64,000 bases of DNA from Paramacrobiotus metropolitanus (lineage: Eukaryota > Tardigrada > Eutardigrada > Parachela > Macrobiotidae). Below the pieces are notes generated by a model. It had not been told where the DNA came from and did no database searches. It saw only the letters and a list, made by a program, of their open reading frames with translations. Positions 1 to 64,000 of the stretch are shown in pieces (positions within the stretch are counted from its first letter, which is position 1; each line of letters begins with the position of its first letter). The stretch covers positions 310,001-374,000 of the forward strand of contig NW_026570337.1 of the NCBI RefSeq assembly GCF_019649055.1, given 5' to 3'. Both the position numbers and the translations under genes were made by a program.

Positions 1-1132
1 GTGATACTGTACTTTTAATTTTGAAAACTGAATTGGAGTCCGAACGACTCAAATTCCAAAGAGAAAACAGCTGCTTTCCGCAGCGGGTTGGTTAGATTTA
101 ACATCTTAACTGCTTCCCCGGGGTGGTTGGATTTAGTAAAACGTTTAGTGCTGGCCTTGCTGCACTAATTACCGATTTATACTGACGATGAGTGATTACT
201 GGCGTGCAAAATTGCCATAAAAACATTTTTCAGAGACTCTGAGAGTCGACTTTTCGAATTCTGGTGTTCAAGAAAAACAGCGTTTGGTGTTTAAGCAAAA
301 CAGCGTTCATCCGTCTCACAGGTCGTAGGAAATTAGTCTAAACACCGCTCCATGGGGACGGCCGCGGCCCAGATTTTTTTTCCGGGAGAGAGGGGGAACG
401 TCGTTTTTGACCTTTAGGATGTCCGCAGGGAGGGAGAGGGAGAGAGGCTAAAATATAAAAACTTAAAACAAATAAATGATTCAAAAAATCAAGTTATACT
501 GTCCCGGCACAAACGTTTCGACGTTACTGTACTTAACGGCAGAACCTTCCACTAATTAAAGAGGTGCTTCTTATAATTATGCAGTTCTTGAAAACTGACC
601 GGAATTTGCTGCAGACTGATTGGGGGAAAGTTTAAAAAGTTTCTTTAAAATTGCAAATTAAAAGGTCAAATGTTCTTGCAAAATTTCAAATTCTCGGGTC
701 TGAGAAGGTAAATTCTGCAGCCAGCGGGACGGGAAAATGTTGTCAATAAAAGACTTTAAACCATTTAATTAATGATGTGTGATGCAGGCTGAATGCATTT
801 GTAGTCCTGGGTTTGTAGTTTTCCTAAATAGCAACTATCGCCGATTTATTCCGCGCAGTTTGCGCGGGGTCTACTAGTTGGTCGTTAACGCCACTGCGGT
901 GTGTGTGAGAGAGACAAGTGTGAGATAGACTGAGATGCTCTACGCCAGTGCATCCAGTGTAGAGTAGATAAAATCTAGCCTTACTGTGCGCTATTCACTG
1001 CGTCGCGCTTACAGCGGTCTACAGGTTTGAAAGTGGGCTTGTATATTAACACTACATACGTATAACTCTATAAGCACTCTGTAACATTTTGTTAACCTCT
1101 ACCAAAGTGATTAATATTAAAAGTGGCGGAAC
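1..1132. other. No gene recognised
   Basis: No reading frame resembles a known family and no splice-supported exon series was found. Composition is mixed, with some T-rich and purine-rich stretches. I see no RNA gene. Confidence 0.5.
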
Positions 1133-1334
1133 AAAATCGAATTTACCGTAAAGCAAGCGTAATCGAGTTCTTGATAGGGGGTCGGGGACGGATAGGAGCT
1201 GCAGCATACAGAGCATGTGTACTAATTTCTACCGATATACCCTCTCTATGTTGAAGCATCGGATGAAATCAGAGCGCTCCCCGACCACCAAGTAGGAAAC
1301 CCGTTACGCTTGATTTTCAGTGAATTCGATTTTC
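1133..1334. mobile_element. Small palindromic MITE-like element
   Basis: About 34 bp at the left end (AAAATCGAATT... then GCAAGCGTAA) recur inverted at the right end, around an interior of roughly 130 bp with no coding potential. This is the layout of a short non-autonomous DNA transposon. Superfamily and target duplication are not clear. Confidence 0.5.
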
Positions 1335-1644
1335 CCTCGACACTTTAAATATTATTCACTTTGCCTCTACGGAACAAAGAAACTCACACTCATTCGTGCG
1401 TCGAGCTTCTTCGAAAGTCAAGAAATATTAAAAGGCCAGCAAGAATGAAAACGGGAACCGGACATCGGGCAGCAGTGCAATTCTCATTCGAATTGCAATT
1501 TGCAAGTGAGATTGAGGGCTCTTTTACAGAATGCACAACAGTGATTTATCTCTGATTTTGTTTAATGCCCTTTATTTGCGTTTGACCGCTACGTACCAAG
1601 TATGGATGGATGTTCCTGTCAACATGGATAAAGAAGTTTTGTCC

Positions 1645-2885
1645 TTGTTCTTAAGTGAAGCACTATAATAAGCCAACGAGTTAAAGGGGATCCCTGTGAG
1701 ATGAAAGTGGGTCTGGGCAAACATGAGTAATTTTAAAACGGTAGAAACACCCATAATAATAAATTCCAAAAGTCGGTTTTCTTTCCAGATTTTTTATTCA
1801 TCCGATTAAACTTAAACAGGAATGCCCTTTGAAGAGTATGTGAAGGCCGATAGCTCCGCCTTCACGATTGGCCATTCGCCGTTGTGTTTCGCTGTTTCTG
1901 GGGATTTCCATCCCACACATTTCTGTGGTGTTTGACGGACCTACAGCACAGCTGCGCTGGCTGTAGGATCCGATCTCATTAGTCGGTGTTTGCTGCGCCA
2001 CGGTGCGCACCTTAGATTTCGGCATTAAAGCCTCAATCCGGGTTCTCCGCTGTTTCGCCGTCGAAGGTACGTGGGCGCCCATAAGGCCCCACGTTACAAG
2101 TACTTTAAATTTTTCGAAAAGCTCGAACCGTTTTTTCAAATTACGTTGTAAAAGCGCTCAGTAACAAACGCATTTCTTTAGCCACGCCACGCGTGCCACT
2201 GCACTACGCTCAAATTATTGCGGTCGCCACCACATATGTGCGACTGTTAATTAAGTTCATTTTTTCATGTTTACTTAACTTCTTTCTTCATTTGTTCATA
2301 ACCGTACTCATTAAACTGAATTCAGTTAAATAATAAATAAAATTAAATTAAAATAAATTTAAATAAATAAATTAAAATAAATTTATTTGATTAATAATTA
2401 TTATTAATTAAACTAAATTAAAAATAATTTAAATAAATTAAATTAAATAAAATTAATTAATTAATTAATTAATTTGAATAATTTAATAAATTTAATTAAA
2501 TTTAATTAATAATTAATTATTATTACTTATTAATTATTATTAATTAAAGTAAAATAATTTGATTTAAATAAATTAAATTACTTTATCTAGGTAAATTTCT
2601 TACACGGAGCTGGTGCAGCCGTCCATATTAGTGACTACAGTTATTTAAGCGTAGTGCGGTGCCGCAGCCAAGACGATTTCGTCACTGATCTCTTTACAAC
2701 GCAACTGCAAGAAACTTTTAGAGCTTCTTTAAAAATTTCAAGTAATCTGTAAAGGGTATATCCTGCTCAATCGGAAATGAAGTCTGTAAGAATATCGGTT
2801 TGTGGAATTTAGTATTTCGGGTGTTTTAGTTAAACGACTATCGCCCACCGACTAATCATAGAGTGTTTCACTTAAACTACCGCAT
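1645..2885. mobile_element. Foldback element, copy 1
   Basis: Long inverted arms face each other across an AT-rich centre. Each end carries a subterminal motif close to GTCGTTTAAGTGAAACAC, and deeper in both arms share blocks seen again in the copy at 22.76-23.42 kb, such as CACTGCACTACGCTCAA and the sequence around AAACCGAT. The left arm holds extra sequence that the right lacks, so this copy is diverged and rearranged. No coding gene is visible. Confidence 0.65.
2316..2590. repeat. AT-only low-complexity tract in foldback centre
   Basis: About 270 bp made almost only of A and T, with short units such as AATTAAAT and TTAATTAA. It fills the centre of the foldback element and looks like slippage-driven expansion. 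Confidence 0.85.
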
Positions 2886-2972
2886 GAGCAGATAAACAAA
2901 AGAGGTGGAAGTATATTACGCAAATATAAATCATGAGCACGAAGCTATTTAATCGTTATATAAAAACTGACT

Positions 2973-3124
2973 ACTGTGGCCGCGCGATAAGTTTGCACCA
3001 CAGAGTGGTATACGAAAATCGTCACACACGTTGCAGCACGTTCTGCGTAAAGAGTGCGCTGTCCGATCGGGGGCAGGCAGCGCCCGGATCTAAAAGTGGT
3101 GCAAACTTATCGCGCGGCTACAGT
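2973..3124. mobile_element. Short element with 29-bp inverted ends
   Basis: The 29 bases from 2973 (ACTGTGGCCGCGCGATAAG...) recur inverted at 3096-3124 with one mismatch. The roughly 94-bp interior is non-coding. It could be a tiny MITE or a stem-loop; flanking duplications are unclear. Confidence 0.5.
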
Positions 3125-3339
3125 AAACAATGGCGCATATCGTCGATATCGATGGTATATCCGGATTTACAACTTCGGAAAAATAATGAATGCAAGGTAA
3201 GAAATATTTTAAAATTTTTCTATGATATTTTGGAAAAAAACTGCTGATTAATAAATACGTATATTTAACAATACAATAAACAATAATAACGATGGTAACA
3301 TAAGCTCGAAGCGCGGGTAATATTAATTTTCGAGAGATT

Positions 3340-3565
3340 AAAATTGCAAGTATCTGTATGGCGGAAAGGAGACAGCGCCAGAAAAGCAGTTGAAAGAGAG
3401 CGGTAGGGGCGCCGTTGGAGAAGTTGCGCGTCATCCCTTTGCGGAACTTGAGGGAGTTGACCAGGTCGTCTTCCACTTTGGGCAGGAAGCGGTAGTGGAG
3501 GTGACCGCAGTGAACTCCATTTCGAAACCGAACTCCATTTGCTCTCAGTTTAAGTAATAGCAAAC
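3340..3565 (-). other. GC-rich, coding-like island of unknown origin
   Basis: About 200 bp are distinctly more GC-rich than the surroundings and stay open on the minus strand, with residues such as RFLPKVEDDLVNSLKFRKG. I do not recognise the family. It may be a displaced exon fragment. No convincing donor or acceptor pair links it to another exon. Confidence 0.25.
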
Positions 3566-3660
3566 TAAAGATGTGATAAATTAAACTCCAAAAAGACCAA
3601 ACAAATCAGAACGGCATCCCGGCTCCAGTTGTTTACGCTCTTCACGGTGAGCTGTCTGCA

Positions 3661-3708
3661 AAAAAATGCCGGTGCTTGTGCATCGAAAATGCCGGTGCTT
3701 GTGCATGA
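3661..3708. repeat. Two-copy 24-bp tandem repeat
   Basis: The block AAAATGCCGGTGCTTGTGCAT occurs twice in direct succession near the downstream end of the CACTA-like element. No function can be read from it. Confidence 0.6.
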
Positions 3709-4100
3709 ATTGTATATCGAGCTACAGAGTATTTGCCTAACTCGGTAAACAAATGGTCATACTTTTCTTCACTCTGGCCTGCCACTCTTTTCACAAAGGA
3801 CATCGACGACAGGCACCTTTCGGGCAACTCGAAGATCCTCCACATACGCTGAGGTTAGTGTGAACACTGGCTCCGCCGGAGCGGTTGTAGTTTTGTTTGT
3901 TCGACCAGCTTCAGATGGAGGTTCGGATAACTTTTCTGACGTGATGACATTGCGCAGCCACTGACGGAATTCTTTTTCCGCGCCGTAATTTCTACCTGCA
4001 TATTCGCACTGGCATACATATTTGTTATGCAGCTTAGTCAATGGGTTTCGTATAAATGATTTTTATTACTTTAGCGCGAGTTTTAAAATAATTCTGATAC

Positions 4101-4973
4101 CTTCCAATGGAATTTCCGGATTTATCATGGAATCGTAGGCATATGCGCAACTATAAACGGCGCAGTTATTCGACATAGTTCCTTGAGCAAACAGAGGAAC
4201 CACTTGGACACGCAGTGGATTGGTTCGTCCGCAAAGCGTCCATATTTGAATTTTGATCCAGTCGTTTTGACGCCAACCGAGAGAATCGAACACGAACACG
4301 CACTACGTACCATAGTAACGTCAGTTCTGTTAATTTTATGCACGCAGTTGAGGGAAGTAGCAACATGTTGTTTTCTTTGAACAAGTGTACGACTTACCCC
4401 GTCTTTTTTGTCATACTTGATGGTGACAAAGTGATTACTGCCATTAAACAGTGGTTGAATTAAGACTCGACCGCTATCCAACTGCTTTCTGGCTGTGGCT
4501 ACCACTTCGTAATTCGGCTGGCAACGCAAGATATATTGAGGCATTACGACGGTAACAAATACTGGGTCCGCTGCCGCGTGCTGATTAAGCAGGTGACAAA
4601 ATGCGTTTACAACGCGAACATCAATAAACTTTCCGACACAGTCCAACATTTTTAGATCGAAATTGAACAGCAAGCATTGTCCGATGCTTTTATAACGCCT
4701 GCCCTCTTCCCGCGTCGCGTTGTCTTCGGCCCGCAAGTTAACACTCTGCACATCTTCAGTTTCGTAGACTTCCACTTCTGTTTCCACATGCACTGTTGAT
4801 ATGCCATTTCTATGCACTGTTGATATGCACATTTCTAGCGAATTATGCACATCTTCAGTTTCGTAGACTTCCACTTCTGTTTCCACATGCACTGTTGATA
4901 TGCCATTTCTATGCACTGTTGATATGCACATTTCTAGCGAATCATTGTGGAGCGTAATACAGCCGGATTTCAA
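4101..4973 (-). CDS. Ulp1-like (C48) cysteine protease of the transposon
   Basis: Two exons are supported: down to 4398 with a GTAAGT donor, and 4302-4101 after a TAG acceptor, in matching phase. The fold of SUMO/ubiquitin-like proteases is recognisable: a catalytic-His region (NHFVTIKYD), the Asp block (VFVFDSLGW), the oxyanion Gln (LFAQGTMSN) and the nucleophile (NNCAVYSCAYA). The Trp that usually follows the His is Phe here. The N-terminal part holds a 33-residue in-frame duplication. The start codon and the 3' end are unresolved. In other transposons such genes are passengers, and their substrate is unknown. Confidence 0.65.
4748..4942 (-). repeat. 99-bp in-frame tandem duplication
   Basis: A 99-bp unit occurs twice with a period of exactly 33 codons inside the N-terminal part of the Ulp1-like gene. 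The copies look nearly identical, so the duplication is recent. It adds a second copy of a segment containing EVEVYETEDV. Confidence 0.9.
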
Positions 4974-5340
4974 AAATTTATATGCCTAAAAGTTTTTAAT
5001 TCTGTGTTTACGTGCTTATTGTATATGCCTATCGCGAAACAACAATATTTGATCTGATTTAATTTTATTGCTCTTTCGCTGTGTGCACAAATGTAAATAC
5101 GAGTACTTTAAAAAATCCAAATAATTATTAGCTGGAATAACGCGATTTTTCAACAAGGATAATTTGCACACAGGCATCTTGCAGCTTTCGGGAAACGCAC
5201 TCTTGCAAACCGATGTGTGAAGCGGATAACATAATGTTTCTGTAAATTAAGGGACGATTAGCAAGTGCAAACAACCAGAATAGATAAACAGAATATACAC
5301 GTTCTTCAGTTATGCAGAAATGCTTAAATTTACAGACGAC

Positions 5341-8300
5341 TTACGCATTCCCAGACAACGAAAGCTCCACTATATTTGGCTCCTTAAACTGAGGTTTCAG
5401 GTGGTACCCCACATAAGTAAGATCGTTGCAGGTTTTACAGTATAAAAGGTCCAGTACTTGAGTATAACCTTTTTCACCAGTGCGCGTATCCGTCAGTAAA
5501 AAATAACGTCCCAGAGTGCGCTTAGGTTTACGGTAGTGTTCGGTCCAGACTGAAATTCCGTCGATGATGGCCGTTTTAAGCGAGAATTTTTCATGGCCAT
5601 GGCAAGGATGATTTTGGGGCAGTTCGACAGTCATACTTCGCGAAAGCGCTGACCAAGAACACCAACCCTTTCCTTCAATCCCATCCTTTAACCTGGTATA
5701 TGTACAGGTTGGCAATTACATATAAAAATATAATGAGCAGGCGGTTTTTTAGCGAAGCGCGAATTTCAGAATATTTGCGTACGTTATGCTTAATAAATTA
5801 CCTTTAATTTGGCTTACACAAATAATGAACATGTCATATTTGTACGTTTGTATATACTGTATGTGTAGCTGTATAAAAAAAGCTTAATTTAACCTTCTGA
5901 ATATACTATAAAATGCATACTCGTATAGAAAATAAGTCCATAATTACGGTCTGATAACTGAAGTGCCAAAGTATCAGTTTAGCATGCATGCCCCTAGTTC
6001 GAGCTTACCGTTGACCTTGTACCAAACGAAGTAGAGATCGTTCGTTTGGAAGGCGAATGTCCGCAGCTTGTTTTCGAATAATTTGGGCACCCAAGAGATT
6101 TTTCATTACACTTCTGGTGACGTTGTGCGTAGAATGAGAATGTCGCGTCATCCAACCATTCTGAGATTCAAAAGCAAAAAGATCATAGCAAAACAGCGGT
6201 CCCCAAAGGTCAACGATTTCTTCCAAGTGAAGGAGACCATGGAAATTGATTCCAAATTCATTCATATCTAAGCAAAGAGTGAATATTTTAAATTAAGTAA
6301 AACGTGCTTCTGTACGTAACAAAACAAAATAAACATATACATTTACCAAATAAAGTGTAAAATTCCAAGCAAAATTCGTGCAATTTCTGGCCAGCTCGTT
6401 TGAGGTCATCCAGTCGAATGGGGGTGCTATATAATATTGTTACAGCGTCGACGAGTTTGCACCAATTTGCAAAATATACGGGATCCAGTATACCGTCTAG
6501 GCACGGCACTGAGTAAAGCAGGAGCCAGTCTCGAAAATGCGAAGCTTTCCATTGCCTGATGTTTATCGAAAGCGGGTTGTGATCAAACGAAGCAGGAGGA
6601 AAAAATTGTTGATACCGACGATTAGCTTCCACGCGCTGCAAAATATGTTTTGCACGAATAATAATTTGCGTAAAGATGAAAATAGTTTATTAAAATGGGG
6701 TAACGGCAATATTTCAATGTCAGTTAACAAAATTGTCTTGTAATTTTTTACATACATTTTTCTCACTCAGATACCGTCTAGATCCAGTGAACAAGAGTCC
6801 TGTATAACTTTTGACAACTCCCAGGAAGATTCATGCATTGCATCTAGCAAAATTCCTGTTCCATACTTCAGATCATTGTCGATAGCAAGAAGTTTAGGGT
6901 AACCGCGAAACCCTTTGGACTAAAACCCAGAAATATTTACCACTTTAATTGAGTTAATTTACAAAAATAATTAGACACGTAAATGAATAAACTAATTGAA
7001 AATTTCCGGTGCATGAAGACGCTGTCTTACTGGCTTGTCTGCAGTTGCCCTTTCCGCGTTGTGGTTTATTGAAGCAGTCGTTCGTCGGGTTGGTGTTCTG
7101 TCTGGCGGATAGATCCGACAAGTCCCTGAACCTTTTGCAACGCGCTTGCCTTCGATTTCACAGAGAGCACAAGAAAAACGCCCGCTAACGCCCACCATGT
7201 TTAAGTAATGTGAACGGGCTGGTAAATCTCCAGATATTGCCGGTGATGTCACGTAAATCCTTTTTCTTCCGCTTTTGGTGTTGATAAATAAGCCGTCAGA
7301 ATTAATAGCAGTTATCTCGTCGCGCAAATTTCGAAGCACACACTGTGTTGGCGGTTTTCCAACTCCTTGCCAAAGAGAGTAGCATATCAGCTTTTCATTG
7401 CGAAATCGCCTGTCTGGTGGCAATTCGGATACCAGGGCAAAAACTGGCCACAAACTTTGCGTGCTGCTTTTAAATATTTGTACACCATCGGTGCTGAGGA
7501 CCAGCGTTATTACGATGTCACCCGGATCGGCACCATGCGTGTGTCGTGCAGAAATTTGGCTCTTGTGGTACGCTTGCCCGTCAGTAATGTCCCGAATAAG
7601 GTTTCCGGACCGATAGCGAGAAATACCATCGTAGACATCTTCATCTGCAAACAGAAGACTTACTACAATACGTGTGGAATTGCTAATTAAAGCTGCGTGA
7701 ATCATATAATTGGTTTATACATGCAGTATAATTATAGTAAACTTTATTACGCAAAACACGTGTACCTTGGCAAATGTTGATAAGTTGCCGGGCTAAATCT
7801 GCAGTAACGTATTTTTCCATCTGTGGATTGCCGCTATAAAAAAAATTCAACAATGTTCACGATATATTTTATAACGTCGTAACAGTTATGATTGTAATTA
7901 AGTACTGTACTTCACTTTTGTGACTTTTTACATACCGTCAAGTACAGTACAAATTTAATAATGACAAGCGCATATTCAACAATTTCAGACAATCGCGAAC
8001 TACTTGATTATTAAGTTAAGGCATGGTCATTATTGTACTGTATGTTCTATATTCCACGCGTTGTTACAGATGTTACTTAAAATAATAAGGTCCAAGGCTC
8101 ACTATAAAGTAAAGTAATCGAAGACTAACTTACTTTAAAGTAAGTAAGTAAAACTGAAATAAAAAAGAAATAAGTAACTACCTTTAGTGTACTAGTAACA
8201 CTAAAACTACAGTACAATTATAACACTAGCTTGCACGACGTCAATTATTATGGCGCGATTATTTCCACAAACTACTGTACCTGACTATATTTACTGTACA

Positions 8301-8674
8301 TAGTATATGCCTGTAATTGAGTTTATGTACGTACGTACTTGTTTATGTACTCGTACTTAAAATATCGACATGTTTTAGATACTCTTGTGAATTTAATTAT
8401 TATTAACTTGCCAGTTTCTGTCGCACGTATCTTTTCCGGTCGCCATTTCAGACTCTTCGTCGCATCCCCTACACACAAGCCGTTCTGTGGCTGCTGCGAC
8501 ACCTGCCGTCTGTAGAACCTCTTGCGATGTTTTGAGTTCGCCGAAATCCAACTTGAGTTTAAGCAGTTTAAGGATCGCATCTGCTTCTCGCTCTGAGAAA
8601 CCAAAACGCAGGTACAATAGTCCTAGGAGTGCTGACGGACAGGATGTTGGTTCAGGTGCATTCTCTGCCCCCAT
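5341..8674 (-). CDS. CACTA/EnSpm-type transposase (670 aa, 7 exons)
   Basis: Exons 8674-8427, 7833-7766, 7692-7031, 6919-6775, 6625-6347, 6267-6009 and 5692-5341 join in consistent phase to 671 codons including the stop. The third exon has the Transposase_21 core (STDGVQIFKSS, then SLWPVFALVSELPPDRR), with a Cys pair CALCEIEG. The next gives KGFRGYPKLL and an MH motif. The following two match the DUF4218-like region: QWKASHFRDWLLLYSVPCLDG, then GINFHGLLHLEEIVDLWGPL with FAFES supplying the likely last acidic residue. The 8427 donor (GTGCGA) is weak and was chosen for phase. No disabling change is seen, so the product could be functional. Confidence 0.7.
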
Positions 8675-8776
8675 GTAGTCGTCGTCGGCATGGGCATACT
8701 GGCCTTCAAACGGGATAAAATCGACATCATGCTCTTGCTCCGGAAAAACATCGCCGTCCGTGTTGGAAAGTATATC

Positions 8777-8906
8777 AGTGTGTTTTTGTCTTCAGGTGAC
8801 GCAAAGCGCTTTTTCTAGCATAACTGGCGTACTTTGTAATTGGAAATACCGTCAGACAGTGTTTACAAATAATCTCCGAATCGGTTTGCAGCAAATGTTC
8901 GTCCAT
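8777..8906 (-). CDS. Short zinc-finger frame upstream of the transposase
   Basis: An ATG at 8906 opens a 43-codon frame with a CKHC pair followed by a C-terminal RHLKTKTH, a C2H2-like finger often seen at the N terminus of CACTA/EnSpm transposases. It stops just upstream of the transposase frame and is offset from it by one base. It is either a separate small exon, or the original N terminus cut off by a one-base shift. Confidence 0.45.
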
Positions 8907-9460
8907 GTTCCGCTCAAAATATAACGAAAAAATTTTGGCAATAAATTTCTGTCATAATGAACTGTGTATTACTACATAGACGCACTGTATTGTATAGTAA
9001 TATAGTGTACAAATGTGCCTACTATATATGTGGTAGAGCTGTTCAGGCTGCCACTATTACGCGCAGAATGACACGGAGATATTTATATAATTAAATGTAA
9101 GACCAAAGCGTGGGATAATACACGTGCGTAGAACTGTACCGTGGGAAGACTACGCTAATTGTGTACACGCATTACGCAAACCTCCAGCGCGGGAAGAGGC
9201 ACGGAAAGCAGACGCATTGTTCTAGCGTATGAATGTTATACTGAATGTGCGTAGCAATACGTACGCAGACAATACGTACGCAGACCTGCAACGCGATATC
9301 CGGTGCAAATAACGTACGGAGCAGCGTGTCAGAGAGCGCGCCTCTCGCATGCATAAAGACTACTCTAGTCTGTGTGAGCACATGCATCCATATGGTGTAT
9401 CAGTTTTATGCAAGTAAAAGAATTGTCAGTTGAATGTGAGAAAACTTTCCCAAAATCAAA
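8907..9460. other. Intergenic, upstream of the BEN gene
   Basis: No gene is recognised. The stretch contains repeated short words such as ATACGTACGCAGAC near 9256-9285 and would include the promoter of the plus-strand BEN gene. No clear TATA box is seen. Confidence 0.5.
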
Positions 9461-11002
9461 ATGTTTCCCAAATCTGCACTAGTCTACTGGTTTGTGGACG
9501 CGAAACCACGTTGTGGCACCGTCGATCACCACCGTTTGCGCAAATGGGAGTTATTTCAGATGGAGCTGGAGGAGGGAAATGCATGTGAGGCATTGTGGTC
9601 TAAAGGGAAATGGATCCCTTGTATTATTCTACGCTTCGACGAAAGTAAGTTTTTTCTTGAATAAGTTCTCCACAAAATATATATATATGATTAGTGTAAA
9701 TATCACAGACTATAAATTGGATATTTGTATACAGCTAGAGACGCCAAAGCACTGGAGAATCGATATTTGGCGGACCAGAGCGACATCGACCGCGAGGATT
9801 CCAACGGTCGCGATGCAGCGGAGAATGTGGCCCAGAAGTGCGGTGTTACACTCCAAGATATGCGAAAAAAGTATATTGACTCGCTGGCTCGGCCGCTAAA
9901 AGCTGGAGCGAGAGGCAGGAAGACAACGGTGCCCAAGGAACCTGCCACGAACTCACAGCGGGCAGCCCCAACGCCTGCACTGGCACCCGCCTCGACACGT
10001 CTGCCAGCCATGCCACCCCTGCTTGTTCCAGCCGTAAATCCAGCGGCCCCTGTTATCCGAGCGCCCGATGCTACTACTCCGTCTAGCGTTGCGGTTCTAC
10101 CATCTGTGCCAGTTCAGCGCATTGCCGTGCATGCAGAGGCTCATCACGCTCGTGTTGAAGGCAGCACTTTGTCAGCCAGCGGAGAAAGCGCGGAAGCCGC
10201 TGCACATCAGCGAAATGTTGGGCAGCAGACGTTATTCCGAGAACGCACCCCGGAACTGGCACAGCGAATCGACGTCTTAAGCACCGACATGCTTAAGTTA
10301 AAAAAAGAAGTGACTCACTTGAAAGACCAAGTAAGCTACATTAAGTCGGCCATATAAAATCTCTTTTAAATTATAAATAGTAACTATTAAATTTTTAATT
10401 TTACTTATATATATGTTTATCGTATGTTTATTTTTTGTAACATTCATAAATGTTTTTTTGACGAATATTCATTACCGCTTATTTATTTTCTTTCAGAATT
10501 CACAGCTAGTCGCTGACAACTTGAAACTTGGAAAACAGGTAATCAATAATACGTGTACATTGCATGAATTATTTAATATATTGATAATATATATTATATC
10601 GTCGACATTCGGTAACAGTATGATTTTCATTTTTAGCTGCAGTCACTGGAGTCTCGGGTGGCGTCTAAAAGTCGGGAGAGTGCCGAGGACAAAGATCTAT
10701 TGGTAAATCAATAAATTTTTAATTAAATTTTGTTAGAATTGCTGACCAACAAATAACTGCGCTTATATAAAATTAACTGTTAAAAATATGTATTGTGAAT
10801 ATTTTTTTCAATTTGACTAATTTTTTTCTCATTTTGTGGTGCTCAGGACAAAATGAAGCAGCATACGCAGGTACCGTATGCCATCAAAGCTGGACTGCTG
10901 CATTTTTTTAAGGAGGAGGAGTTGGTGTACGGTGCGTTGACGGCAAAAGGCGCAGCCGCATCGCTTATTGCGCGGAACGTGTTAGATGCCAAGTGCATCA
11001 AG
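9461..11002 (+). pseudogene. BEN-domain protein gene, 5' part, split by the Polinton
   Basis: Exons 9461-9644, 9735-10330, 10497-10538, 10637-10702 and 10847-11002 have good splice sites and agree in phase. The N terminus (ALVYWFVDAKPR ... KGKWIPCIILRFDE) resembles the small N-terminal domain found ahead of BEN domains. A Pro/Ala-rich linker and a coiled-coil stretch (LSTDMLKLKKEVTHLKDQ) follow. Exon 5 starts the BEN domain (GLLHFFKEEELVYGALT). The frame is cut after codons for Ile-Lys by the element and would stop six codons later, inside the terminal repeat. BEN proteins bind DNA and regulate transcription. This allele cannot make a complete BEN domain unless the element is removed. Confidence 0.75.
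10997..11002 (+). repeat. Target-site duplication, left copy (ATCAAG)
   Basis: ATCAAG directly precedes the element and is repeated exactly at 21560-21565. Six-base duplications are typical of Polinton integration. Confidence 0.93.
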
Positions 11003-11930
11003 AGTAGTACGTTTGTTTAACTCACGCCAATTCTGCGCATGTGCATTTGCACGGATGCGCAAGTGTGTATGAGCATTTGCACACATGCGCATATGTATAA
11101 GTGCATTTGCAATTGCACACATGCGCACAAGTATACGATACACCTGTGCATGTGCATCTGCACGGATATGTGGATAAATGGAAATAATTTTGTAAATTTG
11201 ATTTGTATGCTGACCACAACACAGTATGTCGTGATTGAATGTACCATGTACCATGGTACATGGCCCAGGTACATGGTACAGGTACCGTTACCATGGTAAC
11301 GCGTACCTGGTGCCAAGTACCAGTCGCATAATAACAGATATGCATTGGCCTATGAAAATCTAGTTGGTAATTACAAACATGTGTGCATTCTATCTGAAAG
11401 TTACGGAAGAAAACTGTTTTCGGCCATTGTATACTATCCAATCTTTTTTTGAACCATTGCAACTGCTACTGATTTGTTTACCGGGTGTTGATATGATATT
11501 GTTGTACTATTCCATGGATTAACCAGGATTGATAGCCAATTACTTTCAAGCTCTAACGGAATAACGGGTAAGGGGGAAAGAAGTAAATGTTTGTTTGGTT
11601 TACTTTCGTTTCACCCTGAATTCCGATCTTGCGTCAGATTTCGTTCTGTTTGTGTGGATATTTAATTGCATTATTTAAAGCTTTATTGCATTTGATTTAC
11701 CAGCTTTACTTAATATATGTCGTCATAAACAACTCCGTTTATCATGGCATCATTTTGTAAATAAAAAAACCACAATATCAAACAATGTTTCGTCGGTACA
11801 TGTGACAAAAGAAATTGCAAACACTACAATTCCAGTTTCTGGATACAAAACGTTTTAATGTGTGAAAACCAGGCTCTGTAAAGTTTGGATTCCAAAACGC
11901 CCAGGGTGCCATTGCTATCAAAGGCCAGCA
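11003..11930 (+). repeat. Polinton left terminal inverted repeat
   Basis: About 928 bp, starting AGTAGTACGTTTG, recur inverted at the right end with only a few differences visible by eye, one being a 6-bp length change in a short repeat. The outer part holds tandem TGCATTTGCAC/ATGCGCA-type units, then a palindrome-rich block. Open frames rich in Cys and His across the outer part are by-products of this repeat and not genes. Confidence 0.95.
11230..11330 (+). promoter_or_regulatory. Palindrome-rich block in the terminal repeat
   Basis: Contains the perfect palindrome GTTACCATGGTAAC (11287-11300), several GGTACATGG-type words and TACCTGGTGCCA (11304-11315). The last motif recurs in the element's internal divergent promoter near 19.58 kb. 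Such blocks could bind an element-encoded protein at an origin or promoter; that is inference. Confidence 0.5.
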
Positions 11931-12157
11931 GTGCTTCCCACTATTTGCAAGTATTTAAGCACCGTAGATCCACCCTTTTTCGTGTCGAAGAACTCCCGAA
12001 ATACGGAATGGTCGTTATTGCGGACATCGGGTACCCTCCACATGGTATTCCGGGATCTGCGGTCTGAACAAAGGACTTAGGGTTACATTTTTTATCGGGC
12101 ATCTCGTTTATCTTTATTGCCTCACCTTTGTCGAAGAGACGGAACGCAGGATGTGAG

Positions 12158-12343
12158 TTATAGCGTCATATTACGTAATGTCTGATTCCAGGAATCACTT
12201 TGTAGGACTTTTCCTATTCCTTCCGTAATGATTATAGCAGCGAATACTATAAAAAATAACACGTACAGAATCACTAACAAAACTTTTTCGCATTTCTTCT
12301 GGACGCCAACAGCGTCCGGAAGCATATGCTGTAGCCCAGCCAT
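12158..12343 (-). CDS. Small single-pass membrane protein candidate (Polinton)
   Basis: A 61-codon frame from an ATG at 12343 has one strong hydrophobic segment (VLLVILYVLFFIVFAAIII). It lies between the left terminal repeat and the ATPase gene on the opposite strand. Small membrane proteins are not a recognised core part of the family, and a frame this short could be chance. Confidence 0.3.
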   Translation of the reverse strand: MAGLQHMLPDAVGVQKKCEKVLLVILYVLFFIVFAAIIITEGIGKVLQSDSWNQTLRNMTL

Positions 12344-12587
12344 GTTATGCACCTTGTGTTGTGTTTGCAGTGCTTAAATAGACTCGTTATTGTTTTTGTG
12401 CAGACATGAACATGAACAGAAGAGCGCTGAAAAGGTGTCACCTTTTCTGCTGGCTGAAGCAAGGAATACCAATCGAGAAACCATGTGCGGAGCGGTGGAT
12501 AGCTTCTAATTTCAACATCAGATTACTTAATTTGCTGAATTCGCCATTTAAGCACGTAGAACAATACTGAAAACATTATTTTCAAAA

Positions 12588-13274
12588 ATGTATAGTACTG
12601 TTAAAGAATATCCGCGCCTCAGTGCGCCCTTTGGGATGTGTGTTTGTGGACCGACCATGTCGGGTAAATCAGAGTTTGTTTTCTCATTAATTGAGCAACG
12701 GAACCGCATGATTGATAAACCACCAACAAAAATTATCTATTGTTACGGTGCTTGGCAAAGTGGATTCGAAAAGCTACTATCTGCAAACCCTTTTATAGAA
12801 TTTATTAAAGGATTGGACGAATTCTTTGCCTGTTCCGAGTCACTAGATGAAAAGGTGCCTACATTAGTTGTTATTGACGACTTGGCGACTGATCTCTGCA
12901 AAGACGTGCGGTGTGCCAATCTTTTTACACGCGGAATCCATCACAAAAATGTTTCAGTTATCGTGCTTCTACAAAATCTATTTAAGCAAGGCAATGTCAT
13001 GCGGGACATTACCCTCAATCTACAGTATCTAGTCCTTTTCAAAAACGTGAGAGATGTAAATCAAATAGCATTATTGGCCAGACAGACCGGACTGAAGCAA
13101 CTGGTTACTGCTTATAGTAAGGTCACTGCACTACCGTACCAACCTTTAATTTTGGACTTGCGACCAACGTGCCCAGAATACTTACGTATTCGCTCCCATA
13201 TCTTTCCCAACGAGCACATGAGGATTTATTTGGATCGAAATTCGTCACAACTGCCAAAATGTCGGAACGCGTAA
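12588..13274 (+). CDS. Polinton packaging ATPase
   Basis: A 228-residue protein with a Walker A motif (GPTMSGKS) near residue 22 and a Walker B (TLVVIDDLA) near residue 90. This is the A32/FtsK-HerA-type genome-packaging ATPase shared by Polintons, virophages and large DNA viruses. Length fits the family. It is the first large gene inside the left terminal repeat, and most other genes follow on the same strand. Confidence 0.9.
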   Translation: MYSTVKEYPRLSAPFGMCVCGPTMSGKSEFVFSLIEQRNRMIDKPPTKIIYCYGAWQSGFEKLLSANPFIEFIKGLDEFFACSESLDEKVPTLVVIDDLATDLCKDVRCANLFTRGIHHKNVSVIVLLQNLFKQGNVMRDITLNLQYLVLFKNVRDVNQIALLARQTGLKQLVTAYSKVTALPYQPLILDLRPTCPEYLRIRSHIFPNEHMRIYLDRNSSQLPKCRNA

Positions 13275-13435
13275 AATCGTTAGCACCCTTTATCATCACC
13301 CTACAGAATTTAAAACCGCGACAACGACGCGTTCTGATGAGTTACATGAGTAAACCGCAGATGAAAGCTTTGGAAGAAATCGCCGTCAACATTGTAAAAA
13401 AATACTGTCGCATTGACACCATCCCAAATGGATAA
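13259..13435 (+). CDS. Small Polinton protein of unknown role (58 aa)
   Basis: Starts at ATG 13259 (MSERVKSLAP) and overlaps the end of the ATPase frame by a few codons, a compact viral-like arrangement. It is helical and basic by inspection (NLKPRQRRVLMSYMSKP). I recognise no domain. Confidence 0.5.
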   Translation: MSERVKSLAPFIITLQNLKPRQRRVLMSYMSKPQMKALEEIAVNIVKKYCRIDTIPNG

Positions 13436-13585
13436 ATGTAAACGCCATCGCAAAGCATTAAAGCTCATTGCACTGCGACGCTATCCTCTCAAACAAAAGC
13501 GAATAATCTTACAACAAGGAGGATTTATTGGGGCTATCTTACCGGTTATTGCTGGGGTCCTAACATCGTTGATTGGAAATGGATG
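13430..13585 (+). CDS. Small basic-hydrophobic protein, minor-capsid-like
   Basis: A roughly 51-residue frame from ATG 13430 starts with a very basic stretch (KCKRHRKALKLIALRRYP) and ends in a glycine-flanked hydrophobic segment (GGFIGAILPVIAGVLTSLI). Short proteins of this kind, resembling adenovirus pX-type components, occur in Polinton-like gene sets. The assignment rests on composition only. Confidence 0.45.
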
Positions 13586-14244
13586 AGTACTATATTGTTC
13601 CTAGACGCATTATGGAAGAGCGCCTGCATGAGAAAATACAAGTTAACAAAGAACCTCCGGAAGCCAGAGCTGTTGTTTCTTTGGACGAACTTGTTGCCAA
13701 AACCTTAAGACGAACCGATATAAACGAGTATGAGAAAGCCGACCTGCTAACAAGCATTTTGGAGCGTTTCTTAGCATTGAAACAAAAAGTCTTACCTGAC
13801 GAAAACCCTGTGCAATTCTCCGATGAAACCGTGTTGCAACCGGCACCATTAGGAGTACAACAAGAGCTGGAAAAGTTTCGCAAACGCAAAAGAACTGACG
13901 AAGATGAAATAGAACAAGTGCCAAAGCAACCGCGCCCACAATTATTTCCATCGACGTTGCCAACCAAAGGGCAAAAAAGGTATCTGGAAGACGATCGAGA
14001 TGGTCCAATAAAACATGGTCGTGTTGCCTTGTTTCCACCAACACTGCCAGCAAAAGGACGAAAGCGTAAAACCGCGGACGATCATCCAAATAGCCGTAAA
14101 CAACGCCGTGTACCCTTGTTTCCATTATCCATTGGAAAAAGGAAAACGGAAAGTGCCAACGAAGATACCGGTCGGAAACTGCGTTCCCGAACTGTTCAAA
14201 GTGGTAGTGGTCAACATAGGATTCAGTGGATAACCTTACCATAA
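13573..14244 (+). CDS. Basic, low-complexity Polinton protein (223 aa)
   Basis: The first ~85 residues look helical. The remainder is Lys/Arg/Pro-rich with three loose repeats around a LFP(S/P)TLP(T/A)KG motif and basic KRK clusters. It may be a DNA-binding or core protein. No known domain is recognised, and the role is inferred only from composition and its place between the small capsid-like gene and the integrase. Confidence 0.55.
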   Translation: MEMDEYYIVPRRIMEERLHEKIQVNKEPPEARAVVSLDELVAKTLRRTDINEYEKADLLTSILERFLALKQKVLPDENPVQFSDETVLQPAPLGVQQELEKFRKRKRTDEDEIEQVPKQPRPQLFPSTLPTKGQKRYLEDDRDGPIKHGRVALFPPTLPAKGRKRKTADDHPNSRKQRRVPLFPLSIGKRKTESANEDTGRKLRSRTVQSGSGQHRIQWITLP

Positions 14245-14319
14245 TGTCCAGCTTTCTTCCTACTGTATTGCGACTGTGTCGGATATTTAAGATCAATTGC
14301 GTATCCAGTTGTTGCAATA

Positions 14320-15372
14320 ATGGAGAAACTGATGAAAAAATATCTGAACCCTCGCGATCCCGGAAGTCTTGGCGGCGTCGACAGGTTCCGAAAAAGTTTA
14401 AAGACCAGAGCCGACAAACGGAAAGCACAGGCGATCTTGCAGGAGATCGATGCCTACACTGTCAACAAAGAATCACGCAAACGCTTCCCGCGCAACCGCA
14501 TAATAACAACTAACCTCCGCCAACAGTATCAAGCGGATCTGGCCGATCTAGCCAAGTATTCGAAGGAAAACGATGGATACAAATATTTGCTGTTTGTTAT
14601 TGATTGTTTTTCCAAGAAACTCAGTATTCAACCTCTGAAAACCAAAACGGGTGCTGATACCAAGGAAGCGCTAACCAATGCGTTCAATGATTTGGGAGAG
14701 CCGGAAAAACTGCAATATGATAAAGGGACTGAGATGTTGAATAGAACGGTGGCCAAGTACTTGAAAGACAAACAAATTCAGTTCTTCACTTCCGAGAACG
14801 AAGACATCAAGTGTTCCATGGCGGAGCGCGTTATTCGAACCATCAAAACGCGGATATTTCGATTGTTTCGGTCCCGCTTATCGACGCGCTATATTGACAA
14901 AATGCAAGACCTGGTGTACTCGTACAACCATTCCAAACACCGTGCGCATGGTATGCGACCCAGTGATGTACGGCAAGACAATTCGTTGGCAGTGTACAAT
15001 GCTTTGTACAAGCACAAAGACGTCAAGAAGCCACGGTACAAAGTCGGTGATGCCGTGCGGATTGCGGTGCATAAAACAAAGGTGGAAAAAGGGTATACTT
15101 ACCGTTTCAAAGAAGAAATCTTCTACATCCATCAGGTGATCCCGCATCGTATTCCGGTCTATCGTTTGAAGGATTACCAAGATGAAGTTATTAAAGGAAC
15201 GTTTTATGAGCATGAACTGTCACCAGTCTCGAATCCACAGCATAAGGAACACGCAATTGATTTTATTGTTAAGCGGCGCGGAAAGAAAGCATTAGTCCGT
15301 TGGTTAGGTTACGGACCCGAACACGATTCTTGGGAACCACTATCATATTTGAAGGAGCGCCTTTCTACATAA
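14320..15372 (+). CDS. Polinton retroviral-type integrase with chromodomain
   Basis: A 350-residue protein. The rve core gives the DDE triad: Asp in QYQADLADL, Asp in LQYDKGTE, Glu in SMAERVIRT. A C-terminal chromodomain follows (IDFIVKRRGKKALVRWLGYG ... DSWEPLSYL), as in most Polinton integrases; chromodomains read methylated histones and can bias targeting. Length is normal and the frame is open. It catalyses insertion of the element and is consistent with the observed 6-bp target duplication. Confidence 0.93.
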   Translation: MEKLMKKYLNPRDPGSLGGVDRFRKSLKTRADKRKAQAILQEIDAYTVNKESRKRFPRNRIITTNLRQQYQADLADLAKYSKENDGYKYLLFVIDCFSKKLSIQPLKTKTGADTKEALTNAFNDLGEPEKLQYDKGTEMLNRTVAKYLKDKQIQFFTSENEDIKCSMAERVIRTIKTRIFRLFRSRLSTRYIDKMQDLVYSYNHSKHRAHGMRPSDVRQDNSLAVYNALYKHKDVKKPRYKVGDAVRIAVHKTKVEKGYTYRFKEEIFYIHQVIPHRIPVYRLKDYQDEVIKGTFYEHELSPVSNPQHKEHAIDFIVKRRGKKALVRWLGYGPEHDSWEPLSYLKERLST

Positions 15373-16310
15373 CCTTACCCAGTGATGTCGCCACAGAAGC
15401 GGCCAACACGCCCTCCAACTGGACTACCAAACTGAAGCATCCCATTACCTTGAAGGGCAAATGGGAAATGGCCCTGGTGGAACTGCAGTATTTAAATTCT
15501 TTCTATACTCTACCTACCGAGCAAAAAATTCAACTGGATATTGTCCGCGAATTTCGGGTTAAAAAAGAAGAAGACTTTATTGATAGCGTCAATTACGTTG
15601 TGCACCAAGAAATTTTGACGGTTCCTCCCGGAAATTATAAGAATGCCGAGCTTTTACTGCAAACCGTCAACAACTTAGCTCCTACAATCGGACCGTACAT
15701 GGTGGATGACGCTCTACATCAGGATAAAAGTGCTTTGCCGGATAACAAAGCTTTCAACTTGCAATTTTTTAACCTCAACAAACCACCGAGTGAAACTGCT
15801 TATTGGCAACGATCGAGTGTCAGTTACGTTTCCCCCCTGGATCCGTTACCTTGCAAAAAATACTCGGGTTTGAACAAGCGGAATTTAAACCAGATGTACC
15901 CGCAGAAACTCACTCCAATGCACTGGGACCCTTTCCGTTTGTTACCAAAACCAGTAGCATCAAGTACTTGTCATTCCTCAGTAAAGCTCCTCCACCTAAA
16001 CTGACCACCTTCTTGTCGGAACGACCGGTGAACACCATGCTGGGGAACCAAAGCCTGTTTCTGTACAGTGATGTTGCAGACTACAGCCTGATTGGTGATA
16101 CTGCCGCGCAGTTTTGCGCGCTGTACCTATTAGAGGGAGGTCAACCAAATTGTGGAAGCACGTTTCGACATTCCCCACTATGTTCCCGTATTACGCCAAC
16201 ATTTCGAAACTATTCATTTAACTATTGCCAACGACCTGGGTGACGACGCTAAATTTCAGACGGGAAAATCACTAGTAAAATTACATTTTCGACCACAACG
16301 CTTATACTGA
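15340..16310 (+). pseudogene. Polinton penton-like minor capsid gene region (broken)
   Basis: The start (FYITLPSDVATEAANTPSNW, then KGKWEMALVELQYLNSFY) matches a conserved structural protein of Polintons and adintoviruses, commonly assigned as the penton or minor capsid component. It lies directly after the integrase. The region appears broken in this copy. Confidence 0.6.
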
Positions 16311-16362
16311 AAATGCCCTCGTCGCCTATGTCCCAGACCCGCGACGCTACGAAAACGTTTTC

Positions 16363-16716
16363 GTGAGCCAAACGGGAGGAAGTGCTCTCATTCGCTATCG
16401 TGGCACACTACAAAATGGATCCGGGTTCCCACAAATTTTGAAGAATTTATTTGCCAAAATTACCAACTTTGCCAAACCGATACTGCGTAGAGCAGCGCCG
16501 CATGCTAAAGCTGCTTTAGAAGCCGCCACCCCTCACTTGCAAGATGCGGCAACCGGGGTTATTAAAGAAGCAGGAGCGGCGATTGGTAAACGCCTAGTTT
16601 CGCAAGAAGGAGAAGGCGTTCGGAAGAAACAACGTGTTAAACGTAAAGTACATCGCATTAAACGTATTCCGCCAACCAGCATTCCGGACTTTTCTAAACA
16701 ATGGCACTGCTCATGA
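16363..16716 (+). CDS. Polinton pVI-like minor capsid protein
   Basis: About 117 residues, with a GSGFPQILKNLFAKI-type amphipathic start, an Ala-rich helical middle and a strongly basic C terminus (KKQRVKRKVHRIKRI). This matches the small proteins resembling adenovirus protein VI that sit beside the major capsid gene in Polinton-like elements. The call rests on composition, size and position. Confidence 0.55.
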   Translation: MSQTGGSALIRYRGTLQNGSGFPQILKNLFAKITNFAKPILRRAAPHAKAALEAATPHLQDAATGVIKEAGAAIGKRLVSQEGEGVRKKQRVKRKVHRIKRIPPTSIPDFSKQWHCS

Positions 16717-18037
16717 TGGAACATTCCGAACCGGCCATGCAGCTGGAAAATCAGCTGTTTGCCTTGCCGGCTACATTGACCGACCGCTGGCGTACCGAAC
16801 ACGAGAAACTGAACCCTACAACTATTTTGACCGACAATGGATCCGCTGGTGACATTAATTTCTTTATACCACCTAGTACGGCTGGTCTGCTCAGTTTGGC
16901 AGATATGATATTGGAGTTGGAAGTGGGCATCAAAGTGCGTAAAACTACCGGTGACTGGGAATTGGTAACCGCGGATGATGGGGTGGCACCGGTCAATAAT
17001 TTCTTGCACTCGCTCTTCTCATCCTGTCATGTAACGGTAGCCAATCGACTGATCTCGGATGCCGCCACGTTCTATCCATACCGAGCATACTTTGAGTCAT
17101 TGCTATCGCATAGCAAAGAGGCTCAAAGTAGCCAGTTGACTTCGGCTGCATTCTATTTGGACACGCCCGCCAAACATAACGATGAGACGTCTAATCAAGG
17201 AGAAAAGAGCCGTAAGGCTTTATTTCAAACCGGACAATATGTTCAACTTTCTGGAAGACTATTTTCGGACTTGTTTGACCAAAGCAAACCACTGTGCACA
17301 GGGGTTCCTGTGAACATCCGTCTGGTAGTCAGCCGCCCTGAATTTGCCCTGCGTGTGTGGGATAAAGATGCCACGAAAACGTTTAAGCCCTTCATTCGCA
17401 ATGCTCGGTTGTCTATCCGACGCTACATTCCCTCACCGGATTTTCTGACAGCTGTTGCTGGTGAATTGTTAAAGAAAACCGTCAAATATCATGTTGAGCG
17501 GATAGTTATGCGCGTGTCGGACATTCCTCAAAAGACGCAAAGCACCGTGGTCAGCAATCTACAGATTGGGCAAATACCCAAAGTCGTGTTCGTTGGATTT
17601 GTCGATAGCGAAGATTTTCACGGATCCATCAAAAAGAATCCGTTTAACTTTCAACATTTCAACATTACACAACTTAGTGTGGAAGTGGATGGTCAGAGCT
17701 TCCTAGCAAACCCTATATAAGTGATTTTGAACACAACTTATCCTTGGAGTGCTACGATGGTTTGCTCGATACTCTGGGATACCGACCGAGTTTGCAAGGC
17801 GGACTACCGTTCAACCGCACCGAATATAATCAAGGATATACCGTATTTGGTTTTGACCTTACACCAGGACATACTGGCCGGGGACCTTTGACCTTGATAA
17901 AACAAGGAAATCTGAGTGTATCAGTTTCCTTTGCTAAACCATTGACGACAACAATCATGATGGTGTGCATGCTGATTTATGACAGCATCATCGAAATTAA
18001 TCAACATCGCCAGTTGATTGCGGATTTTTCAACATGA
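16701..18037 (+). pseudogene. Polinton major capsid protein gene region (broken)
   Basis: The protein sequence is that of the double-jelly-roll major capsid protein. The early part has LNPTTILTDNGSAGDINFFI, and the C-terminal end carries the characteristic block GYTVFGFDLTPG followed by QGNLSVSVSFAKPL. It sits between the pVI-like gene and the protease, the usual order. The gene region is near full length but appears broken in this copy. Confidence 0.8.
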
Positions 18038-18546
18038 ACACGGAGCAAATTCACCACTGTCTGCAGGGAAATCCTGTTACCACCCAGCTGTTCCGCGGTG
18101 TGTTTGCCAGTGACCAAGTTCCGCCATGTTTAGCCCCGTACCCTGGAGCATGTGTAGTTAACACAGACCCCTCTGACCAAAATGGCGCACACTGGATTGC
18201 TTTGCTACAAACCCAAGCGGGAATCTTGGAAGTGTTTGATTCGTATGGTAAAGCGTTGGAAACGTATTCTCAGCACTTCTCTATGCTTGCTCAGAATAAT
18301 ACTATTGTCTGTCAAGACGAACAGTTTCAGTCCGAATATAGTACCGTGTGTGGTCAATATTGCTTATTTTTTGTTTTGAGACGCGCTAGCGGCGAATCTT
18401 TCACTAATATTGTACATTTATTTACCGATAATCGAACAAGCAACGACAAGATGGTGTGTCAGTATGTAAATTCTTTTTTTGATATCAACACAGCACTAGT
18501 TGACGGATCTTTTCTCCGTCAGATATGTCAACGATTAATGAAATGA
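18034..18546 (+). CDS. Polinton adenain-type cysteine protease
   Basis: A 170-residue protein of the C5/Ulp1-like fold used for capsid maturation. Visible catalytic residues are His in GAHWIALL, Asp in LEVFDSYG, Gln in DEQFQSE and Cys in VCGQYCLFF. Length is close to adenain. It immediately follows the capsid gene. Confidence 0.9.
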   Translation: MNTEQIHHCLQGNPVTTQLFRGVFASDQVPPCLAPYPGACVVNTDPSDQNGAHWIALLQTQAGILEVFDSYGKALETYSQHFSMLAQNNTIVCQDEQFQSEYSTVCGQYCLFFVLRRASGESFTNIVHLFTDNRTSNDKMVCQYVNSFFDINTALVDGSFLRQICQRLMK

Positions 18547-18640
18547 ACCATGCAAAAACGATCTGTTCAAAGAAATAAATAGAACAAATGCCGTGTTATA
18601 CTGTAGTGACAACCATAAAATGCATTACAGAAATCCTAAG

Positions 18641-19480
18641 TTAAACTTGGTTCAGAGAGCAGTTTACTTGCATACGGATTTGATTTTCATGTGTATCCAA
18701 ATACTTCACCACATCCAAACTTAAGGCTTGCTTAAAGCTCAGTTCTTCAAAACCAAACAAAATGCCATGCACAAAACGAGCATCCAACAGACGTTGCACA
18801 GCATCTTTCCATTCCGTATCCGTTAACACGTCCCGGAAATCAGGGCATCTTTCATGAACTAGTTTCACCATAGCATCAATAATAGCGTCGCACAACTTCT
18901 CATGACAAAGACCTTTTTTATCAGCATCCACATCCTCAACGATTTCGTCCACACTGACAATATGTTTGAAGAGAGTGAAATCCCGTATGAGTTCTTTCAA
19001 CGCTTCGTAGCACTTCTCGTTCAATGAAATCCCGTTTCTCGTGGGCATCAAATCACCTTCTTGAGACCGCTGATAGCGGCGAAAGCTGGCCACGTTAGGA
19101 CGGCTCCAGCTGAAGTACACCCCCCGGTCCAGTAAGAATAAAGGAGGTAAATTTCCATTGGAATGATCCAGATCGGCTTTTCCCGTCAGCAGTAACGATA
19201 CCAAGCGCATGAATCCTCTTTTGGTAAGGCTTATCGTTTTCGCCCACGTCTGCTTCCATTTCCCGGGCGGCCCTTCCTTCCATTCACCAATAAAAATTCG
19301 AGTTTCTTCCCACTGATAATCGACATGCACAAATTTCTCGTAGCCCAGACGATACACAGGACGACCGCTCTCTGTGAAGGCTAAACGAGGATGAGTCTTC
19401 TCGACACTGCACTTAGTCTTGTTGACTAGTGGCATTTTAGGCTTCGAGTCTGAACGGCGGCGTTTTAGAGATGGTTCCAT
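18641..19480 (-). CDS. Polinton protein of unknown function, minus strand (279 aa)
   Basis: Starts at an ATG at 19480 (MEPSLKRRRSDSKPK), giving a basic, nuclear-localisation-like N terminus, then a mixed alpha/beta domain (YQWEETRIFIGEWKEGP ... LTKRGFMRLVSLLL) and a helical C-terminal half. It is the only long minus-strand gene in the element. It is divergently transcribed from the next gene across a palindrome-containing promoter of about 176 bp. I do not recognise the family. Confidence 0.65.
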   Translation of the reverse strand: MEPSLKRRRSDSKPKMPLVNKTKCSVEKTHPRLAFTESGRPVYRLGYEKFVHVDYQWEETRIFIGEWKEGPPGKWKQTWAKTISLTKRGFMRLVSLLLTGKADLDHSNGNLPPLFLLDRGVYFSWSRPNVASFRRYQRSQEGDLMPTRNGISLNEKCYEALKELIRDFTLFKHIVSVDEIVEDVDADKKGLCHEKLCDAIIDAMVKLVHERCPDFRDVLTDTEWKDAVQRLLDARFVHGILFGFEELSFKQALSLDVVKYLDTHENQIRMQVNCSLNQV

Positions 19481-19564
19481 TTTTGTCAGAGCTGAACTCA
19501 AATGAAGTGTATGTTGAGCGCACGCAAGTTGTAAAACAAATGTTTGAAGGTCAACTGTGGTACA

Positions 19565-19591
19565 TGGTGCCAGGTAAAGTACCTGGCACCA
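19565..19591. promoter_or_regulatory. Perfect 12-bp palindrome in the Polinton divergent promoter
   Basis: TGGTGCCAGGTA and its exact inverse TACCTGGCACCA are separated by 3 bp, in the gap between two divergent genes. Variants of this motif occur in the terminal repeats. Probably a binding site for a dimeric regulator or replication protein; the protein is unknown. Confidence 0.65.
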
Positions 19592-19656
19592 GGTACCATA
19601 AACCAACGCTGTTGCCAAGTGATAAACGAGTTGTGTATTTCAGTCTAGTCTTGACC

Positions 19657-20160
19657 ATGGCTCTGCCATGTGTTTTAGATGCTGATTGGTTTATAATTGA
19701 AAAGGTACCATATATCAAACAGCTGGCCTTCTCGTGCCCAGAAAAACATGACAGTGGGCAGTACACCTTCAGCTTACCACGATCAGCCGGTAAACACGCT
19801 CGCGAGTTGCAGAAACAGGCCAAGCATTCCCATGGACTTCTCTGGAGCACCTTTGGTGATTATCGACACAATCAAGTGACGGTTGCCTTGGAAGACATGT
19901 TTAACCGTATTGGCCGTCCTAGTAAGCTAACTTTCTATGCCAAGGGTTTGGAGAAGTGCCGTTTACTGGAGCGTTATGTGCCCCAAGTGGTCAATCTTGA
20001 GGAACTAGGTTGCCCCGTCTATCACCGTCTAACAGATGTGCCCCAAACAACACTGCGCAAAGCTATTCGGTTCGGTTTGTGGTTCTACTGCCATGCCAAA
20101 CATCATGAATGTCGTTGCCGTTGCGGATTTAAACACTATCCTCAATCTGAAGGAGATTGA
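19657..20160 (+). CDS. Polinton protein of unknown function, plus strand (167 aa)
   Basis: I choose the ATG at 19657 (MALPCVLDADWFIIE) because the frame upstream is the palindromic promoter. Notable residues are the YAKGLEKCRLLERYV block and a Cys/His-rich end (YCHAKHHECRCRCG). The arrangement loosely recalls nuclease-like proteins seen in invertebrate mobile elements, but I cannot name the family. It overlaps the start of the TBP-like gene. Confidence 0.6.
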   Translation: MALPCVLDADWFIIEKVPYIKQLAFSCPEKHDSGQYTFSLPRSAGKHARELQKQAKHSHGLLWSTFGDYRHNQVTVALEDMFNRIGRPSKLTFYAKGLEKCRLLERYVPQVVNLEELGCPVYHRLTDVPQTTLRKAIRFGLWFYCHAKHHECRCRCGFKHYPQSEGD

Positions 20161-20608
20161 AAAGAAAGTACCGATGGCGCAGTATATTCCCCGCAAGTTT
20201 TCCGGCTTACTCATTCGTATTCTGTCTCCCTATAAAGCACATTGCCAACTTTATTCCAACGGAAAAATCACGGTCAATGGCGCTCGTTCGGAATCTGCTG
20301 CCAGAGAATTGGTCGACAAGTTTACCAGCATTCTTCAATCAATTGGGTACCGTTGTATCGTTTCGGGATTTCGAATTGTTAACATTGTTGTCAGTCATGA
20401 TTTTGATAAACGTATACATATTGAGAAATTTAGTCAACATTACAAGTTGGAATATACTCCTGAATTGTTTAGTGGTTTACGTATAAAATTGCCTTGGTGT
20501 ACTGCTGTGCTCTTTCCATCGGGAAAGTGCAACTTTTTGGGATTGAAAGAAATGCATAACATACAAATATCTGTAGACTTTGTCGGTAGAATGATTGCAA
20601 TGCAATAA
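20093..20608 (+). CDS. TATA-binding-protein-like protein (Polinton-encoded)
   Basis: A 171-residue protein (or 167 from ATG 20105) with both repeats of the TBP saddle. Repeat 1 has LNLKEIEKK, YIPRKFSGLLIRI, YSNGKITVNGARSE and an ARELVDKFTSILQSIG helix. Repeat 2 has FRIVNIVVSHDF, YTPELFSGLRIKL and LFPSGKCNFLGLKE. Three of the four positions of the DNA-intercalating Phe pairs keep Phe and one is Tyr. The size is that of the TBP core. It is the last gene before the right terminal repeat and overlaps its upstream neighbour. TBP nucleates RNA polymerase initiation, so a role in element transcription is the natural inference. Confidence 0.85.
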   Translation: MPNIMNVVAVADLNTILNLKEIEKKVPMAQYIPRKFSGLLIRILSPYKAHCQLYSNGKITVNGARSESAARELVDKFTSILQSIGYRCIVSGFRIVNIVVSHDFDKRIHIEKFSQHYKLEYTPELFSGLRIKLPWCTAVLFPSGKCNFLGLKEMHNIQISVDFVGRMIAMQ

Positions 20609-20628
20609 ATTTATTCAATTGTGTATCA

Positions 20629-21559
20629 TGCTGGCCTTTGATAGCAATGGCACCCTGGGCGTTTTGGAATCCAAACTTTACAGAGCCTGGTTTTCACACA
20701 TTAAAACGTTTTGTATCCAGAAACTGGAATTGTAGCGTTTGCAATTTCTTTTGTCACATGTACCGACGAAACATTGTTTGATATTGTGGTTTTTATTTAC
20801 AAAATGATGCCATGATAAACGGAGTTGTTTATGACGACATATATTAAGTAAAGCTGGTAAATCAAATGCAATAAAGCTTTAAATAATGCAATTAAATATC
20901 CACACAAACAGAACGAAATCTGACGCAAGATCGGAATTCTGGGTGAAACGAAAGTAAACCAAACAAACATTTACTTCTTTCCCCTTACCCGTTATTCCGT
21001 CAGAGCTTGAAAGTAATTGGCTATCAATCCTGGTTAATCCATGGAATAGTACAACAATATCATATCAACACCCGGTAAACAAATCAGTAGCAGTTGCAAT
21101 GGTTCAAAAAAAGATTGGATAGTATACAATGGCCGAAAACAGTTTTCTTCCGTAACTTTCAGATAGAATGCACACATGTTTGTAATTACCAACTAGATTT
21201 TCATAGGCCAATGCATATCTGTTATTATGCGACTGGTACTTGGCACCAGGTACGCGTTACCATGGTAACGGTACCTGTACCATGTACCTGGGCCATGTAC
21301 CATGGTACATGGTACATTCAATCACGACATACTGTGTTGTGGTCAGCATACAAATCAAATTTACAAAATTATTTCCATTTATCCACATATCCGTGCAGAT
21401 GCACATGCACAGGTGTATCGTATACTTGTGCGCATGTGTGCAATTGCAAATGCACTTATACATATGCGCATGTGTGCAAATGCTCATACACACTTGCGCA
21501 TCCGTGCAAATGCAAATGCACATGCGCAGAATTGGCGTGAGTTAAACAAACGTACTACT
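20629..21559 (-). repeat. Polinton right terminal inverted repeat
   Basis: About 931 bp, the near-identical inverse of 11003-11930, ending ...CGTACTACT at 21559 just before the ATCAAG duplication. Few mismatches are seen by eye. Confidence 0.95.
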
Positions 21560-21565
21560 ATCAAG
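21560..21565 (+). repeat. Target-site duplication, right copy (ATCAAG)
   Basis: Exact repeat of 10997-11002. The bases after it continue the reading frame of the interrupted BEN-domain exon. Confidence 0.93.
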
Positions 21566-21907
21566 CGTGTACAAGGTAATTCAGTTCTGCCAGGAATTGT
21601 TACTTTTATTTCTGTTTATTTTTATTACGTCTTGTTTTTTATAACAAAAGGATATTTAAAAATTATTTTATAGCCTAGCCCAGGCCATATTATTATTTCT
21701 GCTTATTATTGTCCTTATGTAGAGTGCTTGGTATCCTGGTGCGCGTTTCGAAACAAGCCGGAGTTGACGGATGATAAATTTCGGAAGAAGGTGACCACCT
21801 GTCTGGAAACCGCGAAATGTAATCACAAAGCCGCGATAAAGCGCTTGGAAGGTTCAGGCGGAAGCAACGACGCCAGCATGGACACGGGCGATTCACTGAT
21901 GTTATAA
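21566..21907 (+). pseudogene. BEN-domain protein gene, 3' part, beyond the Polinton
   Basis: The first 10 bases (CGTGTACAAG) finish the exon cut by the element and end at a GT donor at 21576. The last exon is 21723-21907, entered in the matching phase and ending in TAA. It encodes the rest of the BEN domain (ECLVSWCAFRNKPELTDDKF, then KVTTCLE) and a short acidic tail. With the 5' part, the uninterrupted host gene would have had 413 codons including the stop. Confidence 0.75.
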
Positions 21908-22760
21908 GCCAAATACTAATTTTGGGCAATTTTGTATTTTTTTCTCTTCTTGCCGTATGCCTGGTTATCTTGCCTTCCAGTTGATATCCACTTGATTTTT
22001 AATCTCCAGTCTGTCAATTTTCGTCTACATTGAAGTCAACTTATTTTGCAATTTTTTGTGCTAGCCGAATTAAGGCGATTAAAATTTTGTTATTTCAGTT
22101 AAACGTCAATTAGATCACTATAAACCGGCGTAATTTGTCTTGCACACTTCAAGTGAAAAAACGAAATTAATATGTAGGCAACAATTAATTAAGCGAACAC
22201 CCCCGGCCGTTACCAGAAAATCTGCTAATTCAGGCCCAGGTGGAGCCAGCACAGGCACCGGAAGTGAATGCCGCTGGTCTGATTGCCATTGTGTGCAGGC
22301 CTATCCCATGCCGGACAGGCCTGTACGTTTGGGGCATATCAGGCCTGAACACTTGGTCTTCCGGTGAGTTTCTGGTCATGGTCGGGTCACACAAAACGGC
22401 CTGTATTAAGCCAGAGCAGGTGTTCGTGTTGCACTGGGTAACTTGGTCGTTTGAACTCTATCTGTCTGCATTATCGTAGAGCGGCAATGATCTAACATAA
22501 TAATATTAATATTACATACTGTAGGTATCTAGCGCAGACACATATTCAATGTTTAAAATTTTAATGGTTTTAAATATGTACTTACTGCATTTTTTCTTTG
22601 TACCTTAAAAGATGAATGTGGTCGTACAATATAAGCACATAAGTACAAAAGGCGCATAATTATTGTTAGCTAATACACGTGCAAGCACGTGTACATGCAT
22701 GTTAATACACGTGTAATGGACGTATCCATGTACAAGCTTGTAAGAAAATTAAGTACTTGT
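21908..22760. other. No gene recognised
   Basis: Short frames only, with no recognisable family. GC-moderate sequence at 22.2-22.45 kb passes into AT-rich sequence with repeated ACACGTG words near 22.68 kb. Confidence 0.5.
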
Positions 22761-22762
22761 AT

Positions 22763-23420
22763 GGTCGTTTAAGTGAAACACTATAACAAGTGAATGACGA
22801 TGGTCGTTTAAATGAAACACCTGAAATAACATTTTCCACAAACCGATGTTCTTTCGGATTTTTTACTCATCCGCTTAAACGGAATTTAGCCTTTACAAAG
22901 TATTCGAAATTTTTAAAAAATCTTGAACCGTTTTCTTGCAAACGCGTCGTTAAAGAGATCGTGACGAAAGCGCTTTAGCCACGCAACGATTGCCACTGCA
23001 CTACGCTCAAGTATTTGCAATCACCCCCCCCACACATGTGCGGCTGTTAAGTCAGTTCAGGTAAATTTATGGTCAACCGAATTTTTTTCTTCATTTCGTC
23101 GAAGTTGGTGTCTTTAGACTGATTTCATTTTGATCTAAATACACTTCTTACACGGCGAAGGTGCAGCCGCCTATGTATGGCGGTGACTGCAAATATTTGA
23201 GCGTAGTGCAGTGGGTAAAGCGCTTTCGTCACGATCTCTTTACGACGCATTTGCAAGAAAACGGTACATACAAGTTTTTTTTAAAATTTCAAGTACAGAA
23301 CTCTGTAAAGGCTGTAATCTGTTTAATCGGATGAGGAAAAATTCCGAAAGAAAATCGGTTTGTGGGAAATATTATTTTTGGTGTTTCACTTAAACGACCA
23401 TCGCCCATTCACTTGTCATA
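22763..23420. mobile_element. Foldback element, copy 2
   Basis: Arms of roughly 270 bp are inverted around a short centre near 23.06-23.13 kb. The ends carry GGTCGTTTAAGTGAAACAC-type motifs, repeated twice at the left end. Both arms contain ACCGTTTTCTTGCAAA..., GAGATCGTGACGAAAGCGCTTT and CACTGCACTACGCTCAA. It is more intact than copy 1. No coding capacity. Confidence 0.75.
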
Positions 23421-23484
23421 GGGCAGTACGGCTATCTAAACCCGGCACTCTACGTCATCGTACGCATTTCGTACTTACTACGAG

Positions 23485-23720
23485 TATTTATTTATTTATT
23501 TATTATTAGTGTTATTATTATTAGTTATTATTAGTTATTATCAGTTATTATCAGTTATTATTAGTTATTATTAGTTATTATTAGTTATTATTAGTTATTA
23601 TTAGTTATTATTAGTTATTATTAGTTATTATTAGTTATTATTAGTTATTATTAGTTATTATTAGTTATTATTAGTTATTATTAGTTATTATTAGTTATTA
23701 TTAGTTATTATTAGTTATTA
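23485..23720. repeat. 10-bp-unit minisatellite, left block
   Basis: More than 20 near-perfect copies of TTAGTTATTA, preceded by an ATTT-rich run. The same unit forms a longer block at 25463-25945. Confidence 0.95.
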
Positions 23721-23727
23721 CATGCAA

Positions 23728-23790
23728 GCCTCGTGAGAGCGAGGCCCCGTAATTCACCTTCGGTGAATACCGGTGTCTGTAATAGGTATT
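23728..23790. other. Cluster of small stem-loops
   Basis: GCCTCG and CGAGGC (23728-23745) and ATTCAC and GTGAAT (23752-23768) form two successive 6-bp hairpins, followed by a weaker TACC/GGTA pairing. They lie right beside the minisatellite. They may be part of a structured RNA or a mobile-element end; no family is recognised. Confidence 0.3.
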
Positions 23791-24155
23791 GGACCGTTCG
23801 CATTGAGCCCATTAGAGTCTGTTTTTCGTAAAGCGTAATGAATTTGTTCCATTTAAATGAATTTTTCCGCGTGAATTGAGCGTGATTTCGCCTTGTTTAT
23901 TCGATTCGGTTAACGCAAGTATAACCGGCTGGACCAATTTCAGAATATTCGTTAAAATATAAAACATTTCCCGGGTTAGAGTAATTTCCTGGACTGTTGA
24001 CAATAACAAATAAAATCTAATTAAAATCCAAGTAAATTAAACGGAAGAAAAGGTTAACAGATCGAAAATGTGAGGAAGCGACAAACATCAGAACAGACTT
24101 TAATGCAATAGGCAAAACACAACACCAGGTTCAAAAGTAAAACAAAGGCACCGAA

Positions 24156-25426
24156 CTAGGAATTCAGTTCTCCAAGCTCCTCGTCAATCACAAGTGCAAA
24201 CGGGTCGATTTCCGCTGGAATAACAATCCCTTGGCTTCGGCAGATGTTTCTCGGAGGATAGGGTTCCACGTCCGGTCTTAATGGGATGAATGATTTGTAG
24301 TGGTTGAAGTTCGTATAAATGATGCATATTGGCGGTGTTCCCAGCGGGATCCCATGGATATCCTGATATTGCCAATGGAGACCGCTTCCCTCCCCGTTGG
24401 TGATCTTTTCCCGCGCCTAGATTACAGATAAAGTTTCAATTCGTTGTTCTGAAATAACTACATTTAAAAAGCGTTGGAAATTTATAATACCTCATGAGGA
24501 CTCCGTACACGGTTGCAACCTAGCCGAGCGTACTCTTCCGATGTAAACTGGACATAATTGTATATCGGGCGTCGAATAGCGGCAGAGATTCCCTGCATGG
24601 TCATCGCGCCTCCCCATTCTTCGAGTCCGCCTTCGAGCTCTCTCTGATATGCGGCCGTTGTTCGAATGAGAGATTTGAAATCTTCGGCGTCATGGAGGGA
24701 ATTATTCCAGTCGCGAAATACATCCACATTTTCCAAAAACTCCCAGATTGCAGCAAGTCGCAATTGCAAATAGTTCTCCTGTGTGCCGGTCAAAGACTGC
24801 GATATAGCCATATATGCGCAGTGACCTTTACCATCCACATTGACAACCGCATAATCATTGAGGAATCCAGACCAGAACCGGCAAGCTTCTTTGACGCCTG
24901 CTCTGCTAGGTTGGTAAACCTGAGGCGGACTAGTCCTAAGCCACTGCAGTATCCGGTCAATATCTGGCTTGTGGAGTGCTAATATCTGTAGATCAGAAAA
25001 TTCTAACTTGGATTGACAAAATATATCATAGTGGACATTATACCTGCTTCACTGCATCAATATAAATCGCCTCTGGTAGCACCAGATCAACTGTTCGAAT
25101 TTCCCTCAGGATGGTTTCCGCAATCCTTCTATCCGACTGAGCCGCAGTACCAGACACCGGGTGAAGACGCGTCTTGGGCGGCTTAAACGGTCTCGAGTCT
25201 ACTGCCGACGTAGAGGGAAGACACTGTCCAATTGGTTGGTGAACTGCAGCAGGGACTTTTGGAAAACCACGTAGGGGTTGCTTGAACGGTAAGCTGACCC
25301 TTGATGAGGTAAACGGATTGCGAGCTTTCTTTCCGCAGGCGCTTTCCTGTAAAGTCGTCGTCGTTTTCCGTTTTATACCAGTGAGCGCGGGAATTTGACT
25401 TGGACGCAATGCGTCATCCGGACTGC
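24156..25426 (-). CDS. OTU-domain cysteine protease (deubiquitinase-like), 5' end not found
   Basis: Exons 25426-25044, 24985-24491 and 24416-24156 have splice signals and consistent phase, giving about 379 codons to a TAG. The first exon is a Pro/Lys-rich linker. The OTU core follows: DGKGHCAYMAIS with the catalytic Asp and Cys, an EEWGGAMTMQGIS block that fits the EWG region, and YTNFNHYKSFIPL with the catalytic His in the last exon. The first visible exon begins at an acceptor, so an upstream exon with the start codon must lie beyond the adjacent minisatellite. OTU proteases remove ubiquitin. It is either a host gene or cargo of a mobile element, given its setting. Confidence 0.7.
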
Positions 25427-25462
25427 CTGCTATGAAACCATGTTAAGACGAGAAGATTTGAG

Positions 25463-25945
25463 TGTTATTATTATTAGTTATTATTAGTTATTATCAGTTA
25501 TTATTAGTTATTATTAGTTATTATTAGTTATTATTAGTTATTATTAGTTATTATTAGTTATTATTAGTTATTATTAGTTATTATTAGTTATTATTAGTTA
25601 TTATTAGTTATTATTAGTTATTATTAGTTATTATCAGTTATTATTAGTTATTATTAGTTGGCCATCAGTTATTATTAGTTATTATTAGTTATTATTAGTT
25701 ATTATTAGTTATTATTAGTTATTATTAGTTATTATTAGTTATTAGTTATTATTAGTTATTATTATATAGTTATTGTTAGTTATTATTAGTTATTACTAGT
25801 TATTATTATTAGTTATTATTAGTTATTATTAGTTATTATTAGTTATTATTAGTTATTATTAGTTATTAGTTATTATTATTATTAGCAGTTATTATTAGTT
25901 ATTATTAGTGTTATTAGTGTCTATTATTAGTAGTAGTGTTATTAA
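25463..25945. repeat. 10-bp-unit minisatellite, right block
   Basis: About 45 copies of TTAGTTATTA with occasional variants and phase slips. Same unit and same orientation as 23485-23720, on the other side of the OTU gene. Confidence 0.95.
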
Positions 25946-25951
25946 TTTACT

Positions 25952-25976
25952 ATTTGTGTTTCACTTTAAAACGACC
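25952..25976. repeat. Isolated foldback-type end motif
   Basis: GTGTTTCACTTTAAAACGACC is the inverse of the foldback terminal motif at 22763, here without an attached arm, just beyond the right minisatellite. It may be the right end of a larger element enclosing the OTU gene, or a solo remnant. Confidence 0.5.
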
Positions 25977-27160
25977 AGACGAGTAGATAAAGGTACAGGC
26001 GGAGCGCAATAAGCGCGCTACTGGATTCAATGTTGGTCGCAACACTATGGTTATTGAAGACAATTTAATAATAATAAAAAATACTTTCCGATATTTTATT
26101 TATACATACATACATGTTACACCGATATTTAAAATTTCTCTAGCGTGATTAGTGGGTATGGTATTAGTGGCGATAAATTTGAATGGAAAAAACGTGCATT
26201 TATTCAATGCATATGGACACCTTAACTCATGAACTGAGATTTTTGCTTTATTCTTGATGCTCGATTTGTCGACTGGCTTGTACATACATAGTGCACATAG
26301 TACTAGTACGCACACTGTTAATCCAAACCGCTTGCTAGCAACGACGTAAACCTGTTTTCAAATATGCAAGCTAATCGATTATTCGTTTTTTGTTGGCCAG
26401 TAAGTCCAACTGCTTTACATAAATTTTCACTTTATTTTTATTTGCTTAAAACATACAAACGTTGAAAAATTCATCAGTTATCAAAATTACTAATATAACA
26501 CAACTAAAATCTTTGAGGAAGAATTTTGAAAGTAAAAAAGACCAACAACTTTTTTTCGTAATATTGGTAAAAGATTATTATTACTCGACCTTCCACTATA
26601 AAGTTGATTTATTTTTCTGCTTACTTCTTTATTGTTATAAATAAATAATTATAAAGATAAGTATTGCAAGAAATAGATAAAGTACTTAGCTATTGCACTT
26701 TTTCATAACTTAACGGAAGCGTTTTTTGTAAAGATACCGGAAGTACTTGAAACTCCATAAATTTTTGACTTTAAAAAAGAGTAGAGCAGAAGCCTGTGAA
26801 CCTCCAGTTACATGATTTACAAAGATAGAATGACGTAATCATGTATATGTATGTAAATCTTTAGATAAACGCAGCAATCGGATTTGTTCAACAATTTAGC
26901 ATTCATGAAAAAAGACAAGCAACGAGCTACAATAAAATGAATAAATAAAGTAAATAAAAAAGTGATCCAGTATTTTGCAGTTTATTCTGCAACGAACAGT
27001 AAATTATTATGTACGAGTACAACCGCCGCTTGGATTCTTTGACAATAATAACAATTTGCCTTGGTTCAAAATCGCTTATCCCTCTTCGCTCGTTTACAAA
27101 TTTAAAATACCTTTATGCCGATGCAACGCATGCACTTATACTACTGTATATATATGTAGA
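25977..27160. other. AT-rich intergenic region
   Basis: No recognisable gene. AT-rich, with scattered short open frames that match nothing known. Confidence 0.55.
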
Positions 27161-27164
27161 GCTC

Positions 27165-27790
27165 AGTATTTGGGAAAAAATGGTCTACAATGGTATATTA
27201 TTAAACTTCGCTTGCGCGCACCCGAATCACTTTTTTATAAAACTTTATGTCATTCTAAAGCTAAATCATTTGTTTACATTGTTCTGAAAAGGCGCAACAG
27301 GTTGCCGAGATATAACTGTAAAAGAAATGAATATCGTACGAAAGTTCTGGTTATTACCGATCTTCTTCGAAACTTTGTAAAGACATGATCATAAGGTCGA
27401 AAGTGAACCAATTTCAGGTTCATAGCACTTTCCCATAATTTTAAAATGAATTTTAAAATTTTTAAAATTCATTTTAAAATCGAAAAAAAATGCTGTGAAT
27501 CTGATACTGGTTCACTTTCGACCTTATGGTCATGTGTCTTTTATAGCAAAGTTTCAAGAAGAGCGGGTAATAACCAGACTTTTCGTACACGACAATGCGT
27601 TTAAACTTTTTGCCCATTTTGTTTCACCATATCTCAGCAACCGGATGTTGCGCGCGCAAACGGTTTTCAGAACAATGTAAACAATTTATTCAGCTTTAGA
27701 ACGACATAAAGTATTACAAAAAAGTGATTCGGAGTGCGCGCAAGCGAAAGTTTTAGTGTATGTATACCATTTTGGACGCTATGTACCGGG
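27165..27790. mobile_element. Foldback/palindromic element, different family
   Basis: Arms of about 280 bp are inverted around a centre near 27.46 kb, which is itself a palindrome (TTTTAAAATTCATTTTAAAA type). Matching blocks include CTTGCGCGCAC...CGAATCACTTTTTT and GGTCGAAAGTGAACC. Similar peptide-like stretches on the two strands are a by-product of the inversion. Unrelated to the foldback family at 1.6 and 22.8 kb. Confidence 0.7.
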
Positions 27791-28433
27791 CCATTTCCCT
27801 TAAAATTACATGCTGTGCACATGTACCGGTACAATACATAGTACATGCGGTAACACACGTCGTTTTTAAATACTGCGCGCTACAGGTACCATTATGACCT
27901 CCCATCATAATTTTTATGTAAGGTTCGTATTATCGCACATGTGTCCCATATTATACAAATATACCGTATACGTATAACAATGCCAGGCACAAATCACACC
28001 TACAGATAATACTGGCCAAAAAACCATATTCCGATTGATATTACTGGCCAGATAACCAACGAGACCGAAATTTTCCAGTGTACAGTCTAATATATAATGC
28101 GCTGCATAAATGCATTTCAGAATTCGTATTCGCGATAATAATCCGCTTTTCTATGCACCTTACCTGCCGCGGTGCCTGCATTATTTCAAAATATGTAATT
28201 GATAATACAACTGTCTTTGTTCTAAAACGTTAAAAACGGGGCGATCTAATAAATTTTTTCAACATTAATATTATCAAAACCGGAAATAAGGGAATTAGCA
28301 TATGTAACTTTATTTTACTGTCTCACCTATCTGTTAATACAAATTACATGGGTCACTCAACATTTTACGAATATTACATCCGTGACAACTAGTTATGTAT
28401 TTGATCCAATCATGCAATTAAGAATCTGCCCAA
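27791..28433. other. AT-rich, no gene recognised
   Basis: Contains CATGTACCGGTACA-like palindromic words near 27.82 kb and otherwise nothing assignable. Confidence 0.5.
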
Positions 28434-29027
28434 CTAATTATTTATTCTGGTCGATCTATAGGCGGCAGCGGATGTCAAAGCCTGCACAATCATACCTTCA
28501 GCATTTTCCGTGTACTGGATCTTCTTTCTGCGTTTGGTAGGTGGTCTTCTGATTACCGGTCCGCAGCTATATTCTGGAACGAGGTCTTCCTCATGAGCAA
28601 ACGGGTATCTGAATTTCATATTATCCAAGCCTTCTCCATGCAGATCCTGAAGAGCCTCGATTAATATCCAAACTAGAAGAAAGATTATTCCAAACGAACC
28701 AAACAATAAAGTGACTTGAAAAGCGAAATTATTGGTGACCGATTCCTTTGGAGTTTCCTTTTCGTCAGCAGCTGTCTTAAGCTTTTGACTTTCAGAAATG
28801 TAGACTTTCACAGCCTGTTCAACGATGGCATACAAAACATGTGTTGGAACGACTTGACCGCTAGGAAACTGAAATGGCTGTCTTTCAGGATGATGAGAAC
28901 AAAGCGTTATGTTCCACATACACGAGACCAAAATAAGGCATGTAATAGCTGCGTTAAAAACCATTTTTAAAAAATCACGTGTGAATGTCTTTACTGGTAA
29001 ATAACCGTCGAATGCTATATTCTGCAT
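28434..29027 (-). CDS. Single-pass membrane protein of unknown family (about 175-197 aa)
   Basis: An uninterrupted frame without introns. The second Met (residue 22, position 28964) starts a good signal peptide (MVFNAAITCLILVSCMW), so I prefer it as start. A short extracellular region with one NIT sequon is followed by a strong transmembrane helix (FAFQVTLLFGSFGIIFLLVW) and a cytoplasmic tail with a basic cluster (RRPPTKRRKK). No domain is recognised. The open length and sensible topology favour a real gene; absence of homology recognition keeps this tentative. Confidence 0.5.
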   Translation of the reverse strand: MQNIAFDGYLPVKTFTRDFLKMVFNAAITCLILVSCMWNITLCSHHPERQPFQFPSGQVVPTHVLYAIVEQAVKVYISESQKLKTAADEKETPKESVTNNFAFQVTLLFGSFGIIFLLVWILIEALQDLHGEGLDNMKFRYPFAHEEDLVPEYSCGPVIRRPPTKRRKKIQYTENAEGMIVQALTSAAAYRSTRINN

Positions 29028-29979
29028 CGCCTTTAAATCGAAAGCGGTATTAGCCGGTGCGGGATTCTAATATATGCGGTGTTCCGGTAATACGTTTCCG
29101 CAAAATCAACTTTTTTGCCGGTTTTAATTTCCGGCGTCCGCTCCAGTACTGGAAATCGTTGTGTCGGGGCAAGGGCCGCCAAAAAGAAGTATACGCCCCG
29201 TTCGTACGGAGTACTGACTGCATTACGGGGATGCAACATATCCCGGCTGCAGCGTATTATGCAAATACGCACTAATGGCACTATGCTAATCCTGGTTACC
29301 CTGGGAAGTTTATGTTTTTTGCTTGTTTTCATTACCGCATCCGCTGTAGCAAGAAAATAACAAATCAGCTGAAGCGCCGTCAGTAAAAGTACTGTATCTT
29401 AATTTCCCGCAAACAATGACATGCAGTACCTACATCCCGTCGCAGACGTACGATAACGGAAGTATGCTCTAGGCACAATATATCGATCCTGATTGGCCCG
29501 GAAAAGCCGATTATCCCGGCTATTGGGACGCAGCGAGTTGAGGCACGTGGCGGAATGTATGTCAGCAGAAGCGCGAAAATGTGCGGCAGTGTTGCCCGCA
29601 AAGAGACAGCCTCATAACGCCGGAAGTGCTCCGCTGATAGAATAGCCCATCCGATCTGTAACTGTTAAAATATGCCAACTTCCGATCGTGAATTTGAAAT
29701 AGTGCATTTCATGGAGAAAAATTTGTTATCATTACCTGAAAGATCACTCGGCAACTAAAGTTAATAAAAAAAACCGCGTTCGTTTGATTCGCCTTGTACC
29801 GGTAAATCCGTAATTGGAGAAATTTTAATGCTTAGATGGAAGTCGACCCAATAACGGCAAAATTAATGCTTAACGTCTCTTTTATTTAGACCGCAACGTA
29901 CAGAACCGCAAACGGTATTCACAAAATTACTATTACAAGAAAACAAATGAGATCAGTTGACACGTCACCGATAAAAGAT
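29028..29979. other. Intergenic between the membrane-protein gene and Fas1
   Basis: No gene recognised. It would include the 3' UTR of the Fas1 gene, which ends at 29980 on the minus strand. Confidence 0.5.
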
Positions 29980-32917
29980 TCAACAAGACCACGTTTGTCC
30001 GGAAAAGGTCATCAGTATTGCAGTGAGAGACATCAGAGAAACGAGACTGAGTGAATTAAGCCAAGACGCCGCGGCGGATGTAATGTCGGTCTGGCGGTCG
30101 AAGAGCACTTGGTCGATGACGTGGACGACGCCGTTGACGGCCGACAGGTCGAAGGTCGTCAGTTTGGCCACGTGACCTTTCCACTCCAGCTGCATCTCGC
30201 GGCTGTCGCGGCTCTGCTTGACCAGCACTTCGTCCTGCATCGTCGCCAGCCGGTCGCCGCTCTTCAAATAAGCAGCGTCCACGCGTCGCCCGGCGACAAT
30301 GTGTCGTTTCAGCACCTGCAGTTAACGCTCATGAACCAGGACAAAGCTTAGGAACCGGAAGTGGATGATACGTACTCTCCCGAGAAGATCCGGTCGCGCG
30401 TACAAAGCGTCGCGGTCCTGCGCTTTTAAATTCGCCCAGGCTTGGTCGGAGGGCGCGAAGACCGTGAAGTTCTTGGCGGCGGACTGCAGCGCGTTGTTGA
30501 GCTCCCGGGAGCGCTCGACGGAGGACGCGGTGCGCTTCAGGTTGTTGTCGGCGCGCAGTTTCTCCAGGACGTTGAGGAACGGCAGACCCAGCACGGCGTC
30601 GATCATGTGGATGACGGCGTTGGTGGCCGCGATGTCCGGCTCCACGATGCGCGCCCGCACACCGTCGCCCTCCACGTACAACTCTGCTCACAACACGGAC
30701 ATGTAGTCATGTACAAGCCTGTTCCGTAATTTCTAAGGTAAAGGCACATGTACATATAGCAAGCAAGTCTGCGTTATGAAAAATCGTAACTATGCGCATT
30801 ACATCTAGCACATTGACAAATTTATTGGTCTCAATATCTAAGTAACTATACGAGAAAAATTGTTTGTTTATAATTTATTTTGATGGTTTACATATAAGTG
30901 CAAGCTTGTCTCGTGATGTCCCACACATCCCTGTAGCGATTAGCGACCAATACAGATTCCGGGTTAGGCCAAATTCTACACTACGGCGAGCCACGACACA
31001 CTATTAATTTTACATACATAGTATACACATTTGCCATGTGGCCGTAGCATTCCAAATATCAATGTAAGTTACCAAATATTAAACATATCTGTATTTTTAC
31101 ATTCACACAATCTTACCGTTCAAAACATAATTAATGTACGCGCAGTTTTTATGTACTCGTCAACGAGTTGTCTTTCTTTATTCAGTCCAGCTTATTCTTC
31201 AAACTTTTCATATTTTCTGTAAATCTGCACACAGAGTTTTGTTTGTTTTTAATAACCAGTGGTCAGAAGATAATTTCACCAGATTTTTAGTAAAGTATAG
31301 GAAACGTAAAGAGCATTCGAGAAAGTGTTTACTGCACAGTATACAGATTACTTCAACACAGTGATTGTAACCACGAAGAACATTGCTGATACATATCTAT
31401 ATATTGTACATGTTCAAGTAAGTACTATAATTATACCGTAGAACACATAGGTGCATGTGCATGTATACATGTGCATGTATGTACGATTGTAACTATACTT
31501 TTTAGGTACATTACTACGGTATTCTATTACGCTATACACTGTATACTGTGGTGTATACGTACTGTGTATCTTTAGTTATACTGTTACAGTACAGAATTAA
31601 TCACTGTGGAGTGTAACCTGTAGATGATATAAATAGATGTACGGTCATATTTTTATTTGGTAATAGTTAAGTGCTGAAGATATATTATTACTTATTTAAA
31701 ATACAAGGTAGCGTCGCGCATTCGTTCTCGGCACGCTCATATTGGAAAACTCTACTACTTTTTAAAATCCGCAGGGTGATTAAAGAGAATTTGTCAGTGT
31801 AGCATAGCAACGATATGTTGTACATACTATATTTATACTTGATATTACACGATGATGTTATGTTGTGATATGACATAATTAGTAAGAGGACGTCAGAGAA
31901 CTAAGTAAAGTCGTGACAGAATTACATTTTAAAACCTGTTTCTGTAAACATTAAAACTCATAATATGAACACACACAGAAAGAGCTTTAGGTACGTACGT
32001 ACTTTACTGCTTACACACTGTACCTTCTGCGGACGTTTTACTTCTAATGAGTAATCTACTGCTTACATAATAATGTCATATTGTTTATATTTGTACTTTA
32101 TTTGCAATAAGTACAGAGACCAGCATCGCTCACAAAAATACTTTCAGATGAAAAATTTGTCCCAGTTGGCACGAGAAGGGTTATAATTAATAAATAAGTT
32201 TTGAAATATTAAGATAATTCTTTTATAATTATTCTTCTAAATTAATATTGAGTGGAGTAAATTTGTTATTGTGGTAAGCGCAAACTTTGCGCTAAGCTGG
32301 TGCTATCTGTACCTTTACATTAGAACTTCCGTTACAATTTTGTACAGAACAGACCGGAAGTACAGGAAGTCGTGTCAAATTCTAACGGACGCGTTACCTT
32401 TGCCGGCGGGCATCTCCCGGGCGAAGAAGGTCAGCCTTTTGACATTGGAGGACGCGGTGAGCGTGGTGTTCTCCCTGAGCATCTCCTCGGCGCGCCACAT
32501 CCGGCCGGGCACGATGTGCATGCTGACGATGCGGTTGAGGAAGGCGCGGTCGGTGCGCAGCTGGTGCACCTTGGCCACCGGCAGCGCCGCGATGGACTCG
32601 TTGCTGGGGATGAAGAGCGTCAGGTCGGCGGAGGGTTCGGCCAGGTTGTTGAAGAATTGCGCGTCGGCCAGGTTCAGCCATTCGCGGAAGTTGCGCATGC
32701 TGTCGCGCGCGCTCAGCATGTCACGGGCGTTCTGCTCGACGAGCAGCAGCACGCGGTCGATGATGTGCACCACGCCGTTCCCGACCGGGATGTTGGCTTT
32801 GACGATGCGGGCGTAGACGCGGCCGGCCGGCACCGCGCTGCTGCCGCGGCTGGTCAGACTGTACACCTGCGCTGTATAATTAAAAATATATGTATAATGT
32901 ATAAAAATACATGTATG

Positions 32918-32955
<38 letters not shown>

Positions 32956-35900
32956 GTATAAAAATTCATGTATAAATATATATGTATAAAATACATATAT
33001 CATGTAAAAATACATGTATTGACATGTATAATGTATAGAAATACATGTGTAAAGTCCATGTATAATTAAAAGTAATACATGTAATACAAGTATAAAATAC
33101 ATGTATAAAAACATATGTTACATGTACAAAAATACGTGTATAGTTAAATGTTTATTCATGCCGATATAAAGATTAGGCGCTTTCGTACGCTGAGCGCTGT
33201 TGTTGGCGTAAGCGATCAAGCTGTCGAACGACGCCGGGGAACTTTCGTCGTTGAGCGTCCGGAATCCCGTCTGCCGGGTCCCCGTCGTCCGCTGCGCCTC
33301 GTCGAGACAGTCGGCCATTGTACTGAGAAACAGCAGTTCGTTGGGGACAATGTGGCCGCGCAGCACCGCCACGTCGAAGGCGCCGCGCGTCTTCAGCGCC
33401 TCGAAGGCGGCGTCGTTGGGCAGGAAGAAGGTGTGCACGCCGTTGGTGTCCTCCAGCGAGTGCTCGAACTGCTGCGACACTTCGCGTTTAATCTCGCTGC
33501 AAAGCGCAACACACTCGCTGATTGACAGACATCGAACGCTGTGGAATACCGGCTCACTTTAGCTGTGATAATAGATCGCGGTGGCCTTCGCCGGCGGGAT
33601 TCTCGATGAACTTCTCGGCGGAGGCGGCGGTGCCGACCGGTGAAATAACGTCATCGACAATGAGCAGTAGCTGGTTGCCGCTGGTCTGTGCGTTCGGGGA
33701 AAGGATTCTGGCGTTATTGATGTACAGTTTCTGCCGCAGAAAAAACGTTGGTAAATTAACCGGAAATCTCGGTCTGAACGATTGTAACGCTTACCGGCGT
33801 CGTCGAGGAAAAATACTGCAGCCACAGCGGCGCTTCTCGCAGAGCGCTGCGGATTTTCCGGTCCTGCTTAAACGGGATCTGCGCGATCTCCACCAACTTC
33901 TCGCGACTCCATTCACCGGGTGCTGCAAGAAAAACCCGTCAAAAGCCGGTGGAAATCGGTCGTCACGATGTTGTAACATACCGATATGGTTTTGTAGAAT
34001 GTCCGAGTTGAGAGTGAGCGGCGCGTTGGCGCTCCGCCAGCGCCGAATGGCCTCGTCCGACGGGACGAAGACCGTCATGGGCGACGTCTGCGAACTGAGC
34101 AGCGCCTTCATGAGAAAGTCACTGTTGACGATCTTCTCGAACTGCAACGGAAAACCGGAATTCAATCAAATTAGCCGGTAATCGTTATACAGTGTATGAT
34201 ACACTACGTAATTGGCTTCGTTAGCGGCGCACAGAAACCCAGCCGGTCGCCGCTAATAGCCTAACAACATGCCGTTATTTTATCAATGGGCCATTCATTA
34301 CTGCGGTGCGGTAATTACGGGGTTTGACGGGATCATTATCGCCCGGCTCACTGTGCACCGATATCTCCGGTGTGTATTATGCTGCCGGCGCAGTCTGCTG
34401 CGTGTCGGCGGGGCGTCTGCCGGCGAATAATTAGGCGGTCTGTTGTGGAGCGATTCCGGTTTTCTCGTCATCTGTACTACGTCGCGGCCATTCACAAGCG
34501 CGACGTTTATTGATACCTCAGCGCAGGAATGCGTGTAATACGCTACTCCCGTGTTTTTTCTCGACTGTTATTACAGACTGCCGTTCCCATGCGGTTTAGT
34601 AGCAGCGTGGAAATGTGAGATAGCCGTGATTGTCGCGCGATGAATGATGGTCAGTATTCCGTAATGGGATCGACAAAAAGCCTGTCAGAGATAGTGTGCT
34701 GGCATTGTGCAGCGCAAATGCGTTATGGCTGTGGTAATAAAAGCGTAATTACACACACTGACCAGCGCAGGCTGTTTTGTTCCGCGGACATGTCGCGCTG
34801 AATGCCCGGCTGGTGAATGCGCCATTCACTGGCCCGGACAAAACACGCATTTGCCGGGGAAAATAAAACACGCAGCGACTGTAATACAACGGTGGCAGTT
34901 ATGTATGGCATTAAGCTGCGAGAGTGGACTGCTTGCATAGTCAATTATTTTCATTTCCTCCTCCTTACAATCACGCCTAGACTAAGACCGCGGCCGGCAG
35001 TCCAGCTGGAATTGGGCCGGTTGGGCAAATATTTGCTCAAGATATCAAATGCCAGCAAATGCCTGCTGGGATCATAACATTTATGACACTTCCGTCAGAT
35101 GCCGATTGACTGTATATGTGACTGGGCATGACTGACAGTCACGTCAGCGGGATAAGGACGGCGAGTATTCGGGAGAGATGCCGTCAAGACAGTGGAAGGC
35201 GCCCATCCTTCATTCACCATCATAACATCGATATGACTCGCGCTGACTGGGAAGTTCTCGTTCATGAGCGACAATTACAAAACTCAATCCCAAACACTGA
35301 AGAATATTTCTACACGTTTCCAGAATTTCTCTTAATTTTGCTTCAGACATAATCGCGTTAACTGGAAATTCCTAATCCACGAGCGATAATTACAAAACTT
35401 AATTAATCGAGATATTCTCCCGAAATCCTGCCACAAGATTCTATTGCAACAGTGGACCCAGTTTTTAAATGCAACAATTATTTATTAACATTTTAACCAA
35501 AGAAAATAAATATAAGAAATTTTTTCACGTTTTTTCAAGTTGTTATTTTTTACATTTTTATCTAAATAAGTCAATATTTTCTCGGCCTGAAAAGCCACAG
35601 CAAGTGTCCAGTGTAGCGCGTAAAGCGTGAAGAATGCGCGAGCGATGTAGTGATTAAAATGGACGAGCCACGAGTGTTGTCATAAGAAATTAGTCGTGCA
35701 ATGCGAATAAGTCAAGACGGTAATTTATTGACAGTGGAGCGAATTGGCCAGGAGTGAGCAAACAGCATTACAAGGGGAAATGAGGCCGTTTGGCCCAGTT
35801 TGCTCAAGCCGCAGCGTGTGCCCGGGATAACGGGCTATCGATATGGGGAATACACGATATAACAGCAAGAAGGCAAGGAAGGATGAGGTTTCCTTGCTTG

Positions 35901-38900
35901 TCTGTCAAACGATATCGCCACTGACTCGGCCGGGCAAACAGCGGCTCGACATGCCCGTTTCCGCTCAACTCCATCAACCGGAAATGTCAAGTTCACCCCG
36001 CGATACACAAACCCGACCGGCTCCCGCATTCGGGCGGCGTTGTATAGCGGAATGTATTCATTAAAGCGGCCTGTGTTTTCCCAGCGCATAAATAATCAAC
36101 CATTCTCCTTATCGCTCCCACAACACACACTCAGCCAAATTGCCTCCCAACACAAAGCCGCGCTAGGAAAGCAACGCGCTTGCCAGAGCGCGAAGGCAGT
36201 GAGCCGGCAAAAATGCCAGCGCCGGCCACGCACCGCTGCCCGCGCACAATCTCCAACACAGCCGCCGTCCACTAACACAATTACTCACACCTTCCTAATT
36301 CGTCCCGCTGCCCATTCTCTAAAATGCCTTAAAAGCCTTCTAAATGGATTGCCACGGATTTAGCACCTGCCAACCGCCGCATTCGCCCAACGCGCATTTT
36401 AAAATTAATTTCCACATCAGCATTGGAATATCGGCACCAGCAACGCTGCAGTAAAATTCCCCAGTAAATTGCAAAATTTAATCCTCAAGTTTCCTCAATC
36501 AACTGCTGGCTTTTAATCCTTAAAGTGACGGTTAACAACTGGGCAGTGGCAACGGCACGTGCAGCATGACAAATAAATGTGCACGGGGAGATTACATTAA
36601 TTAAGTGGGTAAAGAAAGAAGAACAACTGTAGCAACAGCATTTATTCATTGCAATTTACACGTGCATTATCCGTGCGGCAGCTGTTGTACGGGACAATGG
36701 GCGCTAAAGTAGGCTCATTAGCCAGGAATAATATCCGTAACCATAATGTCAACACAATTGATCAGCGCTGAATGGGAAGGCCTGACGTCAGCGGTGGTTA
36801 GGACAGCGGTCAGCCGAGGTTAGCAACACAGATCAAAAGCACCGGGCGTCTGTCTGCTCGCTGTCTCTGTCTGGCTGTCTTCAGCTGACCCACGTCCATT
36901 GAACATATAAGTCTCTCTGGCTCAGTCTTCATATCCAACCGGCTTTAGCGGCTTTAGCCGCTGTCCTCAGCAGACCCGCGTCCACTGGTGACTGCATTCG
37001 TATACGCGCCTCTCTCTCACTCGATCTTTATATCCGCCTGTCCTCAGCTGACCCGCGTCCACTGTACGCGCGTCTCTCTCTCGTTCTCTGTCTCACTTTC
37101 TCTGTGCGTCCTCAGCTGACCACCGTCTATTGTATTGTACACGCCTGTCCTGACGCGACCGCTCGCACTGAAACAGCAGCTGCGGCGCGTGCCGCTGACG
37201 TGCCTGAATCAGTGTCATTACAATTAGTCATAATGATCACTTCATTGCCAGCGGAGCGCACGGGATTCACTTATCTCCGTACACATTTACCCACGCGTTT
37301 ACTTTGCACAACTCTAATGCCTGGCTTTTCATTGTCGCTGGCGTCCGCACTTCCGGGCGGCGGTTAGACTAAGCCGCTGCGCCATTAGCCGCTGCTTGTC
37401 AGCACTCGATAAGCAGCGATATTCCCGCGTTTTTTCCCTGTCGCGGCGCAGCATCGAGCGCCAGCTTGTCAGGCCAGCAACGGCGATCGATCAGTGGCCG
37501 GATTAGCAGCCTGATTTGCACTGCCAGCCGGACTCCGCGGCAGCACTCGGCCACGCTGCTGGCTCAGTGATTTATGACTGCCTTCTATAAACATTCATCT
37601 AAATGTTATTAAAGATGGACTGGTCGCGCTGGCATCACGTGCTCCCTTTTCGACGAGCACGGAAACAGGAATTCAATGGCCAGATTTTACAGCGTCTTTA
37701 ATGGGAATTTTCAGGCGAGTTTGTCAATCGCCAAATTAATAAAGTTGGGCCAATTCGGCAGGCGGGCAAACGACAGCTTCATTGTGTATTCCCGGCGCAG
37801 CGCGTCCGCGTAATAGCAATTAGGCGGAAAACGGTGAAATGCAGCAGCTGATGGCCGGGGCGAAGTGGGACGCGCAGGAAGCAAGGCGAAGGTGGAGTCT
37901 GTGCGCAAAGAGATTAGCAGCACTCCAGTAAATGAGCAACTGACACATATTTCGCCCCGTCTTCCTCAGCTTCCCGTGATAAGACAGCCTGGCTCGCTTT
38001 AACGCTAAGCCAGCGCTTGTTCACTGAACAGGCTCTTTTCCCTAAATCCAATTGCGTTCGCGCGTCAGCTCAGCTGCTGCTGCAGCGGACATGCCAGTCA
38101 ATACAATAAACGCCAGCTAAATTAAATGCCTGTGACAACACACTTTGCTGCCTCTTTAAGCGGAGTAATATCCACGTATTACAGCGCTGTGTTGTCATCC
38201 GCGCACGGGCTTCCGGTTGCGCAATGACACGATGTGGGCCGGCGGGTTTATTTGTTTTTTGAGCAATATGCGCGTTGCTGCAGCGCCATGTTTGTCCACG
38301 GCAAAGGACAACACGGAACGACTGTATCGACTAGCCTAATTCCGACTTACGCACACTACTTACGCACCGCTTACAACTTTTTCTATAAGCACACACAGTC
38401 GTCAACGGCGCGTTGCCGGTTTTAAAGTGTTTATGCGTTTTTCCAAGCCCATCCGCTGTGGATCGCGGCATAATTGACTGCCGGCATTATGATGATAATG
38501 CGATATGGCGTATTTCTCCCGGGATTTGTCTCGAGTAAATCTGCGGCTGAATTGCTTGGACAAACAGCGCATACAGTGGCCGGATAAACCGGCTACTTAT
38601 GCGTCAACCTGTTCGATCATTCTGCCGGCTACTGGAGGCGCACTGGCAGCCCCCCGCCAACCCGGCACAGGGCGCAATAATTAGCGGCGCACACAGCCAG
38701 CGGCCAGCTGAATTTAAAACGCCGCTCGCTCGCTCCATTTTGCCGCAGTGCTGCAGCGGGATCAGAAATTACGCATACACCGCGTATGCGCGCTTCACTG
38801 CGCCGAGCCAGCGGAGCAGGCGCGCAAACAGGATAACGAGGATGACTGACAAGCCTAATTCCATGTAATCCCCATAGTTTAGCCTACTTTCTCCCCAACA

Positions 38901-39780
38901 CTAACGATTTACATACACCCGCCGGATCAGCCGGTATTCAGGCAGTCCCGCGCAACCGATAATTCCCCGGCTGAATATAACGTAAGACGACGCCGCTTAA
39001 CGGGGCTAGTTAGCGCTAACATGCCGTTAAGGTTGCTGGGCTTAAACACACGGGCGGTTTACGCGTATATACACCCGCATACACCGGCATTAGGGAGGCG
39101 TTTTTTGCATAGTAATGGCCCGCGGCCGTCACCGGATACCAGGCGCCGATGCGGGCGAATTGGGTCGCGGCAAATTACTCCATCTACAAATGGGCTTTTT
39201 TTTCTCATCAGGCCAAAGGTCATTAGTGTCTTCCCGGATGGAAATCGATAGGGGAGAAATAATGTTGCGACGGATCTTAATATAATGTGCGTATTACGCG
39301 GCTGGAAAAGATGATTGCGGAGATGGGGTGCGTTAACGCTCAGCGTTATCCGGGAGAGAACAGATGGCTGTCTGGACATACACTACACAGCCTGTGTTAG
39401 CCAGGGAGCAGGCGCATATGGACGTTAGTTGCGCCACTTAATCCCCGACAAGTGGACGCGGACGTGCAGCCCATCGCAAAGGACACACGCATCAGCGGAC
39501 ACAAGGCATAAACACATCCTTGTACGCCGGGAATTTTACGGTTTCCGCTCCACTGTCATCTTAACTGGGTTACTGCACATTGCACTAAATAAGACTGCCA
39601 TTTCCCAGTCTTATGTTGTACGCGATCGATGCTGACCATTAAGTTTAACGCTGACTGATCACTTAGATTTCCACGTACCTCGGTTAGACCGTTGCCGGCC
39701 AAGAGTTGGTAGACGCCCTGTCCGAACACGCCGTCCACGAGGCACACGAGCAGCGTCCAGCTTAGCGCCAGCCGCTCCAT
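29980..39780 (-). CDS. Fas1: Fasciclin-1 (four FAS1 domains, hydrophobic C-terminal tail)
   Basis: Eight exons (39780-39679, 34141-33982, 33922-33795, 33730-33558, 33496-33189, 32871-32398, 30683-30376, 30315-29980) agree in phase and give 663 codons including the stop. Residues 1-20 are a signal peptide (MERLALSWTLLVCLVDGVFG). Four FAS1 domains follow, with typical motifs: YQLLAGNGLTEFEKI and NHIAPGEWS in the first, GNGVVHIIDRVLL in the second, HIVPGRMW and NAVIHMIDAVL in the third, KRHIVAGRR and NGVVHVIDQVLF in the fourth. The C terminus (LNSLSLVSLMSLTAILMTF) fits a GPI-anchor signal. Domain number, tail and size match arthropod Fasciclin-1, a GPI-linked homophilic adhesion protein of axons and epithelia. 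The first exon is 5.5 kb from the second. Confidence 0.9.
30684..32397 (-). other. Fas1 intron 7 (1.7 kb, AT-rich)
   Basis: Lies between the exons encoding the third and fourth FAS1 domains. It has no assignable feature apart from CATGTACATG-like words. Confidence 0.6.
32872..33188. repeat. AT and ATACATG simple repeats in a Fas1 intron
   Basis: An (AT)n run at about 32920-32953 is followed by loosely repeated TACATGTATAAAA units that fill the intron between exons 5 and 6. Confidence 0.85.
35238..35440. repeat. Diverged two-copy tandem repeat of about 100 bp
   Basis: Two successive blocks share a CGCG(C/T)T(G/A)ACTGGAA start and a GAGCGA(C/T)AATTACAAAACT core, with many differences. In Fas1 intron 1. 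Confidence 0.55.
36860..37150. repeat. Degenerate tandem repeats around CAGCTGACCCGCGTCCA
   Basis: Four imperfect units alternate a TCAGCTGACCCGCGTCCACTG-like core with pyrimidine runs (TCTCTCTC). In Fas1 intron 1. Possible regulatory or simple minisatellite origin. Confidence 0.6.
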
Positions 39781-41799
39781 GACACGATCAAGGAATGCAG
39801 AAGAGGGAAAAGCAATGTGGGTCAACAGTCAGCTGGCCGTCGAGTCTGTCAAAGTGGAAAAAGGTTTTTTATGTAAATACAATCAATTTTCTTAAGACCG
39901 GATCATTTCCGTCGCTGCGCGATAGATATTCCGCGAGCTACGCTAAGCGTCCCCAACCGGCACAACGGATGCGCCCGGGTTTCCGCTGCCAATTCCCCCG
40001 TGGCCGCCACTTGCCGGGCAGATGCACTGGCACAGATACGCTTGTGCAGCGCACTGTTGATCAACAGCGCCGCGATGTTTAATTTGCCGGTGCAGGTAAT
40101 CGGCGCAAGCGACACCCACACGCGCTGTTAATTACACGGCGCCGGCGCAGACTGGTCATTATTAATCAGCCGCGTGGTATAAATACACTCGCCGTGATTG
40201 CAATTTGCAAAGGTTACCGGAGATGCCTTACCGTGTTTACTGTGGCGGGATGCGGCGCGCAGCGGGATCCTGCCGCAGCAGCGCCATCAGCGTTTCCATG
40301 TCGAAGAAAAAATGCACGCCAATCACCCGCAAAGAATGGCTTTGCACATTAGTGCAGGAAAATGGCAGCGGCGCCCGCGGAGTGTCAGCCACTAATCGAT
40401 CGGCCAACAAACAGAAAAAACCCTGGATAAAACGGCAAATCGATAGGCCGTGTTACTCCGGAACTCGCGTTCAAAAGATCAGAAATTACGGACGCTGCAC
40501 GTCAAGTTGCCAGCGCAGAATATAATGAGCCTGGTCAGTATCCGATCCAACAACAACAACGCTCCTATTCCGAATCGCACCGAACCCGTTTGCGATAGAT
40601 TACCGAACCGGCAAGTAGCTTACGTGAGTCGCTCTCTCAGCGCGCTCAAGTGGTCATTTGAATTCAATACACTGCCACAACAATGCCAGCGAGATCGCGT
40701 CAAAACCAGAGAGAGACGAGAAACGGAACAGGCACGACTGCGTATATTAGTATACTAACACAAAACCGGCAGCTGATCCATGAACTCAACACAAGACGCC
40801 AAATCACAACCAGAGTTTATACACACTGGATGTTTTGTGTGTGTGCGAGTGGAAGGTGGGCGGGCCAGCGTAGCGGGGCGGGGCCCTGTGCGCCATTGAG
40901 AAGAGATTAGCCCGTGTGTGCTGTGGAGTGGCGGGGCGGGGCGGTTGGTGTTGCGGCACACCACTGGCACAACGAACATTCAACACGCGTTGTTTGGCAG
41001 CGCTGTATTATTATTAAAACGTCGGTGTTGTGGACAATGCGTTAGAGACAACATTGTCATTATGCAGACGTTATTATTCATGCTATGCGTTATGCGTTAT
41101 GACAGGCGCTGCGTTGTGTCAAATACAGCACACACATTGCCGCGAAAACCGGCCTAATAATTTGCGACGTGTTATTCTTGCCAATGGAACACTAGAGAAT
41201 TGTTGCGCGACACGCCACATTAGCGCGCCAGTACGGCCAAATGCTATAGCAGTGGAGATGGGCGTGGCCGCTGCCTGCTGAATAAAACAATGGAGGCGGG
41301 GCGCAGTGCATGCAGTTGCAGAGCGCAGCGCGGCCATTAATTCTGCTCAAATGGACACCGGCTCGTCAGCATCATTACTCGTCGCCATTTACCATTTACG
41401 CCCACTTGATCAATGCGCAGCAGAGTCAGAGTATACAACAGCGAAGCCTCTTTAATTTCTCATCGTGCTCCTTTAGCCAATTGCTCCACCGACGTTTTAT
41501 TGCGTACGGATACAGATACATCCCAGCCGTGATTCCCCTATGTGATGTGCCTGATCGCAGCGATCGATGCCGTTCAGCGCCGTTTCGCCGGTTTGCTACA
41601 ACACTGCTGTATGTACTTGTGCATCGCGCATGTACAGAAAGCCGAAAAGCTGACATCTTGCCGGTTTGTGTGGTGCAACACACAACGCTGTGCAACGGTT
41701 GCCGGCAAAAAAACGTAATTGCACTACTATCTTCTTTATTGGTCAAATCAAACAGAAAGCGCAAAGTATTGAAACATCAAAAGGTAATGTAAGAAAGAG
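39781..41799. other. Upstream region of Fas1, no gene recognised
   Basis: Contains the promoter and 5' UTR of the minus-strand Fas1 gene. A TATAAATA word at about 40178 is on the opposite strand and has no gene attached. The rest is unassigned. Confidence 0.5.
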
Positions 41800-42555
41800 T
41801 TACAACAGGTAAATCTCATATAGTTTATCCGCTTCGCCCACGGTCCCGAGAACAGATGCAGCGTTTCCTCTTTGGATTTCAAGCGACAATCGTTGTCGCA
41901 GAAATTCATGTGAGCGAGACTCCCCGGTATGCAGCTGCAGTCTTTTGCCTAATTCTTTGACGATGGCGATAGCGGAAGGTCCCCAAGGTCCCATCGTTTC
42001 AAAGGCAATTGGTGCAAAAATGTATCGGCCGACTAGATAAGAATACAGTCTCGCTTTCTTCTCTTCGGCTTGTACCGCTGCCGCTCCAGCACTTGTGGAG
42101 GTGGCTTTGAGATGAGAGGCCGCCACCGTGTCTACACATGTTACATCCCAAGCGAGACACATGCCGCGCTTCCACGCGAAAGTTGTGCAACCGTCGGGTC
42201 GACGATCCGTCGTGTGGGATGTTCCCTGCGGTTCCAGTTTGGCAGGCACACCAGCTGATACCAGCCCACGGCAAACTATGTTGTTCAGGCCCCCGTGCCG
42301 TGGGTTTCTACCCGCAGAGAAAGGGCATGACAGCCCATGATGTCCGTAGCCGTCCACAGGTCTATGGCATTTACTGCACTGGTGTGGCTCACAGATTTTC
42401 GCACCCAAGCGCAGTCCGATGCTGATCTTAAGGGTGTCGTCATCAAGTAAGTTTCCGATGTGGGCCGACGGCAACGCGTTCAACCAGATGCCGGCTTCAG
42501 GTTTGGACTGCGCAAGTAGACGGGCTTTGTTGACATCGTCGTTCTGAAATTGCAC
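41800..42555 (-). mobile_element. LINE 3' end with restriction-like endonuclease (5'-truncated)
   Basis: A 251-codon frame with the C-terminal layout of restriction-like-endonuclease LINEs. A Cys/His finger (CSKCHRPVDGYGHHGLSC) is followed by a downstream helix and the nuclease core: RRPDGCTTF, then CLAWDVTCVDT, giving the PD...D pattern. Closely similar modules, with the SAGRxxRHxxLN stretch, follow reverse transcriptases in many invertebrate retroelements. The reverse transcriptase itself is absent, since the frame is closed just upstream of 42555. This fits the usual 5' truncation, so the copy is dead although its remaining frame is open. Confidence 0.7.
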
Positions 42556-43236
42556 TTAGGCACGCAGAACACACCGGTCAGAAGGAAACGTGTAAGAAAT
42601 TATGGCTGTCGGAAAATGAGCGGAAAAAAATTAAATTTGTGTAACCTAGGCAAGAGACGTTCAAATCCCGTTTATGATGCGGTTAGTCGGCTTTTTAATT
42701 TCTCCGAACTGCCGACAAGGCAAGAGAGCGAGCGCGTATGAAGACCAGCGCTGCGGTCGAAAAATGAAACTGTTTTAAGAGAACCAGCGTAACACTTGAC
42801 AGCCGACTAATTATCGATCGTAAGGATCAAACCACCGCCCAGAACCCAGCCGCCCGCGGGCAACGGCCACTAATGTACAGAAAAATGCAAGAATTCGTCT
42901 TCTGTCAGATTTTCCTACTAACCGCATCGGTATTAATCGGTGCATCGGTACGTTAGACTTGTGTCAATAGAAAGCAATCTGCTGACCACGAATACGGACA
43001 CCAATACCGATCAAAATTAAAATCGTGTTTGTATTGGTATTCGGCCTGCTTTTGAGTATTCGGCCGCTAGCGGCGGAAGTACGAAACGCGAGCAACGTAA
43101 CTGCCCTCGAAGCAGTTTTACCACTTGCCACAAATGTCAAAATCACCACAACTATCTGCGCATTTCAGTTCCAAAAAAAGCTTGACATTGTGAATTTAAA
43201 TATTTATGATTCAGATTCGCTTTAGTTTATTTAAAA

Positions 43237-44360
43237 ATGAAACTGGCTACGTTAATGAAGTTGTATCTCCGGAAAAATATCTCTCGACGGCTGTTTTTAA
43301 TTTTGCGACGTAAGATACTTCGACGGAGACGAAAAACATATTTTCATGACGAATGGCGTGCAGCATCATTTAGCCTGAATGCTTTAAGCGAGAAGGAATG
43401 CTGGGATTTTTTCCGCTTTAAAAAGCATGATCTTCCTATGTTGGCGACGGCGCTTAAAATTCCGGATTTGGTGTGGACTGCAGAAGGAGACTGTGTAAAT
43501 GCTGTGGAGGCCTTGTGCATTTTGTTGCGCCGCCTGTGTTATCCAAATCGATGGATAGAACTGCGTAAATTTTTTGGCCGTTCCCAAGGCTCCATGTCGA
43601 GAATTTTCTACGCGGTCTTGTCAATACTGGATTGCTTGTGGTCGAAGCATCTTTCCCGCCTGGATCATCCCTGGTTGTCAGAAGAAGATCTCGCGGGTAC
43701 GCGTCGGCTATCTCACAGAAAGGAGGTGTCTTCCCTGATGTTTCTGCCTTTATCGACGGGACGGCGCGCCCCATTTGCCGACCAACATATAACCAGAAGA
43801 TCATGTACAGCGGCCATAAACGTCTCCACTGCACCAAGTGGCAGTCTATTCTACTACCAAACGGTAAATTCATATTTTTTCTCAATTAATAAATTACTGT
43901 AAATTTGTAATTGTTTTTTTAAACTTCTTTCACTGAGATTTAGTACATTTCAATAATTTTTGGATGTTACATTTATTAAAGTTCTGACATTTTGCTTTAG
44001 GATTAATTTGCAACCTGTACGGCGGTGAACCTGGTAGTGTCCATGACAGTCGCATGTTTCAAGAGAGTAAAATGCTAGGGCGATTGAAAACTATGCAAAG
44101 AACCCTTTTGCCGGAAATTCGCGCTATATGGAGATTCTGGTTATGGAATGAACGATTATTTAAGGAAGCCGTACTCAAAACTTCAGACAGCGTACAACCG
44201 CGTGAAGAGACACCAGAACGATGCCATGAAAACTGTTCGGGAATCTGTGGAATGGGGGTTCAAGGAAGTGGTTGTTAAATTCGCTTTTGTGGACTTCAGA
44301 AAACAGATGAAGTTATTCGAGAAACCCGTCAACAAAATTTTTCGTGTGGCTATTTTTTTT
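43237..44360 (+). pseudogene. Harbinger DDE (Tnp4) transposase, decayed
   Basis: Starts at ATG 43237. An intron (43864-44000) joins ...LLPNG to LICNLYGGEPG in phase. The N-terminal helix-turn-helix region includes FFGRSQGSMSRIFYAVL. Catalytic blocks are AFIDGTARPICRP (first Asp), GGEPGSVHDSRMF (second Asp) and, near the end, SVEWGFK (Glu). Two frame changes, near 43.70 kb and near 44.12 kb, separate these blocks. The product would cut and paste the element together with the Myb-like partner. Confidence 0.8.
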
Positions 44361-44553
44361 TGACAAATTGTTGTAACTGTTTGTAGGCCCTAACCAAGCA
44401 AGTCAGTATTTTAATGTTGAACCACCAACACTGGAAGAATACCTGTGTTAAACATCGGAAATAAATTTCGGTAATCTACAAAGAGAAAATATTTCAATAA
44501 AAAACATCTCAAAATAAGACAACAAATAAAACAAAAATTTGAAAAGATCAGAT

Positions 44554-46592
44554 TTACAAATCAAAAAAATTGTTATTTGACCCCCGGCCTAGAATTGCCT
44601 GCCATTTTAATTTCTCAACTGCAATTCTCTCACGTTCAATATCCAGTTTTTTTAATTCGATCTCTTTTGCGTCAGTGGCTTGCTGTTCTTTGAGTTTTAG
44701 TTTTTTCTCGTCCTGCTCTTTCATAAAATTCATCCACATAATATCACTTTCTGCTTCCTTATCTTTTCGCATAGCTCGGGAAGATTTGAATTTCTTCTCT
44801 TCTGACATTTGTGGGACAGTGGCTGCTTTTTCTGCCCGTCGAAGCCGAACTTCCTCTTGCCAATCTTGAATGTCGCCGCCGTTGGCGCTGAGCCAGTCGT
44901 TCATGGCATCTTCATCATCTAGAATTCAAAAGCCCCGGTAACAGTTTGAAATTTTGTGCATCAAGACGAGCAAGTAAATGTCCAAAAAGTAATAAAATTT
45001 CTACGAAATTACGTAATCCAGCAATCAAGTTTGACGTGACGTACTTACAGGTAGGGTTGAAATTCATGAGGTTCAAACCCTGTTTTGAAAGGAAATGAAA
45101 TGAAACGTGAAATGAAAAGAAATGAAATGAAACGTGAAATAAAATTATTTAAAAAAATAATTTTATTTTAATAATATTAATTATCACACTTTAATGACTT
45201 TTCCGGTTGTTTCAATACTTGTTTTCAAGATATTATTCAGAACTAAAACCTCACCTTATTCAGAAATCAAATCTCACTTTATTCAGAAATCAGAAATCAA
45301 AACCTTATTCAGAAATCAAAACCTCACTTTGTGAGTGGTTATCACCACTCACAAAAAACGATACGAGAGTACAGTACAAAATACGATCAACCGCAAAACC
45401 GGTAAGTAAGAGTTGAAACCTGGCGCTTTTGGTTTTATTGTATCTTCAGATATTATGCAATGACTGTGTTAAACGCATCGGTCCAAAAAGATTTATTTTC
45501 CTATTTGCCATAAGTCCATAAAATTTGGGTACCTACTCTAGTTGTTATAAGCAGAAAGCGAAGCAAGAATTACTAGTAAGTACCAGTGTCGCTTCTTGTG
45601 TTGCCATCGGCGGGTGCCCGACGATCGCATTAGAAACTCGCTTATACTAATTACTCGCTAATACCGATGGATACATCGCGTTTACACCAAAAGCAGTCAA
45701 ATCTGCGCCAGGTTTTATAATTTTTTTGCAGAAAATTGTATGAAACACGTTAATTTCAAGCGGTATCATCGCATTTCAAATGATTTCACAATTTCACGAT
45801 TTCTTTCATTTCACATTTCATTTCATTTCCTTTTCACGTTTCACGGAAGGGTCCGCATGATCATGAAATAAAATGAAATGAAACATGAAATATGAAATGC
45901 ATGAAATCATGATTTCAACCCTACTTACAGGAACTGTCAGAAAAAATAGAAAATTTAAAACTGAAAATCTTCGAAATCTAACACAAACTAAATCAGCGAT
46001 ATTTTCTCAAGAAATCAGAAATACTGGATATCTACAAGAAGAACTTAAAGGTGCATTTGTATATACCGTACATTAACATCCATTTACGTAATTTTTTTAA
46101 ATTATTTTGCTTGTTAAGCTTCTTACCGGATAAAACGGAGACATCGTCAGGAGCTTCCTGCTCGCCGTTCTTTCGCCCGTGCTCTCCTGCAGAAACCATG
46201 AAGGCCGCTGTCCGCTTGCGCATGGCCATTTGCTCAGCATGGGCCTTAGATTTCTGCTGACGCGTTTCATCGGCTCTCTTTACAAGAGTCAAAATTTCCT
46301 GGAGTAGCTGCTCCATCTTGTTGTAATCCTCCTCCGTTCCACTTCGGAATTTTTTTTGCAGGTCGTTCGCCTGGAATGCCGTGATGACCACGCTAAGTCT
46401 TTCTTTCACAGCTCGGACGTCCAGAGACTTTGAAAACAGAGCAGCATCGTTCAGACTTTCCACCACATCCATCCAAGCTTTCTCCTTGTTTTCTGCCGCA
46501 TAGGGATTAAAATGTTGGACTTCACCCAACAAGGTCAAATCAGCTTTCGCGTAGAATCGATTATAAGTTTTTTTAACTAGAGTTTTTTCCAT
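44554..46592 (-). CDS. Harbinger Myb/SANT-like DNA-binding protein (276 aa)
   Basis: Two exons, 46592-46127 and 44918-44554, agree in phase (donor GTAAGA, acceptor CTAG) and remain fully open. The N-terminal Myb-like trihelix has FNPYAAENKEKAWMDVVESL and VRAVKERLSVVITAF. The C-terminal half is a long charged coiled coil (KLKLKEQQATDAKEIELKKL). In Harbinger elements the second protein carries the transposase to the nucleus and to the termini. The 1.2 kb intron is mostly made of a later MITE insertion. Confidence 0.75.
45051..45924. mobile_element. Nested MITE (874 bp) with TTACAG duplication
   Basis: Terminal inverted repeats start GTAGGGTTGAAAT. TTACAG stands directly outside both ends (45045-45050 and 45925-45930). 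Subterminal regions are full of GAAATGAAAT units on one side and their inverse on the other. It has no coding gene. It sits in the intron of the Harbinger Myb-like gene, so it is younger than that element. Confidence 0.8.
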
Positions 46593-47390
46593 TATGAACG
46601 TTCGTGAAGCAACAAGTTAAAAATTAAAATAAAATACTACGTATAATTTGAAAATAAACGCACGACTGACACGAGCCAGTGCACACAAGGCAACCGATGT
46701 GTATTATTGCAATATACCGCGGCCAAATTAGATTTTACAGCCTGTTTCGGTGCGCTCCTGGGATTCATATTTTCATTGTTTATTTTGGCTTTTATCGCCC
46801 GACAAAACATATCAGAAAGTAGGAAATACTTTTTTCTATCATTCTGCAAAAACAAAACGGAAATTGGTCCACTACATCTTCCACAGCAACATTTCGCAAC
46901 AGACACACGATTCAAAGCATAAATTCCGTATTTTACGGAATCGTGCGAAACGAATGGGGCTATGACTCACGCAAAAGAGGCGGAGATTAGTATTAGGGTC
47001 CGTATTCGTGGTGCGCAGATTACTTTCTAATAATGGCTAAGCTGAGTGTTTCCCTTCCACGTTACGCGGTTTTGTTTTGTAGATACAGTAAATGAAAACT
47101 GAAATTTCTACCAAAATGAAATGAATTTAGCAGCGTTTTCTGCAGTTTCCGGTCAATGGCCTGGGCGTGCAACCCTCTCAGGACGGCAGTTACGGCTGTT
47201 TTCGAACCGTCGCAACTGCAGAGTGCCATCTCATGATTCTCATCTCAGTCATCTGGCAGACTTTCTCTTTTGCATTTTGCAACTGCAGTTCCGCATTGTG
47301 CGTCTTCCTTTATTCCAGTACAAGTTGCTCATCCTAAACACTAAATCTAAGTTTTGTAATTATCCAGTAAAGGCTGTCCGCTGTGGCAAC

Positions 47391-50231
47391 ATGTCGCAGC
47401 CCAGCAGTTCTGCAGAGGGGTCTCCTCATCGTCATGGTTGTTTGGCCGAGGAATTCCTGCGCGGACTGCACGAACTGCAGTCAACAGGCACCCTGTGTGA
47501 TGTCCTGCTGCAGGGCAGCGACGCAACGGTGGCTTCCCTGGGCATTCCCTGTCATCGCAACGTCCTTACCGCCCACTGCGGATATTTTCGCTCGCTCTTC
47601 ACGCACGATTGGAAGGAGTCCGCGCAGCGAGAACTGCAGCTGCAGAATATGGACACGCGCACGTTGAACGAGTAAGTTCACCTCGCCACGGTACGCCACT
47701 GGTGCAGTGTGTAGGCTTCTGTCAACCAGCTCACAGCTGCTTCATTTGATCCGTCCATCGTGTAGGGTGGTGCAGTTCATGTATACGCTGGATCTGCGCC
47801 TCAGCGAGTCCAACGTGGAGCGCATCTTGGCTGCCGCGCAGTTTCTGCAGATGGGTCGCGTGGCTGCCATGTGCTGGGAGTACTTGCAACGGCGCCTGAA
47901 CCTGTCCACCTGCCTGCAAGTCCACGCTCTGGCTTCCGACCTCCATAATCCCCGCCTGGCCGACGCCGCCCTGGCCATCATCCATCCGCAATTCCTGCGA
48001 CTGGCGCAGAGACAGGAATTTCTGCGAATGGAGGCACATCAGGTACCCACTACCCAGTCGCACCGTTTGGGCCTTTTAATAATTATTGATTATCATTTTT
48101 TTATTTGCTCGTCCTACTGTTGCACTATTTTTTTATTTGTTCGTCCCAGTATAACCTCCGGAAACCAAAGCGAATCCAAGCCAGAGAAAAGAAGAAAATT
48201 GGAGAAAGTACGTTGGCAATGCGTCTGATGAACGTGTTTGAGCGGATTCAAAAAATAAATATGGAGATACTCAATGTTAGCGGTGTTGGCTTCTTTAAGT
48301 TTGCTCTGAAAACGGTCGATCTGTTCGAATAATCTCTTTTTTGTTGTTAACCTTTAGCTGTTTTTTACCGACCAGACGTTGAAGTCCCGTTAACCGGGTT
48401 GTCTGCTCTTGATATATGAATGAATGAATGTGTTGCAGCTGGCAGAGCTGTTGGCGTCGGATGACGTGGAAGTGTCCAGTGAAGATGAAGTGTGGGAGGC
48501 GGTGCGGCGATGGCTGGATTACGACCGTGCTGAGCGACTGGCGCAGCTGCCCGCGGTGCTGCAGAGTGTCCGTGCTGTCTTCCTGAGCGAGCAGTGTCGA
48601 CGGCAGTACAACGGGGCCTGGGATAGTGCGGCGTCGGGAATGGGCGGTGGGAGTGGGACGACGCTCAACAGCAGTCCGCGGCACGCCTTCGGTGAGTGGA
48701 ACTCAGTCGGTCGGTGTACAGCGACGGTTTGCTTACGACGATTTTGAAATTGCCATGATGAAATGAAAATTGCAGTTGTCTCCTAAAAAAAACATTGTAA
48801 TTGTTGCGGAGGTTAAAAACATGTTTTCCTTAAAACAAACTGCAGATTCGTTTTTAACGGTCAGTTAATGGTGTTGCGGTGGTGGCAGGCACGCAGGAAG
48901 TGTTGGTCTGCGTGGAAGACTGGAAGGGGTATGAGCAGTGCAGTGCGGTGCAGGTGTTCAGCCCGTCCATCCCGGCCGTGTGGCGCCAGACCGATCTGCC
49001 GCTGCTGGTTGAGAATGCCAAGGCCGTCGTGCTGGACGATGGCCGGCTGATGATGATCTGCTGCATCCACGGCGTGAAGACGGTGCAGCGCGATCGCCGC
49101 TACACCGGTTTAATGGGTGGACCGCCGGTGCCACTGGCCGACCTGCAGCCCCGGCGTGGTGACGAGGCGGTGGCGCTCCTCAATGGGCGTGTTTATGTGG
49201 CCGGTGGGCATGGTTACGCACCTTCAGTGCCAGTAGCGGTACTGTCGTCCGTCGACGCCTACGATCCGAAGAGCAATGCGTGGAGTACGCTGGCCCCGCT
49301 CCCTATCGGCCTGATTGACTTGGTGCTGGTGCCGTATGACGGGCTGTTGTACGCCTTCGGTGGAGCAACCATGGACCGACAGGCTAGCCGTGCAGCCTTT
49401 GCCTACGATCCGACCGCTGACGACTGGAGCCGGCTGCCGGACATGCCCACGGCACGCTCCTATTGCGCGGCGTGTGTCGCGCCCGACGGGCTGATCTACG
49501 TTGTGGGTAGGTTACGAGTTACTATCGTACAAGTATGAGTGATCGATGTCGAAAGGTGAAGTCCCTGTTCTCGGTACTTTTATCGACATGGTTGAAAAGC
49601 AAGACGTGTATTTTGCCTTTAAATTAGCTAAACGGCAATGATGCTGAAAAGCGAGTAGCGGCTCTAACGACGTAGCCGGAGTTCGATTCCCCCATCGGCG
49701 CCTTTTTCAGCCGTTTCTCGGTTTCCCTCGGACTGCGCTCTGCTTAGAATGCCATGGATTTTGGTTGTTGTTACTGGTGCAATTTGTTACGACATTGCAT
49801 TAGATTATATAGTTAAGTCGCTGTGGTCCATTGCGTAGGGGGAGACGCGGAGGACAGGAAGCCCTGCGTGCGCGTAGAGGCCTACGATCCCAACAGCCGT
49901 CAGTGGCTGAGGAAAGGTATGTTCTCAGCGTTATTTTACTGGAAAATGTTAGTATTGTTGATAATAACTAGTAATCAGGAATTTTAATGGTGTTAATTAA
50001 ACGACAGGCGATCTGGTCCATCCGCGGCGGCAGCCGGCCTGTGCGTGTCTGGACGGGCAGCTGTACCGGTACGTCCTGGGTGGGAACGCGTTTTACAGTG
50101 GGCACGGTACGGACGATAGGAGCGTGGAAGTGTACGATGCCGCTGCAGACCGCTGGCTGCGGCACGCCTGCCGGCTGTCGGGCGACATCGTGGGCTGCGG
50201 CGCTGTCACGATGAAACTGAAACCGGCTTGA
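47391..50231 (+). CDS. BTB-BACK-Kelch protein (Kelch-like family)
   Basis: Six exons (47391-47671, 47766-48042, 48439-48691, 48889-49506, 49839-49916, 50008-50231) agree in phase and give 577 codons including the stop. The BTB domain spans about residues 15-125 (LCDVLLQGS, HRNVLTAHCGYFRSLF, VVQFMYTLDLRL). BACK follows (HALASDLHNPRL, EVWEAVRRWLDYD). Kelch repeats run from about residue 270 to the end (GRVYVAGGHGYA, VDAYDPKSNAWSTL, AYDPTADDWSRLPDMPTARS, VEAYDPNSRQW, VEVYDAAADRWLR). Such proteins are usually CUL3 ubiquitin-ligase adaptors that bind substrate with the Kelch propeller. I chose Met at 47391 because the frame upstream has no BTB-like sequence. No orthologue is assigned. Confidence 0.88.
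49612..49744 (+). mobile_element. SINE-related copy in a Kelch-gene intron
   Basis: From about 49660 the sequence matches the tRNA-derived SINE of 50.7-52.1 kb: CTAACGACGTAGCCGGAGTTCGATTCCCCCATCGGCGC, then TTTTTCAGCCGTTTCTCGGTTTCC (quoted in parts of the same stretch, 49662-49722). The B box (GTTCGATTCC) is kept and the 5' part differs. It lies in the intron between exons 4 and 5. Confidence 0.65.
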
Positions 50232-50748
50232 CGCTGCACTACCCGGCGTCGCCGTCATCCCGGGACGGGAATGGGAATGCGATGAATGTGAGCGTGATGC
50301 GTGTCGGTGTGGAGCACGGGAGGAAGAAGGGGATTCAGGAAATGTACTGCTCCACGCGGTGGATTCGTTTTTGCGGTGACATTGCGGTTTGTTTTTTGCG
50401 GTGACATCATATCCATGTTGTGGAAGTTTTCTTATGGTCTCTGTACTCTGCTCAGAGTTTTAATGAATCTGCTTCTTTTTTTTTTATGAATCCACGAGAA
50501 ATACAATACATGTATGCGGGCAGATGTTGTCCGAATGATCGCCTGTTGGTTAACAGTCGTCAGCAGTGCCTCAAAAAATTACAGTAGAAGTATCGATGTA
50601 ATGTTGCTGACATGTTGTGCTTAGTAATCTCCATCGATCGCAGGCAGTGGCTGCTACATATGGAGTCTTCATCAAGGGCATAAATATTTGTCTGACGCCA
50701 CGAAGAGCGTACAAAGCCTTTTTACCATTTCACAAATCCCATACCATT
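50232..50748. other. 3' flank of the Kelch gene
   Basis: Holds the 3' UTR; a candidate polyadenylation region is near 50.50 kb. No further gene seen. Confidence 0.5.
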
Positions 50749-50749
50749 A

Positions 50750-50919
50750 AAACCAGGGCGCTATCCACTGGAAACGGCCGAAAAATTCACCGATGGGCGA
50801 ATCGAATCGCGGCAACGTCGTTAGATCCGCGTAGGCAGTACCACTGCACCACGGCGCAATACGTTGAAATCCTTTGAAAGACTTCATCGCTGTACGTGAG
50901 CCGCTTCTCGCCTCACACC
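50750..50919 (-). mobile_element. tRNA-derived SINE, copy 1
   Basis: On the minus strand the copy has a pol III A box (TGGTGCAGTGGTA) followed by a B-box region that is more diverged than in its neighbours. The conserved tail ends in CGTTTCC...GCGCCCTGGTTTT. The tRNA-like part does not form a regular cloverleaf. Confidence 0.7.
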
Positions 50920-51298
50920 ATCTTCCAGTGGTCTTGGAGCACGCGCTCGTGCAGTGATTTGGTTATCAAGTATCAACCACCCCTAGTGTAATGTTGTGCC
51001 TCAGAGATCCTTAATTCATATGTGCGAGTATATTTTATCTGCCTATAAGTTGTAAGGTCAGTACTTACTCGTAATGGAATTTCACGCATAGTTCTCGTAA
51101 TTTGCATGCATTTATACAAAGGAACGCTTTTGCACAGTCTCCCATGTGAAAGCTTTTTCTCCCGGAAATCAGGCTTATTTGATAAAGAAAACAAATATAA
51201 GGCCTAAAACTACATAAGTAGAAGTTCTGGTACCGGTTTGAGAGTTTGCGCGACCGTCGCTCCCCCTACTGTATCTGTACCTGTACAGATGAATCAGC

Positions 51299-51478
51299 AT
51301 CTCAGCAGGGCGCCATCCGAGGGAAACCGAGAAACGGCCGAAAAATGCACCGATGGGGGAATCGAACCCCTGCTACGTCGTTAGATCCGCGTAGGCAGTA
51401 CCACTGCACCACGGCGCAAAGTGTTGAAAATCCTTGAAAGACTTTGTCGCTGTATATGAGCCGCTTCTCTCCTCACAC
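51299..51478 (-). mobile_element. tRNA-derived SINE, copy 2
   Basis: Minus-strand A box TGGTGCAGTGGTA and B box GGTTCGATTCC are intact. It shares its far end (GGATGGCGCCCTGCTGAG) with copy 3 and not with copies 1 and 4, so two subtypes exist. Confidence 0.75.
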
Positions 51479-51641
51479 CCCCCTTGCAGCTTTCGCTACG
51501 TCCTCGTAGCGAGCCTAAGCGATCCTCCACGCGGCTCCTTCTCCGCACTTTCCGAACGGCTCCTTCACCGAAAATCGGATGTAGAGGTTAACGCACTGGG
51601 CTCATACGCGAAGTGGACGTACCGAACCTTGATCTGCTACC

Positions 51642-51820
51642 ATCTCAGCAGGGCGCCATCCGAGGGAAACCGAGAAACGGCCGAAAAATGCACCGATGGG
51701 GGAATCGAACCCCGGCTACATCGTTAGATCCGCGTAGGCAGTACCACTGCACCACGGCGCAAAGTGTTGAAAATCCTTGAAAGACTTTGTCGCTGTACAT
51801 GAGCCGCTTCTCTCCTCACA
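51642..51820 (-). mobile_element. tRNA-derived SINE, copy 3
   Basis: Nearly identical to copy 2 over its whole length, including the intact A and B boxes. Likely a segmental duplicate or recent insertion. Confidence 0.75.
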
Positions 51821-51896
51821 AGCAGAAGAACCATGCGAGTATTCTGTACTTCCAGGCCAGTATAGCACTCACTGCGCGGTTTGATTGTGATGCAGC

Positions 51897-52077
51897 TAAA
51901 ACCAGGGCGCTATCCACTGGAAACCGAGAAACGGCTGAAAAATGCGCCGATGGGGGAATCGAACCCCGGTTATGTCGTTAGATCTGCGCAGGCAGTACCA
52001 CTGCACCACGGCGCAATACGTTGAAATCCTTTGAAAGACTTTATCGCTGTACGTCAGCTGCTTCTCTGCTCACACAG
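51897..52077 (-). mobile_element. tRNA-derived SINE, copy 4
   Basis: A and B boxes are present. The far end matches copy 1 (CCAGTGGATAGCGCCCTGG). Changes in the presumed anticodon stem are not compensated, arguing against a functional tRNA. Confidence 0.75.
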
Positions 52078-52271
52078 CTATGTGAAAACTAAGAGAAGTC
52101 ACGGCAGTGCGATCGGTTTGATAATCAACTGGCTAATTCAAGGCTAAATATTTGCTCAAGGTGATCAGATGGAAACGAGAATCCGGAACTTCCTTAGAAA
52201 AACACGAAAGGCTTTTTACCTGCCTAGTGCCTGGCGGCTGGCGATGAGGTCACTTGCATCCTGATCAGTAA

Positions 52272-52281
52272 AGGTATATAA
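52272..52281 (+). promoter_or_regulatory. TATA box of the small secreted-protein gene
   Basis: GGTATATAAC lies 94 bp before the start codon at 52366. This allows a transcription start about 30 bp downstream, near 52.30 kb, and a short 5' UTR. Confidence 0.6.
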
Positions 52282-52365
52282 CCACGTTCCAAGTGGAATA
52301 TAGCGTTAGCAGTGATCTGTTTTAGAACCATTTCGCTTGCTCAGCGGAGTTTGACCCTGTACAAA

Positions 52366-53036
52366 ATGGCCAAGCTAGTGCTTACGTGCCTACTCCTAGT
52401 GGCAGCCGGTAAGTGCAAATACTCGTATTTGTGCCTCTTAATTTGTTTCGTTATATGTACATGTGCCTCTTGTTCAAATTACCTGCCAGAATAGCAAATC
52501 ACTCCTCTTGTTATATTACAGAAATACCTTTTCGGTTTGTAATTTTCTTTTGGGTGTCAAATTACTTTAGGGGAAACGTTTGCTCAAGACATTAAATGTA
52601 GCGATCCGATAGAATGACTTTTGGTATCTGTACCTGATTTGATTTTGCAGCGAGCTGCATTAAAGGCGCCGGCAGCCGCCGCGGCAGTGTCAGCGAGGGC
52701 AGCAAACAGCGAGTGGAGAGCCTGACGAAGCTGTGCGCCGACGAAGTGGCCCGCCAGCTGGTGCCTGAGTTCGCCGGGGAGTACCAGGCCGCGGTCAAGG
52801 GCATCCTCTATCCCCATAAAGTACCCCAGGCCCTGGACAAAGTCGACGCGGAAGTGACGAAGATCCTGGAGGAGCGCTACGGCATCGGCGGTGGGGCGCT
52901 GACGGAGCTGGTTAAGAGCATCCGCCAACAGGCCGAACAGCAGCCGAACCCCAAGAAGCGCAAACACCAGGAGGAGCCCCTGGACTGGAAGGTCCTCGGC
53001 ATGGTTCCCCGCTGCGTCAAGAAGCCCAAGGCATGA
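52366..53036 (+). CDS. Small secreted helical protein with basic C terminus (142 aa)
   Basis: Exon 1 (52366-52408) encodes a signal peptide (MAKLVLTCLLLVAA). Exon 2 (52651-53036) follows in phase to TGA. The mature part is Gly/Ser/Arg-rich at first (SCIKGAGSRRGSVSEGSK), then helical and charged (LTKLCADEVARQLVPEF, ALDKVDAEVTKILEERYG). The C-terminal region has NPKKRKHQEE and ends VKKPKA. Exon 2 is much more GC-rich than its flanks, which supports coding. I recognise no family. A secreted protein with a nuclear-localisation-like cluster is unusual. Confidence 0.7.
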
Positions 53037-53688
53037 TCGTCGTTTTTCGTTACATTTATTCTGGAAAGTTGTTAACGTTTGCGGGATTTACAGTTTAAGG
53101 CCCTGTGCGCTGTTTATAGCGAGACAATTGTTAATCGGACTTCTCATTTAAGATTGACACGGCTGTCGACTTTCATCGATTCGTTGATTCTACCACGTAA
53201 ATTACAACAAATAAATAAGCAAATCGAAAAATCTATAAATAAATGCGGAAGCAAGAATTATAGTTTCAAACAAAAAAAATCTGAATATACTCTGTCGAAT
53301 ATATGAAATCCGAATATACTCTGTAAATGCTGTCGTAGCATAGACAAAATTAATATTCTATACTACCGCTTTATTGTTCACCGGAGTATTACACAGGATC
53401 ACGTACTTAACCGTTATGCAGACAAAAAAGATACGACTAGAATCACTAGATAAAATGAATAATACGCTGCCTCGCACTTAGTAGCGGCACTTGACAAAAC
53501 AGCTCAGTCAAAGGCCAATGCGTCTATAAGGTCTGGTGCATGTGCAAAATAAACGACTCTGCTTAGCGCAGTCCCGCCATAATTATCAGCTTCGAGTTAC
53601 CAATGCGCATGCTATTAATTAAACAACCAGATCGGGCCGCTGTGCGATCCGTGCAGCCGACAGACGAATGGGCGTGGCCTGGGTCGGA
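53037..53688. other. Gap between convergent 3' ends
   Basis: Holds the 3' UTRs of the secreted-protein gene (plus) and the ETS gene (minus). AATAAATAAG near 53.21 kb is a plausible polyadenylation region. No other gene seen. Confidence 0.5.
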
Positions 53689-56600
53689 TCAGGAGCGGAG
53701 GAGCGCCTGCTCGGCCATGGACATGCCGTTGTGCAGCGGCATCGATGTGCCCGGCAGGTGCATGCGCGCTCCGCTGGAGCGCTGGCGGTGGCGTGAGTGC
53801 CGGTGTCCGCCGCCGGAGGATCCCGAGGAAGGTCCGAAGGCGCTGCTGCCGCTGCCGGAGTTCTTGTCGCTGCTGGTCAGCGCCGACAAGGCCTGCCGGT
53901 CGCAGATGAACTTGTACACGTACCGCTCCCCCGACACCTTCTGCATGATGCCCTTCTCGTAGTAGTAGCGCAGGGAACGCGACAGCTTGTCGTAGTTCAT
54001 CGCCGGCCGGTTCTTCTGGATGCCCCACAATCGCGCCACCTGTACACGCAATATTTTCAGCCGTCAATACATCTATCTGTACAGCACAAGACTATATTTT
54101 TCCTGTTGTAACTTGCAATCGTAGTTAATAAATATTCTTAATAATTTATTAAATTATTAATTAAGAATTTATTCATTAATGATTTACTCCATGCTAATGA
54201 TGCTATAGAATAATTAATTACGGATTGCATAACAGTAATCAAATGACTTACAATATAATAACAATAAGTAACGGTACTAAAAATTTAACAAAAATAATTA
54301 TTTATTAATTTTATTAATAGTTATTATTTTATTCATTTACTTGGTGTTTTTATTAATTTTAAGATAACAAAAATTATAGTACTTTCTCGTACATTATTTA
54401 TGTATAACCATGTGTAACTTATTAGTTATTATGCTGATATTTGCATAAATAGGTATGTTTTTATCTTGCATGATAATAATATATAAAATTATTTGGAATT
54501 AAACGGAATGTTACATACAAATTATATGGAATAAAAAAATATATTCAGTACTTAAGTAGAATAGAATACGTGCCTCTTCAGGATCGATGAGCTTGAACTC
54601 CATGCCACGCCCCGTCCACGTGATGAAGGCGGCGTTCTTGTTGTCATCAAGCAGCGCCACCAGGAATTGCCACAGCTGCAGTGAACCGCGCCGCGAGTGC
54701 AGGCCGGCGTTGTTGTTGGCTGCTCGGTTAGCTTCATAAGGAGCAGCACGGTTAGCATGTGACGCTATCAAGGAGCTTCCAATTCTTACCTGATTGGCTG
54801 GGTAAATGGGGCGCGGTCTTGCTGTTGAAGGAGTTGGAGTGCAGCGAGATAAAGTGCCCGGCCGAGGAGCGGCCGTGCCCGTGGTGACCGTGGGGGTTGT
54901 CCACAAAATGGGCGTGGCTCTGGCTGTGGCCGCCCTGCGCCATGGGCTGGTGCAGGGCGTGGTGTGAGTGACCGCTGTGGGCGTGGCTAGTGACGTGCAG
55001 CGGTACGACGGGCACCGGCATGGGCAGCGCGTCCACGCTGACGTTGACGCCCACGCCGACGCCCACCGAGAGCTCGGAGAACTTGGGGTCGAAGGGCGAG
55101 TGGACGTGCGACGGCCGGAAGAGGAGGAAGTTCGAGTGCGCGCTGGGGTTCGCTGGTCAAACAGAATTAAGCTGCGGCGTGCAATTAATAACGGAAAGGT
55201 CAAGCTTATGTGACGTACAGGTAAGGCAGTCGACGGCGCTCTGCGGATACGATTTGAGGAGGTTGTGCGCGTGCGAGTGCAGCGTCATCGTGTCCTCCAG
55301 ACCCGACAGCACGGCGCGCTCCGAGGCCGCCAGGGCCGCGGCTGATGCGGCGGCACTGCATAAATATTGTCATATGAATTTCATTTTCAACAACTGAATT
55401 ACATACAGGTTCTATTAACGGTTTATAAATTGAATCGCATTGAAAGCTGGATTTTGTCTGGGATATAAATTTAAATGTTAAGTTTGGTGTTAGGAATAAA
55501 TGATGGACTTACTGTTGCAGGTAGGGCGAGAAGCCGTAAGTGGGCGCGCTGAGGCAGGCGGCGTGCCGGCTGTGTAGTGAGGGAGAGGAAAGGTCGTAGC
55601 CGGCGCTGACGCTCTGGCCGTGGCCGGTGTCGTTGAGGTTGGCTGAACTGTACGCGTACTCGTAACGTGCCTGCAGATTTACAGGTACAAGATGAATGTA
55701 CCTTTACAGATATATGCATATAATATGGTATAATTCAATTTCGCCGCCTCAAAAACAGCGCGCCAGCTGTACAGCTGGCAACACTGCCGGTGTTTCATCA
55801 TTCAGTAAATCTTTATTCTCAAACATAAGATAGAAAATCACAGGAAAGCTGATAAGCAAAAGAACCGGTGTTGTATGTTCTTAATTAGCTTTTAACTCTA
55901 TAGAACCGAACATATCTCAGAGACGATTCTACCCGAACATGGGTCAATTGACCCAGGCACATTAATTGGCGATTTTGTCTTGAGAGGGCAGAACTGACTA
56001 ATGAGAGCGAGAATAGTCAGTTTATTTGTGCTGGGCATTTGGGACAAAGCCCATTCATCTGCCAGTCTTGGCAGGATGGAACACTAATTAAAACCATCGA
56101 ATCTCAGAGACAGCGATATCTGCACACTGGCCACAATTAGCAACTGTTATCGCGGATCTCAGTATCGCCCTGATGAAACTCTGAGGCCTCTGATGACTGC
56201 ACTGTTCGAACTAGGATATCGTGTCCAAATAGACAGATGCGCTTATGTAACCACATTGTTGACCGGTCAAATACGTTTTTTTCTCTAGAGCAGCAGTGTA
56301 TTTCAGCCATAAACATTTTGAGTGATGTACACATCTTTCTGCTTGGGTGGGAATTATTTCATGTTCTTTGACTGAATGGTAAAGGAATGTTTAAACGGCC
56401 CCGTGTGGCCCATCTACCGCAGCGTAATTTTCATACTAAACCAAATTTTTTTAAGAACCGAAACGGCAGAAATGTTGTCAAAGAAGAAGAAATGAAATGA
56501 ATATCCCAATGTGTTACCAACAACAAACGTTATCTAATGTTTTTGGCACTGCCTGGGTCACCATGACCCACTCCGGTTCTATAGGGTTAACTAGAGACTG

Positions 56601-58081
56601 TGATTTGCGTTTGTCGTAATCATCTCAGTTCTCATCCGGCAATTTATCGCCGTAGCTGCAAAGGTCACAGGTCTCTAAGCCCAAATAGTGCACTGCCAAG
56701 ATGTTTTATTTTGACAAACGATATTAGGTTTTTGCAGAATCGCACATCCCAATGGCCCCGCACCGTGGTAACCGGTTAGAAAAGTTCACGGATGCTGATA
56801 ATTTGCCATAGAAACCAGTGCTTTCATTATACGTCTGATTACCGTACGCTTACATTGGTTACGTTAATTCTGATCTATATATTACACCCTGCACATACTG
56901 TGATTTTATTCGGCTTCGGCCAGCATACGTAACAAATCGCCTACGCAGGTTTACACAAATTAAAAACCATCAAATTTTCAAACATTGAAAAACATCCGAA
57001 ATCGTTAGTGTCGCGCATGATCTTAGGACGTGCGTTAGGTGTACCCAAAACAGCCGCTGCACGTTTATTTAAAGTACTGTACAAGCCCGTCCGGAGTTAG
57101 AGCGCGATACAGAACAGCTATCGCATAATAAGCGCGATGTTAGCGCTGAGTCGATAGCCACTGCACTACAGTTGGCGCGGCTCATTAATTTAAATTGTTC
57201 GCTGTTCTCTATCGTGCTCTAACTCCGGACCGGCTTGTACACTGTGTACAGAGTACTGTACAACAGCCTCATCAAAATGCGTTTTTAGTAACACTACAAT
57301 AATTAATTACAGTACTATTAAACTTTTACTGCGCTCCGAATCCCTACAAATGATGATAGAAATAATTATATTTGCGGCCTTAAGCGTAAGCCACGCAGTG
57401 AGACGGCTCCCGTGTGGCCCATCTACCGCCTGCCGATTATCGATCGAAAGCCGAAGGCAGTGCAAAGCAGCCATTTACCTGCGCTGCAGCTCACAGTCTC
57501 CCCACCAACGTGAGCGGCCGCTGCGCAAAGGTCGTGCTTCCGCTGACGCGCAGTAGATTGAGCTAGCGCGTAAAACGTGACCTTTACAGTCAGGTTACGC
57601 TGATAACACCGAGCAGATTTTCCTGCATGCAGCAGCAAATTTGTTACAATACCATATATCGCATATGTGCCTGTTTATAGCTGATTAACTGCAGATCTCA
57701 AGTGAACTAAATAGAATTACTTACACTGCGCTGCAGTAATTAAATGACGTGCGTTGGGATAGATATTAATCGATTGTCTGTACGGGATATTTTGTGCGTA
57801 GCAATTAATTATGCCCTCACCGAATTGCCGGACGGCATCTGACCGGTACTGTCCATGCCGGAGGCGGCAGCGGAGACGGCGGCGTCGGCCAGGGACGGTC
57901 CCGTCTCCGACTGCTGCTCACTGCCGCACGACGCCGCCGGGGAAAGCAGGGCGCTGCTGTTGGCCCGGTTGGCCTGGATGATGACGGAGCTGGAATGTGT
58001 GCCGGCGCTGCTGCTCTGGCTCTGACTGGCCGGCGGCGCTGCGTAATATCCGGGCAAGAGATTGCCGCAGCTGAGATTCAT
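53689..58081 (-). CDS. PEA3/ETV-type ETS transcription factor (Ets96B/ETV1-4-5-like)
   Basis: Six exons (58081-57821, 55670-55513, 55355-55219, 55152-54790, 54719-54574, 54039-53689) agree in phase and give 472 codons including the stop. The ETS domain starts in exon 5 ([30 protein letters not shown]) and ends in exon 6 ([40 protein letters not shown]), with the Arg-Tyr recognition residues intact. [10 protein letters not shown] and the EKGIMQKV stretch are the PEA3 signature. The rest is Ser/Ala/His-rich, with a His-rich block ([11 protein letters not shown]) in exon 4. I see no N-terminal acidic PEA3 domain. An upstream exon is possible, since an acceptor precedes the chosen Met. The intron 54573-54040 begins with GC. 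Confidence 0.88.
54040..54573 (-). other. GC-AG intron inside the ETS domain
   Basis: The junction DPEE/VARLWG is fixed by ETS homology. The intron there starts GCACGT after GAG and ends TACAG. The exact family match leaves no GT alternative in frame. Confidence 0.75.
55896..56586. mobile_element. piggyBac-type MITE (691 bp)
   Basis: TTAA stands directly outside both ends (55892-55895 and 56587-56590). Termini are CTCTATAGAACCG and CGGTTCTATAGGG, an inverted pair with one mismatch, followed by a subterminal GGGTCA...TGACCC palindrome on each side. TTAA targets and CCC-type ends are the piggyBac signature. No transposase is recognised inside. Confidence 0.8.
57079..57240. mobile_element. Short palindromic element (162 bp)
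   Basis: Ends of about 39 bp (GTACAAGCC(C/G)GTCCGGAGTTAG...) are inverted copies with 4 or so mismatches. The interior carries TAGTGCAGTGGCTA on the minus strand, similar to a tRNA A box. Confidence 0.65.
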
Positions 58082-58096
58082 CTCCGGCGCCAGCAC

Positions 58097-61000
58097 AATA
58101 TATTCCTGTTTATGCCCCGCGTCTCACAATAACTGGACGGCCAACAATGGGGCTTCGCGGCACAAGGATGAAGATGAGGAGTATAGCGCTTCTAACCAGC
58201 CCGAATCACGGAAGGCGAGGGTGGCGGGAAGGAAACGCGCGGTTAGCTACGGATATAAGCAGGGGAAATTGGTGCGGAAGAGGAAACTGGAATTATATTC
58301 GTAGGTTGCTCATACGGGAGCGCTAGTTATCTAGCAGCGGATCGGAATAAGCAAGACGGTATCGGCATGCACAAGGCGGCTGGCGGAGATCCCATGCAAC
58401 GGCTCGCCTCATTTCCTGACACGATGAAGCCACAATTCCGTTCCGCCGCGGGCATATTAAAATCCAGTCGTTCGCCGGCGGGATAGGATGGTACAGGATG
58501 AGGGATACAGGAGAGCATAGGAGCGGGATATATGCACTTGCCGGTATCCGCTGCACAGCGCCGCTTCCGGAGTGGAGCGGCCAGTGTGAAGTGGGTGGTC
58601 GTACGCGTAACGGACTGGTTCATGTGCCTGTGTCTGTGCCGGTGAATACACAGCAAACTGTTCAGCCAATACGAGCAGGGAAGAGTGCTCTAGGTAACGG
58701 TACCGTGGTTATACCAGCGCCGGCTCATTGTTGCCGACGCAGCGCAGGTAAGTTGATTGTGCGAGGATGGATGGCCCGGCCCACGTTGTTGGGCCAGAGC
58801 AGCAGCATCCGGCCTATTGTGTTCCCGGGCTAATGATCCCTCTTCCCGGCGTGTAATTGCTCGCCGCTGCGCACTGCACTGCGCTGTACACACTACACAG
58901 AGCTTGTATAATTGCATTGGCGTACGTAAGTATTGATGCTAAACACGGCGAAGTGGTATTTGTACTAACTCGCAAACAGTGCATCTTCCAGTCACTTCTT
59001 TTGCTCGCTTATGCCCAGCCTTCACATCAGACTGTTTAGTTCTTGTAGCGAATATTTATTATGATTATTAGCTCTCCTTTTGGCTAATTCACTATATGTA
59101 GTGGTATACATAATTCAGTTACAGAATGTGCAGTTGATGTAATTCTTATTAGAGAATCTGTCATGCTGGTGACCTTTGTTGTCGTTTAAATCGGATGACT
59201 GACACACCTGTCTATCTGCAATGTACCGGCAAAGAAATGTTTATCCTTAATTGAAATGTAATTGTTAGTGTGGATCGATGTACATCCAATGGAAATGCAC
59301 GGGAGCAGGGACTATTTTTCTCGATAACTGCTGATATGCCGGTAGTGCTGCGGGCGTGAATAGCGGGAAGTGACGGGACAAACGGCGCGCTGAATTCTCC
59401 CGAGGGCGAGTGGACGTCCGTCTTTATGCGGCACGCTCGTTTATTTACCTGGATGCGCCTAATTCAGCGATCAGATGTCAGTTGTTTAACCGGCGCCCAT
59501 TGTCCCCGCTCGCCGGTACTAACTTTACTTCTCCATAAAGGAAATTGCATCCTTTTGTTGATTTGACAGCCCCGGACGAACAATACCGCTGCCCGTCCGC
59601 CTGCCACAGAAAAGAACGGACAGGTAGCTTCTCACATTTGCAGTATAATCAACTGCGAATTCCCGTTGATGTTGTGGCGATGCAGTTGATCAAAGGAAAA
59701 CGATCATTTAACACGATGGATTTAATTTCCACATAGCGGTGAAATTACTTAACGCGGCTTTATGCATTTACGGCGCAACGAGGTGAATGATCCGTTGGAA
59801 CTGTGTTAATCCTAAACTGGAGCGCTCTGATTGACGGTGTGCATGGCGAAATTACTGGTATGTATCTGTTTGTGATCGAAAATGCATGATTGCGGTAAAA
59901 TGAGCCGGTTGCACATATAGCGCGATAATAATGATGCCGCTGCCAAGGCGAAATTGTTCGGCGTGTGATGATATACACTTCTAATGCGCAGTGGATTATT
60001 ATGTGAAATTGTATAGCATCAGCGGGGCGTTGTGTTACAGGGAGGCGCGTAATTAGCGCGTAATTGGATTTGGACGCGCATGGTGTCGGGTGTTAAGACG
60101 GGCGGTGAAGAGCGGTGCGCCGAGGGATCAAGAGGTTAAAGCCGCGCCGCGTAGATGATGCCGTATCGAGTGTGGAGTGCATGTAATGAGTCCTTATTAA
60201 ATTAGACGGCAAACACGGTAATCCGCTGCCGCGCGGCTTCCGCTGGATGCGGCGGGAGGACAGTCAAGTGGCCGCATCTAGCCGCAAATCCCGCCACAAG
60301 TGCCCAACCCGATAATGCCGTATCCCGAAATCTTCGCTCTATTTACGCCCGGCTAATCCGCATTTTGCAGCACACGCTTGTACTCTGTATAGTGTACCGA
60401 GTGGCGGCTTTAATTCCACAAGAGTTTTAATTGGCTGCCGCAACGCTGCCAACCTCTCGATGCAGTGGAGAGTAATCGTCCAGATTTACTGAGGCACAAC
60501 AACTCCAGTTATCATCAAGGAGTCCTGTAATCGTTAATTAGCCGCTGCTTGCAACGTCTTTTCCTAGTCCACACTCCACTCAATTACGTTTGAAGTCATC
60601 AACACTCCGATGCTGTTTTATTACGCTTTCCCGTGTCGACATTCTGCGAGTACATACACAAGTGACGGTTATTATAGGGGTTGTGGTTAATATAATTATC
60701 ACTAAAGTATCGCTATTGTAAACAAATAAACACTGCAATTCCACAAAACCGCTGCGAAAATGCTTACGGCAAGCGTGTAACACAGTACGTAACGCACAGC
60801 GATGTTCACGGTAAGTACCGGTTTTTCGATAAAGTCCAAACCAAAACGAGTGTGTGGATGATTCTACAGTCTGTATTGTTGTTGTACGTATGTACAAGTA
60901 CAAGCAGCATTTTAATGGCTTATGACCAGATGCCTGTCAGTTGTCCACAAGACGCATTATACTGTACATCGCCGATAAAAGATACTTTTCTGGCAAACGG

Positions 61001-61648
61001 TTCGTTTCGCAAACCTTCAGCAGTCCTGCTGTCGTAAGTGCAACCAATCGGCATGGTAAAAGCTGGTATAAAATTAATGCTTTCTGCACAGGTGGCAACT
61101 TCCGTATCGGATTGCACTTTGTCAGCGCCCGGCTGGAAAACTGACATGCCGGCGGTTTAGTGGGACCGTTTTGATTTGTTGTAAGTTCATTATCGCTTTC
61201 TTTATCCCTTAAGATGCGTTGGATGCATCATGAACCTCTCCTGCCATAAAGAACGGCAAACTTGATGAGACAGTGGCGATTATTTCGTCTTGCTGCAAAG
61301 CTTTGCGGACTAGCTTTGCGTAGTATGTGTAGCATAAACCATGTTTTGCCTGTAGTTACGTAAAGGTTTCTCGTCTTCGAATAAAGGAACAACCGGTGAC
61401 AAGCCGTTTTCGGTATTATTGACCCTTTCAAACAACACAACCAAACAAACAATACAAATAAAAATCTGGATTAGGTTTCCGGTACTGGTTCCGTCAAAAG
61501 TATCTTTGCCGTCCGCGCGCAATTACCGTACATAGATTTAAATGAGAAATTCTAACCGCAAGTCACGGTACAGCAACGGGAGAACGCCGGCCCAAGTGCA
61601 CATGCTGCGCTGCATTCGACGAGTGCCGCTGTCTATCTGTCTGGCCAT
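58097..61648. other. Intergenic, mostly unassigned
   Basis: No convincing multi-exon gene was found apart from a weak candidate at 60858-61148. It would include the promoter of the ETS gene and the 3' region of the Ig gene. GC-moderate, with many short frames that match nothing. Confidence 0.45.
60858..61148 (+). CDS. Possible small secreted peptide (low confidence)
   Basis: An ATG at 60858 opens a frame starting with a signal-like stretch (MILQSVLLLYVCTSTSSIL) and containing paired Cys residues (SCPQDALYCTSP). A GTAAGT at 61035 and an AG at about 61091 would define a 57-bp intron, but the second exon is not recognisable. Could be chance. Confidence 0.2.
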
Positions 61649-62606
61649 CTACTGCCGCCATGACGTGAAATGGACGTGTGCCGACTGGACGAACCAGCGG
61701 TGGTTATGGAGATCGGGCCGCAGCCAGCAGTCCACCCGCACCGACGGCGGACTGGGCGTCTCGCTCAGGGTGATGGTCAGCGTGCTGGCGCAGAACGTAT
61801 GGCGAGCCAGCTTGGCCGACACGTTGGCGTCGATGGTGCTGTGCAGCAGACCGGGGGTGTGCGAGTGGCCGGCAATGGTGCGCAGGTCATGGTAGGGCGC
61901 CGCCACGAAGCGCCCGTCGTACTTCCAGATGAAGTGCGCTTCCCAGCCCGTCTCACTGCAGTCCACACGCCCGCTACAGGTCATGGAGAACTTTGGGAGT
62001 GGTGTCGACACGTTGCGCAAGGGGGCCAGGAAGACGTCCTGGGCGCGCAGCTCCGGCAGGAAATTGTAGGTCCACACGTGGCACAGCGCTTGCGTGGGAC
62101 CACAGGGCAGCCAGCACTCCACCGCCCCGCCGGAGTCGCGACTGACGCGGTGGATGTGCAGGTAGCTGTGGTTTTCGCTCGTCGCCTGCCGGTAGAAGCT
62201 GTAGTCTTTGCCGGTGGGCGGGAGTACGTCGCCGTGAATGGAGGCGTTCTGGTGGTGCCAGACGATCTGCCGTGCCGCGGCGGTCGAGCAGATAAAGGTC
62301 GCCATGCCGAGGAGCGGGGCGCGGACGACGTAAGGCGGCGGTCGCACGCCGTTGAGGGTGTCTTCCTTCAGGGCCGGCAGAACGATGACGGCGTTGTCGG
62401 TCATGTTGGCTTCGGCCTGCCGTACGGCCTCGGCTGTACGCTGCACTGCAACTGCAAACGCCCAGCTGACACGCATTATCAGTGGAAAAGGACAAAAGGT
62501 CATGCCGGAACTTACGCGGTGTCGGTTGCTCGGCGATGTATCCCTGCAGCAGGCAACCAGGCGTTACTGCCAGCAAGAAAAACGTAATGTAGCGGATGCT
62601 GTCCAT
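61649..62606 (-). CDS. Secreted protein with two Ig-like domains (about 295 aa)
   Basis: Exon 1 (62606-62516) encodes a signal peptide (MDSIRYITFFLLAVTPGCLL) and ends at a GTAAGT donor. Exon 2 starts at 62445 (or 62433, both in frame) and ends with TAG at 61649. The first Ig-like domain has FICST, IVWHHQ, then YLHIHRVSRDSGGAVECWL, the standard Cys-Trp-Asp-Gly-Cys pattern. A second shows SMTCSGRVDCSE, HFIWKYDG and VRVDCWL. Several N-glycosylation sequons are present (NMT, NAS, NHS, NVS). No transmembrane helix or GPI tail is seen, so it is probably secreted. Partner unknown. Confidence 0.75.
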
Positions 62607-64000
62607 CTTCGATAGCCGATAGCGATATACGTTCAACTGGTTTCGTGCAGTGCCGTCCACGAAAGACAAGACGACTGAAGAAATTATTGATGTAAGCGCT
62701 GCAAACTGCGTCGTTTATACTCGCAACTATCTGCACTAGTTTGCACAGTGGGACGCACGGATCCCCTCTATAACTCATTCGTTGCTAAGCAGCCGAGTCG
62801 TGCAGCCACAAAATAGTTGTCGTTGGTGATTAAATTAGCGATTAATTTTCCGTTCAGCTGCAAACAACTACACTAGGAAAAATGCACGTTGGCGTGCATT
62901 GGCAGATCGGAGCGCAGCAGCTTTTCGCTTGTGCGAATGATAATTAATTTTTAACGAACGTACTACCAGTAGCACTCCTAACAATTTACATCAATAATTT
63001 TGACTTAGCAACATGACCAACCAGCAGTATTTTCGTAATGACCTTTCGTAACAACCTTCCGTAACGGACACAGAGACATTTTTGCATTGGTGCTGAATTA
63101 AGAGGATCTTCGCTACGCTCCGATCGATAATATTGATTTGCATTCCGGGAGATGCACTGTATCCTAACTCCGCAGCACTTGGAGAAACTTTATCGGTTAG
63201 GTGCACCGGTGTTATTCCGTAGTATACCCGTGCAGGCATTGAGTCAACTAACGTTCGAAGCTAGAAGCGATACACGTCGCTGTAGAGTGTAGATATGTAA
63301 AGCAATATTCATAATATCATTAATTTTAATTGTTGACGTATCAAAGAAATTTTTGAATGAGAAACTTTATTTTTAAAATTTATGAAAGTTTTATAAATAT
63401 TGCAGATTTCAGCAGCCGCAGGGAATATTTAAAGCGAGTTATTATTACCGAAAAGCTGAGTAAGGCATTTTTGGATTTTATGCAAAGAGCGCAGGGTGCC
63501 AAAAAGTCATCAATATCGTTTTTGCTTATTTACGTATTTTCTCGTACCATAAAGAATGATTTACAGTATTATCAATTTAGTGAACAAATTTAGGAAACTA
63601 AAACCATATTATTATATAACATATTACTGCACAAGAGCAGAAAACCCCAAAGGGACTTCAAGTCTGGTCAAACAATCGATTTAGAAAATCGCGCAATCCA
63701 CAAGAAATATAAAAAGCTAAATAATGATTCGCACCTTCTGCTGCCTCACACACATGACACAGCTGCTAACGCCACCAATACATGCACTCAATATACAGTG
63801 CTATACAGCAGTAGAAACTTTATTGTTATATACCGGAATTTGTGGCAACCGCAATCTGCGCACCTCCCCATCCATATTCGAAAAAGAAAGGCACCTCACA
63901 AAATTAGAGCACCGGATGCCGTTATTAAGGGATTTGGCCCGGTACATAATACCAAGTTCGGGTACATACCCGAGGACTTTCGCTGTCGCGCACTCCTAAA
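62607..64000. other. Upstream of the Ig gene, no gene recognised
   Basis: AT-rich beyond 63.25 kb. Short frames only, none recognisable. Confidence 0.5.

Follow-up and report, generated by a model that had tools for sequence, protein, structure and literature searches.

The TATA-binding protein (TBP) helps RNA polymerase to locate the starts of genes. TBP homologues that act at late promoters are known from herpesviruses, where KSHV ORF24 is joined by EBV BcRF1 and HCMV UL87. The KSHV late system is described as relying on a viral TBP complex, with ORF24, that reads the sequence TATTWAARV about 30 bp before the start, the T at position 4 being important (PMC6541308). The TBP domain of ORF24 is reported to span residues 417-594 of about 750, with Pol II-binding and further DNA-binding parts elsewhere in the protein; it has N at the positions of yeast V122 and T124 (the latter being human T218), T at V213 and S at T215, and is described as being without acidic TFIIB-contacting residues such as yeast E188 (PMC12529657). 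According to the same account, Asn at the yeast T124 position is found in 100% of beta- and gammaherpesviruses (PMC12529657).

Giant viruses and mirusviruses also carry TBP genes. The gene is reported from 59% of mirusvirus genomes (PMC10132985), and in CpV-BQ1 and a megavirus it is reported together with TFIIB (PMC12085832, PMC11464507). TATA-binding proteins are also described as sporadic in elements of putative mirusvirus origin (PMC10675990). No report of a Polinton TBP was found in the open-licence PMC literature on Polinton/Maverick elements, adintoviruses and tardigrades. Polintons are regarded as virus-like, yet to our knowledge there is no answer to how they time the expression of their capsid genes.

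The window (the whole stretch of DNA that was analysed, 64,000 nucleotides) comes from the tardigrade Paramacrobiotus metropolitanus and holds a Polinton of 10,557 bp (10.6 kb), whose features are collected in Table 1. The hallmarks found are long terminal inverted repeats (TIRs, 98.7% identical to each other), a 6-bp target duplication (ATCAAG), an rve-type integrase, an A32-type ATPase and a C5 protease; the placement of a TBP frame within a Polinton, made earlier from the letters and open frames, agrees with them. The ATPase, integrase, protease, PC4-like gene, gene U and TBP are open frames in this copy, while the penton candidate and capsid genes are broken. The name penton/minor capsid is our assumption. 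A sequence search places the capsid candidate in the same family as the F54H12.2-like proteins of other animals; a capsid profile gave no match among PDB sequences. Neither an RNA polymerase gene nor a TFIIB gene was seen among the open reading frames of the element.

Table 1. Features of the Polinton in the window and the basis on which each was named (positions are those of the window).
Feature	Position	Strand	Remarks
Polinton element	11003..21559	.	ATCAAG 6-bp direct repeat on both sides; basis: TIRs, target duplication, genes
Left TIR	11003..11930	+	928 bp; 922/934 aligned columns identical
TATT-type box CATTTAAG	12545..12552	+	43 nt upstream of ATPase ATG
A32-type packaging ATPase	12588..13274	+	Pox_A32 1.2e-5, 25.3 bits (cut-off 22.8)
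Basic ORF	13579..14244	+	without Pfam match
Integrase, chromodomain-like end	14320..15372	+	rve 6.7e-12, above cut-off; chromodomain 4.3e-5, below cut-off
Penton/minor capsid candidate (presumed)	15468..16243	+	two frames in window copy; without Pfam match
Small open frame between penton candidate and major capsid gene	16279..16716	+	
Major capsid protein candidate, F54H12.2-like family	16701..18037	+	two frames in window copy
Adenovirus-type C5 protease	18034..18546	+	Peptidase_C5 1.8e-4, 21.7 bits (cut-off 21.3)
PC4-like protein	18641..19480	-	PC4 1e-4, 22.1 bits, below cut-off 25
Gene U	19657..20160	+	3' end overlaps TBP start by 68 nt
Element TBP, 171 aa	20093..20608	+	Pfam, PDB search, alignment, tree
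Right TIR	20629..21559	-	931 bp; begins 20 nt past the end of the TBP stop codon

Several repeats were seen in the same DNA. A palindrome, GGTGCCAGGTA...TACCTGGCACC, lies between the PC4-like gene and gene U (19559-19597), and GGTACC-rich sequence occurs both there and in the terminal repeats. Arrays of a 10-bp tandem repeat lie beside the element (23398-25640; 63 in-register copies, 30 of them among those listed), and a 99-bp tandem duplication, 99% identical, lies at 4747-4944 within a minus-strand open frame.

The TBP frame matches the Pfam TBP profile in two stretches (1.1e-32), and a phmmer search of the PDB with the protein matched 35 TBP sequences (best 2.2e-21). An earlier ATG is present in the open frame at 20036; the Met at the 20093 position is the one kept by most of the relatives compared. 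Two direct TBP repeats were found in the protein, as in its relatives of the other two element classes described below, and the SGK-type turns are SNGK and PSGK. Four Phe residues of TBP intercalate in DNA, and in the window protein the positions of human F193, F284 and F301 are F, while that of F210 is Y. The first-pass annotation had proposed just such a homologue, with both core repeats, aligned SGK-type turns and three of the four intercalating Phe, and all of these were recovered. In its two repeats and most core contacts the protein resembles the TBP of the host, from which it differs in overall sequence (27% identity) and in changes at human T218 and T309 and, mostly, V216 and V307. A chance open reading frame was rejected on the basis of the Pfam match and of purifying selection.

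The gene is not confined to this copy. The genome searched comprises 169.8 Mb in 533 contigs. In the Pfam TBP search the best 150 of 493 candidates were scored, and all 150 listed places, with each repeat counted separately and the host TBP included, were above the cut-off. Combined searches gave at least 227 merged TBP loci, with decayed fragments included and the host TBP excluded, of which 177 lie no more than 12 kb from a listed ATPase, capsid, integrase or PolB match. In a first set, 122 of 140 TBP loci were within 12 kb of core genes, a distance that covers approximately 3.3% of the genome. Conversely, among the matches listed, a TBP lies no farther than 12 kb from 135 of 149 ATPase loci, 106 of 115 integrase loci, 100 of 113 capsid loci and 60 of 79 PolB loci. 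The locus totals, for TBP and core genes alike, are lower bounds, and the unpartnered loci (50 TBP, 14 ATPase, 9 integrase, 13 capsid and 19 PolB) may be fragments, loci with unlisted partners or true absences. The best explanation is that the TBP gene is near-universal among the Polintons detected in Paramacrobiotus metropolitanus.

These Polintons fall into three classes. In class A (at least 60 loci), which includes the window element, TBP and the ATPase are on the same strand, with TBP 4-9 kb downstream. In class B (at least 31 loci) the two genes are head-to-head, and in class C (at least 43 loci) TBP shares the strand of the ATPase and closely precedes it. A further 89 of the 227 TBP loci have no listed ATPase nearby, and four fit no class. 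Many class C elements had at one stage been taken as TBP-less; searches with class C proteins revealed a divergent TBP beside them, and that view was dropped.

The PolB of a relative, all four quarters of which match in 18 of the 19 fetched class A loci, gave no match to the window element or to its sister L015 on C16. We therefore interpret the window copy as a Polinton derivative from which PolB has been lost, and not as a complete Polinton. Neither the missing PolB nor the broken capsid and penton frames had been mentioned in the first-pass annotation. In the class A relatives PolB lies beyond TBP, on the strand opposite to it; five class A loci (C196, C10, C26, C131 and C232) have a PolB match at the opposite end, ahead of the ATPase. 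This arrangement bears on whether the protein acts in transcription at all. In the window the TBP gene adjoins the terminal repeat and a PC4-like gene is nearby, as might be expected of an architectural protein that bends DNA at the terminal repeats during replication, packaging or integration. With PolB standing beyond TBP in 18 of 19 relatives, and the position of TBP differing among the classes, such a role is very improbable.

Gene U adjoins TBP in 19 of 19 fetched class A loci and has no Pfam match above the cut-off; in the window copy the two overlap in different reading frames. The open frame containing TBP extends back into the U region in L020 (407 aa) and L023 (403 aa). The PC4-like gene of the relative L024 (L024:3027-3824) matches the Pfam PC4 profile above the cut-off (2.6e-6, 27.3 bits), and the scores in the window copy, L018 and L030 are below it. 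PC4-like proteins are possible single-strand binders. In class A Polintons this gene would appear to encode a second protein of transcription or single-strand-binding type.

Beyond the genome, a TBP profile search of proteins gave 81 matches, two of them named Paramacrobiotus metropolitanus, one from a plant and one from an archaeon. One protein named from the tardigrade, P0045, starts with the TBP of L049, as judged by eye. Apart from the named ones, the close matches are metagenomic proteins without an organism name. Three of the TBPs (P0027, P0047 and P0002) and three capsid proteins (P0099, P0101 and P0102) are read as coming from common contigs (lengths 20036, 21688 and 27637, with the same source tags). 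Scans of viral_contigs found no relative. In its integrase, ATPase, C5 protease and capsid family, and in the PolB of its relatives, the element resembles Polintons/Mavericks known from other animals. The best 120 of 639 matches to the capsid family (best 7999 candidates scored) include proteins from insects, sea urchins, a snail and the tardigrade Hypsibius. No TBP named from these hosts of the capsid family is among the 81 profile matches, a difference limited by the fact that protein databases may miss element genes.

The ancestry of the gene was addressed with a tree of 57 rows, in which TBPs of herpesviruses, giant viruses and mirusviruses and the TLF/TRF proteins were left out. The 43 element and metagenomic rows (25 from the genome and 18 metagenomic) form one group (95/81), while the host TBP groups with human TBP (100/93) and with that of Encephalitozoon (98/91). 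In a second tree, with eight long or odd rows removed (the class C row L052 among them), the split between element and cellular rows is 100/98. A single clade of element and host TBPs is disfavoured (AU p 0.036). Class A forms one group in both trees, albeit weakly (87/82 and 48/41). Metagenomic TBPs nest among the element rows of the genome, and a clade of the latter without the former is likewise disfavoured (AU p 0.0018). Of 176 gene pairs within 60-98.5% DNA identity, 44 had a dS between 0 and 1.5 and were usable; their median dN/dS is 0.14 (range 0.06-0.69), which indicates purifying selection. The three highest values (0.59-0.69) belong to very recent pairs with a dS below 0.04.

Neither outcome that would have told against the first-pass annotation was observed: the profile match is strong, and the gene is no recent host copy limited to one element. 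These results leave next to no probability for a recent capture of the host TBP by one element, as a copy without function. The genome that the two genes share was the one point found in its favour, and it is set against 27% identity to the host TBP, a separate group in the tree, the dN/dS of 0.14, the nesting of metagenomic members, the many loci and the presence of TBP beside most core genes. The best explanation is that the element TBP is an old TBP paralogue that is no longer host-like and whose DNA-contacting surface has changed.

The changes at this surface were counted in the 43 element and metagenomic rows, in human numbering, and compared with the host, human and four archaeal rows. 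In TBP, two Thr residues contact the base pairs in the middle of the TATA box. At one of them, T218, all 43 rows have N; at the other, T309, 42 have L and one has V. The V216 position is T in 38 rows and the V307 position N in 39. The host, human and archaeal rows have T, T, V and V at these four positions. Other contacts have been kept: all 43 rows have F at F193, F284 and F301 and N at N253, the F210 position is Y in 39 and F in four, and at the N163 position 36 rows have N, two have H and five have a gap (N in 36 of the 38 with a letter). Thus, in the pairs of Asn and Thr that cellular TBPs present to DNA, the Asn are mostly kept and both Thr are replaced.

The Asn at the yeast T124 position and the kept Asn and Phe contacts are shared with the herpesvirus late TBPs. 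The N common to the element TBP and ORF24 is to be regarded as a parallel in sequence, and not as proof of kinship. In yeast, the TBP mutants T124N, V213R and T215R are reported to abolish DNA binding (PMC2265533), so that other changes in the element TBP would have to compensate for the one at T124.

The surface that faces TFIIB is less uniform. Both E282 (yeast E188) and E280 are TFIIB-contact positions. E282 is E in 40 of the 43 rows, the window protein included, which distinguishes them from ORF24, and E280 is E in only 19; given this difference, contact with TFIIB is possible for the element TBP. A protein with E282 mostly kept, and encoded in all three element classes of an element-rich genome, could also act on the host, by occupying TFIIB, TFIIA or host promoters and thereby repressing the host or rival elements. 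We consider this quite improbable, since a conserved box inside the element, before the capsid cluster, offers a simpler target.

In 23 of 23 class A copies this box, of the form (T/C)ATT(T/A)AAG, lies at -36 to -81, upstream of the ATPase with which the capsid cluster begins. It is found at -41 to -81 in 19 of the 19 regions with a start located by tblastn (21 regions given), at -42 in two others, where the start was taken from a genome match, and at -36 in a further two. The expectation from Markov-resampled class A regions is a mean of 0.34, with a maximum of 3 in 500. An unbiased search of 16 non-redundant class A ATPase upstream regions out of 21 gave TATTTAAG as the top 8-mer, present within one mismatch in 16 of 16, with its one-base shift ATTTAAGC equal; in 30 Markov-resampled sets the best 8-mer reached at most 10 of 16 regions. 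The box may be common to related sequences by descent. However, apart from the box the regions can hardly be aligned (median identity 0.61, versus 0.59 when shuffled), which argues that it has been kept by selection. The canonical TATAWAR was found in none of 20 class A ATPase upstream regions, one region being truncated.

Two sets of further matches were discarded: TATTTAAG before the integrase is explained by coding (RIFKI), and the TATTAAAG matches before and inside the capsid gene are, by eye, in coding sequence. In L082, L083 and L086 the box, again by eye, spans the stop codon of the preceding frame. Also by eye, several copies among L070-L089 have a RING-like CPxCR...KLFF stretch at the end of the frame that precedes the ATPase.

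The other class A genes present a different picture. No common upstream box clearly above the resampled sets was found for PolB (11 non-redundant regions), the PC4-like gene (6) or U (10). Some PolB starts are unsure, since 5 of 15 PolB upstream regions look coding. Single YATTWAA matches occur before U in L021 and before PolB in L024, some upstream regions of U, PC4 and PolB contain TATAWA, and the close copies L030 and L031 have TATAAATAG before U and TATAAAAAG before PC4.

Nor was the box recovered from the other classes. In class B it was not found facing the ATPase in the four regions scanned; at the class B locus L112, TATTTAAGG was seen by eye facing U. In class C, (T/C)ATT(T/A)AAG is present in none of 12 regions, and the unbiased test gave no significant motif (top 8-mer in 5 of 7 regions, versus 4-6 when resampled); 7 of the 12 have a CATTAAG- or TATTTAG-like stretch. 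The TBPs of both classes carry the same residue changes as those of class A, although the box is unsupported there.

This distribution is relevant to whether the element TBP is specific at all. It might stand in for the host TBP quite generally, with wide specificity, and serve every gene of the element whenever host TFIID is in short supply; the class A box would then be a TATA variant used by any TBP. The TATAWA before some U, PC4 and PolB genes, the presence of TBP in classes where no TATT box was found and the E282 that is mostly kept would all fit. Such breadth is harder to reconcile with the replacement of the two DNA-interface Thr (each in 43 of 43 rows, one of them by Leu in 42) and with the lack of TATAWAR in the 20 ATPase upstream regions, and we regard it as rather unlikely. 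The TATT box itself might serve host TFIID.

We lean slightly towards a specific role, in which the element TBP would direct host RNA polymerase II to late promoters. Firstly, host Pol II and host factors would transcribe the regulatory and replication genes, namely those for the PC4-like protein, U with TBP, and PolB. Secondly, the element TBP would bind the TATT-type box before the cluster of ATPase, integrase, penton, capsid and protease genes. Thirdly, it would recruit host TFIIB and Pol II to the cluster promoter. The result would be late expression of a cluster that host TBP alone would serve poorly. Host Pol II would still be needed, as no RNA polymerase gene was seen among the frames of the window element. 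The cell-independent control that the first-pass annotation had also entertained finds no support in these results. Its other suggestion, that the element may bring its own promoter factor for late-type control, is indirectly supported by the fixed interface changes and the class A box; in classes B and C the box is absent or unsupported.

The proposed scheme resembles the herpesvirus late system in having a TBP-like domain and a TATT-type box, the latter a putative target known from sequence in class A, and would resemble it in the use of host Pol II. The element protein, at 171 residues, is no more than a TBP and, unlike KSHV ORF24, lacks the Pol II-binding and C-terminal DNA-binding domains. 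It shares the carriage of a TBP gene with giant viruses and mirusviruses. Their genomes are much larger, in contrast to the 10.6-kb transposon of the window, among whose frames neither an RNA polymerase nor a TFIIB gene was seen.

More speculatively, and with the balance tilted somewhat against it, animal Polintons could carry a dedicated late-transcription switch in the form of a TATT-specific TBP. Its Asn and its type of box would match those of the herpesvirus late TBPs, either through convergence or through descent from an ancient viral TBP common to both, and the capsid genes of a 10-15 kb transposon would then be under virus-style temporal control.

With a TBP in the majority of the Polintons of one animal genome, altered at its DNA contacts, and with a candidate box at hand, the timing of capsid expression becomes directly testable. 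If it does read TATT boxes, this 171-residue protein would be a minimal analogue of the herpesvirus late-promoter machinery. This suggests that these Polintons may run a private gene switch, as some herpesviruses do.
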